64,000 nt of DNA, taken from Kiritimatiellia bacterium. GTDB lineage: Bacteria; Verrucomicrobiota; Kiritimatiellia; CAIQIC01; Lenti-01. A program made the translations under genes and the position numbers. This document shows, in pieces, positions 1 through 64,000 of the stretch (within the stretch, counting starts at the first letter, position 1; the number at the start of each line of letters is the position of its first letter). The notes beneath the pieces are model-generated. The model was not told the origin of the DNA and made no database searches. It saw only the letters and a program-made list of their open reading frames with translations. The stretch is from contig JAFXQI010000001.1 of the NCBI GenBank assembly GCA_017527155.1, positions 1 to 64,000 on the forward strand, given 5' to 3'.

Positions 1-67
1 CCAGCCCCCCACACGCGTCCCCCCTTGACTCCCCCTCCGGACAACCTTCTCCCCCTTTCACATCCCC

Positions 68-177
68 GGGCGAGCAAAACTGGACTCCATTCTGCGCAAC
101 TCATTCCACCCCAACAACAATCCCTTCAGAAATCTTCCACTTTTGCTCGCCCGAACCCTTCCACTTTTGCTCGCCCG
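68..177. repeat. Short direct and inverted GGGCGAGCAAAA repeats
   Basis: A 20-nt element, CTTCCACTTTTGCTCGCCCG, occurs twice in tandem at 134-153 and 158-177 with a 4-nt spacer. A 12-nt core, GGGCGAGCAAAA, occurs in opposite orientation at 68-79. The element lies exactly where the neighbouring permease/receiver remnant loses homology, so it may mark a recombination or insertion boundary. Function unknown. Confidence 0.6.
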
Positions 178-189
178 GCAACATCCCCA

Positions 190-894
190 ATCCCGGGCAG
201 GGTCGGCGCGGATGGTTTGGACGAGTTCGGCGCCGCCCATGCCGGGCATCTGGAGGTCGGTGACGAGCAGGTCGAAGGGGCGCGGGCCGGGGGCGCGGAG
301 TTTTTCCAGCGCTTCGGCGCCGTCCAGGACGGAGACGAAGGAGTCGCTGCCGGTGAGGCGGCGGTACTGGGCGTGGTAGAAGCGGGCGATGGCGTCCACG
401 TCGCCGCGGATGGCGCGCGTGGAGACCTGGCGCACCCACATGAGGCTGGAGAAGAAGACGAGGACCATCGCGCCGAGCCAGACCGCCATGGTCCGGCCGA
501 AGCGGTCCCGCTCGCGCTTGAACACGGAGCGGTAGACCGCGAACCCGAGGACGGCCCAGAGCGCGAGCATCAGGTAGGACTCGGCCGCGAGCGCGCCGCC
601 GGAGAGGTACTTCGGCACCAGCAGCACCAGCGCCGTCGCGTTCGCCCAGAGGACCGCCATGTAGGCCAGCAGCAGCGACCAGCCCACCAGGAAGCCGTAG
701 TCCGGCCCGAGCACGTCGTACGCATAGGCGAAGGCCCCGCCGGGTCCCGGATGCCGCCGGACCAGCACGTGGTAGTTCCATGCGAAGACCGCCATTGCCG
801 CGCCCGCCGGACCGGCCACCCGGTCCCGCACCGCGGACAACGCGGACCATGCTCCGCCCCCCTCCGCGCACCCGGCAAGGGGAAAATGCGTCAC
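190..894 (-). pseudogene. Remnant of an APC-type permease fused to a response-regulator fragment
   Basis: The readable frame has two unrelated pieces. Residues about 28-160 resemble the middle of an APC-superfamily amino-acid permease: a PGPGGAFAYAYDVLGP-type loop followed by GFLVGWSLLL and further hydrophobic segments. Residues about 185-235 resemble the second half of a receiver domain, with LLVTDLQMPGMGG around the phospho-acceptor Asp. The permease lacks its first helix and its C-terminal half. The receiver lacks its first strand and acidic pocket and runs into repeat sequence at about position 190. I read this as an internally deleted, both-ends-truncated remnant of a permease/sensor-kinase/receiver fusion. 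No credible start is visible, and the 5' end abuts the stop of the next gene. An intact novel short protein is possible but unlikely. Confidence 0.55.
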
Positions 895-913
895 GCCCCC
901 GCCGGGGTTTCCC

Positions 914-2257
914 TTACAGCAGGGACCGGATGCGGGCCCCGAGCGCGTAGAGGGGGATGTCCTGCAGGTCGCCCCCGTCGTGCCGGGGCTGGAGCGAGGT
1001 GCGGATGGCGAGGGGCGGATGGAAGCGCTCGCGGAAGACCTTGAGGCTTTTGGCCTTGGTGTTCAGTCCGGCCTTCGCTTCGATGGGCACCATCCCGCCC
1101 GCCCCCGGCACGACGAATTCCACTTCGGCGTTGCCGGAGTCGGCCGACCAGTAATCGGGTTCGAGGCCCGCGGCGACGAGTTCCTGCAGGACGAATTGTT
1201 CGGTCATGGCCCCCTTGAAATTCGAGAACAGGGCGTTGCCTTCGAGCAGGGTGCGCGCGTCGAGTCCGGCCATCGCGCCGAGCAGCCCCACGTCGTGGAG
1301 GTAGAGCTTGAAGGCGGAAAAGTCGCGGTGGGCTCCCGGGGGGAGGGCCGGGGGCGAGACGCGGTACACCTGGTGGACCATGCCCGCGTCGTCCAGCCAG
1401 CGGAGGGCATCCTCGTATTCCCTCGCCCGCGCCCCGTTCTTCATGGCGGCATAGACGAATTTGCGGTTTTCCTTGGCGAGCTGGGCGGGGATGTTCCGCC
1501 AGAGGAGCCGGATTTTCGGGAGCATGGAGGGGGGGGCGTGCTTGGCGAAATCGGCATCGTAGGCGCGCAGGAGGGCGTCCTGGATGTCCCGGACGGCGGT
1601 GTAGTCCCCCGTGGCGGCGAAGGCCCCGACCGCTTCGGGCATGCCGCCCGTGAAGAGGTACTTCCGGTACAGTTCCCCGTATTCCGTCCGCATCCCCTCC
1701 AGCAGCGTCCAGTTGCCCTCCGCCAACGCACCGGCGAGGACCGCGTTGCCGGCCGCCCGCAGGAACTCCGCGAACGACATCGGCCAGATGTCCAGGAACC
1801 CCACCTTGCCCACCGGAAAACTCCCCCTGCCGGATGGCGCACCGGCCGCCGTCCGCCCGTGCGGCCGGCCGACGGCCACCCCCAGCAGCGATCCGGCGGC
1901 CATGACCGCCAGCCCCGGCATGGCTTCGGAGAAGTATTTCAAGGCGGTCAGCGCCTTCGGGGATTCCTGGATTTCGTCGATGGCCAGCAGCGTTTCCCCT
2001 GCGTGCACCGCGCGGCCGGTCGCCGCCTGCACCCAGTCCACGATGGCGCGGGGATCGGGCCCCGACTCTTCGATGCGGTCCCGCAGCCGTTCGTTCCGCT
2101 GCAGGTCCACCCGCACCCACCGCCCGGGGTAGTACCGCTGCGCGAACGCCTCCATCAGCCACGTCTTGCCGACCTGGCGCGCCCCCATCAACATCAGCGG
2201 TTTGCGCGGGGTTCCCCCGTGCCAGCGTTCCATTGCCTTGAAAGCGTCCCGTTCCAT
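914..2257 (-). CDS. AAA_14/DUF4143 family ATPase
   Basis: A 447-residue protein of the AAA_14 plus DUF4143 family, common in gut bacteria. Residues 25-32 (GARQVGKT) form the Walker A loop; 90-98 (LLAIDEIQE) form Walker B. The C-terminal part has the DUF4143 restriction-endonuclease-like motif: an acidic EVEF strand at about 378 followed by PIEAKAG at about 392. Family members are ATPases of uncertain role, sometimes discussed with toxin-antitoxin or defence genes. The ATG at 2257 has GGAG 8 nt upstream. The gene stands alone: its upstream region is AT-rich and carries the first palindrome array, and its 3' end meets the permease remnant. Family assignment is firm; biological role is not known. 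Confidence 0.9.
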   Translation of the reverse strand: MERDAFKAMERWHGGTPRKPLMLMGARQVGKTWLMEAFAQRYYPGRWVRVDLQRNERLRDRIEESGPDPRAIVDWVQAATGRAVHAGETLLAIDEIQESPKALTALKYFSEAMPGLAVMAAGSLLGVAVGRPHGRTAAGAPSGRGSFPVGKVGFLDIWPMSFAEFLRAAGNAVLAGALAEGNWTLLEGMRTEYGELYRKYLFTGGMPEAVGAFAATGDYTAVRDIQDALLRAYDADFAKHAPPSMLPKIRLLWRNIPAQLAKENRKFVYAAMKNGARAREYEDALRWLDDAGMVHQVYRVSPPALPPGAHRDFSAFKLYLHDVGLLGAMAGLDARTLLEGNALFSNFKGAMTEQFVLQELVAAGLEPDYWSADSGNAEVEFVVPGAGGMVPIEAKAGLNTKAKSLKVFRERFHPPLAIRTSLQPRHDGGDLQDIPLYALGARIRSLL

Positions 2258-2539
2258 GCTGCCTGCTCCGTCCGGATTGCCTGTTTCTCATTCCCACTCT
2301 CCCACGATGCCGTGCGATATTCAATCCAAAAATGTGATTTACTGTCACGTTATCAGGATGAAAATCGGACAACTGTCGTGTTTTTGCAAAACATCCGTTT
2401 TATATCTCCAAGGCGGATGCATCATGGCGGCGGGGGGGTACTGCGGGTGGCCGAAGCCGCATGCTTCCGCGTGGCCCATCCACAAGGGATTCGAGTCGTT
2501 TGTTGCCGATCCCGGAGGGCTGGCGCGCTCCGGAAAATT
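2258..2539. other. AT-rich leader region upstream of the ATPase
   Basis: This gene-free stretch is markedly AT-richer than the rest of the window between about 2315 and 2410 and contains the small palindrome TTTTGCAAAA near 2394. It probably holds the promoter of the DUF4143 ATPase, but I could not fix a convincing -35/-10 pair. Confidence 0.4.
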
Positions 2540-2641
2540 TTTTCCAATCATTGGAAAACGGCCGAAAAATTTTTCCAATCATTGGAAAAATCAGGCAAAA
2601 TTTTCCAACCATTGGAAAAATATTTTCCAATCATTGGAAAA
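2540..2641. repeat. Palindrome array P1 (four copies of TTTTCCAAYCATTGGAAAA)
   Basis: Four 19-bp palindromes at 2540-2558, 2571-2589, 2601-2619 and 2623-2641 are separated by 12, 11 and 3 nt. Each has 8-bp arms TTTTCCAA/TTGGAAAA and a 3-nt centre, TCA except CCA in the third copy. The array begins 18 nt past the stop codon of the NERD gene and lies upstream of the ATPase. Spacing and variant placement follow the same rules as arrays P2 and P3. Confidence 0.9.
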
Positions 2642-2659
2642 TTTCAGCCGGGCAGTGGG

Positions 2660-3445
2660 TCAGATGTTTCGGATGCCGCGGCAGGAGGGGTAGCGGGGGC
2701 AACCCCAGAAGGTGCCGCCGTCGGAGCGGCGGGTGCGGAGGACCATCGGGGTGCCGCATTTCGGGCAGGAGGGAGGGGCGTCGGGGGAAGGGGCCGGGGC
2801 GGGAGTGGGGTGCGGATGGGTTTTGCGGAGGTTTTGGACGTGGGCGGTTTTCTGGGTGCGGGTGAGGGATTGCTGCCACTCCAGTATGACGGAGGCGACT
2901 TCGGGGACTTGTTCGGGCGGGATGAGGGGGGCGGTCGATTGGCGGAGGATGTAGTCGGGGACGTCGCGGAAGTGGAGGACTTCGGGGGGCATTTGGGTCT
3001 TGAACGTGGCTTCGCCGGAGAAGGCGATGACGGTCTTGAAATAGTCAATGGGAATGCCGAGGCAGCCGGAGAGGGTGGCGAGGTGTTTGTAGTTCTGGCG
3101 GAGGGGGTTCTGGAAGCGGTCTTTGCGCTTGTAGTGGGTGACGGTCCATTGGGGATCGCGGGCGGCGCCGAAAATCCAGCCGGAGTAGGTCTTGGTTTCG
3201 ATGACGAAGATGCCCCATTGGGAGACGACGATGTGGTCGATCTGGGTCGTGGCGCCGTCGTCGGTGGGGAGCATGATGTCGTGGAGGATGCGGTAGCGGG
3301 CGGAATCCAGTTTGAGGCGGAGGAATCCGTCGAGGGCGGTCTCCCCGAACCAGCCCTTGATCTGCGGCTTGAAGGCCTTGATCAAGGCCAGCAGGCCAAA
3401 CGCGACGGCGAAAAAGAGGATGACGGGAATCAGGGTGGGCGGCAT
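2660..3445 (-). CDS. NERD-domain membrane protein with a topoisomerase-type zinc finger
   Basis: A 261-residue protein. One N-terminal membrane segment (about 4-23) is followed by a NERD domain (about 35-150) with the nuclease-like core IDHIVVSQWGIFVIETKTY (D, then E-x-K). A proline-rich linker (about 205-225) leads to a four-cysteine zinc ribbon (Cys 227, 230, 249, 255) of the kind found at the C-terminus of topoisomerase I. NERD proteins are predicted DNA-acting nucleases of the PD-(D/E)XK type. The gene follows the topoisomerase A subunit by 32 nt on the same strand and is probably co-transcribed with it. The zinc ribbon supports nucleic-acid binding; the substrate is unknown. Confidence 0.85.
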   Translation of the reverse strand: MPPTLIPVILFFAVAFGLLALIKAFKPQIKGWFGETALDGFLRLKLDSARYRILHDIMLPTDDGATTQIDHIVVSQWGIFVIETKTYSGWIFGAARDPQWTVTHYKRKDRFQNPLRQNYKHLATLSGCLGIPIDYFKTVIAFSGEATFKTQMPPEVLHFRDVPDYILRQSTAPLIPPEQVPEVASVILEWQQSLTRTQKTAHVQNLRKTHPHPTPAPAPSPDAPPSCPKCGTPMVLRTRRSDGGTFWGCPRYPSCRGIRNI

Positions 3446-3477
3446 GGCTTGGGCATCCTCTCGTTGTCAGGCGGCGC

Positions 3478-5613
3478 TCAGCCGGGGAGGAAGGCGCCGC
3501 GGGGGGCGGGTTTGGCGTCCCAGTTGCGGGGGCGTTGGGGGGTGACGAGGGTGATGCGTTTGGTCGTCATCTGCAGGCCGCGGGTCTTGGGGGTGCGGAT
3601 GGCGGCCTTCGCGGTCTGGAATTCCTGCTGGTGGATCTGCTGGCCTTTGCGCGGGGCGTATTTGACGTAGAGGACCGGCGGGTCGTCGTCGGCGAAGAAG
3701 AGGATCTTGGAGGCGCCTTCGGGGGTGCAGCTGTATTCCTTGTTCTGGATGACGCCGCCCAGCCGGAAGCGTTTCAGGTGCGCGATGGGGTCGGCGACGT
3801 AGACCATGGTGTAGACGCGGTCGCGGTCGTAGATGCCCAGGTGGATGACGTTCTTGTCGACGAAGAGTTTTTCGGGCGGCGGGACGACTTTGTAGCGGCC
3901 GTCGTCCCACACGATGACGAGTTTGTCGAGGGAGGAGCAGACGAGCGCCGGGGTCTCGCCCGCGACGTCCTTGTGGCCGATGTAGCCTTTTTCGGGGTCG
4001 TGGTAGATTTCGAGGCGCGTGGCGGTCAGCTCGCGCATCTCGATGGTGTCGAAGGCCTGGACGCGGGTCCGCCGGGGGTACATGCCGGCGTAGTCGCGGA
4101 GGAGGTTGCGGAGGTATTTGACGGTGTAGGCGGTGACGTCGGAGAGGTTTTTTTCGACTTCGGCGAAGTCGGCGAGGAGGTTGTCTTCTTCCTTCCGGGA
4201 TTTGTTGATGTCGTAGAGGGAGATGCGCCGGATGGGGATCGCCAGCAGCATGTCGAGGTCGGCCGCGGTGATGTCGCGGCGGAGTTGGTCGCGGAAGGGG
4301 GCGAGTCCGTCGAGGACGGCCTGGCGGACGGCCGCCGCGGTGGGGCATTCTTCGATGCGCTTGTAGATGCGGTGGACGATGAAGAGGCGGACGAGGGACG
4401 CCGCCTGCAGGGCTTCGTCGATCTTGTGCCGCTCGATCTGGAGTTCCTTGCGCAGGAGTTCGACGAGGCGGCGGGTGTTGTGCCGGAGGATGTCGTGGAC
4501 GGACATCTCGACGGGGCGCCGGTCGCGGATGACGACGGGATGCAGGGCGAGGGCGACTTCGCATTTGGTGAAGGCGTACAGGCCCTGGAGGGTCTTGGCG
4601 ATGTTGGCGTCGTTGGGCAGGGCGATCTCGATTTCGACGTGGCCGGAGGTGTAGTCGCGGATGCCGCGGATCTTGATCTTGCCTTTCTTGGCCGCGTCTT
4701 CGATGGAGTCGATCAGGCTCTCGGTGGTCACGCCGTAGGGGAGTTCGCGGACGACCAGCGTCGATTCGTCCTTCTGGTCCACCACCGCCCGCAGGCGGAT
4801 GCGGCCGCGGCCTTCGTCGTAGTCGCGGATGTCCATCAGCCCGCCTTGCTGGAAGTCCGGCAGCAGCGTGAACGGCTTCTTCTGGAGGATCGCGATCTGC
4901 GCCTGCAGCAGCTCGGTGAAGTTGTGCGGCAGGATGCACGTCGAGAGCCCCACCGCGATGCCGTCCGCCCCCAGCATCAGCAGCAGCGGCAGCTTGGAGG
5001 GCAGCACCACCGGCTCCTTGTTGCGGCCGTCGTAGGAGGGGACGAACTCGGTCAGGTCCTTGTTGAACAGCTGCGTGGCCGCCAGGTCGGTCAGGCGGCA
5101 CTCGATGTAGCGGGGGGCGGCGGCGCGGTCGCCGGTGTGGATGTTGCCGAAGTTGCCCTGGCCTTCGATGAGGTAGCCGCGGTTGACCAGCACGACCAGG
5201 GCGTCGCCGATGGAGGCGTCGCCGTGGGGATGGTACTTCATGGTCTGGCCGACGACGTTGGCGACTTTGATGAAGCGGCCGTCGTCCATCTCGTTGAGGG
5301 TGTGGAGGATGCGGCGCTGCACGGGCTTGAGGCCGTCGTCGATGTCCGGGATGGCGCGGTCGCGGATGACGTAGGAGGCGTACTGGAGGAAGTTGTCGTC
5401 CATCAGCCGCTTCAGGGGCGTGTCGCCGCCGGGGCCGTCGGAGGAACCGGACCCGCCGCCGCCATCGGAGGGCGGCTCGGGGGGCGCGGGGGGGGGCGGC
5501 GGCTTGGGCGCGGCGACCGGCGCCGCCAGCGGCGCGCGGACGTCCGCCGCCGCCGCGGGAACCCGCTGCGGCGTGTCGCCAAACAAGGAGAGCTGTTGTT
5601 CGTCCGGTTTCAT
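3478..5613 (-). CDS. Type IIA topoisomerase subunit A (ParC/GyrA family)
   Basis: A 711-residue DNA breakage-reunion subunit. A 60-residue low-complexity N-terminus (QQLSLFGD, then proline/glycine-rich) precedes the winged-helix domain with GLKPVQRRILHTLNEM (94-109) and HPHGDASIGDAL. The catalytic tyrosine is Tyr169 in AAPRYIE. The tower and coiled-coil regions follow, then a shortened C-terminal beta-propeller-like region without an obvious GyrA box. This points to a ParC-like decatenase rather than gyrase, although many PVC bacteria annotate it only as gyrase/topoisomerase IV. No B subunit lies in the window. No Shine-Dalgarno sequence precedes the ATG. The NERD gene follows. Confidence 0.9.
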   Translation of the reverse strand: MKPDEQQLSLFGDTPQRVPAAAADVRAPLAAPVAAPKPPPPPAPPEPPSDGGGGSGSSDGPGGDTPLKRLMDDNFLQYASYVIRDRAIPDIDDGLKPVQRRILHTLNEMDDGRFIKVANVVGQTMKYHPHGDASIGDALVVLVNRGYLIEGQGNFGNIHTGDRAAAPRYIECRLTDLAATQLFNKDLTEFVPSYDGRNKEPVVLPSKLPLLLMLGADGIAVGLSTCILPHNFTELLQAQIAILQKKPFTLLPDFQQGGLMDIRDYDEGRGRIRLRAVVDQKDESTLVVRELPYGVTTESLIDSIEDAAKKGKIKIRGIRDYTSGHVEIEIALPNDANIAKTLQGLYAFTKCEVALALHPVVIRDRRPVEMSVHDILRHNTRRLVELLRKELQIERHKIDEALQAASLVRLFIVHRIYKRIEECPTAAAVRQAVLDGLAPFRDQLRRDITAADLDMLLAIPIRRISLYDINKSRKEEDNLLADFAEVEKNLSDVTAYTVKYLRNLLRDYAGMYPRRTRVQAFDTIEMRELTATRLEIYHDPEKGYIGHKDVAGETPALVCSSLDKLVIVWDDGRYKVVPPPEKLFVDKNVIHLGIYDRDRVYTMVYVADPIAHLKRFRLGGVIQNKEYSCTPEGASKILFFADDDPPVLYVKYAPRKGQQIHQQEFQTAKAAIRTPKTRGLQMTTKRITLVTPQRPRNWDAKPAPRGAFLPG

Positions 5614-5628
5614 CGCAAAGGCCGGATA

Positions 5629-5657
5629 CCCATACCCCGGCGGCCGCGGTTTTTCAA
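5629..5657 (-). promoter_or_regulatory. Possible promoter of the topoisomerase/NERD pair
   Basis: On the minus strand, TTGAAA (5652-5657) and TATGGG (5629-5634) are separated by 17 bp, and the -10 ends 15 nt before the ATG. The -10 box is a poor match, so this is tentative. Confidence 0.35.
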
Positions 5658-5716
5658 GCCGATTCGACGGAGTCCGGCGACGGCATCCGACGGCCGGCGG
5701 GCGCAGCCGGCGGGCA

Positions 5717-6691
5717 TCAGGGCCAGAGCCTCGTGAGCATCGCCGGATGGCGGAGGTCGGCGGCGAAGACGCGGGACAGGGCGTCGAAGACGGGTCCGGG
5801 CCGTCCGTCGCCGACGGGGCGGCCGTCGAATTCGGTGACGGCCGTGACGTCGGGCGTGGTGCCGAACACGAACATCTCCGGCGCGCGCCGGGCGAGGTCG
5901 AGGGGAATCGGCGCCTCCTCCACGCCGGAGAGGATGCCCTCCGGCACCAGGAACGTGCGCGCCAGCAGGGCCGCCCGGTGCATGGTCGTCCCCGCCAGGA
6001 TGTGGTCCGGCAGCGGGATCAGCAGCCGCCGGTCGGGGGTGACGATGCCGAAGTTCTCGGTAGGCAGTTCCGCGACGCAGCCGTCCGGGTCGAGGGATAG
6101 CACGAAATCGAGCCCCCGCTCCACGGCCTGCCGCCGCATGAGGGCGTTGGGGAGGTAGTTGACGCTCTTGACGCGGGCGAAGAAGTCCAGCTTGACCGGA
6201 ATGTCGCTCAGCCCCACGCGCGCCCCGCCGGGATGGGCCACCATGAAGGGCAACCCCAGCCGGATCGCGAGGACCGCCAGCAGCGGTTCCGGGCATTCGA
6301 GCGGGTTCGCGGAGTGCCCGCCGGGACCGCGGGAAACGAACACCCGGATCAGCGCGTCCCGGTGGCGGCCGGCCCGCAGGACCGCCGCGAGGATGCGGTT
6401 GCGCCCGGCCCGGTCCCACGGCAGGGGCAGCTGGATGCGGTCGGCCCCGCGTTCGAGGCGCTCCCAGTGGGCGGAGAGGTTGTACGCGCAACCGCCGACG
6501 CACTTGAAGGTCTCGAACAGGCCGTCCCCGCGGTGGACCATGTGGTCGTCGATGGGGATGACCATCAGGCCGGGGTCGGTGGTGATGCCGTCCCACCAGC
6601 TGCTGTACATGGCGTAATAGTCCTGCTGGTAGGACGGACGGTGGGCCGCGCAGAAGGCGGCGAAATCGCTTGCGGTGAAGTTCTCGTTCAT
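5717..6691 (-). CDS. Class IV PLP aminotransferase (branched-chain/D-amino-acid/ADC-lyase fold)
   Basis: A 324-residue fold-type IV PLP enzyme. Lys175 in RVKSVNYLPN is the Schiff-base lysine, and ELPTENFGIV is the family's E-x-x-x-x-N phosphate/PLP region. HRGDGLFET near residue 53 is the usual N-terminal substrate-side motif. I chose the ATG at 6691 because it begins the conserved sequence and has GGAGAA 6 nt upstream; the frame stays open upstream but carries no homology there. Members transaminate branched-chain or D-amino acids or cleave aminodeoxychorismate. Sequence alone does not decide between these, and no neighbour helps. The gene is divergent from the membrane sulfatase-fold gene. 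Confidence 0.85.
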   Translation of the reverse strand: MNENFTASDFAAFCAAHRPSYQQDYYAMYSSWWDGITTDPGLMVIPIDDHMVHRGDGLFETFKCVGGCAYNLSAHWERLERGADRIQLPLPWDRAGRNRILAAVLRAGRHRDALIRVFVSRGPGGHSANPLECPEPLLAVLAIRLGLPFMVAHPGGARVGLSDIPVKLDFFARVKSVNYLPNALMRRQAVERGLDFVLSLDPDGCVAELPTENFGIVTPDRRLLIPLPDHILAGTTMHRAALLARTFLVPEGILSGVEEAPIPLDLARRAPEMFVFGTTPDVTAVTEFDGRPVGDGRPGPVFDALSRVFAADLRHPAMLTRLWP

Positions 6692-6710
6692 GGCGTTCTC
6701 CGGTGCGAAG

Positions 6711-6739
6711 ACGTTATCCCACGCCCCCCGGAAAGGCAA
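6711..6739 (-). promoter_or_regulatory. Putative promoter of the aminotransferase gene
   Basis: TTGCCT (6734-6739) and TAACGT (6711-6716) are separated by 17 bp on the minus strand. The -10 ends 19 nt before the ATG, leaving room for the GGAGAA ribosome binding site. Confidence 0.4.
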
Positions 6740-6847
6740 GGCACCAGTCCGCGGGACGCGCCGCGGCGGGGTAGGGGAGCCCATGGTTTTCCATGGGCGG
6801 GGACAAGGTCGCCCGGATGCTCGCCCCGTTGCGATCGCCGCGGGGAG

Positions 6848-6867
6848 GGACGCGCTTCCGCGCGTCC
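6848..6867. repeat. A-family hairpin, copy A1
   Basis: GGACGCGC-TTCC-GCGCGTCC forms an 8-bp stem with a 4-nt loop. It matches the dispersed A-family hairpins at 30883, 37069 and 38619. Only one hairpin of the usual pair is present here. Confidence 0.7.
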
Positions 6868-6905
6868 GCAATGGAAGCCGCGCACCGCCCCCTCCGGGTT
6901 CGGGC

Positions 6906-6934
6906 TTGCCAAACGCGCCCCCTCCGAACAATAT
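6906..6934 (+). promoter_or_regulatory. Putative promoter of the sulfatase-fold gene
   Basis: TTGCCA (6906-6911), a 17-bp spacer and CAATAT (6929-6934). The implied leader is about 55 nt and ends with GGAG 9 nt before the ATG at 6997. Confidence 0.4.
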
Positions 6935-6996
6935 GTTCCCGTCATCACCATGAAAAGGCCGCACGATACCATTGTCGCTTTCCGGAGACCGCTTGC

Positions 6997-8538
6997 ATGA
7001 AGACGCTTTCCAAGTACCTGCTGACGGGGTGGGTTCTCGCATTCGCCGTGACCAGCGGCTACTGGGGGATGGCCACCGCGCCGCACAACCGCTGGTACAT
7101 GTACTTCACGGCATTCGACTTCTGGGTCCTCCTCGCCATGACGCTGGCGCTGGGGACGGTGCTGGGCCTCGGCGCCTGGCTTGCCGGACGCCGGTTCCCC
7201 CGCATCCGCCCGCTGCTCGTCGCCAGCTTCTGGGGCTGGCTGGCCCTCGCCCTGGCGAACAACTTCCCCGACATCCACCAGCGGATCGCGCTCCGGACGG
7301 GATGGTCCTGGCTGTCGGGCCCCGTCTGGTGGCTCGTGGTCTGGGGCGCGGGCGCCGCCGGAATCGCCTGCGCGCTCCTCTTCCCCGCCTGGCGGCGCGG
7401 GGCCGCCCGCGGTTGGCGCATCCTCCGCTGCGTCCTCTGGCCGCTGGTGTTCATCGTCCCGTTTTCGGTCGGCCGCCTGCCCTCGCTCGAAGCCGCGTAC
7501 GGGAAGGGGCTGGACTTCGCCCGCGTCCCGGGGAACGGCAAACCCGCCGTCGTGGTCCTCATGTTCGACATGCTGGGATACGGGGAACTCTTCGACGCGG
7601 AGGGCGGCGTCCGTCCCGCCTGCACGAACTTCGCCGCCCTCTGCGCCCGCTCGGACGTCTACCACGCCGCGCGGAGCGCCGGCAAGCGGACCGCCACCTC
7701 CATCCCCGGCTTCATCCTCCAGGAGCGCCTCGAAGATCCCCCCCGCGATCTCCGCTACACCCATGACGATTGGCCCTTCACGGACGGCACGAACACGGTC
7801 CATCTCCGGGACTTCGCCGCGCAGTCGCTTCCCGCCCTCGCCCGGGAACGCGGCGGCCGCACGCAGACCATCGGCATGCACGTCCCCTGGGATTGCCTCC
7901 TGCCGGGCCTCTGGGACGGAACCGAAAGCATGTCGATCTACCTCGGCCACCATGGCGTCCACCGCTTCGGGACGCCCCCGTCCTTCCTGGCGACCGCCAA
8001 GGACCATGCCGCCTGGTATTTCCTGTTCGTGAGCAAGTCGCCCCTGAGTGCCGCCCTGAAGGTGGCGGGCATCGACGACCTCACGGAAGGGCAGGGGTGG
8101 GACGAGCGCGACAGCCTCGTCGAACGGGCCGGGCGCTACTTCCGCGAGGCCCTCTCGCCGGGCGACTTCTTCATGGTGCACATCGATCTGCCCCACACCC
8201 CCTACCTGCTCGGACGCGGCGGCGTCCGCCTCCCGCCCTCCCTCTACCACGACGACCGCGCCGGCCTCGCCGCGCAGATGGAAGGGGCGGACTGGGCGCT
8301 GGGCCGCTGGATGGAAGACCTCGCGTCTTCGCCGGCCGGCCGGGATGCCTGGATCATCGTGACCAGCGACCACAACCTCCACAACTACCGCGTCCGGAAG
8401 GGCGAGAAAACGGACGTCCCCTTCCTGGTCCACCGCCCGGGACAGACCGTACGGCGGGACATCGCCGGACCGGCCGACCTGACGGACCTCCGCCACCTCA
8501 TCCCCGATTGCCCCCTTTTCGCCGAAGCCGCTCCCTGA
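6997..8538 (+). CDS. Membrane sulfatase/alkaline-phosphatase-fold transferase
   Basis: A 513-residue protein. Five hydrophobic segments (about 7-25, 42-62, 73-89, 108-130, 146-157) anchor an alkaline-phosphatase-superfamily domain. VVVLMFDMLGYGE supplies the first metal-binding Asp (191). SAGKRTATSIPGF (about 227-238) holds the candidate Thr/Ser nucleophile, and TSDHN near residue 445 gives the Asp-His metal pair. The architecture matches phosphoethanolamine, phosphoglycerol or sulfate transferases acting outside the inner membrane on lipid A or glycans. Next to a polysaccharide cluster rich in phosphotransferases, modification of a surface glycan is the best inference. GGAG precedes the ATG by 9 nt. 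The 3' end is 18 nt from the convergent Stealth gene. A sulfatase activity cannot be excluded. Confidence 0.8.
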   Translation: MKTLSKYLLTGWVLAFAVTSGYWGMATAPHNRWYMYFTAFDFWVLLAMTLALGTVLGLGAWLAGRRFPRIRPLLVASFWGWLALALANNFPDIHQRIALRTGWSWLSGPVWWLVVWGAGAAGIACALLFPAWRRGAARGWRILRCVLWPLVFIVPFSVGRLPSLEAAYGKGLDFARVPGNGKPAVVVLMFDMLGYGELFDAEGGVRPACTNFAALCARSDVYHAARSAGKRTATSIPGFILQERLEDPPRDLRYTHDDWPFTDGTNTVHLRDFAAQSLPALARERGGRTQTIGMHVPWDCLLPGLWDGTESMSIYLGHHGVHRFGTPPSFLATAKDHAAWYFLFVSKSPLSAALKVAGIDDLTEGQGWDERDSLVERAGRYFREALSPGDFFMVHIDLPHTPYLLGRGGVRLPPSLYHDDRAGLAAQMEGADWALGRWMEDLASSPAGRDAWIIVTSDHNLHNYRVRKGEKTDVPFLVHRPGQTVRRDIAGPADLTDLRHLIPDCPLFAEAAP

Positions 8539-8556
8539 CGCACCGGGCGGGTTCCG

Positions 8557-9705
8557 TCAGTCCCGCTCGAAGGAGGACTTGCCGGGGAGGATGTCTTCGA
8601 AGGCCTCGCGGAGCCGGCCGTAGCAATGGGAAGGATCGTCCGTCCCGCCGAACTCGTTGATGCAGACCTGCTTGAATTCCCGCCCCCGTATGATGGAGCA
8701 GGCCGACTCCAGCGTATCCAGGCGGAGCGCGACCACGGCCTTGTCCGGCGGAGGCCGCGCGGCGGGGCTGAAACGCCCGGTGGCGAGGTTCCAGGCGACG
8801 GCGAGCCACTGGCAGACCTGGTCGTTGGCGCGGAACCGGGCGCGCACGGTCCGGTCCACCGCTTCGGGACACTGCCGCCAGAGCTCCCCGAAGGTGGATT
8901 TCAGGTGGGGCAGGGGCAGGTGGCCGAAGTCCGTCACCGGCATGTGCGAGTTGAAAAGGAAGCGGATGAAGTTGCTGAATGCGGGGCGGAAACCGATGGT
9001 GGACGGATTGAACCATTTCCCGGCGTTTTGCCGGAGAAGCCATTTGATATCCAAGTGCGAATTGATTTCGTAGAAGTCGTTCCAGATGTTGCGGAGCCAG
9101 TTGAAGTCGCCCCGGTAGCGGGGCAGGATGAGGGAGGGGAAAAGGACCGGCAATCCGTCCCGGAAGTAGAGGGACGGGGTGACGGGCTGCAACAGGAACA
9201 TGTCGTCGTCGAACAGCACGAAGCGCTCCGCGAGGTCCGGGATGAGGGGCAGGGAGAAATGGATGGGTGGGGCGTGGAAGACGGGGAGGCGCTCGGCGGG
9301 CATGAAGTCGGAGTGCGACACCACCCTCAGCCTGGGGCAGGCGTCGTCAAGCCAGGGCGGCCGTTGCCCGCACGTGACGAAGAACACGCGGCGGACCCAG
9401 GGGGCGAAGCGCTCCACGGCGCGGAACCAGTAGCGGAGCAGGCCGTTGTCGTTGTAGCGGCAGGTGCCGTTCGCATCCTTCTCCGCCGGGGTCGCGACGG
9501 AAATGCCGGCTGCCTCCTGCCAGTGGCGCTTCGAGGCCTGCCAGGCCGGATCGTTGCCATCGACCCACAGGAGAACGAAGTCGATGGGGCCATCCGGGGC
9601 CGTGCCGACCGGCGGAGCCACCTCCGGAGCACACCGGGGCTGGGCCGGGAGAGTCTCCGAATCCGGCCGCCGGCGGGTGCCTCCTGCTGTAGAATGCCCT
9701 CTCAT
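8557..9705 (-). CDS. Stealth-family capsular polysaccharide phosphotransferase (copy 1)
   Basis: A 382-residue Stealth protein, a sugar-1-phosphate transferase that makes phosphodiester-linked surface polysaccharide. PIDFVLLWVDGNDP (40-53) is conserved region 1. RYNDNGLLRYWFRAVE and the following FVTCGQRP form region 2, with HSDFMP and LFDDDMFLL further on. The DFGHLPLPH and FRANDQ motifs cover regions 3 and 4. The first ~38 residues are variable. The ATG at 9705 has no Shine-Dalgarno sequence but lies 11 nt from a strong -10 box. A second copy at 11122-12171 is closely similar, especially in the N-terminal half, which points to duplication. The donor sugar is not predictable. Confidence 0.9.
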   Translation of the reverse strand: MRGHSTAGGTRRRPDSETLPAQPRCAPEVAPPVGTAPDGPIDFVLLWVDGNDPAWQASKRHWQEAAGISVATPAEKDANGTCRYNDNGLLRYWFRAVERFAPWVRRVFFVTCGQRPPWLDDACPRLRVVSHSDFMPAERLPVFHAPPIHFSLPLIPDLAERFVLFDDDMFLLQPVTPSLYFRDGLPVLFPSLILPRYRGDFNWLRNIWNDFYEINSHLDIKWLLRQNAGKWFNPSTIGFRPAFSNFIRFLFNSHMPVTDFGHLPLPHLKSTFGELWRQCPEAVDRTVRARFRANDQVCQWLAVAWNLATGRFSPAARPPPDKAVVALRLDTLESACSIIRGREFKQVCINEFGGTDDPSHCYGRLREAFEDILPGKSSFERD

Positions 9706-9716
9706 CACGACCAATG

Positions 9717-9744
9717 ATTCTACCACATCCCTCCGGTGGCTCAA
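9717..9744 (-). promoter_or_regulatory. Promoter of Stealth copy 1
   Basis: On the minus strand, TTGAGC (9739-9744), a 16-bp spacer and TAGAAT (9717-9722), one of the best -10 matches in the window. The -10 ends 11 nt before the ATG, predicting a leader of only a few nucleotides. Confidence 0.6.
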
Positions 9745-9787
9745 GCCCGTCCGGACTTCGGATGGCGGGGCCCTGCACGGGTTTTCC

Positions 9788-9815
9788 TTGACGATTCCCG
9801 GCCACGGGCTACCCT
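9788..9815 (+). promoter_or_regulatory. Promoter of the plus-strand GT2 gene
   Basis: TTGACG (9788-9793), a 16-bp spacer and TACCCT (9810-9815). Only 7 nt separate the -10 from the ATG at 9823, so the mRNA should start at or next to the start codon. Confidence 0.55.
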
Positions 9816-9822
9816 CGAAACC

Positions 9823-10941
9823 ATGATGAATGCCGAACAATCCGATACCGATGGCGGCACCCGCCGGCCAGAGGGGCCTTTCTTCTCCCTCGCCGTTCCC
9901 TGTTGCGATGTCGCGCCGTACCTGCCCCAATGCCTCGATTCGATCCTGTCCCAGTCCTTCTCCGACTGGGAGGCCCTGCTGTTCGTCGAGGATTCGTCCG
10001 ATGCCACGCTCGGGATTGCCCAGGAATTCGCGGCAAGGGACCCGCGCTTCCGCGTGTTCACGGGCCCCCGATCGGGGTCCTGTTCCACCCCGAGGAACCG
10101 CTGCGTCGAGGAGGCGGTCGGCCAATACGTGCTTTTCGTCGACGGTGACGACACCATCTACCCCGGCAGCCTCCAGCGCCTCCACGACCGCGTTTCGGCC
10201 CGTCCCGGCGCAGACCTGTATCCCTGTGCCCTGCTGCTCCACAACGACATCACCGGCCGCGACGAGGAAATCCGCGACAACTTTCCCCCCGACGCCCCCG
10301 CCGAACTCACCGGCCCCGAGGCCACCCTGCTTGCCCACCGCCACATGGCAAACCGCATCCACGCCCAATTGCAGCTCGTCGTGTTCCGCCGGGCGTTTCT
10401 CCTCGAAAACGCGTTGGCATGCATCCCCGGCCTGCGCCGGCAGGACTGCGAATTCTCCCCCCGGGCCCTTTACCTCGCCCGCCGCGTCGTCCCCCTCCAC
10501 GAACTCTGGTACTTCTACCGCCGCCGGCCCAACGCTGTCGCCACCGCTTCCACCGCCCCGGACCGCTTCCACGGGGACTGGGCGGTGATCATCCGCTCCC
10601 TCGCCGCCTTCCACGCCCGGGTTTCCCGCGAGCCGGGCTTCGACACGCGCGTGGCCGCATGCTGGCGCGACGCCTGGCTCTCGTTGCTGTTCGGCCTGTG
10701 GTTCACCCCGTACCATCTCCGGAACATTCCCCGCCGTGTCCGTGCAGAGACGCTGGGCGTGGTCTTCCGTGATGGCCCCGGTGATCTCTTCGCCCTCGCA
10801 GCGGGCGGTTCCCTCGCCAAGCGCACTGCCTGCCGCTGGGTCTGGCGCTTCGCCCGACACCCCGCCCTCCGCCCCGCCGCCGAATCCTTCTTCAAACTCT
10901 ACTTCGCCCTTTCCAGACGCCGCTCCCCTTGGGGAAAATAG
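9823..10941 (+). CDS. Family 2 glycosyltransferase
   Basis: A 372-residue GT-A fold enzyme. FFSLAVPCCDVAPYLPQCLDSI is the N-terminal nucleotide-sugar-binding strand and helix (shown in part by LAVPCCDVAPYL), with SILSQSFSDWE following. FVEDSSDAT stands where most family members have DDGSTD, and LFVDGDDTIYPG is the DxD metal site. The C-terminus (from about 280) is basic and partly hydrophobic. It probably adds one sugar to the surface polysaccharide whose genes surround it. It is on the opposite strand to its neighbours, between the two Stealth copies, with its own promoter, and may have been inserted when the Stealth gene was duplicated. ATG codons at 9823 and 9826 are both possible starts. 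Confidence 0.85.
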   Translation: MMNAEQSDTDGGTRRPEGPFFSLAVPCCDVAPYLPQCLDSILSQSFSDWEALLFVEDSSDATLGIAQEFAARDPRFRVFTGPRSGSCSTPRNRCVEEAVGQYVLFVDGDDTIYPGSLQRLHDRVSARPGADLYPCALLLHNDITGRDEEIRDNFPPDAPAELTGPEATLLAHRHMANRIHAQLQLVVFRRAFLLENALACIPGLRRQDCEFSPRALYLARRVVPLHELWYFYRRRPNAVATASTAPDRFHGDWAVIIRSLAAFHARVSREPGFDTRVAACWRDAWLSLLFGLWFTPYHLRNIPRRVRAETLGVVFRDGPGDLFALAAGGSLAKRTACRWVWRFARHPALRPAAESFFKLYFALSRRRSPWGK

Positions 10942-10986
10942 AGCGGATTGCGGAATCGTGTAACTCCTGTTTTGCCTTCCAGGCTT

Positions 10987-11055
10987 GGTAGGGCGAGTTC
11001 TCCGAGCGAGCCGTTCCACCCGTCTGTGCGGCTCGCACGGAGTGCTCGCCCTACC
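10987..11055. repeat. B-family inverted repeat, copy B1, at a convergent junction
   Basis: Left arm 10987-11013 (begins GGTAGGGCGAG, ends GAGCGAGCCG) and right arm 11029-11055 pair at 24 of 27 positions around a 15-nt loop. It lies between the 3' ends of the plus-strand GT2 and the minus-strand Stealth copy 2, as expected for a bidirectional terminator or 3'-end barrier. Confidence 0.8.
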
Positions 11056-11121
11056 AGGACCGCATATCTCGGGACCGCCACACTGTCCCGCAAACCATTC
11101 TAGAGGTCCGGGCGCTTCCCG

Positions 11122-12171
11122 TCAGTCCGCTTCGAAGGAAGACGTGCCGGGGAGGATATCCTCGAAGGCTTGGCGGAGGAGGGGGAGGCAATGGTCGAGG
11201 TTGTCGGCGGCAACAGAATCGTTGATGCAGATTTGCGGGGTGGTTTGGCAGCGGATTGCGGAGCAGGTGGATGCGATGGTCTTTGTGGCAATGTCGAAAA
11301 CGAACCGTTGGCGGGGGGGGGGGCGCGGCCAGAAGCGCCCCGTGGCCAGATTCCAGCTGGAAGCCAGCCAATGGTTGACCTGGTCGTGGGAGCGGAACCG
11401 GCTCATGCAGGTGCGTTCGAGGGTTGCGGGACAGCGCTCCCAGAGCTCGGCGAAGGTCGATTTGAGGTGGGGATGGGGGAGATGGCCGAAGTCGCTGGCG
11501 GGAATGTTGTGGTTGAGGCGGAAGCGGATGGCGTTGGAAAGGGCCAGCCGGGGGCCGAGGACGAAAGGGTTGAACCATTTTCGGCCATTCGCCTGGATGG
11601 ACCGGGAGACATCGAGGAGGACATTGACTTCGTAGAAGTTGTTCCAGAGGATGCGGTGCCAGTTGCGGTCTCGTCGGAAGGCGGTCATCCGCAGGGTGGC
11701 GGGCAGGCGCGGCAGGCCTTTGCGGAAGTAGAGGGACGGGGTGATGGGGCGGAGGAGAAAGGTATCGTCGTCGAACAAGACGAAATGTTCCGCCAGGTCC
11801 GGGATGAGGTGCAGGCAGAAGTGGACGGGGCGGGGGTTGAAGGTGGGGAGGTACTTGGCGGGCATGAAGTCGGAATGCGACACCACCCGCAGCCTGGGGC
11901 AGGATTCGTCGAGCCAGGTCGGCCGGTGCCCGCTCGTGACAAAGAACACGCGGCGGACCCAAGGGGCGAAGCGGTCTACGCCGCGGAACCAGTAGCGCAG
12001 CAGGCCGTTGTCGTTGTAGCGGCAGGCGCCGTTCGCGTCCTCTTCCGCCGGCGTCGCGGTGGAAATGCCGGCGGCTTCCTGCCAACGGCGCTTCGAGGCC
12101 TGCCACTCCGGATCCGACCCATCCACCCACAGCAGCACGAAATCCACCGGGAAACCGGCTGGCGGTTTCAT
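11122..12171 (-). CDS. Stealth-family capsular polysaccharide phosphotransferase (copy 2)
   Basis: A 349-residue paralogue of the Stealth protein at 8557-9705. FPVDFVLLWVDGSDP (7-21), RYNDNGLLRYWFRGVD, FVTSGHRPTWLDE, HSDFMP and LFDDDTFLL are nearly identical to copy 1. The C-terminal third diverges (DFGHLPHPH and FRSHDQ are kept). It starts without the extra N-terminal segment of copy 1. The start overlaps the stop of the upstream GT2 gene as ATGA, so it is the last gene of the polysaccharide operon and translationally coupled. Two such enzymes suggest a polymer with two different phosphodiester linkages, or functional redundancy. Confidence 0.9.
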   Translation of the reverse strand: MKPPAGFPVDFVLLWVDGSDPEWQASKRRWQEAAGISTATPAEEDANGACRYNDNGLLRYWFRGVDRFAPWVRRVFFVTSGHRPTWLDESCPRLRVVSHSDFMPAKYLPTFNPRPVHFCLHLIPDLAEHFVLFDDDTFLLRPITPSLYFRKGLPRLPATLRMTAFRRDRNWHRILWNNFYEVNVLLDVSRSIQANGRKWFNPFVLGPRLALSNAIRFRLNHNIPASDFGHLPHPHLKSTFAELWERCPATLERTCMSRFRSHDQVNHWLASSWNLATGRFWPRPPPRQRFVFDIATKTIASTCSAIRCQTTPQICINDSVAADNLDHCLPLLRQAFEDILPGTSSFEAD

Positions 12172-13076
12172 CCCACTCCTCCTTTCCTGCCGATGGCACC
12201 CGCACGGAGGAGGGCGGCACGGCACTTGCGCGCCCGGTCCAGCACCCGCAGGCGGAACTTCACCCTTTCGAGGGGATGCAGAACCGCGCGGGGCCAGGCA
12301 CGGAAGATGCGGAGGCGTTCGCGTGCCATCCGGTATTCGTTGGCGGCCCGGCGCCATTCGGAATCCCGCTTGAACTCCGCGGAGGCATTCCGGGGATGCT
12401 GGACGTAGTCGTACAGGATCTCGTCAACCGCCGCGAGGCGCCGGATGCGCAGGAGATACTCCAGCATGAACAGGAGGTCTTCACCGGACACGACGCGGGG
12501 AATGAACCGCAACCGTGCCCGTTCGATGATCTCGCGGCGGAAGAGGCCGGCGACAAGGTTCCCGCGGTGGTGCCACTCCATCCGCAGGAGCGGATGGAAA
12601 AAGCGCCGGTCGATCTGCCGGCGTCCGTCGAGGACGATGCGTCCCCGGTAGGGAAAGGACACGACCGGTCCGTCGGTGCGGCCCCCGGGATTCACCCATT
12701 GGAAGGCACACAGGGCCAATTCGGCCTCCTCCTCCCGCGCCAGATCCAGGAGACGCGCGTAGATTCCCGGGTGGGGGATGTCGTCGGCGTCGCAGAAGGA
12801 AATCCATTCGCCCCGGGCGGCATCCAGCGCCCGGTTCCGGGCCACGGACACTCCGGCGTTCGGCCCGGTGAACACGCGGACGCTGCCGGGATTCTCCCGT
12901 TCGCAGCGGCGGCAAACCGCCAGGGAACCGTCCGTCGAGCCGTCGTCGGACACGAGTATCTCGAACGGCCGGAGCGGTTGCGCGAGAAGCGCGCCCAGCG
13001 TCGCGGCGACGGTACCCTCCGCGTTGTATACGGGCAGGATGACGGACAGAAGCGGCGGAGGAGACGCGGGGGTCAT
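12168..13076 (-). CDS. Family 2 glycosyltransferase
   Basis: A 302-residue GT-A enzyme with the classical motifs LLSVILPVYNAEGTV (9-23), VSDDGSTDGS and FCDADDIPHPG (DxD). The acceptor-side region FIPRVVSGEDLLFML carries the ED pair typical of EpsJ/WaaE-like GT2 enzymes. The C-terminus is basic. It overlaps both neighbours by 4 nt (ATGA): the flippase gene upstream and Stealth copy 2 downstream. It probably adds one residue to the lipid-linked repeat unit at the cytoplasmic face. The acceptor and donor are unknown. Confidence 0.9.
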   Translation of the reverse strand: MTPASPPPLLSVILPVYNAEGTVAATLGALLAQPLRPFEILVSDDGSTDGSLAVCRRCERENPGSVRVFTGPNAGVSVARNRALDAARGEWISFCDADDIPHPGIYARLLDLAREEEAELALCAFQWVNPGGRTDGPVVSFPYRGRIVLDGRRQIDRRFFHPLLRMEWHHRGNLVAGLFRREIIERARLRFIPRVVSGEDLLFMLEYLLRIRRLAAVDEILYDYVQHPRNASAEFKRDSEWRRAANEYRMARERLRIFRAWPRAVLHPLERVKFRLRVLDRARKCRAALLRAGAIGRKGGVG

Positions 13077-14602
13077 GTTTTTCTCCGGATGAAGTCGATT
13101 GCGTCGTTGACGCCGCGGAAAAAGAAAGAGGAAAGGAGTGCACCGGTGACGGCGGCGGCGACCAGGGCCCGGAAGATGAATCCGGGAATGCCGGGGACGG
13201 TCACGGCCCTGGATATCCACCAGGCGGAGGCGCACAAAACCCCCGTCGCAAGGGCGGAGCGGGCGTGCATGGCCCAGTAGGCCCGCGCCTTCTCCCACCC
13301 GAAATAGCGCGAGAAGAACGCGTGCGACTCCCAGGGAATCTGGATGCAGATGAAGGAGATGGTGGTCGAGAAAATGACGCCGTCGAGCTTGTATTCTTCG
13401 GGCAGGAACAGGACGAATGACAGGTTCAGGGCCAGGTTGAACATGCCGGCCACGATCGGCTTCCAGCGGTCCTCCTGCCAGATGCCCGCCGCCCCCTTGA
13501 ACATCAGCAGGGTCTGGCGGGACTGGGCGACGTAGAAGTGGAACACCATCAGGATGGGCGTGAGGGCGTGGCGGAGCAAGGCCGGATCGTGCTTCGTCCA
13601 GATGGCGATGAACGGCTGGTAGAGCGAGGCCATCATCGCGGCGCAGCAGGCGGTGACCATCATGGTCACCCGGGTCATGCGCATGAACAGGACGAAGTTC
13701 TTCCGCTGGGATTCGGTGTGGAGCCGGTTCCCGAACCCGCTCTGGGTGGCGTTGTTCAGGACGGCGATGAGTCCGGCCACGCTCGCCAGGACGTAGTAGT
13801 AGTTGCCGTACACGGCGACCGCGCTCAGTCCCAAGAAGGCCGATACGACGATGTTGTCCGCGGAGCCGGTGATGACCCCGCCGATCTTGTGCAGGAAAAT
13901 CGACCGGACATCCGAGCGGATCCGGCGGCGCGCGGCGGTGCAGAGGCGCCCCCGCGGCGCGATGTGGGGGAACAGGCGGACGGATTCGCGCAACACCACG
14001 AGGTTCTTCAGGGCAGTGAAAAAGACGGTCGTGGCGATGTAGGCGTAGTAGTTCCGGGTGAAGAGGAGGACGAAGAAAACGACGACGTACTGGATCGTCT
14101 GGGTGATGGTATTGATGTGCAGCGAAACATCGTTTCGGTGGTACGCGGTCAGGACCGGCCCCCGGTAGGCGAACAGGAAGTAACTCAGGACGGTGTTGCC
14201 CAGATGGATGAGGAACAGGACGTGGAGGTTGATGCCGGGTGGAAGGCTGCCGTGGATGAGATGCCGGAGAAACGGCATCAGGCACAGGCCGATCAGCAGC
14301 ACGATGGTCCCGATCCAGCGGTAGACGGTGCGGAAGAACGCGAGGTAGGCGCAGACGAGCTCCTGGTCGTCGTCGGCGATGGGCTTGTACATGGAACAGA
14401 CGATTGCCGTGTTGACGCCGAGTTCGGCGAGCGACATCATGCCGATGACCGAGCGGAACAGACCGTTCAAACCCAGGAACTCGGGGCCCAGCAGCCAGAG
14501 GAACAGGGTCCGGTTCAGGAAGGGGAACAACAGGCCGATCATCTGGTTGAGATACCCGGCGAGGAGGTTCCGTTTCGTGTTCTTGGCGAACGGGAGTTTC
14601 AT
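13073..14602 (-). CDS. Polysaccharide flippase (Wzx-like, MOP superfamily)
   Basis: A 509-residue protein with about 12-14 hydrophobic segments. The N-terminus (NTKRNLLAGYLNQMIGLLFPF) is typical of the polysaccharide transport family within the MOP superfamily, followed by FLGLNGLFRSVIGMMSLAELG, as in Wzx proteins of Gram-positive and gut bacteria. It should flip the undecaprenyl-linked repeat unit across the inner membrane. It overlaps the downstream GT2 by 4 nt and follows the GT25 gene by 46 nt. In this cluster it is the obvious partner of the Wzy-like and Wza/Wzz-like proteins. Confidence 0.88.
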   Translation of the reverse strand: MKLPFAKNTKRNLLAGYLNQMIGLLFPFLNRTLFLWLLGPEFLGLNGLFRSVIGMMSLAELGVNTAIVCSMYKPIADDDQELVCAYLAFFRTVYRWIGTIVLLIGLCLMPFLRHLIHGSLPPGINLHVLFLIHLGNTVLSYFLFAYRGPVLTAYHRNDVSLHINTITQTIQYVVVFFVLLFTRNYYAYIATTVFFTALKNLVVLRESVRLFPHIAPRGRLCTAARRRIRSDVRSIFLHKIGGVITGSADNIVVSAFLGLSAVAVYGNYYYVLASVAGLIAVLNNATQSGFGNRLHTESQRKNFVLFMRMTRVTMMVTACCAAMMASLYQPFIAIWTKHDPALLRHALTPILMVFHFYVAQSRQTLLMFKGAAGIWQEDRWKPIVAGMFNLALNLSFVLFLPEEYKLDGVIFSTTISFICIQIPWESHAFFSRYFGWEKARAYWAMHARSALATGVLCASAWWISRAVTVPGIPGFIFRALVAAAVTGALLSSFFFRGVNDAIDFIRRKT

Positions 14603-14648
14603 GGCCGGCCTCCGGACGGAACGGGGTAGGCGACTGGAAGGGGCAGGC

Positions 14649-15407
14649 TCACCGGACGGGCTCCTCCAGGGGGAACCTCTTGCCCTCGAACCGCTTGAGG
14701 CAGAGGTCGAGACGGAATGCCATGCGCCAGCGGAACCAGTAGAAGCGCCGGAACCATTGACGGTGCCACCAGGAACCGCGGCCGTGGCCGATGGTGGACG
14801 GCATGCCGCGCGTGGCGGCGCAGGGAACGGCCGCTGCCAGGATGCGCACGCCGCTCCTGGCGTACGTCGACCAGGCGTCCGCCACGTTCGCCATGGGGGT
14901 CAGGATCGCGGACAGGCGCCGGGCGGCGGCGGCGTTGAGAGCGTACGCGGGCGTGCAGAACACGTGCCCGATGTCGTCGGTTTCGAGGATGTCGTACCAC
15001 GGCCCCTCCACCGCCGCGGGCCGCGGCACCCCCCGGTGCAGGAGCCACACCGTCGGCACGGAGGAATCGTTCTCCGCTTCGATCGAGGCAAACGCTTCCC
15101 GGAGACGCGGCGGATCGGGTTCGACGTCGTCCTCGAAGACCGCCGCGACGGGTTCCCCGCCGCCGAACGCCTGCCGCCAGCATTTCAGATGGGAAAGCAC
15201 GCACCCGATTTCGCCCGGCAGGACTCGGTGGGCGTTCGCGAGGTAGAATCGGACCGGCGGACAGACGGCGCGGCGTTCCTCCGGCGGAAGCGCGAGGCCG
15301 TCGACGGCTTCGATGCGCTCGAAGGGAATGCCTCCGGCCTCGAACCGTTTCCGCGAGGCTTCGAGCCGTTCCGGCGCCCTCGCCAGATTGACGAGATAGC
15401 AGTTCAA
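14649..15407 (-). CDS. Family 25 glycosyltransferase (LPS/capsule type)
   Basis: A 252-residue GT25 protein. CYLVNLARAPERLEASRKRF (3-22) is the family N-terminus, IEAVDGLALP follows, and GEIGCVLSHLKCWRQAF plus VAAVFEDDVEP are the conserved SH-L and EDD motifs. I chose the TTG at 15407: it overlaps the upstream stop as TTGA and has GGAGG exactly 5 nt upstream. A GTG 12 nt further upstream (15419) lies in front of that GGAGG and is less likely. GT25 enzymes commonly transfer galactose or related hexoses to surface glycans. The substrate here is unknown. Confidence 0.85.
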   Translation of the reverse strand: MNCYLVNLARAPERLEASRKRFEAGGIPFERIEAVDGLALPPEERRAVCPPVRFYLANAHRVLPGEIGCVLSHLKCWRQAFGGGEPVAAVFEDDVEPDPPRLREAFASIEAENDSSVPTVWLLHRGVPRPAAVEGPWYDILETDDIGHVFCTPAYALNAAAARRLSAILTPMANVADAWSTYARSGVRILAAAVPCAATRGMPSTIGHGRGSWWHRQWFRRFYWFRWRMAFRLDLCLKRFEGKRFPLEEPVR

Positions 15408-16399
15408 CGACGCCTCCACCCTTCGAGCAGGAGGGACGCCTGGATTGCCAGGCTGGTGGCATGTCCCGGATGGGGGGTCCGCAACCCGAGCTTGTGCGGC
15501 GGGCGGCCGGGGTCGCGGCCGGTGAGCTCCCGCATGAGCTGTGCGAAGCGGGCCCGGTGCGGCGCGGCCTTCGCGAGGAACGCGGCCCGGACCTTCCGCG
15601 GATCGGGCCGGTGCGCGGCCCAATGGGCGATGCCTTCGGCAATGGCATCGGAATCGGGTTCGACCCGCCGCACGTATTCTTCGGGATAGAGCACGTCCCG
15701 CCCCCCCAGCGCCGGCGTGTCCACCACCGGCAGGCCGCAGAGCAGGTACTCGGCGGAAGCAAAACAGGCCCCTTCCACCGCGGACAGCGCCAGCCCGCAC
15801 TTCGCCCGGGAGAGCAGCAGCGATATCTTCGCCCCGGAGAAGGCCGGCATCCAGCGCGCCGCGGCGAACTTCGCGCGGATTCCTTCGGCATACTCCCGTT
15901 CCGCCGGACGTACCGACGCCCCCAGGAACAGCAGGCGCGGCGCCAGCTCCGCCGGAATCAGCCCGTGGCGCTTGAACGGCGTCAGCCGCGCGATGTACGC
16001 CGCGTCGTACGGCCGTTCGCCCCCCGCAAACGGCCGGAAACGGCGCTCGTCGAGGAACGCGTTCTGGTGGATGGCCCGGATTTCCATCCCGGCCCGTTCC
16101 AGCGCCGCGCATTCGGCAGCGGAATTGCAGAGCACGACCAGGCGCGCCGCCGGCGCAGCCTCGCGGAAGGCCCCCGCGGCAGCGGCAAGATTGCCCACCG
16201 ATTCCGGCGTCTCGCACTCCCATCCCAATTGCACCAGCATGGAGGAATCCGGATTCAGCCGGACGAACCGCTCGAACGATTCCCGGTTCCGGATGAAGTC
16301 CGATTCGTAGGCGATGACGACGGCGGGACGTCGGTTCAGCAGGCAGGCGGAGCGATCGGCAATCATCGCTTGCAGGGTCGGAAGAGGATTCGGGTTCAT
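15404..16399 (-). CDS. GT-B fold glycosyltransferase
   Basis: A 331-residue protein with the C-terminal signature of GT-B retaining enzymes: EGACFASAEYLLCGLPVVDTPALGG (E-x7-E type; key residues Glu, Glu and the GLPVV loop). AYIARLTPFKRHGLI resembles the usual R/K-K substrate loop. The N-terminal half is short, so a compact GT-B or a divergent donor-binding domain is likely. The ATG at 16399 opens the conserved region. It is coupled by a 4-nt overlap to the GT25 gene and follows the acyltransferase by 72 nt. Donor and acceptor are unknown. Confidence 0.75.
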   Translation of the reverse strand: MNPNPLPTLQAMIADRSACLLNRRPAVVIAYESDFIRNRESFERFVRLNPDSSMLVQLGWECETPESVGNLAAAAGAFREAAPAARLVVLCNSAAECAALERAGMEIRAIHQNAFLDERRFRPFAGGERPYDAAYIARLTPFKRHGLIPAELAPRLLFLGASVRPAEREYAEGIRAKFAAARWMPAFSGAKISLLLSRAKCGLALSAVEGACFASAEYLLCGLPVVDTPALGGRDVLYPEEYVRRVEPDSDAIAEGIAHWAAHRPDPRKVRAAFLAKAAPHRARFAQLMRELTGRDPGRPPHKLGLRTPHPGHATSLAIQASLLLEGWRRR

Positions 16400-16471
16400 G
16401 GCAGAATCTCCCGGGATGGATGGACCGGGAAGGCGCGGCGGACCGGATGGCTGGCACGGAGGGCGCCCATT

Positions 16472-17533
16472 TCACCGGCCTCCGAACGCGAACGAGGAAA
16501 AACGGGGGAAGAACCGGTGCAGGGCGAGGGCGGCCGCGAGCGCCACGCCGAAACCGGAGAGGTATTTGAAGACCAGGACGGCACAGCCCGTCTTCCCGTG
16601 GATCGCGGCGAGGAGGAGCCGCAGCACGAACACGTGCAGCAGGTACACCGCGAACGTGCAATCGGTCAGGCGCTTGGGCCAGCGGACCGCCGGCATCGCC
16701 CGCCACGCGCCCAGCAGGGCCGCCGGCAGGAAAAAGGCGTGCACCGCATCCGCCCCCGCCATCCCCCGCGCGAGCATCCACCGCGAAAACACGAGCCCGG
16801 CGAAACCCGCCCCCCCCGCCACCGCGGCCAGCCGGCCTTCCGGGAGCCGCGCCCCGGACAGCGCCAGCCAGGCCCCCGCCGCGAAGAACGACAGGCCCTG
16901 CACCGACACGAACCGGTTCGCCAATCCGTCCGCCCAGGCCGGCAGGACGCCCGACAGGCACCCCACGGAGAGCACGGAGAGCAGTGCGGGCACACCGGCC
17001 CCGGACCGCCGCAGGAGCCGGAACAGCAGCGGACTGGCCAGCACGAACAGCAGCAGGCTCCGCAGGAACCACAGGGACACGGAGAACGGTTCCCGGAACG
17101 GATGGAGCCCCGCGAACGCGAGTGCGTCCCAGCCGGCCGGAAGGCCGGTCCACAGTCCGGTTCCCTCCCGCCAATTGCCCTGCATGGCCAGCAGGACGGC
17201 GAACACGTCCCAGACGGCCAGCCAGAACAGGTAGGGCAGGGCGAGGGTATGCCACCGTTTGCCCACCGCCCGTTTCCACCAGCCCGGTTCCCCCGCGCGC
17301 CGGGCCAGGAAGAACCCGGCAACGGCGAAGTAGAAGGGGACCGCCAGCCGCCCGAACACGCCCGCCGTCATCCGGAAGAACCACCAGTCCGCCTGCGCCG
17401 GATCCCGCGGCGCGGGCTGGCCCGAATGGACCATCGTGACGAAGAACGCGCAGACCAGCCCGAACGCGGCGATTTTCCGGGAGGTCGCCTCGTCCAGGGG
17501 CGCCGGGAGGACCGGATGGACCGACGGGGTCAT
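16472..17533 (-). CDS. Acyltransferase 3 family membrane protein
   Basis: A 353-residue integral membrane protein of the acyltransferase 3 (OafA/WcaJ-side modification) family with about ten hydrophobic segments. AAFGLVCAFFVTMVHSGQP supplies the conserved membrane His. RLAVPFYFAVAGFFLARR is the diagnostic F-x-x-S/A-G-F-F loop. TDCTFAVYLLHVFVL near the C-terminus is typical of the family. It would O-acetylate or succinylate the polysaccharide repeat unit. The start at 17533 overlaps the stop of the ligase/polymerase gene as ATGA. Confidence 0.88.
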   Translation of the reverse strand: MTPSVHPVLPAPLDEATSRKIAAFGLVCAFFVTMVHSGQPAPRDPAQADWWFFRMTAGVFGRLAVPFYFAVAGFFLARRAGEPGWWKRAVGKRWHTLALPYLFWLAVWDVFAVLLAMQGNWREGTGLWTGLPAGWDALAFAGLHPFREPFSVSLWFLRSLLLFVLASPLLFRLLRRSGAGVPALLSVLSVGCLSGVLPAWADGLANRFVSVQGLSFFAAGAWLALSGARLPEGRLAAVAGGAGFAGLVFSRWMLARGMAGADAVHAFFLPAALLGAWRAMPAVRWPKRLTDCTFAVYLLHVFVLRLLLAAIHGKTGCAVLVFKYLSGFGVALAAALALHRFFPRFSSFAFGGR

Positions 17534-18876
17534 GCCGCCATCCCCGCCGGTTCCCGCTGCGGTTTCTCCGTCCGCAGGTGCGCGATCAGGGCGAAACAGA
17601 ACACCAGGAAAAACATCCCCAGCTTCTGCCGCAACACCCATTCCAGGGTGCTCTGCAGGTAGTCGGCCGAAAAACCGCCCAGCAAGCCGGCCGGGACGAA
17701 CCGCCACCGCGAGTCCCGCAGCCGGAGGAGGAGCCGCAGGCACGCGGCCCAGTGCCAGGCGAACCAGACCAGCATCGCCACGAGCGCCGGAATCCCGCAT
17801 TCCGCGCCCACCAGCAGGTACACCGTCTCCACGAGCCCCTTGTAGTTCAGCTCGCGGCCCATCGCGTTCCCTGCCCGTTCCTGGTACGGATGCCGGTCCT
17901 GGTCCATGTTGAGAATCCAGTTGTTGATGCCCACGCCCGCCCAGGGATGCTCCTTCATCATCTCCCACGCGCAGTGGGCCAGCGCGATTCGCGTGTCGCG
18001 CGACGCCTGCTTGGTCCGCGAGTCTTCGGTGACCGTGAACCGCGCCGCCAGATGGGGCCAGATCGCGACCAGGCCCAGCAGTCCGACGAAAACCATCGGC
18101 CACAGCCGCGGCAGGACCCGGTTCCACGAGCGCGTGCCCGCCAGGGAACCCAGGACCGCCAGGCCGTATCCGATCGGCAGGACCGCAATCGCGCCGCGCG
18201 AATAGGACCACATCGTGGAGAGCGCTGCGCACGCGAAGGCGGCCCCGCACAGGAGGCCCAGCCGGTCCCGGAGGCCCAGCTGGAGATATCCGGCGAAGAA
18301 CATCGGCCCGAGCAGGTTCATCGCCATCCCCATCCCGTTGCGGTGCGAAAAGAATCCCCGCGCCTGGTACACCCCACCGTAGTGCTGGAGCAGCACCTCC
18401 ACGAAATTGGCCAGCGTGAAGAACGCCAGCATCTTCACGGCGACATCCTTCGCCCCCGTTGCGGCGAGATAGCCGTACACCGAGTGCCAGACCAGGAACA
18501 GCATCAGCATCTTCCACACCTCGAACCACGCGACGAGCCCGTCGTCCGCGTTCCGGATGCCCGGCAGGCACAGCAGGAAATACAGCGCATAGAGGCGGAT
18601 TCCGCCTTCCGGCAGCGGCCGCTGCATCCGTCCCCTCATGGCCAAAGCCAGGACGATCAGGAGGGCGGTCAGGTAGAGCAGACTCACTTCCATCCCCCTG
18701 GACGTCCCCCGGTAGGTCGCGTTGGAAAAGAAGACGATGTTCGTTTCGGCCGACTTGCACAACCCCAGCACCATCGCGTAGAACGCCCAGCCGATCCACT
18801 GCCGGTTCAGCGAAAGCAGGGCCGCGAACAGCGGCAGCACGGCCGCCAGCGACCAGAATACCAGGTATTTCAGCAC
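17530..18876 (-). CDS. O-antigen ligase/polymerase-like membrane protein (Wzy-C family)
   Basis: A 448-residue protein with about 11 membrane segments. The large periplasmic-loop region has ARGFFSHRNGMGMAMNL and later MMKEHPWAGVGINNW, which are the H-R-N-x-x-G and H-P-x-x-G-x-G motifs of WaaL/Wzy-C proteins. In a cluster with a flippase, a chain-length protein and an outer-membrane exporter it most likely polymerises the lipid-linked repeat units (Wzy function) rather than ligating O-antigen to lipid A. That choice is inferred from context. It overlaps the acyltransferase gene by 4 nt and follows the Wza-like gene by 69 nt. Confidence 0.85.
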   Translation of the reverse strand: MLKYLVFWSLAAVLPLFAALLSLNRQWIGWAFYAMVLGLCKSAETNIVFFSNATYRGTSRGMEVSLLYLTALLIVLALAMRGRMQRPLPEGGIRLYALYFLLCLPGIRNADDGLVAWFEVWKMLMLFLVWHSVYGYLAATGAKDVAVKMLAFFTLANFVEVLLQHYGGVYQARGFFSHRNGMGMAMNLLGPMFFAGYLQLGLRDRLGLLCGAAFACAALSTMWSYSRGAIAVLPIGYGLAVLGSLAGTRSWNRVLPRLWPMVFVGLLGLVAIWPHLAARFTVTEDSRTKQASRDTRIALAHCAWEMMKEHPWAGVGINNWILNMDQDRHPYQERAGNAMGRELNYKGLVETVYLLVGAECGIPALVAMLVWFAWHWAACLRLLLRLRDSRWRFVPAGLLGGFSADYLQSTLEWVLRQKLGMFFLVFCFALIAHLRTEKPQREPAGMAA

Positions 18877-18945
18877 CGCGACCTCCCCCGCGGGCTGTCC
18901 GCGTGCCGTTCCGATGTCCGTTCCCGCCGCATCGCCGTCGTCCCG

Positions 18946-20025
18946 CTAGTCCACCCAGGCCGTTACCTTGGAGGTGAGCAGATTGAGCAACTGTGCCGTG
19001 GGGAACAGCTTCCGCACGAACACGTTGTATTCGGAGAGGTTGTCTTTCGGCACGTACACGATGTCGTCCGGCTGCAGGTAGACGTTCTTGCACTTCCCGA
19101 TCAGGATGCCGTCCACGTCCACCTTGTACATCTTGGGATTGGCGAGGCCGTCGCGGATGATGATCACATGGCTCCAGTGGTTGTCCTTCATCCAGCCGCA
19201 GTCGGTCAGCGTCTCGATCAGCCCCATCGGCGCCTGGTAGAGGCGCTTCTGGGGATTCGCGATCTCGCCGCATACCGTTACGCTTCCTTCCATGCGCTGG
19301 GCGATGAAGATGTAGTCGCTCTTGCGGACCAGGATGTTGTCCAGCGGATCGCCCTTCTCGATGGCCCGCTGGAAATCCACCGGCAGGATCTGCCCTTCGC
19401 GGACCAGGATGGAGTGTTCCAGGTCGGCCACGTCGATGGTGATTCCGTGGAACAGCCGGACGGCCGTTCCGCCCGCCAAGGCGTAGGCGTCCGCCAGGCG
19501 GGTCGAGGCGGAGATGTTGTAAAGGCCGGGATCGGCGCAGGCTCCCGAAACGGTGATGGTTTCGCTGTCCACTTCCAGCACCGTGACCCCGACGACCGGG
19601 TGCTTGATGTAGGGGGCCAGGCCTTTCTCGATGGCATCGCGCGCTTCGATGATCGTCCGGCCCGCCACGTCCACCTGGCCCAGGAACAGCATGCCCACGC
19701 TCCCGTCGGGACTCACCCTCGTCGTCACGTCCAGCTCGCTGTTGCCGTAGACGCGGATCTCGATCTTGTCTCCGGCGTTCACCCGGTACGGTGGCTGTTC
19801 TTCCTCCCAGAGGGCTTTCAGGAATTCGACTCGCTTGCGCTCCGTCTCCGCATCGCGGCCCGTGGTTTCCAGCACGGCGTTGCTGTTCTCGAGGTCCCAG
19901 TTCAGGGCTTCGCTGTAGTTGCTCGTCCAGCGGTCGGAATAGCATCCCCCCAGCCCGAGTGCCAGCAGGGCTGCCGTCCATGTGCGCCGGGCTGTCCGGA
20001 GAATCTTCCTGCTCGACCTCACCAT
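18946..20025 (-). CDS. Polysaccharide export outer-membrane lipoprotein (Wza/OPX family)
   Basis: A 359-residue lipoprotein. The signal sequence ends in the lipobox LGLGGC with Cys28. The export domain begins with PPYRVNAGDKIEIRVYGNSEL (Poly_export, from about 78), followed by RVSPDGSVGMLFLGQVDVAG. Two or more SLBB-type domains follow (ITVSGACADPGLYNI and VTVCGEIANPQKRLY). It would form the outer-membrane channel for the capsule or exopolysaccharide. The start overlaps the end of the chain-length gene by 7 nt. No clear C-terminal amphipathic Wza helix was seen, so the pore-closing element may differ from E. coli Wza. Confidence 0.9.
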   Translation of the reverse strand: MVRSSRKILRTARRTWTAALLALGLGGCYSDRWTSNYSEALNWDLENSNAVLETTGRDAETERKRVEFLKALWEEEQPPYRVNAGDKIEIRVYGNSELDVTTRVSPDGSVGMLFLGQVDVAGRTIIEARDAIEKGLAPYIKHPVVGVTVLEVDSETITVSGACADPGLYNISASTRLADAYALAGGTAVRLFHGITIDVADLEHSILVREGQILPVDFQRAIEKGDPLDNILVRKSDYIFIAQRMEGSVTVCGEIANPQKRLYQAPMGLIETLTDCGWMKDNHWSHVIIIRDGLANPKMYKVDVDGILIGKCKNVYLQPDDIVYVPKDNLSEYNVFVRKLFPTAQLLNLLTSKVTAWVD

Positions 20026-21998
20026 CGGCTTTCCTCCAGTTCCTTGCGCACGACCCTGCCGCGGGCCCCGGTCACCAACCCCATCATCGGCTTCTCCGCC
20101 GCCTGCGCCAGGCGCCGCACGTACGCCAGTTCGGACCGGCGCGTCCGGTTCGCCCCCACCAGCAGCAGGGCCGCGTCGCACACGCCCAGCAGCTGCGCCA
20201 TGAAGTCGCCCCCGTGCCGCAGCCCGCCGTGGATCGCCACGAAAATGCAGTCGAATTCCTCCCGCAGCGCCGCCAGATCCGCCTTGAACATCTGCAGTTC
20301 CGTCGGCGCGAGGGAGTAGCGGTTGAGGACCGGGAACCAGCCGCGGGCACCCTGCCGCACCGTGTTGAGCATCGTCTCCGTTTCGTCCTCCGGGATGCCG
20401 CCGCCCTCCTGCGGGACCACCGTCAGGAAGAACGGCCGCGTGCCGGCCATGGAAAGGGACCATTCGAGGGACTCGTCGAACTTCGGCTGCGGTTTGGCCC
20501 CCTTCATGCGGCAGACCAGCACGACCTTCGCCGATTCCGTCGCCTCGATGAAATGGTTCGCGATCACCCCGACCGCCTCCTGCACGCGGTCCTGCCGCAT
20601 CGCCCACCGGCCCGGCAGCGAGCCGAGCACCCGGATGTCCCCGTGCGCCCCCAGCTCCCCTGCGCCGCGCACCCGGCCGAAAAACAGGCCGATCGCCACC
20701 GTCCACAGCGCCAGCGCCATCGTGCATCCCGCCGCGGCGATGCCCGCCAGCACGAAGTTGTCCGGCCGGAAGGGGTCCGCCTGGCTCGCGTTGGCGGCCC
20801 GCTCGATCTGCGCCAGGTCCCGTCCCGCGCTCTCTTGCAATTCCTTCATGCCCGCGATTTCCGCATCCATGGCATCCAGACCACGTGCCAGCTCCGCCTT
20901 CCGGGCGGTCAGCACCGCCACCTGGGGTGCGATGTCGGACAGGGCCTCCGCGCGCGCTTCGTTCCGGGCCAGCGTCTCCCCGATGTCGGCGCGCGCTTCG
21001 TGGAGGGCCTCCAGCCGCGTCGTCGCGTCCAGCAACGACATCTGCGCTTTCTCCAGCTGCTCCATGCCCCCCACTCCGGGATCGATCCCGCCGCATTCCT
21101 CCACGATCGCACGGTATTTCTCCTCCAGCTCCGCCCGGTCCTCCAGCTTGCCCATCACCCGGGGGTTCAGGTCCGTGTAGATCTGGCGCAGCTTCGCGAT
21201 TTCCCCGTCCAGCGCTTCGATCGACGAGCGCAGTTTCCGCAGCTCCGGGCCGCGCGCCAGGATGGCCGCCGTCGCTTCGCCGTCCTGCCCGTTCTCCACC
21301 GCCTCGCGGGCCTTTTCCGTGGCCGCGATGTCCACGTCCAGCATCATGGCGTTCCGGCGCTGTTCGCTGATCAGCGACATCAGCGATGCAAGCGTCTCCA
21401 CCGGCGCGTCGGTTCCCGCCCGGGTCCGGAGGGCGACCAGGTCTTCCTCGAGCTTTGCCAGCTCTTCGCGCATGGACGCCTTGCGTTCCTCGCTGGCCGT
21501 GCCCCAGCGCAGCAGGTCCGCCGTCCGCCGCACCCCGTACTCCGCCACCAGCGTGTCCGCGTATGCGTTGACCTTCCGCACCGCCGCGTCCCGGCTGCCG
21601 CTCTTCGCCGTCAGCGTGTACACGTTGCTCGGCTTGTTTTCCTGCTTGATGTTCAGGTCCACGGCCAGCCTTGCCCGCTCTCCGGGCGGAAGGGGCAGGT
21701 TTTCGCCGGCCTTCCGCTTGAGCGACCGCCGTTCCAGCACCCGGTACAGCTGCTTGTCCCCCATCGACGGTACCTTCCCCTCCCCGTGCGGGATGTACAT
21801 CAGCCGCGTCTCCGCCACGTAGCGTTCCGGGCTCTTGGCGGAATGTTGGACCACGAACCATGCAAAACCGAGGAACAAGACGGAAAACACGAGAATGAAC
21901 AGCCAAATCCATTTCAGCACGATGCCGAGCGAGACCTTCCCCAGCGCGCTGACCTTGCGCAATCGTTCCCGTTCTTCTGCTGTCAGTTCTTCGGCCAT
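20019..21998 (-). CDS. Chain-length determinant (Wzz) protein with a degenerate tyrosine-kinase domain
   Basis: A 659-residue protein. A membrane segment (about 24-50) precedes a periplasmic Wzz region and long coiled coils (about 165-410). A second membrane segment (about 440-465) precedes a cytoplasmic domain at the BY-kinase position. That domain has lost the kinase motifs. Where Walker A (GEGKS/T) belongs it reads AKVVLVCRMKGAKPQPKFDE. The Walker A' Asp pair is replaced by FFLTVVPQEGG, and Walker B reads FDCIFVAIHGG. There is no C-terminal tyrosine cluster. I therefore call it a polysaccharide co-polymerase with a pseudokinase domain. It is the first gene of the minus-strand polysaccharide operon. 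Confidence 0.85.
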   Translation of the reverse strand: MAEELTAEERERLRKVSALGKVSLGIVLKWIWLFILVFSVLFLGFAWFVVQHSAKSPERYVAETRLMYIPHGEGKVPSMGDKQLYRVLERRSLKRKAGENLPLPPGERARLAVDLNIKQENKPSNVYTLTAKSGSRDAAVRKVNAYADTLVAEYGVRRTADLLRWGTASEERKASMREELAKLEEDLVALRTRAGTDAPVETLASLMSLISEQRRNAMMLDVDIAATEKAREAVENGQDGEATAAILARGPELRKLRSSIEALDGEIAKLRQIYTDLNPRVMGKLEDRAELEEKYRAIVEECGGIDPGVGGMEQLEKAQMSLLDATTRLEALHEARADIGETLARNEARAEALSDIAPQVAVLTARKAELARGLDAMDAEIAGMKELQESAGRDLAQIERAANASQADPFRPDNFVLAGIAAAGCTMALALWTVAIGLFFGRVRGAGELGAHGDIRVLGSLPGRWAMRQDRVQEAVGVIANHFIEATESAKVVLVCRMKGAKPQPKFDESLEWSLSMAGTRPFFLTVVPQEGGGIPEDETETMLNTVRQGARGWFPVLNRYSLAPTELQMFKADLAALREEFDCIFVAIHGGLRHGGDFMAQLLGVCDAALLLVGANRTRRSELAYVRRLAQAAEKPMMGLVTGARGRVVRKELEESRW

Positions 21999-22013
21999 GG
22001 CTTCAATCCCCCC

Positions 22014-22042
22014 ATCATGGCACGCTGTCCCCGGAAAATCAA
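22014..22042 (-). promoter_or_regulatory. Putative promoter of the polysaccharide operon
   Basis: On the minus strand, TTGATT (22037-22042), a 17-bp spacer and CATGAT (22014-22019). The -10 ends 15 nt before the ATG at 21998. A hairpin CCGTGC-AAA-GCACGG lies just upstream (about 22050-22064) and could be a weak end for mnmA or a regulator site. Confidence 0.4.
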
Positions 22043-22097
22043 CGTGTTTCCCGTGCTTTGCACGGAGTTCCGGCGGAGGGGCGTGCGGCCCGGTCCG

Positions 22098-23174
22098 TCA
22101 GTCCCGGTCCCGTCCCGCGATCGTCCCGCCGCCGAGGACCTCCTCCCCGCGGTAGAGGACCGCCGACTGGCCGGGGGCGGCGCCGCGCACGGCGTCGCCG
22201 GCGAAGCGGACGAGACCGCCGTCGGCGGTCCAGAACGCGTCCGCGGGTTCGCCGGTCGAGCGGATCTTGCAGGCGAGGGGACCGTCGGGGGGGCGCCGGC
22301 CGGAAATCCACGATTCGCCTTCGATGCGGATGGTGCGGCAGGCGGTTTCTTCCGCGTCGCCCACCACCACCTCGTTCCGGCACGCGTTGGTTTCCACCAC
22401 GTAGAGCTTGCGGCCGCCGCCCACGCCCAGGCCGCGGCGCTGGCCGACCGTGTAGTTCCAGAAGCCCCGGTGCGTGCCGAGGACCTTCCCCGACGTGTCC
22501 ACGATCTTCCCCTCCCGCGGCGCCTGCCCCAGCAGTTCGGCGTACTCGCCGCCGTAGAAATCCTGGCTGTCCGCCCGGTCCGCCGCCGCCAGGCCGCGCC
22601 TCCGCGCCTCCGCGCGCACCGCCTCCTTGGTCATGCCGCCGAGGGGGAACATCGCCATGGCCAGCTGCGCCTGGTCGAGGCGGTAGAGGAAATAGGACTG
22701 GTCCTTCCGGCGGTCCGCGCCGCGCAGCAGGTGCCACGCCCCGTCCGCGCCGCGTTCGGTCCGCGCGTAGTGGCCGGTCGCGAACCGGTCGAACTCCAGC
22801 CCCGACTCCCGTGCCAGCCGCGGCAGCAGCCCGAACTTCATCGCGGCGTTGCAGCGCACGCACGGATTGGGCGTCCGCCCGGCCAGGTATTCGCTCCGGA
22901 AGTGGTCCAGGATCGCGCGCTCGTACGCCTCCGAGCAGTCGAACGTCCGGTACGCGATCCCCAGCCGCGCGCACAGCGCCTCCGCCCGCTCGATGTCCTC
23001 CGCCTCGCCGGGACCGAAGCACGCGTCGCGGACCGGACCCGGCCCGGCCGGACGCCCCTCCTTCCAGAGCTTCATCGTCACGCCCACCACCTCGTGACCC
23101 GCTTCCGCCAGCAACGCCGCCGCCAGCGAGGAATCCACGCCGCCCGACAACCCGACCGCGATCTTCAGCTTCAT
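22098..23174 (-). CDS. mnmA: tRNA-specific 2-thiouridylase MnmA
   Basis: A 358-residue PP-loop ATPase that thiolates U34 of tRNAs for Lys, Glu and Gln. KIAVGLSGGVDSS (4-16) is the PP-loop, TPNPCVRCN holds the first catalytic cysteine in a C-x-x-C, and ATGHYART and GQRRGLGVGG are tRNA-binding signatures. The second catalytic cysteine expected in a D-S-x-x-I-C-F context is absent: the site reads ADSQDFYGGEY. An extra DACFGPGEAEDI segment is present near the N-terminus. These are features I associate with the iron-sulfur-dependent subtype, but that is an inference. The gene starts 1 nt after the stop of the GT4 gene and is probably co-transcribed with it. Confidence 0.92.
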   Translation of the reverse strand: MKLKIAVGLSGGVDSSLAAALLAEAGHEVVGVTMKLWKEGRPAGPGPVRDACFGPGEAEDIERAEALCARLGIAYRTFDCSEAYERAILDHFRSEYLAGRTPNPCVRCNAAMKFGLLPRLARESGLEFDRFATGHYARTERGADGAWHLLRGADRRKDQSYFLYRLDQAQLAMAMFPLGGMTKEAVRAEARRRGLAAADRADSQDFYGGEYAELLGQAPREGKIVDTSGKVLGTHRGFWNYTVGQRRGLGVGGGRKLYVVETNACRNEVVVGDAEETACRTIRIEGESWISGRRPPDGPLACKIRSTGEPADAFWTADGGLVRFAGDAVRGAAPGQSAVLYRGEEVLGGGTIAGRDRD

Positions 23175-23175
23175 C

Positions 23176-24378
23176 TCACAGGCTCCCGTAGAATGCGTCC
23201 AGCTTCCCCGCCAGCGCCCCCCATCCGTACTCCCGCGCCGCCGCCCGCCCCGCCGCGACCGCCGCCGCCCGCCATGCCGCGTCCGTCGCGATCCGCCGCA
23301 ACGCCGCGTCCAGCCCCGCCGCGTCGTCCGGCGCGAACCCGATCGCCGCCCCCGGATGCGCCGCCAGCAACCGCCCCAATCCCCCCGCCGTGCTCGCCGC
23401 CACCGGCACCCCCGCCGCCCACGCCTCCAGCACCGCGATGCCGAACGGCTCGTGCCGGCTCGCCAGCGCGAACGCGTCCGCCGCATGGTACTCCGCCGCC
23501 AGCTCCGCGCTCCCCGGCGGCAGCGCCCCCGGAATGGCCAGCCGTCCCGACACCCCCAGCTCCCGCGCGCGCGCTTCCAGCTCCGCCTTGTAGTCCGGCT
23601 GCGTCACCGGCCCCACCAGGCGCAGCGACATCCCCGGATTCCGCCCCAGCGCCTCCACCAGCGCCATCTGGTCCTTCTGCCGGTCGATCCGCGCCACGCA
23701 CAGGACGCGGAATGGATTTGCAATCGAGAGCAATCGACTGCCAGCGACTGCAATCGGTTTTCCGTCGAACCGCGCCGTGTCGACGCCATTGGGCAACCAC
23801 AGCACGTGCGGATGGCGTTGCCGCCAATGATCCGCCTCGTCTTCGCCCACGCACACGATCCCGTCCGCTCCCTCCGGCACCCGCCGGTTCCAGCCCAGTA
23901 CCAGCTCGACCGCCTTCCCCCACGGCACCCGCCGCCGCGTCGGCGCCCGCAGGTCCGCCGCTTCCGCCGCCGGCACGTTCGCCGCCCCGCCGTGGAGCGA
24001 AATCACGCACTTCGCCCCCGTCCGCTCGCCGGTGCGGATGCACAGCTCCGCGATCCGCCCCATCGCGTGGCAGTGGATGACGTCCGGCGCCCACTCCCGC
24101 AATGCCCGCCCCAGGCCCGGCACGAACGGATTCCCCCCCTTCCGGTCGAGCAGCGCCTTCAGTTCCCGCCCCATCGGCCACCACGGATAGACGGCGTGGA
24201 ACCGCCGGATCGGCAACCCCTCCCGCTCCTCCTCCGCCGGACCGCCCAGGGCGTCCGTCGCGAACAGGCGCACCTCGGTCCCCGCCGCCCGCTGCGCCTT
24301 CGCCAGATTCCACACCACCTGCTCCGTCCCGCCCCAGTCGGCGAACGACAGCCGCCGCAGCACGTGCGCGATCTTCAT
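23176..24378 (-). CDS. Family 4 glycosyltransferase
   Basis: A 400-residue GT-B retaining glycosyltransferase. MKIAHVLRRLSFADWGGTEQ is the N-terminal Gly-rich acceptor loop, VLWLPNGVDTARF and VLCVARIDRQKDQ are the linker and donor-site motifs, and RHEPFGIAVLEAWAAGVPV is the E-x7-E signature. I chose the ATG at 24378 rather than 24402 because GGAGAG lies 6 nt upstream of it. It likely works on a cell-surface glycan, but it is paired with mnmA rather than with the main polysaccharide operon. Substrates are unknown. Confidence 0.87.
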   Translation of the reverse strand: MKIAHVLRRLSFADWGGTEQVVWNLAKAQRAAGTEVRLFATDALGGPAEEEREGLPIRRFHAVYPWWPMGRELKALLDRKGGNPFVPGLGRALREWAPDVIHCHAMGRIAELCIRTGERTGAKCVISLHGGAANVPAAEAADLRAPTRRRVPWGKAVELVLGWNRRVPEGADGIVCVGEDEADHWRQRHPHVLWLPNGVDTARFDGKPIAVAGSRLLSIANPFRVLCVARIDRQKDQMALVEALGRNPGMSLRLVGPVTQPDYKAELEARARELGVSGRLAIPGALPPGSAELAAEYHAADAFALASRHEPFGIAVLEAWAAGVPVAASTAGGLGRLLAAHPGAAIGFAPDDAAGLDAALRRIATDAAWRAAAVAAGRAAAREYGWGALAGKLDAFYGSL

Positions 24379-24600
24379 TCCGTTCTCTCCATCCGTCTTC
24401 ATGCCCCCGATTCAACCATCCCCGCCCCGTCCCGTCACGCAAATACCGCCGCCCGTCCCCGACCCGTTTGAGATTACGGAAAATCCCCTTGTTCCACCCC
24501 GTTTTTCCGCCATCCCGCGCCCATGAACACCACCGCCCGCGCAATCCCGTTCCGGCGGCGGGGTGGGGGAGCGGCGGCCGGCGGCGGATGCAAACGGGAC

Positions 24601-24629
24601 TTGGAGAACGCGCTCCCTTGGCGTATAGT
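24601..24629 (+). promoter_or_regulatory. Putative promoter of the HAD phosphatase gene
   Basis: TTGGAG (24601-24606), a 17-bp spacer and TATAGT (24624-24629). The -10 ends 12 nt before the ATG, so the leader would be about 5 nt. Confidence 0.55.
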
Positions 24630-24641
24630 CCGCCGCCGTAC

Positions 24642-25319
24642 ATGAACCCCGCCCCGGACATCCTGGTCCTCTTCGACATCGACGGCACCCTGCTCGACAC
24701 GCACGGCGCCGGACGGGCCGCGTTCTGCCGCGGCCTGCGGCGCGCGACGGGCGTGGAGGACGACCTCCCCTACGTCTCCTTCGCGGGCAACACCGACCGG
24801 CGCGTCCTCGACGAAGTCGCCGCGCACCGGGGATGCGCTTTCACCGACGCCCAGCGCAAGGCCGTCTTCGACGCCGTCGCCGAAGAGCTGGCCGCCGCGC
24901 TCGCCGACGCCCCGGGCGCCGCGGTGCCGGGCGCCGCCGCCCTTCTCGCCGAACTCGCCCGCCGCGGCGCGCGCCTCGGCCTCGTCACGGGCAACATCGA
25001 GCGCGGCGCGCACCTCAAGCTGGCGAGCGCGGGGCTCGACGGCTACTTCGCCCTCGGCGGCTACGGCGACGACGAAGCCGACCGCTCCCGCATCCTCCGC
25101 GCCGCCCTCGCCGCGGCGGGCCCCGCGCCCGCGCGCGCCGTACTCGTCGGCGACACGCCGCTCGACGTCGAAGCCGGCCTCGCCGTCGGCATCCCCGTGC
25201 TCGGCGTCGCCGCGGGCCGCTGGGACGTGCCCGCCCTGCTCGCCGCCGGCGCCGCGCACGCCGCGCCCGATTTCACCGACCTCCCCCGCTGGCTCGACTG
25301 GATTTACCCTCCTCCCTGA
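24642..25319 (+). CDS. HAD-superfamily phosphatase (phosphoglycolate phosphatase-like)
   Basis: A 225-residue HAD hydrolase. VLFDIDGTLLDTHGAG (9-24) is motif I with nucleophile Asp12 and acid/base Asp14. GLVTGNIERG contains motif II (Thr), and VLVGDTPLDVEAGLAVGIP is motifs III/IV with the metal-binding GDTPLDV. A helical cap (about 20-85) is of the Gph/PGMB type. It likely dephosphorylates a small metabolite such as phosphoglycolate; the substrate is not certain. No Shine-Dalgarno sequence is visible, consistent with the near-leaderless promoter. Pyruvate kinase follows by 67 nt. Confidence 0.85.
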   Translation: MNPAPDILVLFDIDGTLLDTHGAGRAAFCRGLRRATGVEDDLPYVSFAGNTDRRVLDEVAAHRGCAFTDAQRKAVFDAVAEELAAALADAPGAAVPGAAALLAELARRGARLGLVTGNIERGAHLKLASAGLDGYFALGGYGDDEADRSRILRAALAAAGPAPARAVLVGDTPLDVEAGLAVGIPVLGVAAGRWDVPALLAAGAAHAAPDFTDLPRWLDWIYPPP

Positions 25320-25386
25320 CCCCCCACCCACCGACCGCCCGAACAACCGAACTTCCGAACAACCGCCCCCAAAAAAGGAGTTTTCC

Positions 25387-26802
25387 ATGAGAAAGACCAA
25401 AATCGTATGCACCATCGGCCCCGCCTCCGAGAACCGCGAGACGCTCAGCCGCATGATCGACGCGGGCATGAACGTCGCCCGCCTGAACTTCTCCCACGGC
25501 TCCCACGAAGAGCACGCCGCCAAGATCGCGCTCATCCGCGAAATCGCCGCCGAAAAGGACCAGCCCGTCGCCATCCTCCAGGACCTCGCGGGCCCGAAGA
25601 TCCGCACCGGCGAATTCGAATGCGGCAGCATCGAGCTCAAGCCCGGCGACTTCTTCACCCTGACCTCCCGCGACGTCCCCGGCAACGAAAAGGAAGTCGG
25701 CCTGACCTACCGCGACCTCCCCAAGGACGTCCAGCCCGGCGACACGCTGCTCCTGGCCGACGGCGCCCTCGAACTGCGCGTCGAGAAAGTGGCCGACACC
25801 GACATCTTCTGCCGCGTCATCCTCGGCGGCCGCCTTTCCAGCCACAAGGGCATCAACCTGCCCTCCCGCTCCATCCGCGCGCCGATCCTGACGAACAAGG
25901 ACTACCAGGACCTCGCCTTCGGCCTCTCCCAGGGCGTCGACTACGTCGCCCTCTCCTTCGTCCGCTCCGCCGCCGACATCGAAGTCGCCCGCGCCTACAT
26001 GCGCGCCCAGGGCAAGGTCCGCCCCATCATCGCCAAGATCGAAAAGCACGAAGCCCTCAAGGACCTCGACCGCATCATCGACGCCGTCGACGGCATCATG
26101 GTTGCCCGCGGCGACCTCGGCGTGGACATCGACATGGAGAAAGTGCCCACCGCCCAGCGCCTGATCATCTCCAAGGCCAACCTCGCGGGCAAACCCGTCA
26201 TCACGGCCACGCAGATGCTCAAGAGCATGACCGACGCCCCCCGCCCGACGCGCGCCGAAGTCACCGACGTCACCAACGCCGTCCTCGAAGGCACCGACGC
26301 CGTGATGCTCTCCGAAGAGAGCGCGATGGGCCTCTACCCCGTCGAAGCCGTCGCCACCATGTCGCGCATCGCCGAAGAAGCCGAAAAAGGCTACGACCGC
26401 CGCGCCTGGACCGACCAGCTCAAGCACATCCCGCCGCAGGGCGCCTCCGAAGCCCTCGCGCGCGCCGCGTGCGACCTCGCCGAGACCATCCGCGCCAAGG
26501 CCGTCATGATCGCGACCCAATCCGGCGTCACCGCCTGCCAGGCCGCCAAGACCCGCCCCTTGCAGCGCATCCTCGCGGCGACCAGCGACCCGCTGGCCTA
26601 CGACCGCATGGCGCTCGTCCGCGGCGTCTTCCCCATGCGCATCCCGCCCGTCGAGCGCCTGACGCACCTCTTCGAAGCCATGCTCGAAGCCGCCATCAAG
26701 CACGGCTACGTCGCCTCCGGCGACCAGGTCGTCGTCACCGCCGGCTTCCCCCTCGGCAAGACCGGCGTCAGCAACCTCATCCGCGTCGCCACCGTCCCCT
26801 GA
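25387..26802 (+). CDS. pyk: Pyruvate kinase
   Basis: A 471-residue glycolytic enzyme converting phosphoenolpyruvate and ADP to pyruvate and ATP. RKTKIVCTIGPAS (2-14) and NVARLNFSHGSHEEH are the N-terminal active-site segments. IIAKIEKHEAL contains the catalytic Lys-Glu, and IMVARGDLGVDI is the metal/substrate loop. KPVITATQMLKSM and PTRAEVTDVTNAVLEGTDA complete the PROSITE-type region. Length is that of the core enzyme without the extra C-terminal PEP-utiliser domain. AAGGAG lies 7 nt before the ATG. It heads a run of plus-strand genes. Confidence 0.97.
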   Translation: MRKTKIVCTIGPASENRETLSRMIDAGMNVARLNFSHGSHEEHAAKIALIREIAAEKDQPVAILQDLAGPKIRTGEFECGSIELKPGDFFTLTSRDVPGNEKEVGLTYRDLPKDVQPGDTLLLADGALELRVEKVADTDIFCRVILGGRLSSHKGINLPSRSIRAPILTNKDYQDLAFGLSQGVDYVALSFVRSAADIEVARAYMRAQGKVRPIIAKIEKHEALKDLDRIIDAVDGIMVARGDLGVDIDMEKVPTAQRLIISKANLAGKPVITATQMLKSMTDAPRPTRAEVTDVTNAVLEGTDAVMLSEESAMGLYPVEAVATMSRIAEEAEKGYDRRAWTDQLKHIPPQGASEALARAACDLAETIRAKAVMIATQSGVTACQAAKTRPLQRILAATSDPLAYDRMALVRGVFPMRIPPVERLTHLFEAMLEAAIKHGYVASGDQVVVTAGFPLGKTGVSNLIRVATVP

Positions 26803-26869
26803 TTCCCGGAACGGCAACCGCATCTTTTCACTTTTCCCTGTTCACTTTTCACTTCCGAAGGAAAATCCC

Positions 26870-27295
26870 ATGTCCATGATGCCCGACCTCCAATCCTCCC
26901 TCCTCTGCGACGACGTCCGCCAGGAACGCACCGGCAAATTCATCCTGATCGGAATCTTCGACATGCTGGGCAGCGCGACCTTCCCGCTGCGCCACCCGCG
27001 CATGTACCTCGTGACCCGCTGGTGCTCGGGCGAAGGCGAATTCGCGCAGCAGACCAGCATCCTCGGCCCCGACATGCAGCCCATCGCGCAGGGCCGGCGC
27101 ATCCCGGTCCGCCTGGCGAATTCCGAAGCCAGCGCCACGAACATCGAAGTCTTCCTGAACACCGAATTCCGCGCCCCCGGCCTCCACTGGGTGGAGATTT
27201 CCCTGGACGACGACCTCAAGCTCCGCTTCCCCCTCCGCGTCCAGAAAATCACCCCTCCGCCCGGCCAACCCCAGCCCCCTCCCCAACCCCACTGA
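26870..27295 (+). CDS. Conserved hypothetical protein (DUF6941-like)
   Basis: A 141-residue protein. LLCDDVRQERTGKFILIGIFDML (about 11-33) is the conserved opening of a small family that I believe is DUF6941; PMQPIAQGRRI-like and GLHWVEISLDDDL segments follow. It looks like a compact all-beta cytosolic domain without a signal peptide, ending in a proline-rich tail. Function is unknown for the family. AAGGA lies 8 nt before the ATG. The gene sits between pyk and hypC with short gaps and may share their transcript. Confidence 0.7.
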   Translation: MSMMPDLQSSLLCDDVRQERTGKFILIGIFDMLGSATFPLRHPRMYLVTRWCSGEGEFAQQTSILGPDMQPIAQGRRIPVRLANSEASATNIEVFLNTEFRAPGLHWVEISLDDDLKLRFPLRVQKITPPPGQPQPPPQPH

Positions 27296-27304
27296 CGCGT
27301 TCCC

Positions 27305-27556
27305 ATGTGTCTTGCCATCCCCGGCCGCCTGATCGAGATCGAACCCGGCGAAGGCTTCGACCGCCGCGGTCTGGTGGACTACGGCGGCGTCCGCCAGCGC
27401 GTCTCCCTGGCCTTCCTCCCCGACGCGGCCCCCGGCGACTACCTTCTCGTCCACGTCGGCTACGCCATGACCCGCCTCGACCCCGCCGCCGCCGAACGCC
27501 TCCTCCAGGACATCGCCGCCGACCCCGCCGAACCCGCCCCCGGCCCCGCCGCCTGA
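27305..27556 (+). CDS. hypC: Hydrogenase maturation chaperone HypC/HybG
   Basis: An 83-residue HypC-family protein. MCLAIPGRLIEI has the essential Cys2 that ligates the Fe(CN)2CO precursor and the large subunit of [NiFe]-hydrogenase. VDYGGVRQRVSLAFLPDAAPGDYLLVHVGYAMTRLD covers the rest of the OB-like fold; the parts DYGGVR and GDYLLVHVGYA are diagnostic. It starts 9 nt after the previous gene. No other hyp gene or hydrogenase subunit lies in the window. Either those genes are elsewhere or the gene is an orphan. Confidence 0.92.
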   Translation: MCLAIPGRLIEIEPGEGFDRRGLVDYGGVRQRVSLAFLPDAAPGDYLLVHVGYAMTRLDPAAAERLLQDIAADPAEPAPGPAA

Positions 27557-27566
27557 CCCCCGGCCG

Positions 27567-27721
27567 TTTTCCAACCATTGGAAAACTTTTTTCCAATCAT
27601 TGGAAAAATCGCGGAAAAATTTTCCAATCATTGGAAAAACGACGAAAATTTTTTCCAATCATTGGAAAAAACGCCCCGGATTTTCCAACCATTGGAAAAT
27701 ATTTTTCCAACCATTGGAAAA
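27567..27721. repeat. Palindrome array P2 (six copies of TTTTCCAAYCATTGGAAAA)
   Basis: Six exact 19-bp palindromes at 27567, 27589, 27620, 27651, 27681 and 27703 (start positions) are separated by 3, 12, 12, 11 and 3 nt. Copies 1, 5 and 6 have the CCA centre and the others TCA. The array starts 10 nt after the hypC stop. Its layout is nearly symmetric, with a 3-nt-linked doublet at each end. Confidence 0.92.
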
Positions 27722-27824
27722 ATGTCCCGGCCCCGCCCGTGCCCCTTCCGCGCCCGTGGCACGCCGGCCGGACCCGCGCCCCTGCCGCGTTCCCTCTTTT
27801 TTTCCTCCAGCCCCCACTTTCCGG

Positions 27825-27854
27825 TTGCGCCGCCCCCCCATCCCATTGTATAGG
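27825..27854 (+). promoter_or_regulatory. Possible promoter of the EF-G-like gene
   Basis: TTGCGC (27825-27830), an 18-bp spacer and TATAGG (27849-27854), within a short AT-rich island (about 27845-27860). It implies a leader of about 65 nt ending in AGAAAGG before the ATG at 27926. The remaining gap 27722-27824 shows nothing else. Confidence 0.4.
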
Positions 27855-27925
27855 GAAAAGAACGTTCCCGCCGCCCCCCCGCGGCGGGTCCAACCAGTGC
27901 AACCCCAGAAAGGCGTAAAAGTATC

Positions 27926-29947
27926 ATGAAGGACATCCCCGTCGCGGACGTTAGAAATTTCGCGCTCGTCGGCCACACCGGCAGCGGCAAGACCACCCTG
28001 CTCGATTCCCTCCTCTTCAAGCTCGGCGTCAACGACCGCCTCGGCTCCTCCGCCGACGGCACCAGCTTCGCCGACTGGACCGACGAGGAAAAGGCCCGCA
28101 AGATCTCCGTCTGGGCCAAGCCCTTCGACGCCGTCTGGCGCCCCAAGGGACGCAAGCCCCTCCGCCTCGTCATGCTCGACACCCCCGGCTACGCCGACTT
28201 CCACGGCCAGGTCGTCGCCGCCACCACCGTCGCCGACGCCGCCGTCATGACCATCGACGCCACCAGCGGCATCCAGGTCGGCACCGTCCGCGCCTGGAAG
28301 CGCTGCGAAGCCATCCAGATGCCTCGCGCCATCGTCATCACCGGCATGGACAAGGAAAACGCCGACTTCGACGGCACCGTCGCCGCCCTCCAGGAAGTCT
28401 GGGGCCCCCGCTGCGAGGTCATCACCTACCCCGCCGCCGACGGCAAGTCCGTCGTGGACGTCCTCTCCTCCCAGGACGCCAAGTCCGAGGAAATCCGCTC
28501 CCGCCTCACCGACGCCGCCGCCGAATCCTCCGACGAGCTCATCGAGAAGGTCCTCAACGGCGACGCCCTCACCGCCGACGAGCTCTCCAGCGGCCTGCGC
28601 GCCTCGGTCCTGCAGGAGAAGTTCATCCCGATCTTCACCGTCATGGCCAAGCAGTCCATCGGCCTCGACGAGTTCCTCCTCGGCCTCGCCCGCCTGATGC
28701 CCTCCCCGCTCGACCGCCCCGGCAAGGACGCCGACGGCAACCCCATCAACCCGGCCGCCGACGCGCCGTTCGTCGCGCAGGTCTTCCGGTCGGTCAACGA
28801 CCCCTTCGTCGGGCAGCTCACGATGGCCCGCGTCTGGGGCGGCACCGTCAGGGAAAAGTCCGAAGTCTTCAACGCCCAGAAGGGCGCCAAGGAAAACACC
28901 GGCACCCTCTACTTCTCCAACGGCAAGCGCCAGGACACCGTCCCCGAGGCCTCCGCCGGCGACATCATCGCCCTCGCCAAGCTCAAGAACACCGACCTCA
29001 ACGACACCCTCTGCTCCCCCGGCACCTCCGTCAAGACCGCGCCGATGGTCTTCCCGCAGCCCGTCGTGTTCTTCGCCGTGACCCCCAAGAACCAGGGCGA
29101 CGAAGACAAGCTCGGCCAGGGCCTCCAGCGCGTCGCGGCCGACGACCCGACCATCGAGGTCAAGCGCAACGACGAAACCCACGAACTGATCATCGCCGGC
29201 ATCGGCGACGTCCAGATTGATACCGCCATGGAGCGCATGAAGGCCCGCTCCAAGGTCGAAGTCAACCTCTCCGTCCCCAAGGTCGCCTACAAGGAAACCG
29301 TCACCGCCAAGGGCGAAGGCCACTACAAGCACAAGAAACAGTCCGGCGGCCGCGGCCAGTACGGCGAAGTGTACCTGCGCATCGAGCCCAAGCCCGAAGG
29401 CGCCGAGAACTGGTTCGTCGACGGCATCGTCGGCACCTGCATCCCGCGCAACTTCCTGCCGGCCATCGAAAAGGGGCTCGTCGACGGCATGCTCAAGGGC
29501 GCCGTCGCCGGCTACCCCGTCGTCGACACCATGATCACCGTCTACGACGGCTCCTACCACGAAGTCGACTCCTCCGAAATCGCCTTCAAGATCGCCGCGC
29601 GCGCCGCCTTCAAGGACGGCATGCAGAAGGCCAAGCCCGTCCTGCTCGAGCCCATCATGACCGTCCGCGTCACCATCCCGGGCGACTTCATGGGCGACTG
29701 CACCGGCGACCTCAACCACAAGCGCGGCCGCATCCTGGGCATGGAGAGCGAAGACGGCATGCAGGTCATCGTCGCCGAAGTCCCGCAGGCCGAAATCTTC
29801 AAGTACTCCTCCGAACTCCGGTCCATGACCGGCGGACGCGGCTCCTTCGAGATGGAATTCGCCCGCTACGACGTCGTCCCCTCCAACGTCGCCCAGAAGA
29901 TCATCGCCGAAGCCGCCAAGAACAAGGCCGAAGAAGAAGACGAATGA
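27926..29947 (+). CDS. EF-G-like translational GTPase (EF-G-2 type)
   Basis: A 673-residue protein with the full EF-G domain order. G1 is GHTGSGKTT (16-24). G3 is DTPGYADF (85-92), with Tyr89 where canonical EF-G has the catalytic His, as in T. thermophilus EF-G-2. G4 reads VITGMDKEN (137-145) instead of N/T-K-x-D, so the guanine-specificity Lys is lost. Switch I is short (DWTDEEKARKISV). Domain IV keeps KHKKQSGGRGQYGEV, and the C-terminal domain V keeps RGRILGME. It is a paralogue rather than the main translocase; family members bind ribosomes, with unclear cellular roles. yebC follows by 50 nt. Confidence 0.88.
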   Translation: MKDIPVADVRNFALVGHTGSGKTTLLDSLLFKLGVNDRLGSSADGTSFADWTDEEKARKISVWAKPFDAVWRPKGRKPLRLVMLDTPGYADFHGQVVAATTVADAAVMTIDATSGIQVGTVRAWKRCEAIQMPRAIVITGMDKENADFDGTVAALQEVWGPRCEVITYPAADGKSVVDVLSSQDAKSEEIRSRLTDAAAESSDELIEKVLNGDALTADELSSGLRASVLQEKFIPIFTVMAKQSIGLDEFLLGLARLMPSPLDRPGKDADGNPINPAADAPFVAQVFRSVNDPFVGQLTMARVWGGTVREKSEVFNAQKGAKENTGTLYFSNGKRQDTVPEASAGDIIALAKLKNTDLNDTLCSPGTSVKTAPMVFPQPVVFFAVTPKNQGDEDKLGQGLQRVAADDPTIEVKRNDETHELIIAGIGDVQIDTAMERMKARSKVEVNLSVPKVAYKETVTAKGEGHYKHKKQSGGRGQYGEVYLRIEPKPEGAENWFVDGIVGTCIPRNFLPAIEKGLVDGMLKGAVAGYPVVDTMITVYDGSYHEVDSSEIAFKIAARAAFKDGMQKAKPVLLEPIMTVRVTIPGDFMGDCTGDLNHKRGRILGMESEDGMQVIVAEVPQAEIFKYSSELRSMTGGRGSFEMEFARYDVVPSNVAQKIIAEAAKNKAEEEDE

Positions 29948-29997
29948 CCCGTCTCCTTCCCCCCTGACCCCCAATCCCCAAGAGAAAGGACCCCCCA

Positions 29998-30747
29998 ATG
30001 AGTGGACACAGCAAATGGGCAACCATCAAGCACAAGAAGGCCGCCACCGACGCCAAGCGCGGCAAGATCTTCTCCAAGCTCGCCAAGGAACTGACCATCT
30101 CCGCGCGCTCCGGCGGCGGCGATCCCGGCGCCAACATCACCCTGCGCACCATCCTCGGCAAATGCAAGGCCGTCAACATGCCGGCCGACAACATCGACCG
30201 CGCCATCAAGAAAGGCACCGGCGAACTCGGCGGCGGCGCCCTCGAAGAAATCCTCTTCGAAGCCTACGCCAACGGCGGCGTCGGCCTGATCATCACCTGC
30301 CTCTCCGACAACCGCAACCGTTCCGTCGCCGAAGTCCGCCACCTCCTCCAGCGGCACAACGCCACCCTGGCCGGTTCCAACCAGGTCATGCGGAACTTCG
30401 AGCGCCGCGGGCAGATCCTCGTCAACGCCGAAGGCGTCGACGAAGACGCCCTCACCGAACTCGTCCTCGAAGCCGGCGCCGACGACATGACCCGCGAAGG
30501 CGACGAATTCGAGATCCTGACCGCCCCGAACGTCTACAACGAAGTCTCCGAAAAGATCACCCAGGCCGGCTACACCCCCACCGAAGAATCCGGCGTGAAC
30601 ATGGTCCCGACCGTGTGGGTGCCGATCAACGACCCCAACCAGGCGGCTTCCCTGCTCAAGCTCGTCGACGCCCTCGACGAACTCGAAGACGTCCAGAACG
30701 TCTACATGAACGGCGACATCTCCGACGACGCCATGCCCGCCGAATAA
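29998..30747 (+). CDS. yebC: YebC/PmpR family protein
   Basis: A 249-residue YebC-family protein. SGHSKWATIKHKKAATDAKRG (2-22, first 20 shown in family form) is the N-terminal signature, MPADNIDRAIKKGTGE follows, and the middle and C-terminal domains (YANGGVGLIITCLSDNRNRS and VPTVWVPINDP) are complete. Family members were annotated as transcriptional regulators. Recent work links some to translation of proline-rich or otherwise stalled stretches, which would fit its place behind an EF-G paralogue. AGAAAGGA lies upstream of the ATG. Confidence 0.95.
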   Translation: MSGHSKWATIKHKKAATDAKRGKIFSKLAKELTISARSGGGDPGANITLRTILGKCKAVNMPADNIDRAIKKGTGELGGGALEEILFEAYANGGVGLIITCLSDNRNRSVAEVRHLLQRHNATLAGSNQVMRNFERRGQILVNAEGVDEDALTELVLEAGADDMTREGDEFEILTAPNVYNEVSEKITQAGYTPTEESGVNMVPTVWVPINDPNQAASLLKLVDALDELEDVQNVYMNGDISDDAMPAE

Positions 30748-30770
30748 GCGCCCTCCATTCCCCTCCCACG

Positions 30771-30795
30771 CCCGGCCTCGCGGCCGGGCTTTTTC
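30771..30795 (+). terminator. Rho-independent terminator of the yebC transcript
   Basis: A perfect CCCGGCC-TCGC-GGCCGGG stem-loop (30771-30788) is followed by CTTTTTC. It lies 24 nt after the yebC stop codon. Confidence 0.85.
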
Positions 30796-30882
30796 GTCCC
30801 CCTTCCCGATTCCACCCTCCTTGCCGGCGCGGATTCGGGAACCGTGAGGCTGCAAGGTTGCCTCACCAGCCATTTCCACTGC

Positions 30883-30947
30883 GGACGCGCAGAAGCGCGT
30901 CCCTCCCCGTGGAGAGCGCCCCGGGAGGGTCGCGCTTCCGCGCGACC
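30883..30947. repeat. A-family double hairpin, copy A2
   Basis: GGACGCGC-AGAA-GCGCGTCC (30883-30902) and GGTCGCGC-TTCC-GCGCGACC (30928-30947) are separated by 25 nt. The same pair with the same 25-nt spacing occurs at 38619-38683. Confidence 0.85.
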
Positions 30948-31151
30948 GCACCGTCCCCCCCCCCTTCCTTTCCCCCGATGCAACCCATTCGCGATATCAA
31001 GGAAAACATTCGGATTCTGCTCGCATTTTCCCCATTCTCCCGCCCATGAACAATCTTCCGGTGCAGGGCCGTTTTGTGCCGTCGGATACGAGGTCGCGGA
31101 ATTGGATGCGCGGCCTCCCTGGTCCCTCGAACCGTCCGGATGGGTTTGGCC

Positions 31152-31180
31152 TTGATTCGGGGGGGCGGGGAGGGCATTCT
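31152..31180 (+). promoter_or_regulatory. Putative promoter of the thioredoxin-fold gene
   Basis: TTGATT (31152-31157), a 17-bp spacer and CATTCT (31175-31180), 30 nt before the chosen ATG at 31211. Confidence 0.4.
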
Positions 31181-31210
31181 GGTAGGGATGTTATGGAAAG
31201 GAAGGATGTC

Positions 31211-31972
31211 ATGACGATGCTTCGGACAATGGTTCTGGGATTGGCGGCGGCGGTGCTGGCGGCGGGAACGGCGTCGGCGCAGCGGGTGGAGTTCCATCGG
31301 CAGAAGTTCGACCGGTCGCGGTTCGCGCGTCCGGGCGTGGCGGCACCGGCGGCGGCTCCGGCCGAGGCGCCGGCGGCGGCGGAAGCTCCGGCGACTCCGG
31401 CGGCGGGGACGGACGGCGCGACGCCGTGGGGCAACCCGGGACAGGGGCAAGGGTGGGGGAACGGTCCGCGGGGACAGGGCGCGGGCGGCACGAACGAGGT
31501 CCTGGCGTCCGGCGTGCCGCGGGCACTGGCGGAGGCGCCGAAGTTCGACCTGGTGCCGAAGAAGTGGTTCGACAAGGCGAGCGACTGGGAGACGGCCAAG
31601 GCGTTGCAGAAGGAGTCGGGGGCCTGCATCCTCGTGTATTTCAAGAATCCGGCGGATTCCAGCCAGAAGGGGCTCTGCAGCTGGTTCGAGACGAAGGCCG
31701 GCGCCTACACGCACTGGCGCAAGGCGATGCCGTACTTCATCAAGCTCCAGCTCACCCTCCCCGGCAACAACGAGACGCGGGCGCTGGCGGCGACGTTCGG
31801 GTTCAAGTCGACCCCGGCGTGGTACGTGGTGCGGCCGGACGCGCCGTATCCGAAGCGGCTGGCGGTCATCAAGTACGCGCTCGGCGGCAAGGACCCGGAG
31901 CCGATGCCGGAACGGGAACTGATCCCGGCGCTGCACGCGCTGTGTCCGCCGGCGTACGACAATCTCTTCTGA
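31211..31972 (+). CDS. Exported thioredoxin-fold protein without a CxxC
   Basis: A 253-residue protein. A signal peptide ends near Ala23 (TASA-QR). An Ala/Pro/Gly-rich linker (about 35-95) leads to a thioredoxin-like domain: ACILVYFKNPADSS, GLCSWFE at the active-site position with a single Cys, and ATFGFKSTPAWYVVRPD with the cis-Pro in TPAW. Without the CxxC it cannot be a normal disulfide reductase; a chaperone-like or structural role is possible. I chose the ATG at 31211 because AGGAAGGA lies 4 nt upstream and the signal peptide starts cleanly; ATG 31193 is an alternative. The ABC-2 permease gene follows by 10 nt. Confidence 0.7.
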   Translation: MTMLRTMVLGLAAAVLAAGTASAQRVEFHRQKFDRSRFARPGVAAPAAAPAEAPAAAEAPATPAAGTDGATPWGNPGQGQGWGNGPRGQGAGGTNEVLASGVPRALAEAPKFDLVPKKWFDKASDWETAKALQKESGACILVYFKNPADSSQKGLCSWFETKAGAYTHWRKAMPYFIKLQLTLPGNNETRALAATFGFKSTPAWYVVRPDAPYPKRLAVIKYALGGKDPEPMPERELIPALHALCPPAYDNLF

Positions 31973-31982
31973 CGCGCGAGCG

Positions 31983-32936
31983 GTGCACGCTTTTGGGGCC
32001 ATCGCGCGGCTGGCGGCGCTGGAGACGGTGCGGCGGCCGGTCTGCCTGCTGGTGACGCTGGCGACGCTGGCGGGGACGACGCTGATGCCGTTCTTCCTCC
32101 ACTACACGCTCGGGGACGCGCCGCGGGCGGTCCGCGACAGCGCCCTCGCGCTGCTCTACACCGGCGGCGTCCTGCTGGCGGCGTGGTCGGCGGCGGAGGC
32201 GGTCGGCGGGGAACTCCGCCGCGGCACGGCGGCGCTGGCGCTGGCGAAGCCGGTGGGCCGGGGCGCCTATCTCGCGGGCAAGGCGTGCGGCGTGGCGCTG
32301 GCGCTGGCGGGCCATGCGGCGGCATCGGTGGCGGCGACGCTGCTGGCGGTGCGCGCGGGCGCGGTGGAGTGGCATACCGACTGGACGGCGGCCGGACCGG
32401 CACTCGCGGTCGCGCCGCTGGCGCTGGCCTGGGCGGCGTGGCGGAACCGGCGGCACGGGCGGCCCTTCGCGTCGGCGGCGTGCGGGGCGCTGTGGATCGG
32501 GTATCCGCTGGCGCTGGCGGTGGCGGCGTGCCGGGCGGAGCCGGCGGGCGGGGCCGGGTTCCCGGGGAACCTGGACTGGGCGATCGTGCCGGCGGGGGCG
32601 CTGGCGGCCTTGCCGTCGCTGATGGCGGCGGCGGCGGCGGCGGCGCTGGCGGTGCGGTTGAACACCGTCGCGACGGTGAGCGCCTGCGCGGCGGTGTTCT
32701 CGCTGGGACTGGTGTCGGGGCCGCTGCTGGGGGCGCACTGGGATGCGTCGTTCCCGGCGCGCGCGGCGTGCGCGCTGCTGCCGGACGGGCAGGCGTTCTG
32801 GCTGACCGACGCGCTGGATGCCGGCCGCGGGGTGCCGGGGGGCTACCTCGCGGGAGCCGTCGCCTACGCGGCGCTCTGGGCGGGGGCCTGCCTGGCGCTC
32901 GGCGTGCAGGCGTTCCGGAGGAGCGAAATCCCATGA
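31983..32936 (+). CDS. ABC-2 type transporter permease
   Basis: A 317-residue membrane protein with six or more hydrophobic segments. The opening AIARLAALETVRRP and LLYTGGVLLAAWSAAEAVGGELRRGTAALALAKPV (core WSAAEAVGGELRRGT) are typical of ABC-2 exporters in which the loop E-x-R-x-G-T precedes 'aLakPv'. It starts with GTG 10 nt after the previous gene and overlaps the ATP-binding gene by 4 nt (ATGA). With the next gene it forms an exporter of unknown substrate. The thioredoxin-fold protein may be a partner, but this is only positional. Confidence 0.82.
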   Translation: MHAFGAIARLAALETVRRPVCLLVTLATLAGTTLMPFFLHYTLGDAPRAVRDSALALLYTGGVLLAAWSAAEAVGGELRRGTAALALAKPVGRGAYLAGKACGVALALAGHAAASVAATLLAVRAGAVEWHTDWTAAGPALAVAPLALAWAAWRNRRHGRPFASAACGALWIGYPLALAVAACRAEPAGGAGFPGNLDWAIVPAGALAALPSLMAAAAAAALAVRLNTVATVSACAAVFSLGLVSGPLLGAHWDASFPARAACALLPDGQAFWLTDALDAGRGVPGGYLAGAVAYAALWAGACLALGVQAFRRSEIP

Positions 32937-33877
32937 CGGCGCCGCCTGCAAGCCCCCCCGCGGTCCGCGCGGAAAAGCTCTGCAAGACGTTCCTCGACTT
33001 CTGGCGGCGTCCGCGCGTCGAAGCCGTGCGCGGCGTGGACCTGGAGGTGCCGTCGGGCAGCGTGTTCGCCCTGCTCGGCCCGAACGGTTCCGGCAAGTCC
33101 ACCATCGTCAAGATGGTCCTCGGCCTGCTCTTCCCGACGTCCGGCACCCTGGAAGTGCTCGGCGCGTCCCCGCGGTCGGTCGAAGCCAAGCGCCGCATCG
33201 GGTACCTGCCCGAGGAGTCGCGCCTCTATCCGCAGCTGACGCCGCGCGAGACGCTCGAATTCCACGCCCGCCTCTTCGGCCTCCCCCGCGCCGTTGCGCG
33301 CCGCCGCATCGGCGAACTGCTGGCCATGACCGGACTCGAACACGCGCGCGACCGCGCCGTCGGCGGCTTCTCCAAGGGCATGGCGCGGCGCGTCGGCCTC
33401 GCCCAGGCGCTGCTGAACGACCCCGACCTCGTGCTGCTCGACGAACCGTCGTCCGGACTCGACCCCCAGGGCGCGCGCCAGATCAAGGACCTCATCCTCG
33501 CGCTCGGCGCGCGCGGCAAGACCGTGGTGCTCACGTCGCACCTGCTGGCGGACGTCGAGGACGTGTGTTCGCGGATCGCCATCGTCTTCAACGGCGTCCT
33601 GCTCGCGCAGGGGGCGCTCGACGACCTGCTGGAGCGGCGCGACCGCACGTGCCTCTCGTTCCCCACGCCGGAGGACCCGGCGCGGCTCGAACGCGCGGTC
33701 GGCGGGGTGCGCCGGGCGCTGGGATGCGAGCCGGAGGTGATGCACCCGCGGCAGGCGCTCGAACCGTACTTCCTGGAACTGGTCCGGCGCGCGCGCACGC
33801 CGGGGGCGACCGGCGCCGTGCCGTCGGCCCCGCTGGCCCCGTACCTGGCGGGAGGGGAAAAGGAGAAAGACCCATGA
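32933..33877 (+). CDS. ABC transporter ATP-binding protein
   Basis: A 314-residue ATPase. Walker A GPNGSGKST (about 50-58), Q-loop near LPEESRLYP, signature FSKGMARRVGLAQAL (a divergent LSGGQ reading FSKGM), Walker B DLVLLDEPSSGLDP, and switch His in LTSHLL. This is the ABC-2 exporter subfamily. The last ~80 residues are an accessory domain. Start and stop overlap both neighbours as ATGA, so permease, ATPase and the 134-residue protein are translated as a unit. Confidence 0.93.
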   Translation: MTAPPASPPAVRAEKLCKTFLDFWRRPRVEAVRGVDLEVPSGSVFALLGPNGSGKSTIVKMVLGLLFPTSGTLEVLGASPRSVEAKRRIGYLPEESRLYPQLTPRETLEFHARLFGLPRAVARRRIGELLAMTGLEHARDRAVGGFSKGMARRVGLAQALLNDPDLVLLDEPSSGLDPQGARQIKDLILALGARGKTVVLTSHLLADVEDVCSRIAIVFNGVLLAQGALDDLLERRDRTCLSFPTPEDPARLERAVGGVRRALGCEPEVMHPRQALEPYFLELVRRARTPGATGAVPSAPLAPYLAGGEKEKDP

Positions 33878-34278
33878 GCGGACTGAGCAAGGTGGAGCGC
33901 TGGGACGCGCGGCTGAAATCGGTGTTCGACGAAATCGACCGCGAACTCGAAGCGGTGGACGGCCTCCGCCACGTCCCGCTGCATCCGGTGCGGCCGCCGG
34001 CGGGTTCGACGTCGAATCCCGAGGACGACGGCGTCCTGGAGCTGGGCGCGAACTACACGGTGGGCATCGGCTCGAAGTACGGCCCCGGCTACGTCCTGCG
34101 CATCCGCGTGGCCACCCTGGAGGAGGTGGACCCCGAGGGCTACAAGCTGCTCGAAAAGACCGTCGTCGAAAAGCTCCGCCAGAAGCTCCCCGCCGCCTTC
34201 CCCGGCGCCAACCTCTCCGTGGACCGCGACGGCGCCGTCTACAAGATCCACGGCGACCTCTCGCTGGACGGCATGTGA
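33874..34278 (+). CDS. Hypothetical protein in the ABC exporter operon
   Basis: A 134-residue cytosolic protein with no signal peptide or membrane segment. A helical start (SKVERWDARLKSVFDEIDREL) precedes a beta-rich part (VGIGSKYGPGYVLRIRVATLEEVD, then KLLEKTVVEKLRQKLPAAF). I do not recognise the family. Its ATGA overlap with the ATPase gene suggests a shared role or simply shared expression. TrkH follows by 13 nt. Confidence 0.7.
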   Translation: MSGLSKVERWDARLKSVFDEIDRELEAVDGLRHVPLHPVRPPAGSTSNPEDDGVLELGANYTVGIGSKYGPGYVLRIRVATLEEVDPEGYKLLEKTVVEKLRQKLPAAFPGANLSVDRDGAVYKIHGDLSLDGM

Positions 34279-34291
34279 CCTCCCTCTCCCC

Positions 34292-35752
34292 ATGAACTTC
34301 CGCAACGTCATCCACATCATCTCCTGGTTGCTGGCCGTCATCGGGGTCCTGATGGCCCTCTGCGGCGGCGTCTCGTGGCTCTGCGACGAACCGCGCGCCG
34401 ACTGCCTGGCCCTGCTCCTCCCCGCCGGCACCACGCTGGTGGCCGCGCTCGTCCTGGGCCTCGCCACCCGGATGCGCCGCGAACTCAGCCGCCGCGACGG
34501 CTTGGGCATCGTCGCCTTCGGCTGGCTCGCCGCGGGGCTGGTCGCCTCCGTCCCCTACATCCTCTCCGTCGACGTCTTCCCCGGCGACCCCGCCGCCGCC
34601 GTGTTCGAGGCCGTCTCCGGCATCACGACCACCGGCGCGACCGCGCTCGACGACATCGAAGCCGTCCCGCGCAGCATCCTCCTCTGGCGCTCGCTCACCC
34701 AGTACGTCGGCGGCATGGGCGTGCTGATCCTCGTGCTGGCGATCCTTCCCTTCGCCGGCAGCGGCGGCATGCAGCTGTTCCGCGCCGAGATGCCCGGTCC
34801 CTCCAAGGACCGCATCGAACCGCGCATGGCCTCCACCGCCAAATGCCTCTGGGGCATCTACGTCGGCCTCACCGTCCTGATGGTCCTGGCCCTGCGTCTG
34901 GCGGGAATGGGCACGTTCGACGCCGTCTGCCACTCCATGACGGCCATGGCCAACGGCGGCCTCTCCACGCATTCCGCCAGCGTTGCCTACTGGAACAACC
35001 CGGCCATCGAGGTGGTCATGATCGCCTTCATGCTCGTCGCCGGCATCAACTTCACCCTCCACTACCGCATCCTCCGCGGCGACCTCTGGGCCTGGTTCCG
35101 CAACCGCGAAGCCGTCGCTTTCCTCGCCCTCTACGCGTCCGCCTCGCTCGCCCTCGCGGCCATCGTCTTCCACGCCGCCCCCGCCGGCGCCACCTTCCTG
35201 CACACCCTGCGCGAGACCGCCTTCACCGCGTGCAGCCTCATGACCACCTCCGGCTTCACCACCGCCGACTACGACCGCTGGCCCGCCCTCGCCAAGGGCA
35301 TCCTCGCGGTCCTGATGATCGTCGGCGGTTGCGCGGGTTCGACGGCCGGCGGCGTCAAGCTCGGCCGCGTCCAGGTCGCCGCGGCGGCCATGTTGCGCGA
35401 AATCCGCCTCTTCATGCAGCCGCAGGCCGTCTTTTCTGTCCGGATGGGCGGGAAATCCATCGACGAAACGCTCGTCCTCTCCATCGTCGCCTTCCTGATG
35501 CTGTTCCTGCTGACCCTCCTCGTCGGCCTCTTCGCGATGCTCCCCCTCGCGCCGGACTTCTCCACCGCCCTTTCCTCGGTGGTGTCCTGCGCGACGAACA
35601 CCGGCCCCGGCTTCGCGGGCGTCGGTCCGGCGTGCACGTATGCCGCCGTCCCCGCCGCCGGCAAGATCGTCCTCTGCCTCCTGATGCTCGCCGGCCGCCT
35701 CGAACTCTACACCCTCCTCGCCCTCCTCGTCCCCGCCTTCTGGCGGCGGTGA
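34292..35752 (+). CDS. trkH: Potassium uptake channel subunit TrkH/KtrB
   Basis: A 486-residue membrane protein of the TrkH/HKT family with four M1-P-M2 repeats. Selectivity-filter loops are visible at SGITTTGATALDD (first), MTAMANGGLSTHS (second), LMTTSGFTTADYD (third) and SCATNTGPGFAGV (fourth), each with the key Gly. TQYVGGMGVLIL is the conserved segment after the first filter. No TrkA/KtrA gating partner lies in the window. It is probably co-transcribed with the upstream ABC genes (13-nt gap). Confidence 0.93.
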   Translation: MNFRNVIHIISWLLAVIGVLMALCGGVSWLCDEPRADCLALLLPAGTTLVAALVLGLATRMRRELSRRDGLGIVAFGWLAAGLVASVPYILSVDVFPGDPAAAVFEAVSGITTTGATALDDIEAVPRSILLWRSLTQYVGGMGVLILVLAILPFAGSGGMQLFRAEMPGPSKDRIEPRMASTAKCLWGIYVGLTVLMVLALRLAGMGTFDAVCHSMTAMANGGLSTHSASVAYWNNPAIEVVMIAFMLVAGINFTLHYRILRGDLWAWFRNREAVAFLALYASASLALAAIVFHAAPAGATFLHTLRETAFTACSLMTTSGFTTADYDRWPALAKGILAVLMIVGGCAGSTAGGVKLGRVQVAAAAMLREIRLFMQPQAVFSVRMGGKSIDETLVLSIVAFLMLFLLTLLVGLFAMLPLAPDFSTALSSVVSCATNTGPGFAGVGPACTYAAVPAAGKIVLCLLMLAGRLELYTLLALLVPAFWRR

Positions 35753-35852
35753 GCGCCGCGGAGCGCGTTTCCGGGGTGTCGCCCGCGGAAAAGTGTCGCC
35801 AAGGGGCCGGGGGCGTGCGATGCTGGGAAGGAACCAGGAGAACGAGCAGCCC

Positions 35853-36989
35853 ATGAGCAAGCAGAGCACCCCATCCGCGCCTCCCGCCGGCGAAGCCGAG
35901 CGGCGCAAGGCATCGCAACGCATCGCCGAGACGGCCGAGAGCATACGGAGCGCGATTTTGCGCGGGCGCAAGCCGTCGATGAGCTTCCCGGTGCGGTCGC
36001 TCTCGAACGTGCGCTACGACGCGAAGCGCGGGCATTTCGAGATCCTGGACAAGAAGTCCACGCGGACGCTCACGTACAACACCGTCAAGACCTTCGCGCA
36101 GTCGATGCGCCTGCTGGCGACGACCAAGAACGACCTGCTGGACCGCAACGACATCGCCGGCAAGCGCGAGGTGTACTACAACAGCAAGAGCTGGGGCGAA
36201 TGCCGCTTCGACGCGCAGCCGGAGAGCGACACGCTGCTGGACGACATGGAGGCGATGCTGGGCGTCAACCGCGAGCAGCTCGGGTACATTCCCGAGGAGC
36301 GCGGCGGGGACGTGTGCGGGCCGCTGACCGTCATCGACCGCGACCCGGTGAGCGGGCGCGACGTGCGGATCGACTGCGCGGGGCTGGGGACCGGCGCGTG
36401 GAGCATCCCGTCGCGGGTGGAGCATTTGCGGTTCGAGACGAGCGCCAGGCTGGTGCTGGTGGTGGAGACGTCGTCGCTGTTCCAGCGCCTCGTGCACCAC
36501 CGCTACTTCGAGACGGCGAACTGCGTCCTGATCTCGATGAGCGGCGTCCCGACGCGCGCGTGCCGCCGGTTCGTGCGGCGGCTGGCGGACGACCGGAAGC
36601 TGCCGGTGCTGGCCTTCACCGACGGCGACCCGTACGGCTACTGCAACATCTACCGGACGCTGAAGGTCGGGTCGGGGCAGGCGGCGCACATCAACCGCTT
36701 CTTCTGCGTCCCGCAGGCGCACTACCTGGGCGTGACGCCGCAGGACATCCTCGACTACAACCTCGAAGACGCGACGCACCCGCTGGAAGAAGCCGACGTG
36801 AAGCGCGCGAGGGACGCGCTGAAGAACGACCCCTTCATCCTCCACCACAAGGAATGGCAGGCCGTCCTGAACCAGATGCTCAAGATGGGGGTCCGTATCG
36901 AACAGCAGGCGTTCGCGAAGCACGGGCTGAACTTCGTGCTGGAGACATACCTGCCGGAAAAACTGCGGAAGGGCGACTTCCTGCCGTAA
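35853..36989 (+). CDS. DNA topoisomerase VI subunit A / Spo11-like protein
   Basis: A 378-residue protein of the Top6A/Spo11 family. The winged-helix (5Y-CAP) part carries KREVYYNSKSWGE (104-116); by alignment with Spo11 and archaeal Top6A the catalytic residue is Tyr109. The Toprim part has LVLVVETSSLFQRL with the first acidic residue and VLAFTDGDPYGYCNIY with the D-x-D pair. Length is close to archaeal subunit A. Archaeal and plant enzymes need the GHKL subunit B for strand passage, and it normally lies next door. Here the neighbours are trkH and argJ, and no subunit B is in the window. AGGAG stands 14 nt upstream of the ATG. A stand-alone nuclease-like role is possible. Confidence 0.88.
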   Translation: MSKQSTPSAPPAGEAERRKASQRIAETAESIRSAILRGRKPSMSFPVRSLSNVRYDAKRGHFEILDKKSTRTLTYNTVKTFAQSMRLLATTKNDLLDRNDIAGKREVYYNSKSWGECRFDAQPESDTLLDDMEAMLGVNREQLGYIPEERGGDVCGPLTVIDRDPVSGRDVRIDCAGLGTGAWSIPSRVEHLRFETSARLVLVVETSSLFQRLVHHRYFETANCVLISMSGVPTRACRRFVRRLADDRKLPVLAFTDGDPYGYCNIYRTLKVGSGQAAHINRFFCVPQAHYLGVTPQDILDYNLEDATHPLEEADVKRARDALKNDPFILHHKEWQAVLNQMLKMGVRIEQQAFAKHGLNFVLETYLPEKLRKGDFLP

Positions 36990-37035
36990 AGCGGGTCCGG
37001 GGAGCTGTTGCTTCCCAGGCGTTTCCCGAGCACAA

Positions 37036-37088
37036 GGTCGCGCGGAAGCGCGACCCTCCCACGGGGAGGGATGCGCTTCCGCGCGTCC
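37036..37088. repeat. A-family double hairpin, copy A3
   Basis: GGTCGCGC-GGAA-GCGCGACC (37036-37055) and GGATGCGC-TTCC-GCGCGTCC (37069-37088, one wobble pair) are separated by 13 nt. The order is inverted relative to A2 and A4. It lies between the convergent ends of the topoisomerase VI gene and argJ. Confidence 0.8.
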
Positions 37089-37143
37089 GCTCCGGGAACG
37101 GCCGCGGCACGATGAACCGCGGCCAGGCCATTCGCAACCCGCT

Positions 37144-38352
37144 CTAATCCTTGTTGATGACGACGTATTCCTCGGTGCAGTCGCAGGTGTAGATGACGGC
37201 CTCGCCCTTGCCGAGGTTGAGGCGGCATTCGAGGGTGAATTCCCTGCCGCCGAGGATCTTTTCCAGTTTGCCGGGGGCGACGGGGACGGCGATGCCGCCG
37301 CGTACCGCCTGGACACGGTCGTAGAAGATGTCCACCTTGTCCTCCCGGACCCGGGCGGGGGAGTAGCCGAGGGCGTCCATCACGCGGCCCCAGTTCGGGA
37401 AGGTCCCCACCCACGAGGTCTTCACGAGCAGGGAATTGGCGACGGCGCGGGCGGCGGCGTCGGCATCGGCCGTGCTGCGGGCACCGGTGACGCGGACGGT
37501 GACCATCTTGCTGGCACCTTCGCCGTCGCGGGCCATCGCCCGGGCGAGCTGGAGGGTCACCTCGCGGAGGGCGCCGGCGAAGGCGGGCCAGTCGGGGTGG
37601 CGGGGGGAGATGGGGGCGCCGCCGGCCGCGCCGTTGGCGAAGAGCAGGACGGTGTCGTTGGTGCTGCGGTCGCCGTCGACGCTGACGCGGTTGAAGCTGT
37701 CCGCCACGGCATCGAGCAGGGCGGCCCGGAGCACGCGCTGGCCGGTGACGGCGGCATCGGTCGCGAGGAAGGCGAGCATGGTGCCCATGCAGGGCTGGAT
37801 CATGCCGGCGCCCTTTGCGATGCCGGTCAGCCGGCAGGTCTTTCCGCCCGCCCGGAAGACCGCGGTGAAGCGCTTGGGGCGGGTGTCGGTGGTGAGAATG
37901 CCCTGGGCGAAGTCCTCTCCGCCGTCGGGGGAGAGCGCGCCGGCGAGGGTCTCGATGCCGGGCACGACGAGGTCCATGCGCAGGGGCACGCCGATGCGTC
38001 CGGTGGAGGCCACGAGGACGGTTTCCGGCGCGACGCCGAGGTGCCCGGCCATTTCGGCGGCCATCGCCTTGGCGTCCCGGAGGCCCCGCGCGCCGGTACA
38101 GGCGTTGGCCTGGCCGCTGTTGACGACCACGCCGTGCGCAATGCCGTATTTCTCCACGCGTTCGCGGTCGAGGCGGACGGTGGCCGCCTGGACCTGGTTG
38201 GTGGTGAAGCACCCGGCGACGACCGCCGGGGTGTCGGAAAAGAGCATGGCCATGTCGGGCTTGCCGCTGGCCTTGAGTCCGGCGGCGGCTCCTGCGGCAC
38301 GGTATCCTTTCGGCAGGGTGGCTTTTTCTTCGGTTTTCGTCTTGGGGGCCAT
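37144..38352 (-). CDS. argJ: Bifunctional ornithine acetyltransferase/N-acetylglutamate synthase
   Basis: A 402-residue ArgJ. It recycles the acetyl group from N-acetylornithine to glutamate in arginine synthesis. VVVNSGQANACTG (75-87) is the conserved substrate region. The autocleavage site is in IAKGAGMIQPCMGTMLAFLATDA, with Thr191 as the new N-terminal nucleophile. The C-terminus ends TEEYVVINKD, close to the usual Y-V-x-I-N. AGGAGAG lies 8 nt before the ATG. No other arg gene is nearby. Whether it is mono- or bifunctional cannot be told from sequence alone. Confidence 0.95.
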   Translation of the reverse strand: MAPKTKTEEKATLPKGYRAAGAAAGLKASGKPDMAMLFSDTPAVVAGCFTTNQVQAATVRLDRERVEKYGIAHGVVVNSGQANACTGARGLRDAKAMAAEMAGHLGVAPETVLVASTGRIGVPLRMDLVVPGIETLAGALSPDGGEDFAQGILTTDTRPKRFTAVFRAGGKTCRLTGIAKGAGMIQPCMGTMLAFLATDAAVTGQRVLRAALLDAVADSFNRVSVDGDRSTNDTVLLFANGAAGGAPISPRHPDWPAFAGALREVTLQLARAMARDGEGASKMVTVRVTGARSTADADAAARAVANSLLVKTSWVGTFPNWGRVMDALGYSPARVREDKVDIFYDRVQAVRGGIAVPVAPGKLEKILGGREFTLECRLNLGKGEAVIYTCDCTEEYVVINKD

Positions 38353-38403
38353 GTCGGTTCTCTCCTTCCTCGTCATCCGCGCGCCGTCCGCGCGCCACCG
38401 CGC

Positions 38404-38432
38404 AATAAACACCTCTCCGGGAACTCCCTCAA
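38404..38432 (-). promoter_or_regulatory. Putative promoter of argJ
   Basis: On the minus strand, TTGAGG (38427-38432), a 17-bp spacer and TTTATT (38404-38409), about 50 nt before the ATG. I see no arginine-repressor box. Confidence 0.5.
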
Positions 38433-38556
38433 GAAAAATCGACCGCGAAAAATCGACCGCGACGGCCGGCGACCGACCTCGGATGGGTGTCCCGGAAGGC
38501 CTGCCGAATCGGGCCGTCACAGAAAACGCCCCTCCGCATCTTGTGCCGCACCCGCC

Positions 38557-38762
38557 GGTTGGGCGAGCTCTCCGGGCGAGCCGTTCCAAGCGTTTCGAGC
38601 GGGTTCGGATTCCACTGCGGACGCGCAGAAGCGCGTCCCTCCCCGTGGAGAACGCCCCGGGAGGGTCGCGCTTCCGCGCGACCTTGTGGGAGGAAAACGT
38701 CCGGAAAGCGACCGAAAATCCGAACCCGCTCCATCCGGCTCGCACGGAGCGCCCGCCCCGCC
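38557..38762. repeat. B-family inverted repeat B3 with a nested A element
   Basis: Left arm 38557-38583 (GGTTGGGCGAGCTCTCCGGG...) and right arm 38736-38762 pair at 22 of 27 positions. The 152-nt loop contains the complete A-family double hairpin A4. In B1 and B2 the loop is only 15 nt, so this looks like an insertion into an older B element. Confidence 0.75.
38619..38683. repeat. A-family double hairpin, copy A4
   Basis: GGACGCGC-AGAA-GCGCGTCC (38619-38638), 25 nt, then GGTCGCGC-TTCC-GCGCGACC (38664-38683). It is the same element as A2, including the spacer length, and lies in the loop of B3. Confidence 0.85.
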
Positions 38763-38823
38763 GGTCCTCCGCCACGCGGCGGCTACCAGGCGAAACCCTT
38801 GCGATTCCCCGGGCGCAGGGAAG

Positions 38824-38991
38824 GGTAGGGCGGGCAGTCCCTGCCCGCCGGCGTCCGTCATGCCAAAGGTCGTTGCCGGAAATGCGCGGACGCATGATTC
38901 CCCTGGATTCTGGCCGAATGGCATCCGCACCTCCAACAACATTTCCTTGCACGTTCCAGTTTCCGGCGGCGAGGGGACTCGCCGCCCTACC
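38824..38991. repeat. Diverged B-family pair (B4)
   Basis: GGTAGGGCGGGCAGTCCCTG... at 38824-38850 and the opposing arm ending CGCCGCCCTACC at 38965-38991. Each arm can also fold on itself into a short GC-rich hairpin. It lies just downstream of the secreted metallophosphoesterase gene. Confidence 0.55.
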
Positions 38992-39102
38992 CGGCTTTGC
39001 ACGGACGAAAACACAAGTTCCTCGCCGGACATCTCCAATGATGTGCCGCGGACCTTCCGCCGCAGGTGGCGGTTGCCGCGAGGGGGGGAGCGGTTCCGGC
39101 GG

Positions 39103-41778
39103 TCAGGGGAGGGTCACGAGGGCGCGGTAGAAGAGGGGGGCGGTGATGGCGGAGGGGTCGGCAGGTGGGGTGGTCCAGGCGGGGCGGAGGAGATTGGTCG
39201 TGGCTTCCAGGCCGACGGTGCGGTCGGCGGGGGGCGGCGGGTCGAGGAGGATGTCGGGGTAGAGGCGGAGGAACCGGAGGCGGGAGGCGGCATCGACGGG
39301 GTCCGTCCCGGCGACGTATTCTGCGAGGAGGGGCATGCCGTCGCCGTCGGTGTCGGCATCGGCGGACGGGGCGTCGGTGGTGCCGTAGTGTTCGACGCGG
39401 TAGGCGTTGGGGATGGGGTCGCCGAGGTGGTGTCCCGCGGGCAGGGCGACGCGGATCGGGCGCAGGATCAGGGTGTTGGTGCCGGTGTTCCCCCATCCGT
39501 CGGGCGTGGACCAGGCGCGGTCGGCCAGGACGCTGCGGGAAAGGTAGCGGTCGTCGCCAGCGGTGGTCGCGGAGACGATGACGCCGCACAGGAAGAGGTG
39601 TTCGGGCGGGGCGTCCGCCGCGCCGAGGGCCGCGAGCGGCAGGGCGGCTTCCCAGACGGTCGCGGGACGGTTGCCGGTGGCGCCGGCGGGCGGGAGCGGG
39701 TCGGCGTACTGGGAGAGGCGGGCGCCGGCCGCGGCCGGGACGGGGGTGAAGTGGTCGGTGTTGGTGGAGAGGTAGTAGATGCCCTGGCCGAAGTCGTGAC
39801 CGGCGTAGGTGAAGTTGGTGTAGGACGTCTTGTCACCGTACTGGTCGCCGAGGACGATGGCCAGGTCCATGGGTTCGGTGAAGCGGACGTTGTGCAGTTT
39901 GTCGAGGGCGTTCGGGAGCGACGACTTGTGCCAGAGCTGCCAGGCGTCGTCGGAAAGCGTGTCCAGCCCGACGAAGAGGATGGCGGCGTTGTTGGTGCCG
40001 GCCAGGTCGAGGGCGGGGCCGCCGAGGTAGAGGTTGCTAGAGTCGATGTTCGCGTAGACCGGGCCGAACGAGCCGAAGCCGCGGGGCAGGTCCGCCGCGG
40101 GCAGGACGGGGAAGGCGGTGTCGAAATCGAAGGCGTCCACGATCCCGGGTCCGGTGTTGTTCATGGCGCCGCCGGGCGGGTCGTCGGTGACCGCCGGGCT
40201 GTGGTGGGGCGCGTAGGCGGCGGGGCGCGCGGCGGGGGCGGCGGGGAGCGGGTCGAAGAGGGCTTGCCAGTCGCGTCCGTGGTTGTTGTCCCAGGCGGTG
40301 GGGGAGTCTGGGTCGTTCTTGAAGCAGAAGGCGAGGCGGTTGGTGGCCGTGGCGGGGATGTCGAGGGTGGCGGCGAAGGTCCCGTCGGGATTGCGCGACA
40401 TGGGGGCGGTGGAGGCGGACGTGAAGCCGTCGACGCCCCAGTGGAGGGCGACCGCGGACGCGCCGTCGAGGGGGCCGCCGGCCGGATTGTAGGTGACGGT
40501 GGCGCGGCCGCCGGGCGCCGGGAAGGGCGGCGACACGCGGACGCGGCGGTCGGCGGCGACCGTGAAGGTGTCGAACACCTGCGGGTTGGTGGCGGGGTCG
40601 TGGTCGGAGCGGCAGGCCCGGAAGGTGGCCGTGCGGTTGGAGATGGCCGCGGTGACGTAATGGAAGCAGGTGGTGGTGAAGGCGAGGGAGGGATCGTCGG
40701 CATACTCCTTGGGATAGCCGCCGGCGCCGCCGGAGACGAGGTACTGGACGCCGTCGATGGGCTTGAAGCGCTGGTAGTTGTGGACGTGGCCCGTGAAGAC
40801 CGCGTCCGCTTCGTAGGCGGTGAAGAGCGGGCACCAGTTGGCCTGGATTTCCCCGTTGCCGCCGTGCCCGGAGGTGGAGTACGGCGGCCGGTGGAAGACG
40901 GCGAAGACGAAGACGTTGGCCGGGTCGTACGCTGCGGCCTGGAGCGCGCGGGCCAGGAACCCGTTCTGCGACGGGATGTCCGCGTCGGAGTTCAGGAAAA
41001 CGAACGTGGCGTTGCCGACGCGCGCGACGTGGTCCACCGACCCCGGCGCCGTCTCGGGCAGCGCGAAGAAGCGGTGGAAGAAGGAGCGGGCCTGGTCGCC
41101 GGAGTATTCGTCCTTGACGGTCTGGGGATCGCGGCCGTCGTGGTTGCCCATGGCCGGCAGGAACGGGATGGACGAGAATTCGTTCGAGCAGATCTGGATG
41201 AAGTTCGTCCAGGCGAGGTAGGGCGGGAAGGAGGGAAAGCCGCCGTAGGCTTCGTCGGCGAGGTCGCCGGTCGAGACGACCACGCTCGGGGCGAAGGCGA
41301 CGATGCCGCGCGAGACGTCGCGGGCGTAGGGGATGTGCCCGGGATTGTCCTCGAGGCCGCCTTCGAGGTCGCCGTGCAGCGCGAAGCGGAAGACGGCGTC
41401 CGGCGCGCGCGCGGGCGGCGCCGCGAAGGAGTTGGCGAACGCATAGCCGTCGGAGGCGGTCGCGGCGTAGTGCACCGTCGCGCCCGGCGGAAGCGGCGGG
41501 AAGGCGAGGATGTGCGCGTGGGTGCCGCCGGGGTCGCTGACGGCGTTGGTCATCGCGTCCGGGGCGAACCCCCAGCGCAGCGTGGCGCGTGCGGGCGAGG
41601 CCGTGTCGAACGCGGCGAGCACCTCCCCGTCGGCAGACAAGGACAGCCGCGGCGGCATGGCGATGGCGGGCGGCGCCCCAACGGCGCGTCCCGGCAGGGC
41701 CAGGCCAAACGCAAGCGCAACGGAAAACGCAAACGGATGAAGTATGGACGGGAAGGAAAAAGCGGCGGGCGGTTTCAT
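39103..41778 (-). CDS. Secreted multidomain metallophosphoesterase
   Basis: An 891-residue exported protein. A signal peptide (about 1-37, ending PGRAVGA) is followed by a purple-acid-phosphatase-type N-terminal beta domain (about 40-130) and a calcineurin-like phosphoesterase. Metal motifs are visible at ALHGDLEGG, STGDLADEAYGG, MGNHDGRD, FAVFHRPPYS and FTGHVHNYQRF. A starch-binding-like beta domain follows (about 430-510), then a DOMON-like or CBM9-like beta domain, and a C-terminal tail with DADTDGDGMPLLAEYVAGTDP, typical of secreted proteins in Verrucomicrobia-type bacteria. It probably hydrolyses phosphate esters outside the cell while attached to glycan or cell surface. No Shine-Dalgarno sequence; the -10 box lies 7 nt from the ATG. 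Confidence 0.85.
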   Translation of the reverse strand: MKPPAAFSFPSILHPFAFSVALAFGLALPGRAVGAPPAIAMPPRLSLSADGEVLAAFDTASPARATLRWGFAPDAMTNAVSDPGGTHAHILAFPPLPPGATVHYAATASDGYAFANSFAAPPARAPDAVFRFALHGDLEGGLEDNPGHIPYARDVSRGIVAFAPSVVVSTGDLADEAYGGFPSFPPYLAWTNFIQICSNEFSSIPFLPAMGNHDGRDPQTVKDEYSGDQARSFFHRFFALPETAPGSVDHVARVGNATFVFLNSDADIPSQNGFLARALQAAAYDPANVFVFAVFHRPPYSTSGHGGNGEIQANWCPLFTAYEADAVFTGHVHNYQRFKPIDGVQYLVSGGAGGYPKEYADDPSLAFTTTCFHYVTAAISNRTATFRACRSDHDPATNPQVFDTFTVAADRRVRVSPPFPAPGGRATVTYNPAGGPLDGASAVALHWGVDGFTSASTAPMSRNPDGTFAATLDIPATATNRLAFCFKNDPDSPTAWDNNHGRDWQALFDPLPAAPAARPAAYAPHHSPAVTDDPPGGAMNNTGPGIVDAFDFDTAFPVLPAADLPRGFGSFGPVYANIDSSNLYLGGPALDLAGTNNAAILFVGLDTLSDDAWQLWHKSSLPNALDKLHNVRFTEPMDLAIVLGDQYGDKTSYTNFTYAGHDFGQGIYYLSTNTDHFTPVPAAAGARLSQYADPLPPAGATGNRPATVWEAALPLAALGAADAPPEHLFLCGVIVSATTAGDDRYLSRSVLADRAWSTPDGWGNTGTNTLILRPIRVALPAGHHLGDPIPNAYRVEHYGTTDAPSADADTDGDGMPLLAEYVAGTDPVDAASRLRFLRLYPDILLDPPPPADRTVGLEATTNLLRPAWTTPPADPSAITAPLFYRALVTLP

Positions 41779-41785
41779 GCGGTGG

Positions 41786-41814
41786 AAGGTAGCGCGCCAG
41801 GAGGCCTGCCGCAA
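41786..41814 (-). promoter_or_regulatory. Promoter of the metallophosphoesterase gene
   Basis: On the minus strand, TTGCGG (41809-41814), a 17-bp spacer and TACCTT (41786-41791), with only 7 nt between the -10 and the ATG. It predicts a leaderless mRNA. Confidence 0.55.
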
Positions 41815-41900
41815 GGGAGAAACGGGCACGGGGAGCCCGCCTGCCGTCCTGCCTCGACGACATTCTCCGCGCGGGGGTGGGGGCGGGTCGGGATTTTTGC

Positions 41901-41929
41901 TTGCCGGGGGAGAGGTGGGGCGGCATATA
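41901..41929 (+). promoter_or_regulatory. Putative promoter of the nitroreductase gene
   Basis: TTGCCG (41901-41906), a 17-bp spacer and CATATA (41924-41929). The leader of about 20 nt contains AAGGAGG before the ATG at 41955. Confidence 0.5.
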
Positions 41930-41954
41930 AGGGGGCGGAACAAGGAGGTGTTGA

Positions 41955-42476
41955 ATGGATTTCCTGGAGTTGGCGGAGAAACGGCGGAGCGTGCGGGCGT
42001 ACCGGGAGGACGACGTCCCGGAGGAGGTGCTGGCGAAGGTGCTGGAGGGGGCGAGAAGGGCGCCGTCGGCGTGCAACCGGCAGCCGTGGAGGTTCGTCGT
42101 GGTGCGGGACGAGGCGAGGAAGCGGCTGCTGGGGACGGCGTACTCGCGGGAGTGGTTCTGGAAGGCGCCGGTCGTGATCGCGGTGTGCGTGCTGCCCGCC
42201 GAGGGGTGGGTCCGGCCGCACGACGGAAAGAGTTATGCGTGGGTGGACGGGGCCATCGCCATGGACCACCTGACGCTCGCGGCGGCGGACATGGGGCTGG
42301 GGACGTGCTGGGTGGGGGCGTTCGATCCGGAGGTCGCCGCCAAGGTGCTGAATCTGCCGGACGGAGTCGAAATCGTCGCGATGACGCCGCTGGGGTATCC
42401 GGCGGAAGAGGCGGCGCCGAGGCCGCGCACGCGGCGGGCGCTCGCCGAAAGCGTCATCCGCGAGCGGTGGAACTGA
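41955..42476 (+). CDS. Nitroreductase family flavoprotein
   Basis: A 173-residue nitroreductase-fold protein. EKRRSVRAYREDDVP (8-22) is the FMN-phosphate-binding N-terminus, RAPSACNRQPWRFVVV the second FMN motif, and AAADMGLGTCWVGAFDP the C-terminal FMN motif. The short length fits the single-domain subgroup seen in anaerobes. It likely reduces nitro or quinone compounds or serves as an FMN reductase. The 3' end overlaps the convergent exonuclease gene by 23 nt. AAGGAGG precedes the ATG. Confidence 0.9.
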   Translation: MDFLELAEKRRSVRAYREDDVPEEVLAKVLEGARRAPSACNRQPWRFVVVRDEARKRLLGTAYSREWFWKAPVVIAVCVLPAEGWVRPHDGKSYAWVDGAIAMDHLTLAAADMGLGTCWVGAFDPEVAAKVLNLPDGVEIVAMTPLGYPAEEAAPRPRTRRALAESVIRERWN

Positions 42477-43299
42477 CCGGGCGCTCGGGCCAGCGGCCCG
42501 CGAGGGCGTCGCGGACGATGCGCTTGGTGTCCTCGGGGAAGTCGGAGCGCAGGAGCCAGTTGAGGACGCCCGGTTCGTCGCGCATGACGTCGCGCAGGCG
42601 GCGGCCCTGGAATTTACCGAAGTTCAGCGTGACTTCGCCTTCGACCCACTTGAGGCGGCCGGAGCGGTCGACGGACGTGGGGTCGTGCTGGTTGAATTCC
42701 TTGTCGAGGCTGTCCATGTCGGTGGGCAGGTCGGGGTAGGCGCGGAATTCGCCGGAGAGGACGTTGATGGTGGCCAGGACGTCGCCCATCGCGTCGTGGG
42801 CGTCCTGGTGTTCGACGCCGCAGTACTTCTTGAGGGCCGCGGAGAGGTCGCGGGGCTCTTTCTTGAAGAAGATGCGCTGGGCGTCGAGGACACGGCGGCC
42901 CTTGAGGTCGAAGGGGTGTCCCGCGCGCGCGAATTCTTCGCAGAGGAGCGGGATGTCGAAGCCGAGAAGGTTGTAGCCGGCCAGGTCGGCGCCCTCGAAG
43001 TGGCGGTCGATGATGTCCGCCATCTCCGCGAAGGTCGGGGCCTCCGCCACGTCGGCGTCGGTGATGCCGTGGATTTCCGTGGATTCGGCGGGGATGGGGA
43101 TGGTCGGGTTCAGGTAGTAGTGCTTGGAGACGGGCTCGGCGCCGGGTTCGTAGCGGACGAGGGCGATGGAGACGATGCGGTCCATGCGCTTGTTCAGGCC
43201 CGTCGCTTCGAGGTCGAAGACCACCAGGGGGCGGTCGAGCTTCAGGGCGGCGGGAAGGGGGGGAATGGTGGAGGTGGTTGTCATGATGGCGGCCATCAT
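42454..43299 (-). CDS. DnaQ-like 3'-5' exonuclease
   Basis: A 281-residue DEDD exonuclease. LVVFDLEATGLNKRMDRIV (25-43) is Exo I with Asp29 and Glu31. HGITDADV and LAGYNLLGFDIPLL form Exo II. HQDAHDAMGDVLAT is Exo III of the DEDDh type. A C-terminal extension (about 190-281) has KWVEGEVTLNFGKFQGRRLRDV, a segment also found in other DnaQ-like proteins ('F-G-K-x-x-G'), which may be a small DNA-binding module. Starts at 43299 and 43284 are both possible; neither has a clear ribosome binding site. It could act in DNA repair or RNA turnover. Confidence 0.88.
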   Translation of the reverse strand: MMAAIMTTTSTIPPLPAALKLDRPLVVFDLEATGLNKRMDRIVSIALVRYEPGAEPVSKHYYLNPTIPIPAESTEIHGITDADVAEAPTFAEMADIIDRHFEGADLAGYNLLGFDIPLLCEEFARAGHPFDLKGRRVLDAQRIFFKKEPRDLSAALKKYCGVEHQDAHDAMGDVLATINVLSGEFRAYPDLPTDMDSLDKEFNQHDPTSVDRSGRLKWVEGEVTLNFGKFQGRRLRDVMRDEPGVLNWLLRSDFPEDTKRIVRDALAGRWPERPVSSTARG

Positions 43300-43508
43300 G
43301 CGCTTTTTGCGGGAGGAACGGAAGCGGAAAGAGGTGGGCGGGGGCGGGATGCGTTCATGGGAGGAAGATGGGGGCGGAAGTGGAGGAAAATCGATGGGTT
43401 TTCCATAATCTCACGAGTGGTTGGCGGACGGGGAAATCGGGGGCGGGGTGAACCGGGGAAGGGGGGCGGGGCGCTGGTAGAAGGAACATGGAAGAAGGAG
43501 ACGAGAGC

Positions 43509-44276
43509 ATGGTGCAGGCGACGATGGTCATGGCGGCGGAAGGACTCGGAAAGGCGTTCCGGCAGGGGGAGGAGCGGATCGCGGCGCTGGACGGGGTGTC
43601 GTTCGGGGTGGAACGGGGGACGTTCACCGCGGTGATGGGGGCGAGCGGATCGGGGAAGACGACGCTGCTGAACCTGCTGGCGGGGCTGCTGAAGCCGGAC
43701 GCGGGGCGGATTCTGCTGGACGGGGATGATTTTTCGTCGCTGAAGGATTCGGAGCGGGCGCGGTTGCGGCGTCGGCGGATCGGGTTCGTGTTCCAGGACT
43801 ACAATCTGCTGCCGAACCTGACGCTGGCGGAGAACGTACGGTTGCCGCGGCTGCTGGACGAGGCGCCGGAAGGGGCGGAGGGGTGGTTGGCGGAGATCGT
43901 GGAGTTCCTGGGGCTCGGGGGGAGGCTGAAGCATCTGCCGTCGCAGCTCTCGGGCGGGGAGCGCCAGCGGGCGGCCATCGCGCGGGCGCTGGCCATGAAG
44001 CCGGAAATCGTGCTGGCGGACGAGCCGACGGGGAACCTGGATCTGCGCGGCTCGACGCACGTGTGCGAGCTGCTGCGGCGGCTGTGCCGGGAGCGGGGAT
44101 GCACGGTGCTGGCGGTGACGCACGCGCCGCACGTGGCGATACACGCGGACCGGGTGCTGATGCTGGGGGACGGGCGGTTGCTGGCGGACCGGCCGATGTC
44201 GGACTTCGGCGACGCGGAGCAGCTGGCAATCGCGTACCAGCGGCTGCTCGCACCCGTCGCGGAGGGTCGGCCGTGA
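43509..44276 (+). CDS. ABC transporter ATP-binding protein (LolD/MacB type)
   Basis: A 255-residue ATPase of the lipoprotein/macrolide exporter subfamily. Walker A GASGSGKTT, Q-loop VFQDYNLLPNLT, signature LSGGERQRAAIARAL, Walker B VLADEPTGNLD and switch His in VTHAPH are all intact. Q-D-Y-N-L and A-D-E-P-T-G-N-L-D are hallmarks of this subfamily. I chose the ATG at 43509 because GGAG lies 8 nt upstream; an in-frame ATG at 43488 has poor spacing. The permease gene overlaps the stop as GTGA. Confidence 0.93.
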   Translation: MVQATMVMAAEGLGKAFRQGEERIAALDGVSFGVERGTFTAVMGASGSGKTTLLNLLAGLLKPDAGRILLDGDDFSSLKDSERARLRRRRIGFVFQDYNLLPNLTLAENVRLPRLLDEAPEGAEGWLAEIVEFLGLGGRLKHLPSQLSGGERQRAAIARALAMKPEIVLADEPTGNLDLRGSTHVCELLRRLCRERGCTVLAVTHAPHVAIHADRVLMLGDGRLLADRPMSDFGDAEQLAIAYQRLLAPVAEGRP

Positions 44277-47059
44277 CGGCGGCGGGGCGGTTCTGGCGCT
44301 ATGCCGCGCTGTCGGTGGGGGCGATGGTGCGGCGGCAGCCGTTGGCGTCGGCGCTGTCGGTGGCGGCGGTGGCGCTGGCGGCGGGCATGGTCCTGCGCGT
44401 GGCGTGCGCGTTCTCGGCGACGTCGGACCGGCTCGGCGAAATGATGGCGGATGCGGCGCTGCACTTCGACCGGGTGGTCGCGGAAGGGGCGGAGGGGGAG
44501 GCGCTCGACGCGGCGATCGCGAGGCCGCATCCGGCGTTGCCGGAGGCGTTGTTGGCGGCGGTACGGGGGGCGGAGGGCGTGGAGCGGTGCGTGGCGGGGG
44601 CGGTGGTGACGGTGGAGGTGTATCCGGGGGGCGGTCGTGGCATGGGGCGGGGCCGTCCCGGAGGCCCCGGAGGTTCCGGCGGTCCCGGCACGCGTCCGGT
44701 CAATGTCTCGACGAACATCACGGACCCGATGTTCCGCATGGCGGGGTGGATGCCGGGGGAGATGGCGCTTTGTCCGCTGTTTTCGCCGGAGGAGGGGGCG
44801 GCGCCGTCCGGGGTGGAGGCGGAGCAGTGGGCGCGGTGCGTGGAGGAGGGGGCGCTGGCGGTACCGTCGTCGCTGGCGCGGCAGTACGGGCTGGAGGCGG
44901 GGGCGGAGGTGTTCCTGGCGGGGGCGGGGGGACGGGCGCGGGTGGCGGTGGGGGCGGTGTACGAGACGGGGCGGGCGGGGGCGGTGCGGGGGCTGTTCCC
45001 GGTGTGTGCGCCGAGAGAGGTGTTCGAGAATGTGGCGGGCGGGGAGTGGATGGCAAACCGGGCGTACGTGCGGCTCCGGGAAGGAGCGGATGCGGCGGGC
45101 TTCGAGGCGGCGTTCGATGCGGCGGTGGCGGAGTGCGGGGCGGCGGCGGCGCTGCTCGGTCCGGAATACTGGCGCGAAGCGGCGGCGCCGTTCGCGCGTG
45201 GGCGCGGCGGCGGGGGATTCGACGCGATTCCGTATTCGGCGGTTTTCCTCGCGGTCATGGCGGCGCTGTTCCTGCTGCTGTCGACGCTGGCGATGAACAT
45301 CCAGGGGCAGCGGCGGGAGCTGGCGGTCCTGCGGGCGATCGGCGCGCCGTCGTGGATGCCGGCGGGCGCGGTGGTGGTGCAGGGGCTGCTGCTGGCGGCG
45401 GCGGGGTGGGCCGTCGGGGCGGCGTACGGGCTGTGGGCGTTCCGCGGGACGGTGCCGGAGGCGGCGCGCGGATGGGGGCACGTCGTGGCGCTGGCGCGGG
45501 GCGGGTTGGCGCTCTCGGCGGTACCGGTGGCCGTGGCGACGCTGCTGGCGTGCGTGCCGGCGGTGTGGATGGCGACGCGGCTGCATCCGCTCGAATCCGG
45601 GGCCATCGAGGCAGGCGGCGCGGGGACCGGACGCCGGGCATTCGTTTCCGGCAGCGTCGCCATGCTCCTGCATCCGCTGCTTGCGTGGACTCCGCTCGCA
45701 CGCGGCCCGCTTGCGCAAAGCTTCGTCCTGCCCGCCGCCTACCTCCTCGCGATGGTCGGGGCCGTCCTGATGGTGCCCGGACTCCTCCGCGCGCTCGCCG
45801 GGCTGCTCGCCCGTCCCATCGGGGCTGTGCTGCGCCTCCATCCGCTGCTGTTGCGCGACCACAACCGGGGGGGGCTCTGGCAACAGACCCTCGGGGCCTC
45901 CGCGCTGGTCGTTTCGCTCGCCTTCTACCTCACGACCGCCATCTGGGGCGAATCCATGAAAATCCCGTTCCTTGCCGGCGACAAGGCGCCCGACGCCATC
46001 GCCGTGTTCCTGCCAGAGGGGCCGCTGGCGGAGCGCGCCGGGGAGGTCGCCGCCATCCCCGGCGTACGGGCCGATTCCGCCATGCGCCTGACCCACCTGC
46101 GGCTCGCCGATGCCGATGCGTTGCGCGGGAAGTTCTTCGCCGGGAGCGAGCTGATCCTCCTGCGCGCCGATCTGCCCGGATTCCTTTCGCTCGCCAGCCA
46201 CCGCCTCGTCGCGGGGCGCACGGGGCCGATCGGCGACGGCGAATGCGTCGTCATGGCGCAGATGCCGCTTGCCGACCCGGACGCGTTCCGCATCGGCAAG
46301 CCGTTCGGCGTGTACCCGCTCGGCGGGGACCCGGGCGCCGACACGTCCCGCAGCGAGCTCGTGCCGGTCGGGGTGCTCGACATACCGGGCTGGCAGCTGA
46401 TCACGAAATCCACGCGGATGCGCCGCGGCATGAACCGGAGCCTCTCGCTGGTGTTCGTCAACGACGCGACCTTCGACCGCTACGCGCCGGGGGTGCGGGA
46501 GAACTGCCACTGGCTCGCGCTGGAGCCGGGAACCGACCTGCGGGAGCTGCAGAAGGCGCTGGACGCGCTGCGGCCGTATCCGTCGGCGTACGTCAAGCTC
46601 ACGGACGTGGCGGGGGCGCAGGCGATGATCGCGCGGCGGTCGGACAGCGTGATCGCGCCGCTGTTGCGGTTGCCGCTGATGGTGCTGGGTCTGTCGAGCC
46701 TGGCGGTGCTGGTCTCGCTGGTGGCGGCGGTGTGGTCGCGGCGGCACGCGTACGCGCTGCTGCGGGCGCTGGGCCTGGACCGCGGGCGCCTGGTGCGTCT
46801 GTTGGTCGGGGAGGCGCTGCTGCTGGCGACGGCATCGGTGCTGCTGGGAACGTTGCTGGCGGTGCTGTTCGCGCGTACGGGCATCCTGCTGTGCAACCGG
46901 ACCATGACGGTGCAGGCGCCTTTCGTGTGGCCCTGGCGGGCGTGGACGACGGGGGCGGCCGCGACGCTGGGCGCCGTGATGGCGGGTTGTTTGCTGGCGC
47001 TGCCGGTCCTCCACCGGCGGGAGGGAGCGGGGGCGGGGTTGGCCGGGGTGGACCGGTAG
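44273..47059 (+). CDS. FtsX/MacB-like ABC permease
   Basis: A 928-residue permease with two FtsX-type halves, as in the YknZ/SalY/MacB superfamily. There is a first membrane helix near residues 15-40, an extracytoplasmic domain, then three helices including LSTLAMNIQGQRRELAVLRAIGAP (about 340-365), the diagnostic R-R-E-L-A-V-L-R-A-I-G. A second set follows, ending in VSLVAAVWSRRHAYALLRALGLD and two terminal helices. A Gly/Arg-rich stretch (about 121-143) is unusual. The GTG start overlaps the ATPase stop. The pair would use ATP to move or extract a lipoprotein, peptide or drug; no periplasmic adaptor is encoded next to it. Confidence 0.88.
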   Translation: MTAAGRFWRYAALSVGAMVRRQPLASALSVAAVALAAGMVLRVACAFSATSDRLGEMMADAALHFDRVVAEGAEGEALDAAIARPHPALPEALLAAVRGAEGVERCVAGAVVTVEVYPGGGRGMGRGRPGGPGGSGGPGTRPVNVSTNITDPMFRMAGWMPGEMALCPLFSPEEGAAPSGVEAEQWARCVEEGALAVPSSLARQYGLEAGAEVFLAGAGGRARVAVGAVYETGRAGAVRGLFPVCAPREVFENVAGGEWMANRAYVRLREGADAAGFEAAFDAAVAECGAAAALLGPEYWREAAAPFARGRGGGGFDAIPYSAVFLAVMAALFLLLSTLAMNIQGQRRELAVLRAIGAPSWMPAGAVVVQGLLLAAAGWAVGAAYGLWAFRGTVPEAARGWGHVVALARGGLALSAVPVAVATLLACVPAVWMATRLHPLESGAIEAGGAGTGRRAFVSGSVAMLLHPLLAWTPLARGPLAQSFVLPAAYLLAMVGAVLMVPGLLRALAGLLARPIGAVLRLHPLLLRDHNRGGLWQQTLGASALVVSLAFYLTTAIWGESMKIPFLAGDKAPDAIAVFLPEGPLAERAGEVAAIPGVRADSAMRLTHLRLADADALRGKFFAGSELILLRADLPGFLSLASHRLVAGRTGPIGDGECVVMAQMPLADPDAFRIGKPFGVYPLGGDPGADTSRSELVPVGVLDIPGWQLITKSTRMRRGMNRSLSLVFVNDATFDRYAPGVRENCHWLALEPGTDLRELQKALDALRPYPSAYVKLTDVAGAQAMIARRSDSVIAPLLRLPLMVLGLSSLAVLVSLVAAVWSRRHAYALLRALGLDRGRLVRLLVGEALLLATASVLLGTLLAVLFARTGILLCNRTMTVQAPFVWPWRAWTTGAAATLGAVMAGCLLALPVLHRREGAGAGLAGVDR

Positions 47060-47075
47060 ATCGGTTGCAACCAGG

Positions 47076-47098
47076 GGGCGAGATCTCCGAGCGAGCCG
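47076..47098. repeat. Partial B-family repeat (B5) at a convergent junction
   Basis: GGGCGAGATCTCCGAGCGAG and the following CCG match the left arm of the B-family elements. No right arm is present. It lies in the 55-nt gap between the convergent ends of the FtsX-like permease and the next gene. Confidence 0.6.
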
Positions 47099-47114
47099 CT
47101 CCCGCGCCGGCCGG

Positions 47115-48074
47115 TCAGTAGGGTTTGCCGTCCGGGGACGGAATGGCCTCGTTCAGCCAGTCGATGGCCCGTCGGCGCAGTTTGTCGAGACGCGGCGGCA
47201 GGTCGGGTGTGCGCAGGAAGAGGATGAGTTCGCGCTTGGTGGACTCGGCTAGCGATTCGTCGAGCCGCACGCTGCGGTCGCCGAGTACCACCGATTCGCA
47301 GCGGATGGGTTTCATCGGGGCAGCCATGCGGCGGCGTGCGCGGGCGGATTCGGCGGCGCGGCGGGCGTTGCGGCGTACCGTCAGCAGGCGGGGAATGCCG
47401 AGCGCGGTTTCGACGTGTCGTTTCAGGCGGCTGAAGTTCCAATGTTCGCGGAGGAGACGGGCCAGGCGGCGGCGGGCGGCGTGGTAGTGGGGGAGAAGGC
47501 CGGACGGGAGATCGCGGTCGGGGACGGCACCGGGCAGGAGCCATTCGAGCGGCAGGCGGGCGTCGAGGGAGAGGAGCTTGCGGAGGCGGACGGCGAGCGT
47601 CTTGTAGCGCATGAGGGTGGAGTAGTTGAGCGAGAGACGGTTGTCCGCCATCCAGCCGCGGATGCCGCGTCCGCGGGCGGCGATGCGGCGGGCCCCGGTG
47701 GGCGAGATGTCGTAGACGGGGCCGCTGTCGAGCGTGGGTTCGAGGTCGGCCAGGCGCGACCCGAGGCGCAGGCGGATGGCCAGGGTGCGCGGCGCGATGG
47801 CGGCATCGGCGGCGAGTTCGCGGGGAGTGGGCGTGCCGCGCAGGGAGGGACTCTCCGGGCGCGGTTCGCGGAGGCGCTTGCGGCGGCGGAGTTCGGAGAG
47901 GATTGCGCAGCCGGTGTCGGTGACGATGAACGCGCCGAACGCCGCGAGAGTGATGCCCGCAAAGGCCGCGAGCGCGAAAGGAGCGCAGGCGGGATGCGGG
48001 AGGTCGCGGAGAAGGGAGGAGGCGTCCTGGGCGACTTCGGAGGTTTTGGACAGGGTTTCCTTGAGGAACTTCAT
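47115..48074 (-). CDS. Hypothetical membrane-anchored basic protein
   Basis: A 319-residue protein. One membrane segment (about 26-52: PFALAAFAGITLAAFGAFIV) is followed by a strongly basic soluble part. Visible stretches are IAPRTLAIRLRLGSRLADLEP, RRIAARGRGIRGWMADNRLSL and YKTLAVRLRKLLSL. The GIRGWMADNRLSLNY region might be a small helical DNA-binding or scaffold element, but I do not recognise a family. It has its own near-leaderless promoter. The last third is Arg-rich (RRNARRAAESARARRRM). Function unknown. Confidence 0.65.
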   Translation of the reverse strand: MKFLKETLSKTSEVAQDASSLLRDLPHPACAPFALAAFAGITLAAFGAFIVTDTGCAILSELRRRKRLREPRPESPSLRGTPTPRELAADAAIAPRTLAIRLRLGSRLADLEPTLDSGPVYDISPTGARRIAARGRGIRGWMADNRLSLNYSTLMRYKTLAVRLRKLLSLDARLPLEWLLPGAVPDRDLPSGLLPHYHAARRRLARLLREHWNFSRLKRHVETALGIPRLLTVRRNARRAAESARARRRMAAPMKPIRCESVVLGDRSVRLDESLAESTKRELILFLRTPDLPPRLDKLRRRAIDWLNEAIPSPDGKPY

Positions 48075-48082
48075 GGAAGGGG

Positions 48083-48111
48083 AGTATGGGGAAAGAAGGG
48101 CGGAAAGGCAA
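48083..48111 (-). promoter_or_regulatory. Promoter of the hypothetical membrane protein gene
   Basis: On the minus strand, TTGCCT (48106-48111), a 17-bp spacer and CATACT (48083-48088), with 8 nt to the ATG at 48074. Confidence 0.5.
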
Positions 48112-48187
48112 GGATTTTCATGTTCGCAAATGATGGCGGGACGCCGGGGAGGGGAGGACGGGGAGGCAGGGGAAAACAGGGGGGAAA

Positions 48188-49336
48188 TCAGGGAGGGGGG
48201 GGGCGGCGGAGGCGGGAGGCGGGGGAGGGGGTGTTGGAGAGGGGGAGCTGCCACCAGGAGAGGGTGGAGGGGAAGGGATCGGCGCGGAAGTCGGAGAGGA
48301 GGAGGCGGAGGAGGGCGTCGGGGTCGGGGACGCGGGAGCGGGCGAAGGCGTCGCGGATGCGGACGGCGCGGCGGTAGAGGGCGTTCATCGCAAGGCCGGC
48401 CGCGGAGGCGAAGCCGAAGAGGATGCTGATCCAGACGGGGAAGACTTCGGGCTGGAAGAAGTCGGGGATGCCGCGCTGGCCGGAGAAGGCCGCCATCCAG
48501 CGGTCCATGGCGAAGAAGACGGCGGCGGCCGCGGCGACTTCGGCGGCGTGGACGAGCAGGTCGAGGCCGCGGCGGTGGCCGGCGACGAGCCGCGCGGCCC
48601 GGAAGAGGAGGTCGGTGGGGCGGACGCCGGGGTCGTCGGCGAGGGCGGCGTCGATGAGCAGCGTGCGGCGGCGTCCGGTGCCGGCGAGGACCATGCGGTC
48701 GTGCGCGCCTTCGGGAGGCGTCCAGAGGGCGCAGGCGGCGATGTCGAGTCCGGCGTCGCGGCCGATGGCCTGGAGGGAGGCGAGGAGGCCGGGGTCGTCG
48801 AGGGGGCGCGGCGGGGTGACGCGCGGGAGGAGAAGGGTGGGGCCCCAGGCGGAGAGGCCGACGACGAAGACGGCGTAGATGGCGGTCGCGGCGAGCCACC
48901 AGCGGGCGGGGAAGAACCACATGAGGGCGTAGAGGGCGGTGGCGATGGCGGTCGCGAAGAGGGTGTCGAGGAGGCTGTATTTGACCCAGTCGGCGGCCCA
49001 GTTGGGGGGCGGGGCGCCGGGATCGGGGTCGGGGTCGGCCGGGTCGAGGATTTCGCGGAGGAGGGCGAGGGGGAAGAGGGCGATTTCGTAGGCGAAGACG
49101 CAGAAGGCGACGAGGCAGATGTGGGTCATGGGCCAGGCGCGGGTGCCGGAGAACCAGCCGCGGAGGCCGTCGGCGAGGGCGCGGGAGAGGCCGGATTTCC
49201 ACGCGATCCAGGAGAGGAGGAAGAGGAAGCCGAGGCGGAGGAGGAATTCGGCGTGGTCGAGGCGGGAGAGGCGGGCGGCGTCGGCTTCGAGGGCGCGTTC
49301 GGCAGGGGCGAGGTGGGAGAGGAAAGGATTTGGCAT
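48188..49336 (-). CDS. M48 (Ste24/HtpX-like) peptidase homologue lacking the zinc site
   Basis: A 382-residue protein with about six hydrophobic segments. The segment 162-235 follows the M48A pattern: TLLLPRVTPPRPLDDPGLLA, then a cytosolic strand region with MVLAGTGRRRTLLIDAALAD, which corresponds to the family's N-A-F-x-x-G-x-G-x-x-R-x-I-x-x-x-D-x-L. Where H-E-x-x-H should follow, the sequence reads RLVAGHRRG (249-257). Only the second His (254) remains; the first His and the catalytic Glu are Leu250 and Val251. No compensating motif is visible. I call it a catalytically dead M48 homologue, with moderate certainty about the homology. parB lies 76 nt upstream. Confidence 0.6.
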   Translation of the reverse strand: MPNPFLSHLAPAERALEADAARLSRLDHAEFLLRLGFLFLLSWIAWKSGLSRALADGLRGWFSGTRAWPMTHICLVAFCVFAYEIALFPLALLREILDPADPDPDPGAPPPNWAADWVKYSLLDTLFATAIATALYALMWFFPARWWLAATAIYAVFVVGLSAWGPTLLLPRVTPPRPLDDPGLLASLQAIGRDAGLDIAACALWTPPEGAHDRMVLAGTGRRRTLLIDAALADDPGVRPTDLLFRAARLVAGHRRGLDLLVHAAEVAAAAAVFFAMDRWMAAFSGQRGIPDFFQPEVFPVWISILFGFASAAGLAMNALYRRAVRIRDAFARSRVPDPDALLRLLLSDFRADPFPSTLSWWQLPLSNTPSPASRLRRPPPP

Positions 49337-49412
49337 GAAACGACGAAGGCGACGAAACGACGAAGGGGGACGAAAGGGGGGGGCGGACCGACGGCCCGCC
49401 GTCAGGAGGGGG

Positions 49413-50462
49413 TTAGAGGAGGTCGCCGAGGTTGAGGGTTTCGAGGAGGCGGGAGAGGTCTTCGTTGTCGAACCATTCGATGATGATCTTGCCCATTTCG
49501 CGCTTGCCGTCGGCGAGGGCGCGGGCGGGTTCGAGGGAGACCTTGGTGCCGAGTTCCTGCTGCATGCGGTCGGAGAGGAATTTGAGCTGCTGGAGGGCCT
49601 TGGCGTCTTCGGCGGCGGCGGGGCGGGAGGTGGGGCGGCGCACGCGCTTGGCGGCGGCGTCCATCCCGGAGACGAGTTTTTCGAGGGCGCGCACGGAGAG
49701 TCCCTGGGCGACGGTGCGGGCGGCGAGAAGGTCGCGGAGTTCGGGGTCGGCGCCGAGGAGGACCTTGGCGTGGCCGACGGAGAGGGTGCCGGAGGCGATG
49801 GCCTTGCGGATGGTGTCGGAGAGGTCGAGCAGGCGCAGGGAGTTGGTGACGGAGGCGCGGGCCTTGCCGACGCGCTGGGCGATCTGTTCCTGGGTGAGGC
49901 CGGCCTGGTCGGCGAGGGCGCGGTAGGCGAGGGCTTCTTCGATGGGGTTGAGGTCGGAGCGCTGGAGGTTCTCGACGAGCGCCATCTCGCGCATTTCGAG
50001 GTCGGTGGCGGGGCGGACGAGGGCCGGGATTTTCTTGAGTCCGGCCTGCTTGGCGGCGCGGAGGCGGCGCTCGCCGGCGACGAGTTCGTAGGTTCCGGAC
50101 TTGGCGGCGCGGACGAGCACGGGCTGGAGCAGCCCCTGGGCCTTGATGGAATCGGCGAGTTCCTGGAGGGCCGCGGGATCGAATTCGCGGCGGGGCTGCC
50201 AGGGGTTGGGGGAGATTTTGGAGATGTCGAGTTCGCGTACGGCGTCGGCGGCGTCGGGGGCCGGGGCGGGAGCGGCGGCCGGGGCGGGCTTGGAGGCGGC
50301 GGGCGCGGGCTTGGCGGCGCCTTTGGCGGGTGCGGGGGAGGGGGCGGGCTTGGAGGGGGAGGGGGCAGCGGCGGGCTTCTTCTGGATGCCGCCTTTGATG
50401 AGGTCGTCGAGGCCGCGGCCGAGTCCGCGGTGCTTGGAGGAGGAGGGGGAGGAGGAGGGCAT
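49413..50462 (-). CDS. parB: Chromosome-partitioning protein ParB
   Basis: A 349-residue ParB/Spo0J CTPase clamp. An [14 protein letters not shown] start is followed by an Ala/Pro/Lys-rich linker (about 28-80). The ParB N-terminal domain has [20 protein letters not shown] and the CTP-binding [17 protein letters not shown] (GERRxRA). The helix-turn-helix region has [23 protein letters not shown], and the C-terminal dimerisation domain ends the protein. I chose the ATG at 50462, with AGGA 7 nt upstream, over 50480. No parA lies beside it, which is unusual. The SH3 gene is 21 nt upstream and probably shares its promoter. Confidence 0.93.
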
Positions 50463-50483
50463 GGGTTTTCCTTTCTTCATGGG

Positions 50484-51470
50484 TCAGTCATCCAGGGGAG
50501 GGTTTTCGGGGATTTCGCGGATGCGGTCGGGGACGAGGACGGGGGCGGCGGCTTTCTGGATCCAGTATTCGCGGCCGCGGATGCGGACTTGCTTGTCCTT
50601 GAGGGTGCGGAGTTTCCCGGCGTCGCCGTAGACGTGGCAGAGGATCTGCCAGCGGTTGTTCTGCCAGCGGACGAGGCGGTAGCGGGCGGGGGCTTCGTTG
50701 ATGAGGGGGGCGGCGCGGAGGCGGCCTTCGATTTCGGTGATGCGGCCCTGTCCGGCGAGGGGGATGAGCTTGAGGTCCTTGGGGGGCGGGAGGGGGATTT
50801 CGCCGGCGGCGGGGGGCTCGGCGGTCTCGGGGACGGAGGGGGCGATGAGGGGGGTGGGGGTGTCGGTGGGAGGGGGAGGAGGGGGGAGTTTGGCGGAGGG
50901 CTCGGCGGGGGACTCGGAGGTGGAGGGGGCGGAGGGGAGGGAGGCGGGAGGTTCCCCGCCGTCCCCGGCGGGGCGCGGGACGTCGGGGACGGGGGCGGGG
51001 GAGTCGTCGGAGACGGGGGCGACGAACTGGCGGGAGATCCAGATGCGGGCGGTGGAGGGGGGCTTGATTTTCAGCCATTCGCCGAACTCCTGGAGGGGCT
51101 CGACGGGGGTGCCGAGGGAGAGGGTGTCGATGATGTTGTAGTTGATGGAGGAGCCGGCGCGGACGTTGACGCGGTTGGCGCCGATGGTGTTCTGCGGGCG
51201 GAGGACGTATTCGGCCTTGACCCAGGCTTCGACGGCGGCGGGGGGCTCGATTTCGACCCATTCGCCGCCGAGGTCGCGGGCTTGGAGGATGTCGTTGTAG
51301 TCGGCCTGTCCGACGAGATCGCCGGTGGGGTGGGGCGCAGCGCGGAGGTTGACGTTGTGCGCGGTGACGCGGACGGGGACGGTGCCGGCGAGGGCGGGAA
51401 GGGGGAGGCACGCAACGAGGAGCGCGGCGAGGAATGCGGGAACGGCAAATGGATGGGTGGATGGAGTCAT
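50484..51470 (-). CDS. Exported SH3b-domain protein
   Basis: A 328-residue protein. A signal peptide (about 1-29, ending PLPALAG) precedes two bacterial SH3 domains. The first spans about 32-88 (VTAHNVNLRAAPHPTGDLVGQ), the second about 95-152 (IGANRVNVRAGSSINYNIIDTL). A long Pro/Ser-rich linker (about 155-235) leads to a C-terminal beta domain (about 240-320) with RYRLVRWQNNRWQILCHVYG. Such proteins bind peptidoglycan or act in the envelope. It is the first gene of a minus-strand transcript into parB. No Shine-Dalgarno sequence is present, matching the promoter 8 nt from the ATG. Confidence 0.8.
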   Translation of the reverse strand: MTPSTHPFAVPAFLAALLVACLPLPALAGTVPVRVTAHNVNLRAAPHPTGDLVGQADYNDILQARDLGGEWVEIEPPAAVEAWVKAEYVLRPQNTIGANRVNVRAGSSINYNIIDTLSLGTPVEPLQEFGEWLKIKPPSTARIWISRQFVAPVSDDSPAPVPDVPRPAGDGGEPPASLPSAPSTSESPAEPSAKLPPPPPPTDTPTPLIAPSVPETAEPPAAGEIPLPPPKDLKLIPLAGQGRITEIEGRLRAAPLINEAPARYRLVRWQNNRWQILCHVYGDAGKLRTLKDKQVRIRGREYWIQKAAAPVLVPDRIREIPENPPLDD

Positions 51471-51478
51471 GGGCGGGG

Positions 51479-51507
51479 AGAATAGAAAAGTGCGGGTGGT
51501 TTGTCCA
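51479..51507 (-). promoter_or_regulatory. Promoter of the SH3-parB transcript
   Basis: On the minus strand, TGGACA (51502-51507), a 17-bp spacer and TATTCT (51479-51484), then 8 nt to the ATG. This is one of the clearest near-leaderless promoters in the window. Confidence 0.6.
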
Positions 51508-51573
51508 CAGAGTTTGCAGGAGGGATTCCGCCGTTTCCGGAGGGGGGCGGATCGGGCGGGAATGCGGCCGGGC

Positions 51574-51602
51574 TTGATTCGCGCCCCCGCCCGCGCTACT
51601 CT
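51574..51602 (+). promoter_or_regulatory. Promoter of the hisBHA operon
   Basis: TTGATT (51574-51579), a 17-bp spacer and TACTCT (51597-51602), then 8 nt to the ATG of hisB. There is no leader long enough for a His attenuator. Confidence 0.55.
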
Positions 51603-51610
51603 GCCGCGCC

Positions 51611-52204
51611 ATGAAAACCAGCCGCGCAACGATGCTCGAACGAAACACCCGCGAAACGCAGATCCGGGTGGAACTGGACGTGGACGGGACCGGGCAGTAC
51701 ACCATCGAGACCGGGGTCCCGTTCCTGAACCACATGCTGGAGCTGTTCGCGAAGCATTCGCTCTTCGACCTCAACCTCAAGGCGGCCGGCGACCTCGACG
51801 TGGACGACCACCACACGGTCGAGGACGTCGGCCTCGCGCTCGGCGACGCCCTGAACGCGGCCCTCGGCGACCGCAAGGGCATCGAGCGCTACGGCTTCGC
51901 CCTCCTCCCCATGGACGAGACGCTCGCGCGCGTGGCCCTCGACCTCGGCGGCCGCCCGTACCTCGTCCTCGAAATGGCGACCCGCCGCAAGTTCATCCGC
52001 ACCTTCGACCTCGGCCTGCTGGAAGAATTCATGCGGGCGTTCTCGACTCAGGCACGCATGAACCTGCACATCGCGCAGCTCTACGGCAAGGACCCGCACC
52101 ACGCCTGGGAATCGGTGTTCAAGGGCCTCGCCCGCGCGCTCCGCATGGCGGTGCGGACCAACCCGCGCGAGCCGGGGATCCCGTCGAGCAAGGGGGTGCT
52201 GTGA
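51611..52204 (+). CDS. hisB: Imidazoleglycerol-phosphate dehydratase
   Basis: A 197-residue monofunctional HisB, which dehydrates imidazoleglycerol phosphate in histidine synthesis. The Mn-binding motifs are intact: PFLNHMLELFAKHS, GDLDVDDHHTVEDVGLALG (two H-H motifs) and KDPHHAWESVFKGLARAL. It has no fused phosphatase domain. The stop codon shares one base with the hisH start (TGATG). It leads a three-gene his operon. Confidence 0.96.
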   Translation: MKTSRATMLERNTRETQIRVELDVDGTGQYTIETGVPFLNHMLELFAKHSLFDLNLKAAGDLDVDDHHTVEDVGLALGDALNAALGDRKGIERYGFALLPMDETLARVALDLGGRPYLVLEMATRRKFIRTFDLGLLEEFMRAFSTQARMNLHIAQLYGKDPHHAWESVFKGLARALRMAVRTNPREPGIPSSKGVL

Positions 52205-52833
52205 TGCGGGTGGGCGTCGTCGACTACGGCCTGGGGAACCTCGGCAGCGTCGCGAACGCGCTGGAACACCTCGGGGCCGACCACCGCATCTTCCGCGACC
52301 CGGCGGAGATGGACGCCTTCGGTGCGCTGATCCTGCCCGGCGTCGGCGCGTTCGGCGACTGCATGGCGAACCTGGAACGCTACGGCCTGGCCGCGCCGCT
52401 CGCGGCCTGGATGGCGGCGGACCGCCCCCTGCTGGGCATCTGCCTGGGCCTGCAGGTGTTGGCGGAGAGCAGCGACGAAGCCCCCGGCGCGCGCGGCTTC
52501 GGCGTGGTGCCGGCGCACGTCGCGCGGCTGGCGGCGTCGCCGGGGTGCAAGGTCCCGCAGATGGGCTGGAACCAGGTCCGCCGCGCGCCCGGCGCCGAAG
52601 ACTGCCCCCTGCTGCGGGGCATCCCCGACGGCTCCTGGTTCTACTTCGTCCATTCCTACTGCCTGCCCTCCGCGCCCGGCTGGGCGGCGGGCCTGACCGC
52701 CTACGGGGGCGAATACGTCTCGATGGTCCGCCGCGGGCGCGTGGCGGCCGTGCAGTTCCATCCCGAGAAGAGCCAGCGGGCCGGACTGCAGCTGCTGAAA
52801 AACTTCCTGGACTGGAGCGAGGAGGCCCCATGA
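52204..52833 (+). CDS. hisH: Imidazole glycerol phosphate synthase glutaminase subunit
   Basis: A 209-residue class I glutaminase. RVGVVDYGLGNLGSVANAL is the N-terminus, PLLGICLGLQVL contains the nucleophile Cys80, and AVQFHPEKSQ holds the His-Glu of the triad. It supplies ammonia to HisF, which is not in the window. Translation is coupled to hisB and, through an ATGA overlap, to hisA. Confidence 0.97.
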   Translation: MRVGVVDYGLGNLGSVANALEHLGADHRIFRDPAEMDAFGALILPGVGAFGDCMANLERYGLAAPLAAWMAADRPLLGICLGLQVLAESSDEAPGARGFGVVPAHVARLAASPGCKVPQMGWNQVRRAPGAEDCPLLRGIPDGSWFYFVHSYCLPSAPGWAAGLTAYGGEYVSMVRRGRVAAVQFHPEKSQRAGLQLLKNFLDWSEEAP

Positions 52834-53576
52834 ACGAATTCGAAATCCTGCCCGCCATCGACCTCAAGGACGGCCACTGCGTGCGCCTGCGCCAGGGGCG
52901 CGCCGCGGACGCGACCGACTACGGCGCCGACCCCGTCGCCCGCGCCCTCGAATGGGTGCGGCAGGGCGGCCGCTGGCTGCACGTCGTGGACCTGACCGGG
53001 GCCTTCGAAGGCCACCCCGCGCACACCGGGGTCATTGGCCGCATCGCCGCCGCCGTCGCGCCCATTCCCGTCGAATGCGGCGGCGGTCTGCGCACCGACG
53101 CCGACCTCGAAGCCGTGCTGGCGGCCGGCGTCCGCCGCGCCATCCTCGGCACCCGGGCCCTGGCCGAACCCGACCGCCTGGCGGCGCTGGCCGCGCGCCA
53201 CGGCGACCGCCTGGCGGTGGGCATCGACGCCCGCGGCGGCTACGTCCAGGTCAAGGGCTGGACCGAGACCTCCGCCACGCGCGCGGCCGACCTGGCCCGC
53301 CGCGCCGCCGAAGCCGGCGTCCGGACCATCATCTACACCGACACCGCGACCGACGGCATGCTCCGCGGCCCGAATCCGGAGGCCACGGCGGAAGTCTGCG
53401 ACGCGGTCGCGGGCACCCCCTGCCGGATCGTCGCCTCGGGCGGCGTCTCCTCGGCGGACGACATCCGCGCCCTCCGCGCCCTGGGCCGCGCGAACCTGGC
53501 GGGCGCCATCGTCGGCAAAGCCCTCTACGACGGCCACGCCACCCTCGCCGACCTCCTCGCCGCCGCGCGGGAGTGA
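52830..53576 (+). CDS. hisA: ProFAR isomerase
   Basis: A 248-residue (beta/alpha)8 enzyme that isomerises ProFAR to PRFAR. EILPAIDLKDGHCVRLRQG (5-23) carries the first catalytic Asp, VECGGGLRT and GTRALAEP the first phosphate site, and IIYTDTATDGMLRGPN the second catalytic Asp region. VASGGVSSADDIRAL completes the C-terminal phosphate site. hisF and hisIE would be expected elsewhere. A perfect B-family inverted repeat follows the stop by 57 nt. Confidence 0.97.
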   Translation: MNEFEILPAIDLKDGHCVRLRQGRAADATDYGADPVARALEWVRQGGRWLHVVDLTGAFEGHPAHTGVIGRIAAAVAPIPVECGGGLRTDADLEAVLAAGVRRAILGTRALAEPDRLAALAARHGDRLAVGIDARGGYVQVKGWTETSATRAADLARRAAEAGVRTIIYTDTATDGMLRGPNPEATAEVCDAVAGTPCRIVASGGVSSADDIRALRALGRANLAGAIVGKALYDGHATLADLLAAARE

Positions 53577-53633
53577 AGTCCGGTGGAGGCATTGCCGGGC
53601 GAAACCCCTGCGATTCCCCGTGTGAAGGGAAGG

Positions 53634-53702
53634 GGTAGGGCGAGCTCTCCGAGCGAGCCGTTTCCAGCCCCACTGCGGCTCGCTCGGAGAGCTCGCCCTA
53701 CC
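53634..53702. repeat. Perfect B-family inverted repeat (B2) at a convergent junction
   Basis: Arms 53634-53660 and 53676-53702 are perfectly complementary over 27 bp (left arm begins GGTAGGGCGAGCTCTCCGAG) around a 15-nt loop. It lies between the convergent ends of hisA and the CPBP protease gene. It could fold in either transcript and is the best-preserved copy of the family. Confidence 0.92.
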
Positions 53703-53735
53703 AGGGAAAACATGGAGAATACGAGGGCGGCCGCA

Positions 53736-54398
53736 TCAGGATTGGATGGCGAGGGCCAGCCCGAGGAAGAGGAAGACGGAGGCGTTGTGGAGGACGTGCA
53801 TGACGATGCAGGGGATGAGGGAGCCGGTGCGGATGCGGGCGATGGAGAGGCCGACCGCGAGGATGGCCAGCGGCGGAGCCGCCTGCCAGGAGAGGTGGAG
53901 GACGACGAAAACCAGCGCCGTCAGGGCGATGCCCGCGCGCAGGCCGGTGCGCCGGACGAGAAAGTCCTGGAGCCACTTCCGGAAGACCACTTCCTCGCAG
54001 ACGGGGCTGATGGCGATGCCGCAGACGGCCAGGAGGATGCGTTGTCCGGGCGAGCCCCCGGCGAACTGGCCGAGTACGGGCTGGACGGCGGGGGCGGCGT
54101 GCACGAAGCGGCAGGCGAGGTGGACCAGCACGCTGGCCACGAAACATGGCAGCCAGATGGCGAGGAAGCGGAGTCCGCCCTGCGCCCACGGGGACTCGGG
54201 GGGATTGGCGGACCGCAGGGCGCGGCAGGCCGGCCACCAGGCGATGACGAGGAACAGGAATACCAAGCCCGCCAGATTGGCGGCCACGGGCCGGGCGAAG
54301 TAGTCCGGAACCTGCGTCGGCCCTTGGAGCGAGCCGGCGCCGGCGCCGGGGACGGCCGAGGCAAGGGCGAGGGCGGGGGCGGGGAATGCCGGAATCAC
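53736..54398 (-). CDS. CPBP-family intramembrane metalloprotease
   Basis: A 220-residue membrane protein of the CPBP/Rce1 (Abi) family with about six hydrophobic segments. The three catalytic motifs are present: ISPVCEEVVFRKW (E-E-x-x-x-R), LVFVVLHLSW (F-x-x-x-H) and CIVMHVLHNAS (H-x-x-x-N/H). It would cleave within or near the membrane; the substrate is unknown. The GTG start overlaps the stop of the GT2 gene as GTGA, so it is the second gene of a two-gene unit. Confidence 0.88.
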   Translation of the reverse strand: MIPAFPAPALALASAVPGAGAGSLQGPTQVPDYFARPVAANLAGLVFLFLVIAWWPACRALRSANPPESPWAQGGLRFLAIWLPCFVASVLVHLACRFVHAAPAVQPVLGQFAGGSPGQRILLAVCGIAISPVCEEVVFRKWLQDFLVRRTGLRAGIALTALVFVVLHLSWQAAPPLAILAVGLSIARIRTGSLIPCIVMHVLHNASVFLFLGLALAIQS

Positions 54399-55387
54399 GG
54401 CTCCGGCGGGAAGCCGCGGGTTTCGCGGACGGTGTAGGTGCGCTTGTTCTGGGATTCGTGGTAGGTGCGGGTCTGGACTTCGGCGAGCAGGCCCATCGAG
54501 ATGAACTGCATCGCGAACGCGAACAGCATGAACGGCGTGATGACCCAGATGGGGCGCTTGACGAGATATTGGTGGGTGAGGTGGTTGGCCGGATAGAAGA
54601 GCCAGTCGCCCGCCACCACCAGCAGCAGGAGCAGTCCGATGCCGCTGAACAGGAACGCGAACTTCCCGAACAGCTGCATGGGCCCGCCCGTGTAGCGCAG
54701 CAGGAACTTGACGGTCAGCAGGTCGAGCACGACGCGGAAGGTCCGCCCGATGCCGTACTTGGACTTGCCGGCGGTGCGCGGATGGTGGTCCACCACCACT
54801 TCCTCGATGCGGCCGCCCACCCACGAGCAGAGGGCCGGGATGAAGCGGTGCATCTCGCCGTAGAGGCGGATGCCCTGGAGAACGTCGCGCTTGTACGCCT
54901 TGAGCGTGCAGCCGTAGTCGTGGAGATGGACGCCGGTGATGCGCGAAATCAGGCCGTTGGCGATCATCGAGGGGAGGCGCCGGTTGAGGAAGGCGTCCTT
55001 GCGGTCCTTGCGCCAGCCGGAGACGACGGCGCAGTCGTCGGCTTCCATGACCTCCAGCAGGTGCGGGATGTCGCGCGGGTCGTTCTGGAGGTCGGCGTCG
55101 AGGGTGACGATGACGTCGTTGCGGGCCGCGTCGATGCCGGCCGACATGGCGGCGGTCTGGCCGAAATTGCGGCGGAAGCGGATGAGGCGGAAATGCGGGT
55201 GGCGTTCGGCCGCCGCGCAGAGGCGCTCCCAGGTGGCGTCGGTGGAGCCGTCGTCGACCAGCAGGACTTCGTATTCGCGGTCCATCGCGGCGAGAGCGGC
55301 GTGGACTTGCGCGGCGAGGGAGGCGACGTTTTCCTCCTCGTTGTAGACGGGGATGACGACCGAAAGGCTGTAATGGGGTTTGCTCAT
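54395..55387 (-). CDS. Family 2 polyprenyl-phosphate glycosyltransferase
   Basis: A 330-residue GT2 of the DPM1/GtrB/ArnC type. LSVVIPVYNEEENV (8-21), LLVDDGSTDATWE and VTLDADLQNDPRDIP (DxD with the ADLQ-D-P signature) are the catalytic motifs. SKYGIGRTFRVVLDLLTVKF precedes two C-terminal membrane helices (about 238-262 and 278-303). It would transfer a sugar to undecaprenyl phosphate for use outside the membrane, for example in glycan decoration or protein glycosylation. It is first in a pair with the CPBP gene. The -10 box is 7 nt from the ATG. Confidence 0.93.
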   Translation of the reverse strand: MSKPHYSLSVVIPVYNEEENVASLAAQVHAALAAMDREYEVLLVDDGSTDATWERLCAAAERHPHFRLIRFRRNFGQTAAMSAGIDAARNDVIVTLDADLQNDPRDIPHLLEVMEADDCAVVSGWRKDRKDAFLNRRLPSMIANGLISRITGVHLHDYGCTLKAYKRDVLQGIRLYGEMHRFIPALCSWVGGRIEEVVVDHHPRTAGKSKYGIGRTFRVVLDLLTVKFLLRYTGGPMQLFGKFAFLFSGIGLLLLLVVAGDWLFYPANHLTHQYLVKRPIWVITPFMLFAFAMQFISMGLLAEVQTRTYHESQNKRTYTVRETRGFPPEP

Positions 55388-55394
55388 GTCCGGC

Positions 55395-55423
55395 AGTATG
55401 GCCGAGAGCCCGCCGTTTTTCAA
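55395..55423 (-). promoter_or_regulatory. Promoter of the GT2-CPBP pair
   Basis: On the minus strand, TTGAAA (55418-55423), a 17-bp spacer and CATACT (55395-55400), then 7 nt to the ATG at 55387. Confidence 0.55.
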
Positions 55424-55665
55424 GCGCAAGGGTGGGGGACGTGGGGGGGCGGGACCATCTCCGTTTCGTGCCTGGTTCTCCGTCTCCGTGGGTGGAACCT
55501 CGCGCGGACGACGGCGGGGGTGCCGTCGCTACGCACCCCGGAGCATCCGCCACCCGACGGCGGGCGCTCTAGCCAACGTCGCAATCCCGGCCAGCATCCG
55601 GCATCGGGGGCGGCTCCCTTCGGCGCGGGAAACCGGCGTGGCGGCGGTGCCGTCCGTTCCGCCGG

Positions 55666-55736
55666 TTTTCCAACCATTGGAAACATTTTTTCCAATCGTT
55701 GGAAAACGGCCGAAACATTTGTCCGATCGCCGGAAC
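55666..55736. repeat. Palindrome array P3 (two good copies, one decayed)
   Basis: TTTTCCAACCATTGGAAAC (55666-55684), 3 nt, TTTTCCAATCGTTGGAAAA (55688-55706), 11 nt, then a decayed unit TTTGTCCGATCGCCGGAAC (55718-55736). The linker lengths and the CCA-first doublet are as in arrays P1 and P2. The third unit keeps its dyad while losing most of the consensus. Confidence 0.8.
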
Positions 55737-55796
55737 CCATCCCGCTCCGCCTCCGTTGCGGCGGTAGAACGTTTTTCTTTCCGGGCTTTTGCCGGA

Positions 55797-55825
55797 TTGC
55801 CCCCCTGCCGCGGGGGGTGTAGGCT
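55797..55825 (+). promoter_or_regulatory. Putative promoter of the caspase gene
   Basis: TTGCCC (55797-55802), a 17-bp spacer that itself forms a GC hairpin, and TAGGCT (55820-55825). The leader of about 50 nt ends in GAGAGGAAG before the ATG at 55883. Confidence 0.4.
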
Positions 55826-55882
55826 GACCATCAGCAAAAAATGTCCGCCCCGGCGGACGCATCGACAGAGAGGAAGCGCATC

Positions 55883-58800
55883 ATGAGAAAATGGTTGGGC
55901 ATTGCATTGGCCGGGTTCGCCGCCCTGGCTTGGACGGGTACGGCACGGGCCACGAATTACGCCCTCTGCACGGGGTTGAACAAGTATTCCTCTTCCTACA
56001 TGTCAGGCAACGATTTGACCGGGTGCGTGCCGGACGCCAAGAACGTCTACACGAACATCACCCTCCGCGGCGAGTGGACGTCGTCGAACGCGAAGCTGTT
56101 CACCAATTCCCAGGGCACCTTCGCGGCGGTCTCCAACCAGCTCATGAGTTTCGCGTCGACCGCCGTCAGCGGCGACGTGGTCCTCTACTACCACTCCTCC
56201 CACGGCTACCAGGACAGCGGCAAGAAGACGGGTATCTGCATGTACGACGACGACATGCCGGACTCCTCCTTCGCGAAGATCCTCGCCAACTTCAAGGCGG
56301 GCGTGAAGGTCGTCATCGTGCTCGACACCTGCCACTCCGGCGGCATGTTCAAGAGCCTCCGCCGCGACGGCGCAACGGCGCTGGCCTCGCCCTTCGCGTT
56401 CGCCGAGCGCGTCAACGAGGAACTGGCGGCGATCCGCGCCGACGAGGCCGCGCGCGGCATCCGCACGGCGGCGAAGCTGGCGATTGCCGACTGCGGGTGG
56501 GTGACGGCGGCCGACTACAACCAGTATTCGTGGGACGGCGACGAAGGCGGGGCCTTCACGGAGTGCTTCGTCGGCTCCGTCAAGTCCGGCGCCTGCGACA
56601 AGAGCCCCTACGGCAACGGCGATTCCTATGCCACCTTCATGGAGATGTTCGACTACGCGGCCGCGCAGGACGACACGCACGGCAACGGCAAGCCCGGCAC
56701 CGAAGACTACACGATGCCCCAGTGCACCAACACCACCGTCCTCGCGGCCGTGACGTTCGGCTGGGTCGGCAAGGAAGAGCCTTCCGGCATCCGCTTCGCG
56801 CCCATCCCCGAGCAGTTGGCGACCGTCGGCGCGCCCATCTCCTGCACGCTGGTCGCGTCCAACGTGGACGGCTCCACCGGCGCCATCACGTTCTCCGTCG
56901 CCTCCTCCACGGCCCCCGCCGGCAGCTACTCGCTGAGCGGCGCGGACTTCACGTTCACCGCCCCGGCCGACGGCTCCTACTCCTTCGATTTCCTCGCCAC
57001 CAACAAGACCGCCAAGACGTTCGGCAAGGCTTCGATGAACGTCTCGGCCACCCTCGCCGCCCCCGCGGGGCTCGACAGCACCGGCATCACGGCCACCTCC
57101 TTCACCGCGAACTGGGACGCCACGCCCGGCGCGGCCTCCTACCTCCTCGACGTGTCCAGCTCCGACTTCGGCGCCAAGGCCGCCCCCAAGGCCGACGACG
57201 CGCTTCTCAGCGAAAACTTCGAGGCCTTCTCGGGCACCTCCGCCGACCGCTCCTCCAACTTGGATGAATACTTGGTCGGCACCGGCTGGACCGGCAGCAA
57301 GGTCTTCGAGAACGCCGGCTCCGCCAAGCTCGGCAGCAGCAAGGCCACGGGCTGGATTGCCACCCCCGAACTCGACCTCTCCTCGGGCGGCTCCGTCTCC
57401 TTCCTGCTGAGCCAATACAATACGGACGCCAACACGGTCACCGTCTCCATCCTCTCCGGCGGCGAGGAGACCGAAATCGGCTCCGTCACCCCCGGTTCCG
57501 CCGAAACCGTCGAATTCGCCATCCCCGCGGCCTCCTCGGCCACTTCCGTCAAAATCGCGACGAGCACCAAGCGCGCCATCATCGACGACCTCGTCGTCAC
57601 GTCCGGCGGCGGCGCCGACGTGCTGGCCAACCAGCCGGTCGAAGGCACCAGCTACACGGTCGAAGGCCTCGAAACCTCCACTTATTACTGGCGCGTGCGC
57701 GCGGTGGGCAACGCCAAGGGGCCTTTCTCGGCGACCGAGGAAGTGACGCTCAAGTCCGACCCGTCCGCCCCGCCGAGCATCCGCAAGATCGACGACATCG
57801 AAATCGAGGTCGGCGAAACCGCCACCGCGCAGGTCAAGGTTTCCGCCCCCGACGAGGCGCCCGTGACGTCCCTCTCCATCACTGACGGCGATGCGGCCGC
57901 CACGCTCGAAGACGGCGTGTTCTCCTTCGCCCCCGCCGCTCCCGGCACCTACGACTTCACCATCACGGCCGTCAACGCCAACGGCCCCGCCGAAGTCTCC
58001 TTCGCGGTTGTCGCGACCCTCGCCGAGCCCGAGACGCCCGAACAGCCCACCGTGGTCGCCTCCGACAGCTTCACCGCCGTCTGGGAAGCCGTACCCGGCG
58101 CGGCCAGCTACGAACTCGTCGTCATCGAGGGCCAGGGCGGCTCCTCCGGCGGCGGCGGCAGTGGCGGCGGCTCCGGCGAAACGCTCACCGAAACCTTCGC
58201 CAACGCCTCGTTCTCCTCGGCCGTCGGTCAATACGTCGACCAGACCATCACGGGGTGCGACCTCGGTACCTGGACCGCAACATCCTGCCGCGGCGACAAG
58301 GGCACGCCAGTGTTCCGCGCCGACGGTACCCTCACCTCGCCTTCGATCGCGGGCGGAGTCGCCTCCGTCGAATTCGATTACGACTGGCCCTTCAGCGAAA
58401 GCGGCTCCTGCGACATCGACCTCTACGTCAACGGCACGCAGGTGGACAGCGCGTCGGTCACCGGCGGCACGGCCGGTACGGCGTCCTACGCCTCGTTCTC
58501 CGCGGTGGCCGGCCCGGCCTCCATCGAGTTCCTCAACAAGGGCGCCAGCAACAAGCGCATCCAGGTGACGCAGGTCCGCATCGGCACCGCGGCCAAGTCC
58601 ATCGCCCGCGCGGCCGGCGACGTCGTCTTCTCCAACAACGTCGGCAACGTCACGAGCTACGACGTGACGGGCCTGCGATCCAGCACCGAGTACACCTTCG
58701 CCTTCCGCGCCGTCGCCGAAAACGGCGAAACGACCGACTGGTCCGCGCCCGTGACGGTGAAGACCGACGACGGTCCCTCCGCCCCCGCCTGGTCGGCGAT

Positions 58801-61800
58801 CCCGGCCCAGCACGCCTACGTCGGGGCGACCTTCCAGCTCGACCTCTCCGGCTACCTCTCGGGCAGCCCCACCCCGGCCGTGACCGCCGACATCGGCACC
58901 GTCAGCGGCCTGCACTTCGTCTACGAGCCCGACGCCACCGGCAGCGTGACGGTCACCCTGACCGCCGTCAACGACTCCGGCACCGACACGGTCTCCTTCG
59001 ACCTCGCGGTGGACGAGCCTCCCGTCGGAGGCAACCACTACGCCGTCATCGTCGGCTGCAACAAATACGACACGGAATACATCGACTCCAGCAGCTTCCT
59101 GAACGGCTGCGTGCCCGACGCCAACCACGTCCAGGCGCTCGTCACCTCCCGCGGACAGTGGGATGCGGCCAACGTCGCCAAGCTCACCGACTCCTCCGCC
59201 AAGCACTCCGCCGTCCTTTCCGCCATCGCCTCCGCCGCCTCCAAGGCCGTGCCCGGCGACACCTTCCTCTACTTCCACTCCTCCCACGGCGGCAACTACA
59301 CCTACTCCTTCGTGACGAACACCGCCCTCTACACGGACTGGCCCATCATGGTCTACTCCGTCGATCCCGAAGGCGTCGACAACTGCGTCTGCACCTACGA
59401 CGCCGACTTCACCGCCGCCGAGCTGGCCGCCGCCCTGGCGGACTTCGACCCGGCCGTCAACATCGTCGTCATGATCGACGCCTGCCACTCCGCGGGCATG
59501 TTCCAGTACGACGACGGCACGCCAGTCAGCCAGCGCGCCGTCCGCCGCAACGCCGCCGGCAAGGCCATGCGCCCCGCCGACCCCGGCCTCTTCGCCGAAG
59601 CCGTCGGCGCCCAGATCGGCGCCATCCGCCGCGCCCGGGGCATCCGCGCCGCGGCCAACGTCGCCTTCGTCACCGCGGCCAACTTCGACGAGTATTCCTT
59701 CGACGCCCAGGGCGGCGACGGCGGCGAGTTCACCACCGCCTTCATCGAAGGCGTCACCAACGGCCTCTGCGACGGCGCCGACTTCGGCGACCAGGACGGC
59801 TGGGCCACCTTCTACGAAGGCTGGAACTACGCCAAGGACATCGCCACCGGCCTGCCCGAGGGCACGGAGGTCGACTACGACGGCCACGCGGTCGACGCCA
59901 ACGGCTACGCCCTCTACGACAATTCCTACTACGCGCAGGAGTACGGCGAGCCGGAGTACTACTACGACTACTACTTCACCCACCCGCAGATCGACAACGA
60001 GTCCCTCCTCCGCGTCGTCCGCGTCGGCTACGCCGGCACCCCGACCCTCGACGCCCCCGTTGCCGCCGAGGCCGCCGACGTGACCGCGTCCGGCTTCACC
60101 GCCTCCTGGTCCGCCGTCGCCGACGCCACCGGCTACCGCGTCCAGGTCGCCACCGACCCCTCCTTCTCCACCGGCGGCGCCGCCGACACCCTGACCGTCG
60201 ACGACCTCGCGGCCACGGGGACCAGCTACACCGACTTCTCCGGCATCTCCAAGGACTCCGGGGCTGTCTACGCCGGCAGGTCCGCCAAGAGCTCCTCGGG
60301 CGCCATCCAGCTCAATGCCACCACGACCACCGGGGCCGGCATCTGGACCACCGCGTCGGGCGGGAACGCCTCCCGCGTCGCCGTCGAATGGAACGACGGC
60401 ACCACCACCTCCAAGCCCCGCAGCCTCCAGATCTACGGCTCCGACACCGCCCTCGACTCCTACTCCGCCGTGAAGGCCGCCACCCTCCTCGGCAGCATCG
60501 TCTACGGGACGGCCAGCGACCTCGCCATCGAGGGCACCTACGCCTACGTCGGCATCCTCGCCAACGGCGGCGCCCTCTACCTCGACTCCGTCACCGTCGA
60601 ATGGGGCACCGCCGGCAGCGGCTCCTCCATCGTCCTCGATGACAACGTCGGCAACGTCACCGCCTGTGACGTCTCCGGACTCGAACCCGAGACCGCCTAC
60701 TGGTACCGCGTCCAGGCCCTCGGCGACCCCGTCGATTCCGACTTCTCCAACGTCATCGGCCTGACCACCGACGCCAGCGCCCCCTACGCCCCCGTTTGGG
60801 AAGCGATTCCGCCGCAGACGGCGGCCGCCGGGGCGGCCTTGGTGGTTGACCTGAAGCCGTACGTGACCGGTTCGCCGAAGCCGGCCATCACGGCCGACGC
60901 CGGAACGGTCGAAAACGGCGTCCTGACCGTTTCCTTCGCGGCCGCGGGCGACTACACCGTCAACCTCACCGCCGAGAACAGCGAAGGCTCCGACACGGCC
61001 ACGCTGGCCGTCTCCGTCACCGACGCCCCGGTCACGGTTCCCGTCCTGACGCTCTCCAACGCGACCGACTCCACCTTCGACGCCGACTGGACCGCCTGCA
61101 CCGGTGCCAGCGAATACCAGTTCCAGGTCGCCACGGACGACCAGTTCACCCCCGGCGGCGGTGGCGAAGGCGGCGGTGCCTTCAAGCTCGTCACCTCCGC
61201 CGAAGGGCTCATCGCGGGCGAATACGTCATCCTGGCCGAAACCGCCGACACCGCGATGAACAACACCTGCTCGGGCGCTTCCGCCGGCTACCTCGCCTGC
61301 ACGGATGTCACCGTCGAGGATTCCACCGTCACCACCGACGACGCCTCCATCATCTGGACGCTCGCGGGCGACGCTTCCTCCTGCACGCTCCACAACGGCG
61401 CCGCCGGCAAGTACGCCAACCCAGCCGCCAGCAAATCCGTCGGCTGGTCCGAAACCGCCTCCGGGTCCTGGACCCTCACGGTGAGCGACGGCATCGTCAC
61501 CGCCGCGAACGCCGCCGACACCACGTGGATGCTCCAGTACAACAGCAACTCCCCGCGCTTCATGTGCTACTCCTCCAACCAGAAGAAACTCCGCTTCTTC
61601 CGCCGCGACGCCTCCCGTTCCCCCGCGAAAGACGGCGGCTCCCTGCTGCTCGACACCACGACCAACGGCCTCGCCCTCACCGTCACCGGCCTCGAACCCG
61701 AGACCACCTACTACGCCCGCGTCCGCATGGCCGGCGGCGAATGGTCCGCCGTCGGGAGCATCGCGACCACGGGCGAAGGCCCCGTGGGCCCCGCCAAGTA

Positions 61801-64000
61801 CGCCCTGTGCGTCGGCGTCAACGAGTACGACTTCAAGGCCTATGAGGCCATGGGCTACGAGCTCACGCCCCTCCGGGGCACCGTCAACGACGCCACCACC
61901 ATGCGCGACAACCTCGTCGCCCGCGGCGGCTGGGCCCAGGCCAATGCCACCCTCCTGACCGACGAGGCCGCAACCAAGGACGCCGTCCGTTCCGCCATGG
62001 CCGGCTTCGCGACCCGCGCCAAGACCGGCGACACCTTCGTCTACCAGCACTCCTCCCACGGCCTCGGCCCCGAGAGCGAGGACGACACCGACGCCGACAT
62101 CGCCCTCGGCCTCTACGACAACCTCTACAGCGCCGAGGACTTCGCCGAAGACCTCGCCGCCTTCCCCGCCGGCGCCAAGGTCGTCGTCCTCATCGACGCC
62201 TGCCACTCCGCTGGCATGTTCAAGCACGGCTCCCGGACCGCCACCCGGTCCGCCGCCTTCGACATCGCCGCCCGCGTCAGCGCCATCATGGACGCCCGCC
62301 GCGCCGCCCGCCGCGCCCGCGGCGAAGACGTCTCCCGCAGCCTCTCCTCCGAGGAAATCGGCTGGGTCACCGCCGCCGACATCTACGAATCCTCCCGGGA
62401 CGGCGGCTACTACGACACCGAGGAGTGGATGGAGGACGACGACGCCGAAGGCGAAGTCACCGGCGCCTACTTCCTCGCCTCCTTCACCTGGGGCTGGTGG
62501 ACCGGCAAGGCCGACGTCTCCGGCACCGGCGACGGCGACGGCTGGTTCGACGCCTACGAAGGCTGGAGCTACTCCCTGCCCGTCTGCGAAGAAGGCGGCC
62601 ACCATCCGCAGTTCCTCCACGAAGACGTCCTCCGCTCCGTCGAACTCGGCTGGATCGGCGACGCCGCCCCCTCCGCGGCCATCGTCTTCGACCCCGTGCC
62701 CGGCGCCACCGTCGGCATCGGCGAAGAAGCCCTCCTCGAAGGCATCGCCGCCCGCAACGCCGACGGCACCTCCGACGGCATCGTCCTGAGCGTCCTCGCC
62801 GCCCCCGAAGGCGCCGAGTACACCTTCGAAAACGGCACCCTCGCCTTCACGCCCGACGAAGACGGCCTCTTCCTCTTCACCATCCAGGCCGCCAACGCCG
62901 ACGCCGGCACCAGCGCCACCAAGCTCCTCGGCGTCACCGCCGTCCTCCCCGCCCCCGTGGCGCTGGACGCGACCGACCTCGCCGACACCTCCTTCACCGC
63001 CAACTGGCAGGCCGTCGACGCCCCGCTCTTCGCCTACCAGCTGCAAGTCTCCACCGATCCCGCCTTCCCGGCCCCCGAGCCCGAGATGGTGCTCGACGAA
63101 GGCTTCGACGGCGTCACCAACAAGGCGAGCCTGGAGGACAAGGCCTGGACCTTCACCGGCACCTTCGGCACCTACACCTCCTCCGCCTACTGCGGCGAGG
63201 ACGCCCCCTCCATCAAGTTCAGCTCCGGAACCAGCGTCCTCACCAGCCCGAACTTCAGGCTCTCCGGCGAAGCCGCCATCCGCTTCTGGACCCGCGGCAA
63301 CGGCAGCAACGTCACGTCCACCCTCAAGGTCGAACTGCTCGTCGACGGCGAATGGACCGAACTCGACACCTTCGTGCCCTCCCCCGACGGCGAACAGAAG
63401 GAATACGACGCGATTGACGTCGCCGCCAAGCAGCTCCGCTTCACCTGCACCAAGAACGTCGGCAACGTCGCCCTCGACGACGTGCAGCTCCTGTGCCTGC
63501 CCGCCAGCACGGCGATGGCGCTCGACACCGACGAAATCGACCCCGCCGCCACCAGCTTCCCCGTCGAAGACCTCGTCCCCGGCACCACCTACTACTACCG
63601 CCTCCGCGCCATCGCCAACACCCGGAGCGAATGGTCCGAGACCATCGAGGTCACCACCACCGGCGAAGCCCCGCTCCCCGTCCCGGAAGTGGGCCTCTAC
63701 GCCCCGCTGACCGACGCCGACACCTCCATCGGCGCGATCATGCTCGGTGCCGACGGCCTGCAAGTCCGCGTCCAGGTCGCCACCGACGAGACGTTCGCCG
63801 ATCCGGTCCACGACGAAACCACCACCGCCAGCTTCCTCCTCGTGACCGGCCTCGCCCCCGAGACGACCTACTACGTCCGCGCCTGCGTCATCGACGGCGA
63901 CCGTGCCGGCGACTGGTCCGACATCCAGACCATCACGACGGCTGCCGCCGGGCCCGGCCCGCAGCCCTCTGCCGCCGCCATCACGGACATGACCATCGCC
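55883..64000 (+). CDS. Giant secreted protein with three caspase-like (C14) domains, 3' end outside the window
   Basis: The frame is open for 2706 codons to the edge. A signal peptide (1-23, ending TARA) is followed by C14 domain 1 (about 24-293) with YYHSSHGY (His107) and VLDTCHSGGMF (Cys150). C14 domain 2 (about 1052-1390) has YFHSSHGG (His1135) and MIDACHSAGMF (Cys1201). C14 domain 3 (about 1972-2260) has YQHSSHGLG (His2059) and LIDACHSAGMF (Cys2107). All three His-Cys dyads look intact. Between them are Ig-like modules (SIPAQHAYVG-type), FN3-like modules (TSFTANWDATPGAASYLL; SGFTASWSAVADATGY) and inserted jelly-roll-like segments (LLSENFEAFSG...IDDLVVTS). A GAGAGGAAG ribosome binding site is 7 nt from the ATG. 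C14 proteases of this type usually cut after Lys/Arg or Asp; specificity is not predictable. The C-terminus, and any anchor, is not visible. Confidence 0.88.
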   Translation, partial: MRKWLGIALAGFAALAWTGTARATNYALCTGLNKYSSSYMSGNDLTGCVPDAKNVYTNITLRGEWTSSNAKLFTNSQGTFAAVSNQLMSFASTAVSGDVVLYYHSSHGYQDSGKKTGICMYDDDMPDSSFAKILANFKAGVKVVIVLDTCHSGGMFKSLRRDGATALASPFAFAERVNEELAAIRADEAARGIRTAAKLAIADCGWVTAADYNQYSWDGDEGGAFTECFVGSVKSGACDKSPYGNGDSYATFMEMFDYAAAQDDTHGNGKPGTEDYTMPQCTNTTVLAAVTFGWVGKEEPSGIRFAPIPEQLATVGAPISCTLVASNVDGSTGAITFSVASSTAPAGSYSLSGADFTFTAPADGSYSFDFLATNKTAKTFGKASMNVSATLAAPAGLDSTGITATSFTANWDATPGAASYLLDVSSSDFGAKAAPKADDALLSENFEAFSGTSADRSSNLDEYLVGTGWTGSKVFENAGSAKLGSSKATGWIATPELDLSSGGSVSFLLSQYNTDANTVTVSILSGGEETEIGSVTPGSAETVEFAIPAASSATSVKIATSTKRAIIDDLVVTSGGGADVLANQPVEGTSYTVEGLETSTYYWRVRAVGNAKGPFSATEEVTLKSDPSAPPSIRKIDDIEIEVGETATAQVKVSAPDEAPVTSLSITDGDAAATLEDGVFSFAPAAPGTYDFTITAVNANGPAEVSFAVVATLAEPETPEQPTVVASDSFTAVWEAVPGAASYELVVIEGQGGSSGGGGSGGGSGETLTETFANASFSSAVGQYVDQTITGCDLGTWTATSCRGDKGTPVFRADGTLTSPSIAGGVASVEFDYDWPFSESGSCDIDLYVNGTQVDSASVTGGTAGTASYASFSAVAGPASIEFLNKGASNKRIQVTQVRIGTAAKSIARAAGDVVFSNNVGNVTSYDVTGLRSSTEYTFAFRAVAENGETTDWSAPVTVKTDDGPSAPAWSAIPAQHAYVGATFQLDLSGYLSGSPTPAVTADIGTVSGLHFVYEPDATGSVTVTLTAVNDSGTDTVSFDLAVDEPPVGGNHYAVIVGCNKYDTEYIDSSSFLNGCVPDANHVQALVTSRGQWDAANVAKLTDSSAKHSAVLSAIASAASKAVPGDTFLYFHSSHGGNYTYSFVTNTALYTDWPIMVYSVDPEGVDNCVCTYDADFTAAELAAALADFDPAVNIVVMIDACHSAGMFQYDDGTPVSQRAVRRNAAGKAMRPADPGLFAEAVGAQIGAIRRARGIRAAANVAFVTAANFDEYSFDAQGGDGGEFTTAFIEGVTNGLCDGADFGDQDGWATFYEGWNYAKDIATGLPEGTEVDYDGHAVDANGYALYDNSYYAQEYGEPEYYYDYYFTHPQIDNESLLRVVRVGYAGTPTLDAPVAAEAADVTASGFTASWSAVADATGYRVQVATDPSFSTGGAADTLTVDDLAATGTSYTDFSGISKDSGAVYAGRSAKSSSGAIQLNATTTTGAGIWTTASGGNASRVAVEWNDGTTTSKPRSLQIYGSDTALDSYSAVKAATLLGSIVYGTASDLAIEGTYAYVGILANGGALYLDSVTVEWGTAGSGSSIVLDDNVGNVTACDVSGLEPETAYWYRVQALGDPVDSDFSNVIGLTTDASAPYAPVWEAIPPQTAAAGAALVVDLKPYVTGSPKPAITADAGTVENGVLTVSFAAAGDYTVNLTAENSEGSDTATLAVSVTDAPVTVPVLTLSNATDSTFDADWTACTGASEYQFQVATDDQFTPGGGGEGGGAFKLVTSAEGLIAGEYVILAETADTAMNNTCSGASAGYLACTDVTVEDSTVTTDDASIIWTLAGDASSCTLHNGAAGKYANPAASKSVGWSETASGSWTLTVSDGIVTAANAADTTWMLQYNSNSPRFMCYSSNQKKLRFFRRDASRSPAKDGGSLLLDTTTNGLALTVTGLEPETTYYARVRMAGGEWSAVGSIATTGEGPVGPAKYALCVGVNEYDFKAYEAMGYELTPLRGTVNDATTMRDNLVARGGWAQANATLLTDEAATKDAVRSAMAGFATRAKTGDTFVYQHSSHGLGPESEDDTDADIALGLYDNLYSAEDFAEDLAAFPAGAKVVVLIDACHSAGMFKHGSRTATRSAAFDIAARVSAIMDARRAARRARGEDVSRSLSSEEIGWVTAADIYESSRDGGYYDTEEWMEDDDAEGEVTGAYFLASFTWGWWTGKADVSGTGDGDGWFDAYEGWSYSLPVCEEGGHHPQFLHEDVLRSVELGWIGDAAPSAAIVFDPVPGATVGIGEEALLEGIAARNADGTSDGIVLSVLAAPEGAEYTFENGTLAFTPDEDGLFLFTIQAANADAGTSATKLLGVTAVLPAPVALDATDLADTSFTANWQAVDAPLFAYQLQVSTDPAFPAPEPEMVLDEGFDGVTNKASLEDKAWTFTGTFGTYTSSAYCGEDAPSIKFSSGTSVLTSPNFRLSGEAAIRFWTRGNGSNVTSTLKVELLVDGEWTELDTFVPSPDGEQKEYDAIDVAAKQLRFTCTKNVGNVALDDVQLLCLPASTAMALDTDEIDPAATSFPVEDLVPGTTYYYRLRAIANTRSEWSETIEVTTTGEAPLPVPEVGLYAPLTDADTSIGAIMLGADGLQVRVQVATDETFADPVHDETTTASFLLVTGLAPETTYYVRACVIDGDRAGDWSDIQTITTAAAGPGPQPSAAAITDMTIA

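Follow-up and report, generated by a model that had tools for sequence, protein, structure and literature searches.

Three C14 protease domains in one exported, apparently mosaic protein of a Kiritimatiellia bacterium

The caspase relatives of bacteria are mostly described as proteins with one such domain that act in the cytosol in stress or cell death. The locus described here encodes three such domains in one exported chain. It lies at the end of the window, the stretch of 64,000 nucleotides that we analysed, which is the first 64000 bases of contig C98 (79,731 bp) in the 3.2 Mb genome of a Kiritimatiellia bacterium with relatives among the rumen Kiritimatiellae. The gene (55883..64000, + strand, as are all features of the gene and protein given below) runs on beyond the window, ends with a TGA at contig position 64147 and encodes 2754 amino acids. 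A first-pass annotation of the window had proposed one uninterrupted frame with a signal peptide, and the contig bears this out: between the ATG at 55883 and the TGA, 147 bp beyond the window, there is neither stop nor frameshift. Because the antisense frame is likewise open over more than 2600 codons, openness is weak evidence of coding; the case is made by homology, in the form of the domain matches, and by purifying selection, with a dN/dS of 0.12 in domain 2 against the sister species RUG11196. A Shine-Dalgarno-like sequence (GAGAGGAAG, 55866..55876), read from the sequence, precedes the ATG, and a hairpin with a T-run lies 3' of the gene (L001 9168-9191) and also follows the sister gene.

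The gene stands downstream of his genes and a glycosyltransferase and upstream of a TetR/GNAT-like protein. The RUG11196 copy occupies another genomic site, in a glutamine synthetase/GlnK/AmtB-like region whose counterpart in the present genome is located on contig C58 and does not contain the triple-C14 gene. The window also holds clusters of a 15-bp palindrome, TTCCAA-N3-TTGGAA (2542-2639, 27569-27719 and 55668-55704; 12 copies, 0.04 expected), which are apparently intergenic. One cluster lies ~180 bp upstream of the triple-C14 gene, and short matching repeats occur at many sites in the genome. Past the window, at contig C98 73386-78112 (L161 13387-18113), a CesT-type secretion chaperone adjoins a 1428-aa protein with an ABC1/APH kinase-like match, a pair that suggests a type III secretion system with effectors; a 1052-aa gene, possibly similar in kind to the latter, lies downstream of the caspase gene in RUG11196.

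The chain begins with a Sec-type signal peptide (MRKWLGIALAGFAALAWTGTARA, residues 1-23, 55883..55951), placed by eye with the cut before T; homologues begin likewise. The mature protein has a computed mass of ~283 kDa and a pI of 4.1. C14 domain 1 (residues 24-300, 55952..56782) is followed by linker 1 (residues 301-1048, 56783..59026), which consists of Ig-like and FN3 modules, some of the FN3 domains having jelly-roll-like modules inserted in them. That these are insertions is read from a comparison with two-domain relatives (L094, L096), where the equivalent FN3 domain is without the insert. In a profile search, part of linker 1 hit a surface nuclease family module, and its 145-residue inserted module had no match in the PDB. 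C14 domain 2 (residues 1049-1385, 59027..60037) leads into linker 2 (residues 1386-1968, 60038..61786), which consists of FN3 and PKD/Ig modules by profile and by Foldseek of a low-confidence model. C14 domain 3 (residues 1969-2262, 61787..62668) is succeeded by a C-terminal tail of Ig/FN3/choice-of-anchor-J-like character (62669..64000, with the last 54 residues partly past the window), whose match to choice-of-anchor J is weak. The profiles for fn3, Ig and PKD, together with the jelly-roll-type module, agree with the earlier description of the linkers; an exported multi-protease, with predicted activity, is likewise supported.

All three proteases appear complete. Pfam PF00656 matches domains 1, 2 and 3 separately (E 2.5e-13, 1.5e-13 and 3.2e-10), and the motifs HSSHG and D[AT]CHS occur in three copies each, as the first-pass annotation had recorded. 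The dyads, numbered from MRKW, are H107/C150 (codons 56201-56203 and 56330-56332), H1135/C1201 (59285-59287 and 59483-59485) and H2059/C2107 (62057-62059 and 62201-62203), and all are intact; comparison with the homologous metacaspases makes the second His of HSSHG the catalytic one. Between the catalytic Cys residues, the reported spacings of 1051 and 906 residues are exact. The PDB relatives of the domains are GSU0716 and metacaspases. A structure prediction had been proposed as a check, and the AlphaFold model of domain 1 (49 sequences, pLDDT 88, pTM 0.90) folds as a metacaspase, with GSU0716 (E 5e-16) and plant, yeast and trypanosome metacaspases as its nearest Foldseek matches. Of the outcomes that the first-pass annotation had named as refuting, a split frame did not occur, nor did a loss of the catalytic fold in domain 1. 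The model of domain 2, linker and domain 3, built from a five-row alignment, is too poor (pLDDT 45) to use for their geometry, and the similarities to Ig/FN3 arrays and GSU0716 that Foldseek found for it are suggestive only; domains 2 and 3 were therefore assigned by profile and sequence matches. For membership of the C14B metacaspases/orthocaspases, the p20 His-Cys dyad is present three times, and the fold is found in domain 1 by model, whereas in the other two domains its assignment comes from sequence profiles alone. Pfam returned C14 throughout, plus a weaker C13 match for domain 1, and no C25.

The alignment of 49 domains shows no variation at the catalytic His, the catalytic Cys or the two S1 acids (columns H85, C128, D29 and D126). 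The S1-pocket residues of TbMCA2 are Cys92, Asp95, Ser156 and Asp211 (PMC4357240). By sequence comparison, domains 1 and 2 carry residues at the same spacing (C48, D51, S105 and D148 in domain 1), and in domain 3 a Thr replaces the Cys equivalent to Cys92. Since the spacing equals that of TbMCA2, specificity for Arg/Lys is predicted, with an acidic S1 pocket of this type in each of the three domains.

The loops that follow each catalytic Cys are strongly basic, with K+R at 15-18% in the three loops versus ~4% in the linkers (Fisher p 2e-8). In domain 1, the basic loop and helix (residues 154-204, 56342..56494) contain Arg160-Arg161, a candidate autoprocessing site that borders the only stretch of the model with pLDDT below 50. 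Basic residues are found at this loop in all inner-clade relatives and are absent in several outer ones. Type II metacaspases are well known to process themselves (PMC4357240), and the observed pattern would fit cleavage within the post-Cys loops.

A group of related proteins surrounds this one. The first-pass annotation had asked whether related genomes hold proteins with two or more C14 domains. The congener RUG11196 (G001) encodes a three-C14 protein of 2777 aa when joined, with three intact dyads at the same spacing; its gene is broken inside domain 2 by a contig break, and although the two ends overlap by no more than 5 bp, both the frame and the domain alignment run on across them. In five other gut MAGs (RUG13889, Tb.RUG.298, RGIG1497, RGIG10004 and RGIG3636), a single frame encodes two or more C14 domains, so multi-proteases characterise a group and did not arise by accident in one assembly. 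The domain occurs in 13 of the 17 genomes of the family, and the sources on record for relatives are the guts of goat, yak and other ruminants. A single C14 domain is usual among the remaining relatives, and many such proteins have tail modules of a similar kind. In several rumen MAG contigs (L103, L112, L113 and L115), a lone C14 domain is joined to a long N-terminal region, which in L103 and L112 resembles, by eye, a purple-acid-phosphatase or metallophosphatase. On other ruminant-gut MAG contigs (L131, L133, L135 and L137), C14-like genes stand in rows, in which one copy is intact and several others have no recognised dyad.

In a tree of 52 rows, the three domains fall at different places. 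Domain 3 groups with its RUG11196 counterpart, is sister to Bacillota domains (100/97) and sits within a clade that multi-domain proteins of Kiritimatiellae form (100/100); the sole partner of domain 2 is domain 2 of RUG11196, and domain 1 is a lone long branch. A recent internal triplication, one of the origins that a tree had been proposed to separate, is rejected by the tree and by the AU test (p 9e-6 for one clade of all three), as is orthology of the two species' domains 1 (AU p 1.7e-4); domains 1 and 2 as sisters were not rejected (AU p 0.10). These p values are somewhat optimistic, because the choice of groups to test was made in part with the tree already in view. The earlier suggestion that domain 1 and domains 2 and 3 have different roles stands in part. 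The three domains differ in descent, so different roles are possible; DTCHSGG versus DACHSAG fails as a marker of role, as both letters occur across single-domain relatives. Outside PVC bacteria, the closest proteins are those of Eubacterium ruminantium and Lachnospiraceae, which run from signal peptide through C14, Ig and FN3 to choline-binding-type repeats. The nesting of these Bacillota domains within Kiritimatiellae suggests a cross-phylum transfer from Kiritimatiellae, the direction being inferred because the root is a midpoint.

Comparison of the two sister species points to a mosaic. Housekeeping DNA is mostly 96-98% identical between them, with two neighbouring segments at 93% and 89%. 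Against this baseline, dS is ordinary (0.03-0.11, and 0.05-0.11 for domain 2 and the scaffold) in the signal peptide, residues 401-750, residues 901-1750 and the last 54 residues; the third stretch includes domain 2, which is 99% identical, and the last is 94% identical. It rises to 0.90-0.99 in residues 24-400, the cassette of domain 1 and its Ig module, to 0.59 and 0.74 in the inserted modules at residues 751-900 (58133..58582) and 1751-1905 (61133..61597, 32% amino acid identity), and to 0.20-0.39 in domain 3 and the tail. Such sharp shifts of divergence at module borders speak for recombination and indicate that the D1-Ig unit, the two inserted modules and the D3-tail unit were probably exchanged as cassettes between lineages. 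Chimeric assembly at shared modules is the main alternative and is possible, because the mosaic is drawn from two MAGs, one of them split over contigs. Domain 3 has a dN/dS near 1.3 between the species, a weak and uncertain sign, because high GC depresses dS.

The first-pass annotation had proposed looking for a C-terminal anchor or sorting signal in the completed gene, and none was recognised. The protein has no transmembrane stretch, LPXTG or lipobox, and an NCBIfam and curated sorting-signal search of the tail found no PEP-CTERM, no T9SS C-terminal signal and no recognised anchor or barrel; a search for T9SS SprA gave no match anywhere, controls included. The genome encodes five secretins, and several of its other long exported proteins share modules with the triple-C14 protein. 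The C-terminal module, considered as a candidate sorting signal, aligns among this protein, its sister and one other protein of the genome, and weakly with the remaining ones. A long exported FN3 protein, apparently split over two contig ends that share sequence (C79 and C59; L141 and L144), has a C-terminus like that of the triple-C14 protein, at 38% identity. Display outside the cell, which had been suggested from the linkers, is plausible because the C14-Ig-FN3 unit sits on wall-binding proteins of Gram-positive rumen bacteria, and the presence there of the sister lineage of domain 3 supports an extracellular role.

Known systems resemble this protein in part. Prokaryotic metacaspases/orthocaspases (MEROPS C14B) such as GSU0716 (3bij) are alike in fold, His-Cys dyad and S1 acid spacing, whereas here three domains share one exported chain within Ig/FN3/jelly-roll modules; in a 2012 survey of 671 sequences, WD40, TPR and Sel1 were the main partner domains (PMC3501461). 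The wall-bound proteins of Eubacterium ruminantium and rumen Lachnospiraceae (L120, L121 and L126) share the signal peptide, the C14-Ig-FN3 order and a C14 domain sister to domain 3, but they have one C14 each, choline-binding-type repeats and Gram-positive hosts. RUG13889 (L094) and Tb.RUG.298 (L096) are likewise exported, with intact C14 domains and an Ig/FN3 linker, but differ in having two C14 domains, shorter linkers, FN3 without inserted modules and another pairing of domains in the tree. In operation, the protein may resemble the gingipains RgpA/Kgp (MEROPS C25), secreted clan CD Arg/Lys proteases with jelly-roll and Ig modules (partly PMC4357240; activity of the present protein is predicted). 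Gingipains have one protease per chain and T9SS export; the triple-C14 protein is not one of them, because its peptidase family is C14, three times over, and not C25, and no T9SS signal was found.

Based on these observations, we consider it fairly probable that the protein is an exported, fast-evolving surface or extracellular array of Arg/Lys-specific proteases held on its target by beta-sandwich modules; its activity, P1 specificity, autoprocessing, passage across the outer membrane and substrate are what we infer. Sec would export the large acidic chain, along whose flexible Ig/FN3/jelly-roll rod three independent cysteine proteases of the C14B metacaspase/orthocaspase type would be strung, working most likely outside the cytoplasm, at the surface or released. 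The beta-sandwich modules would hold the protein on target, and each protease would become active once cut within the Arg-rich loop that separates its p20 and p10 halves. Recombination between lineages would swap C14-Ig cassettes and inserted modules, changing specificity or antigenicity and leaving the scaffold in place. More tentatively, the protein could be a hypervariable extracellular polyprotease of gut Kiritimatiellae, in which a conserved scaffold carries recombined protease-Ig cassettes and binding modules for a combinatorial protease/adhesin specificity, one cassette lineage having passed to rumen Firmicutes.

Other readings use the same evidence differently. The C14 domains may chiefly cut after Arg/Lys in their own or neighbouring loops, freeing adhesin modules or proteases, with little outside substrate. 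Such self-processing is suggested by the multi-domain design, the precedent of type II metacaspases (PMC4357240) and the Arg-rich loops after each catalytic Cys amid linkers low in K/R; we nevertheless think it unlikely as the main role, since the abundance of single-domain relatives with similar tails argues that multiple proteases are not needed for processing, and cleavage of self and of outside targets are not exclusive. The protein could also stay in the periplasm, as no anchor, barrel or C-terminal sorting signal was recognised and the Sec signal peptide alone is evident. A purely periplasmic protease of stress response or quality control seems rather improbable, however, when a jelly-roll/FN3 rod of this size is typical of exported surface proteins, the Gram-positive relatives bear wall-binding repeats, and the genome has its secretins and other long exported proteins with shared modules.

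We regard as least probable a role in attacking other microbes, ciliates or phages or in warding them off, with module swapping as the trace of an arms race. The raised, module-bounded divergence between the sister species, the dN/dS of domain 3 and the different genomic sites of the gene would suit such a role, as would the match of the C14 domains to the caspase model of PADLOC defence systems. That match speaks only for the caspase fold, however; no partner gene, immunity gene or defence neighbourhood was recognised among the adjoining genes, which were judged by eye, and the dN/dS above 1 carries the uncertainty from GC noted earlier.

C14 domains, exported C14 proteins and Ig/FN3 arrays were each already known separately. 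In the open-licence PMC literature, we found no relevant paper on multi-C14 proteins, secreted metacaspases or Kiritimatiellota caspases, and no description of one exported chain with three intact C14 domains that is conserved in a sister species and seems to have arisen by cassette exchange. This protein sets three caspase relatives along a single exported rod, much as gingipains employ another clan CD family. Should it be active, it would represent a second, independent design of secreted Arg/Lys-specific protease-adhesins. With cassette exchange between sister species and a lineage shared with rumen Firmicutes, this module-swapping evolution would be directly testable in ruminant metagenomes.
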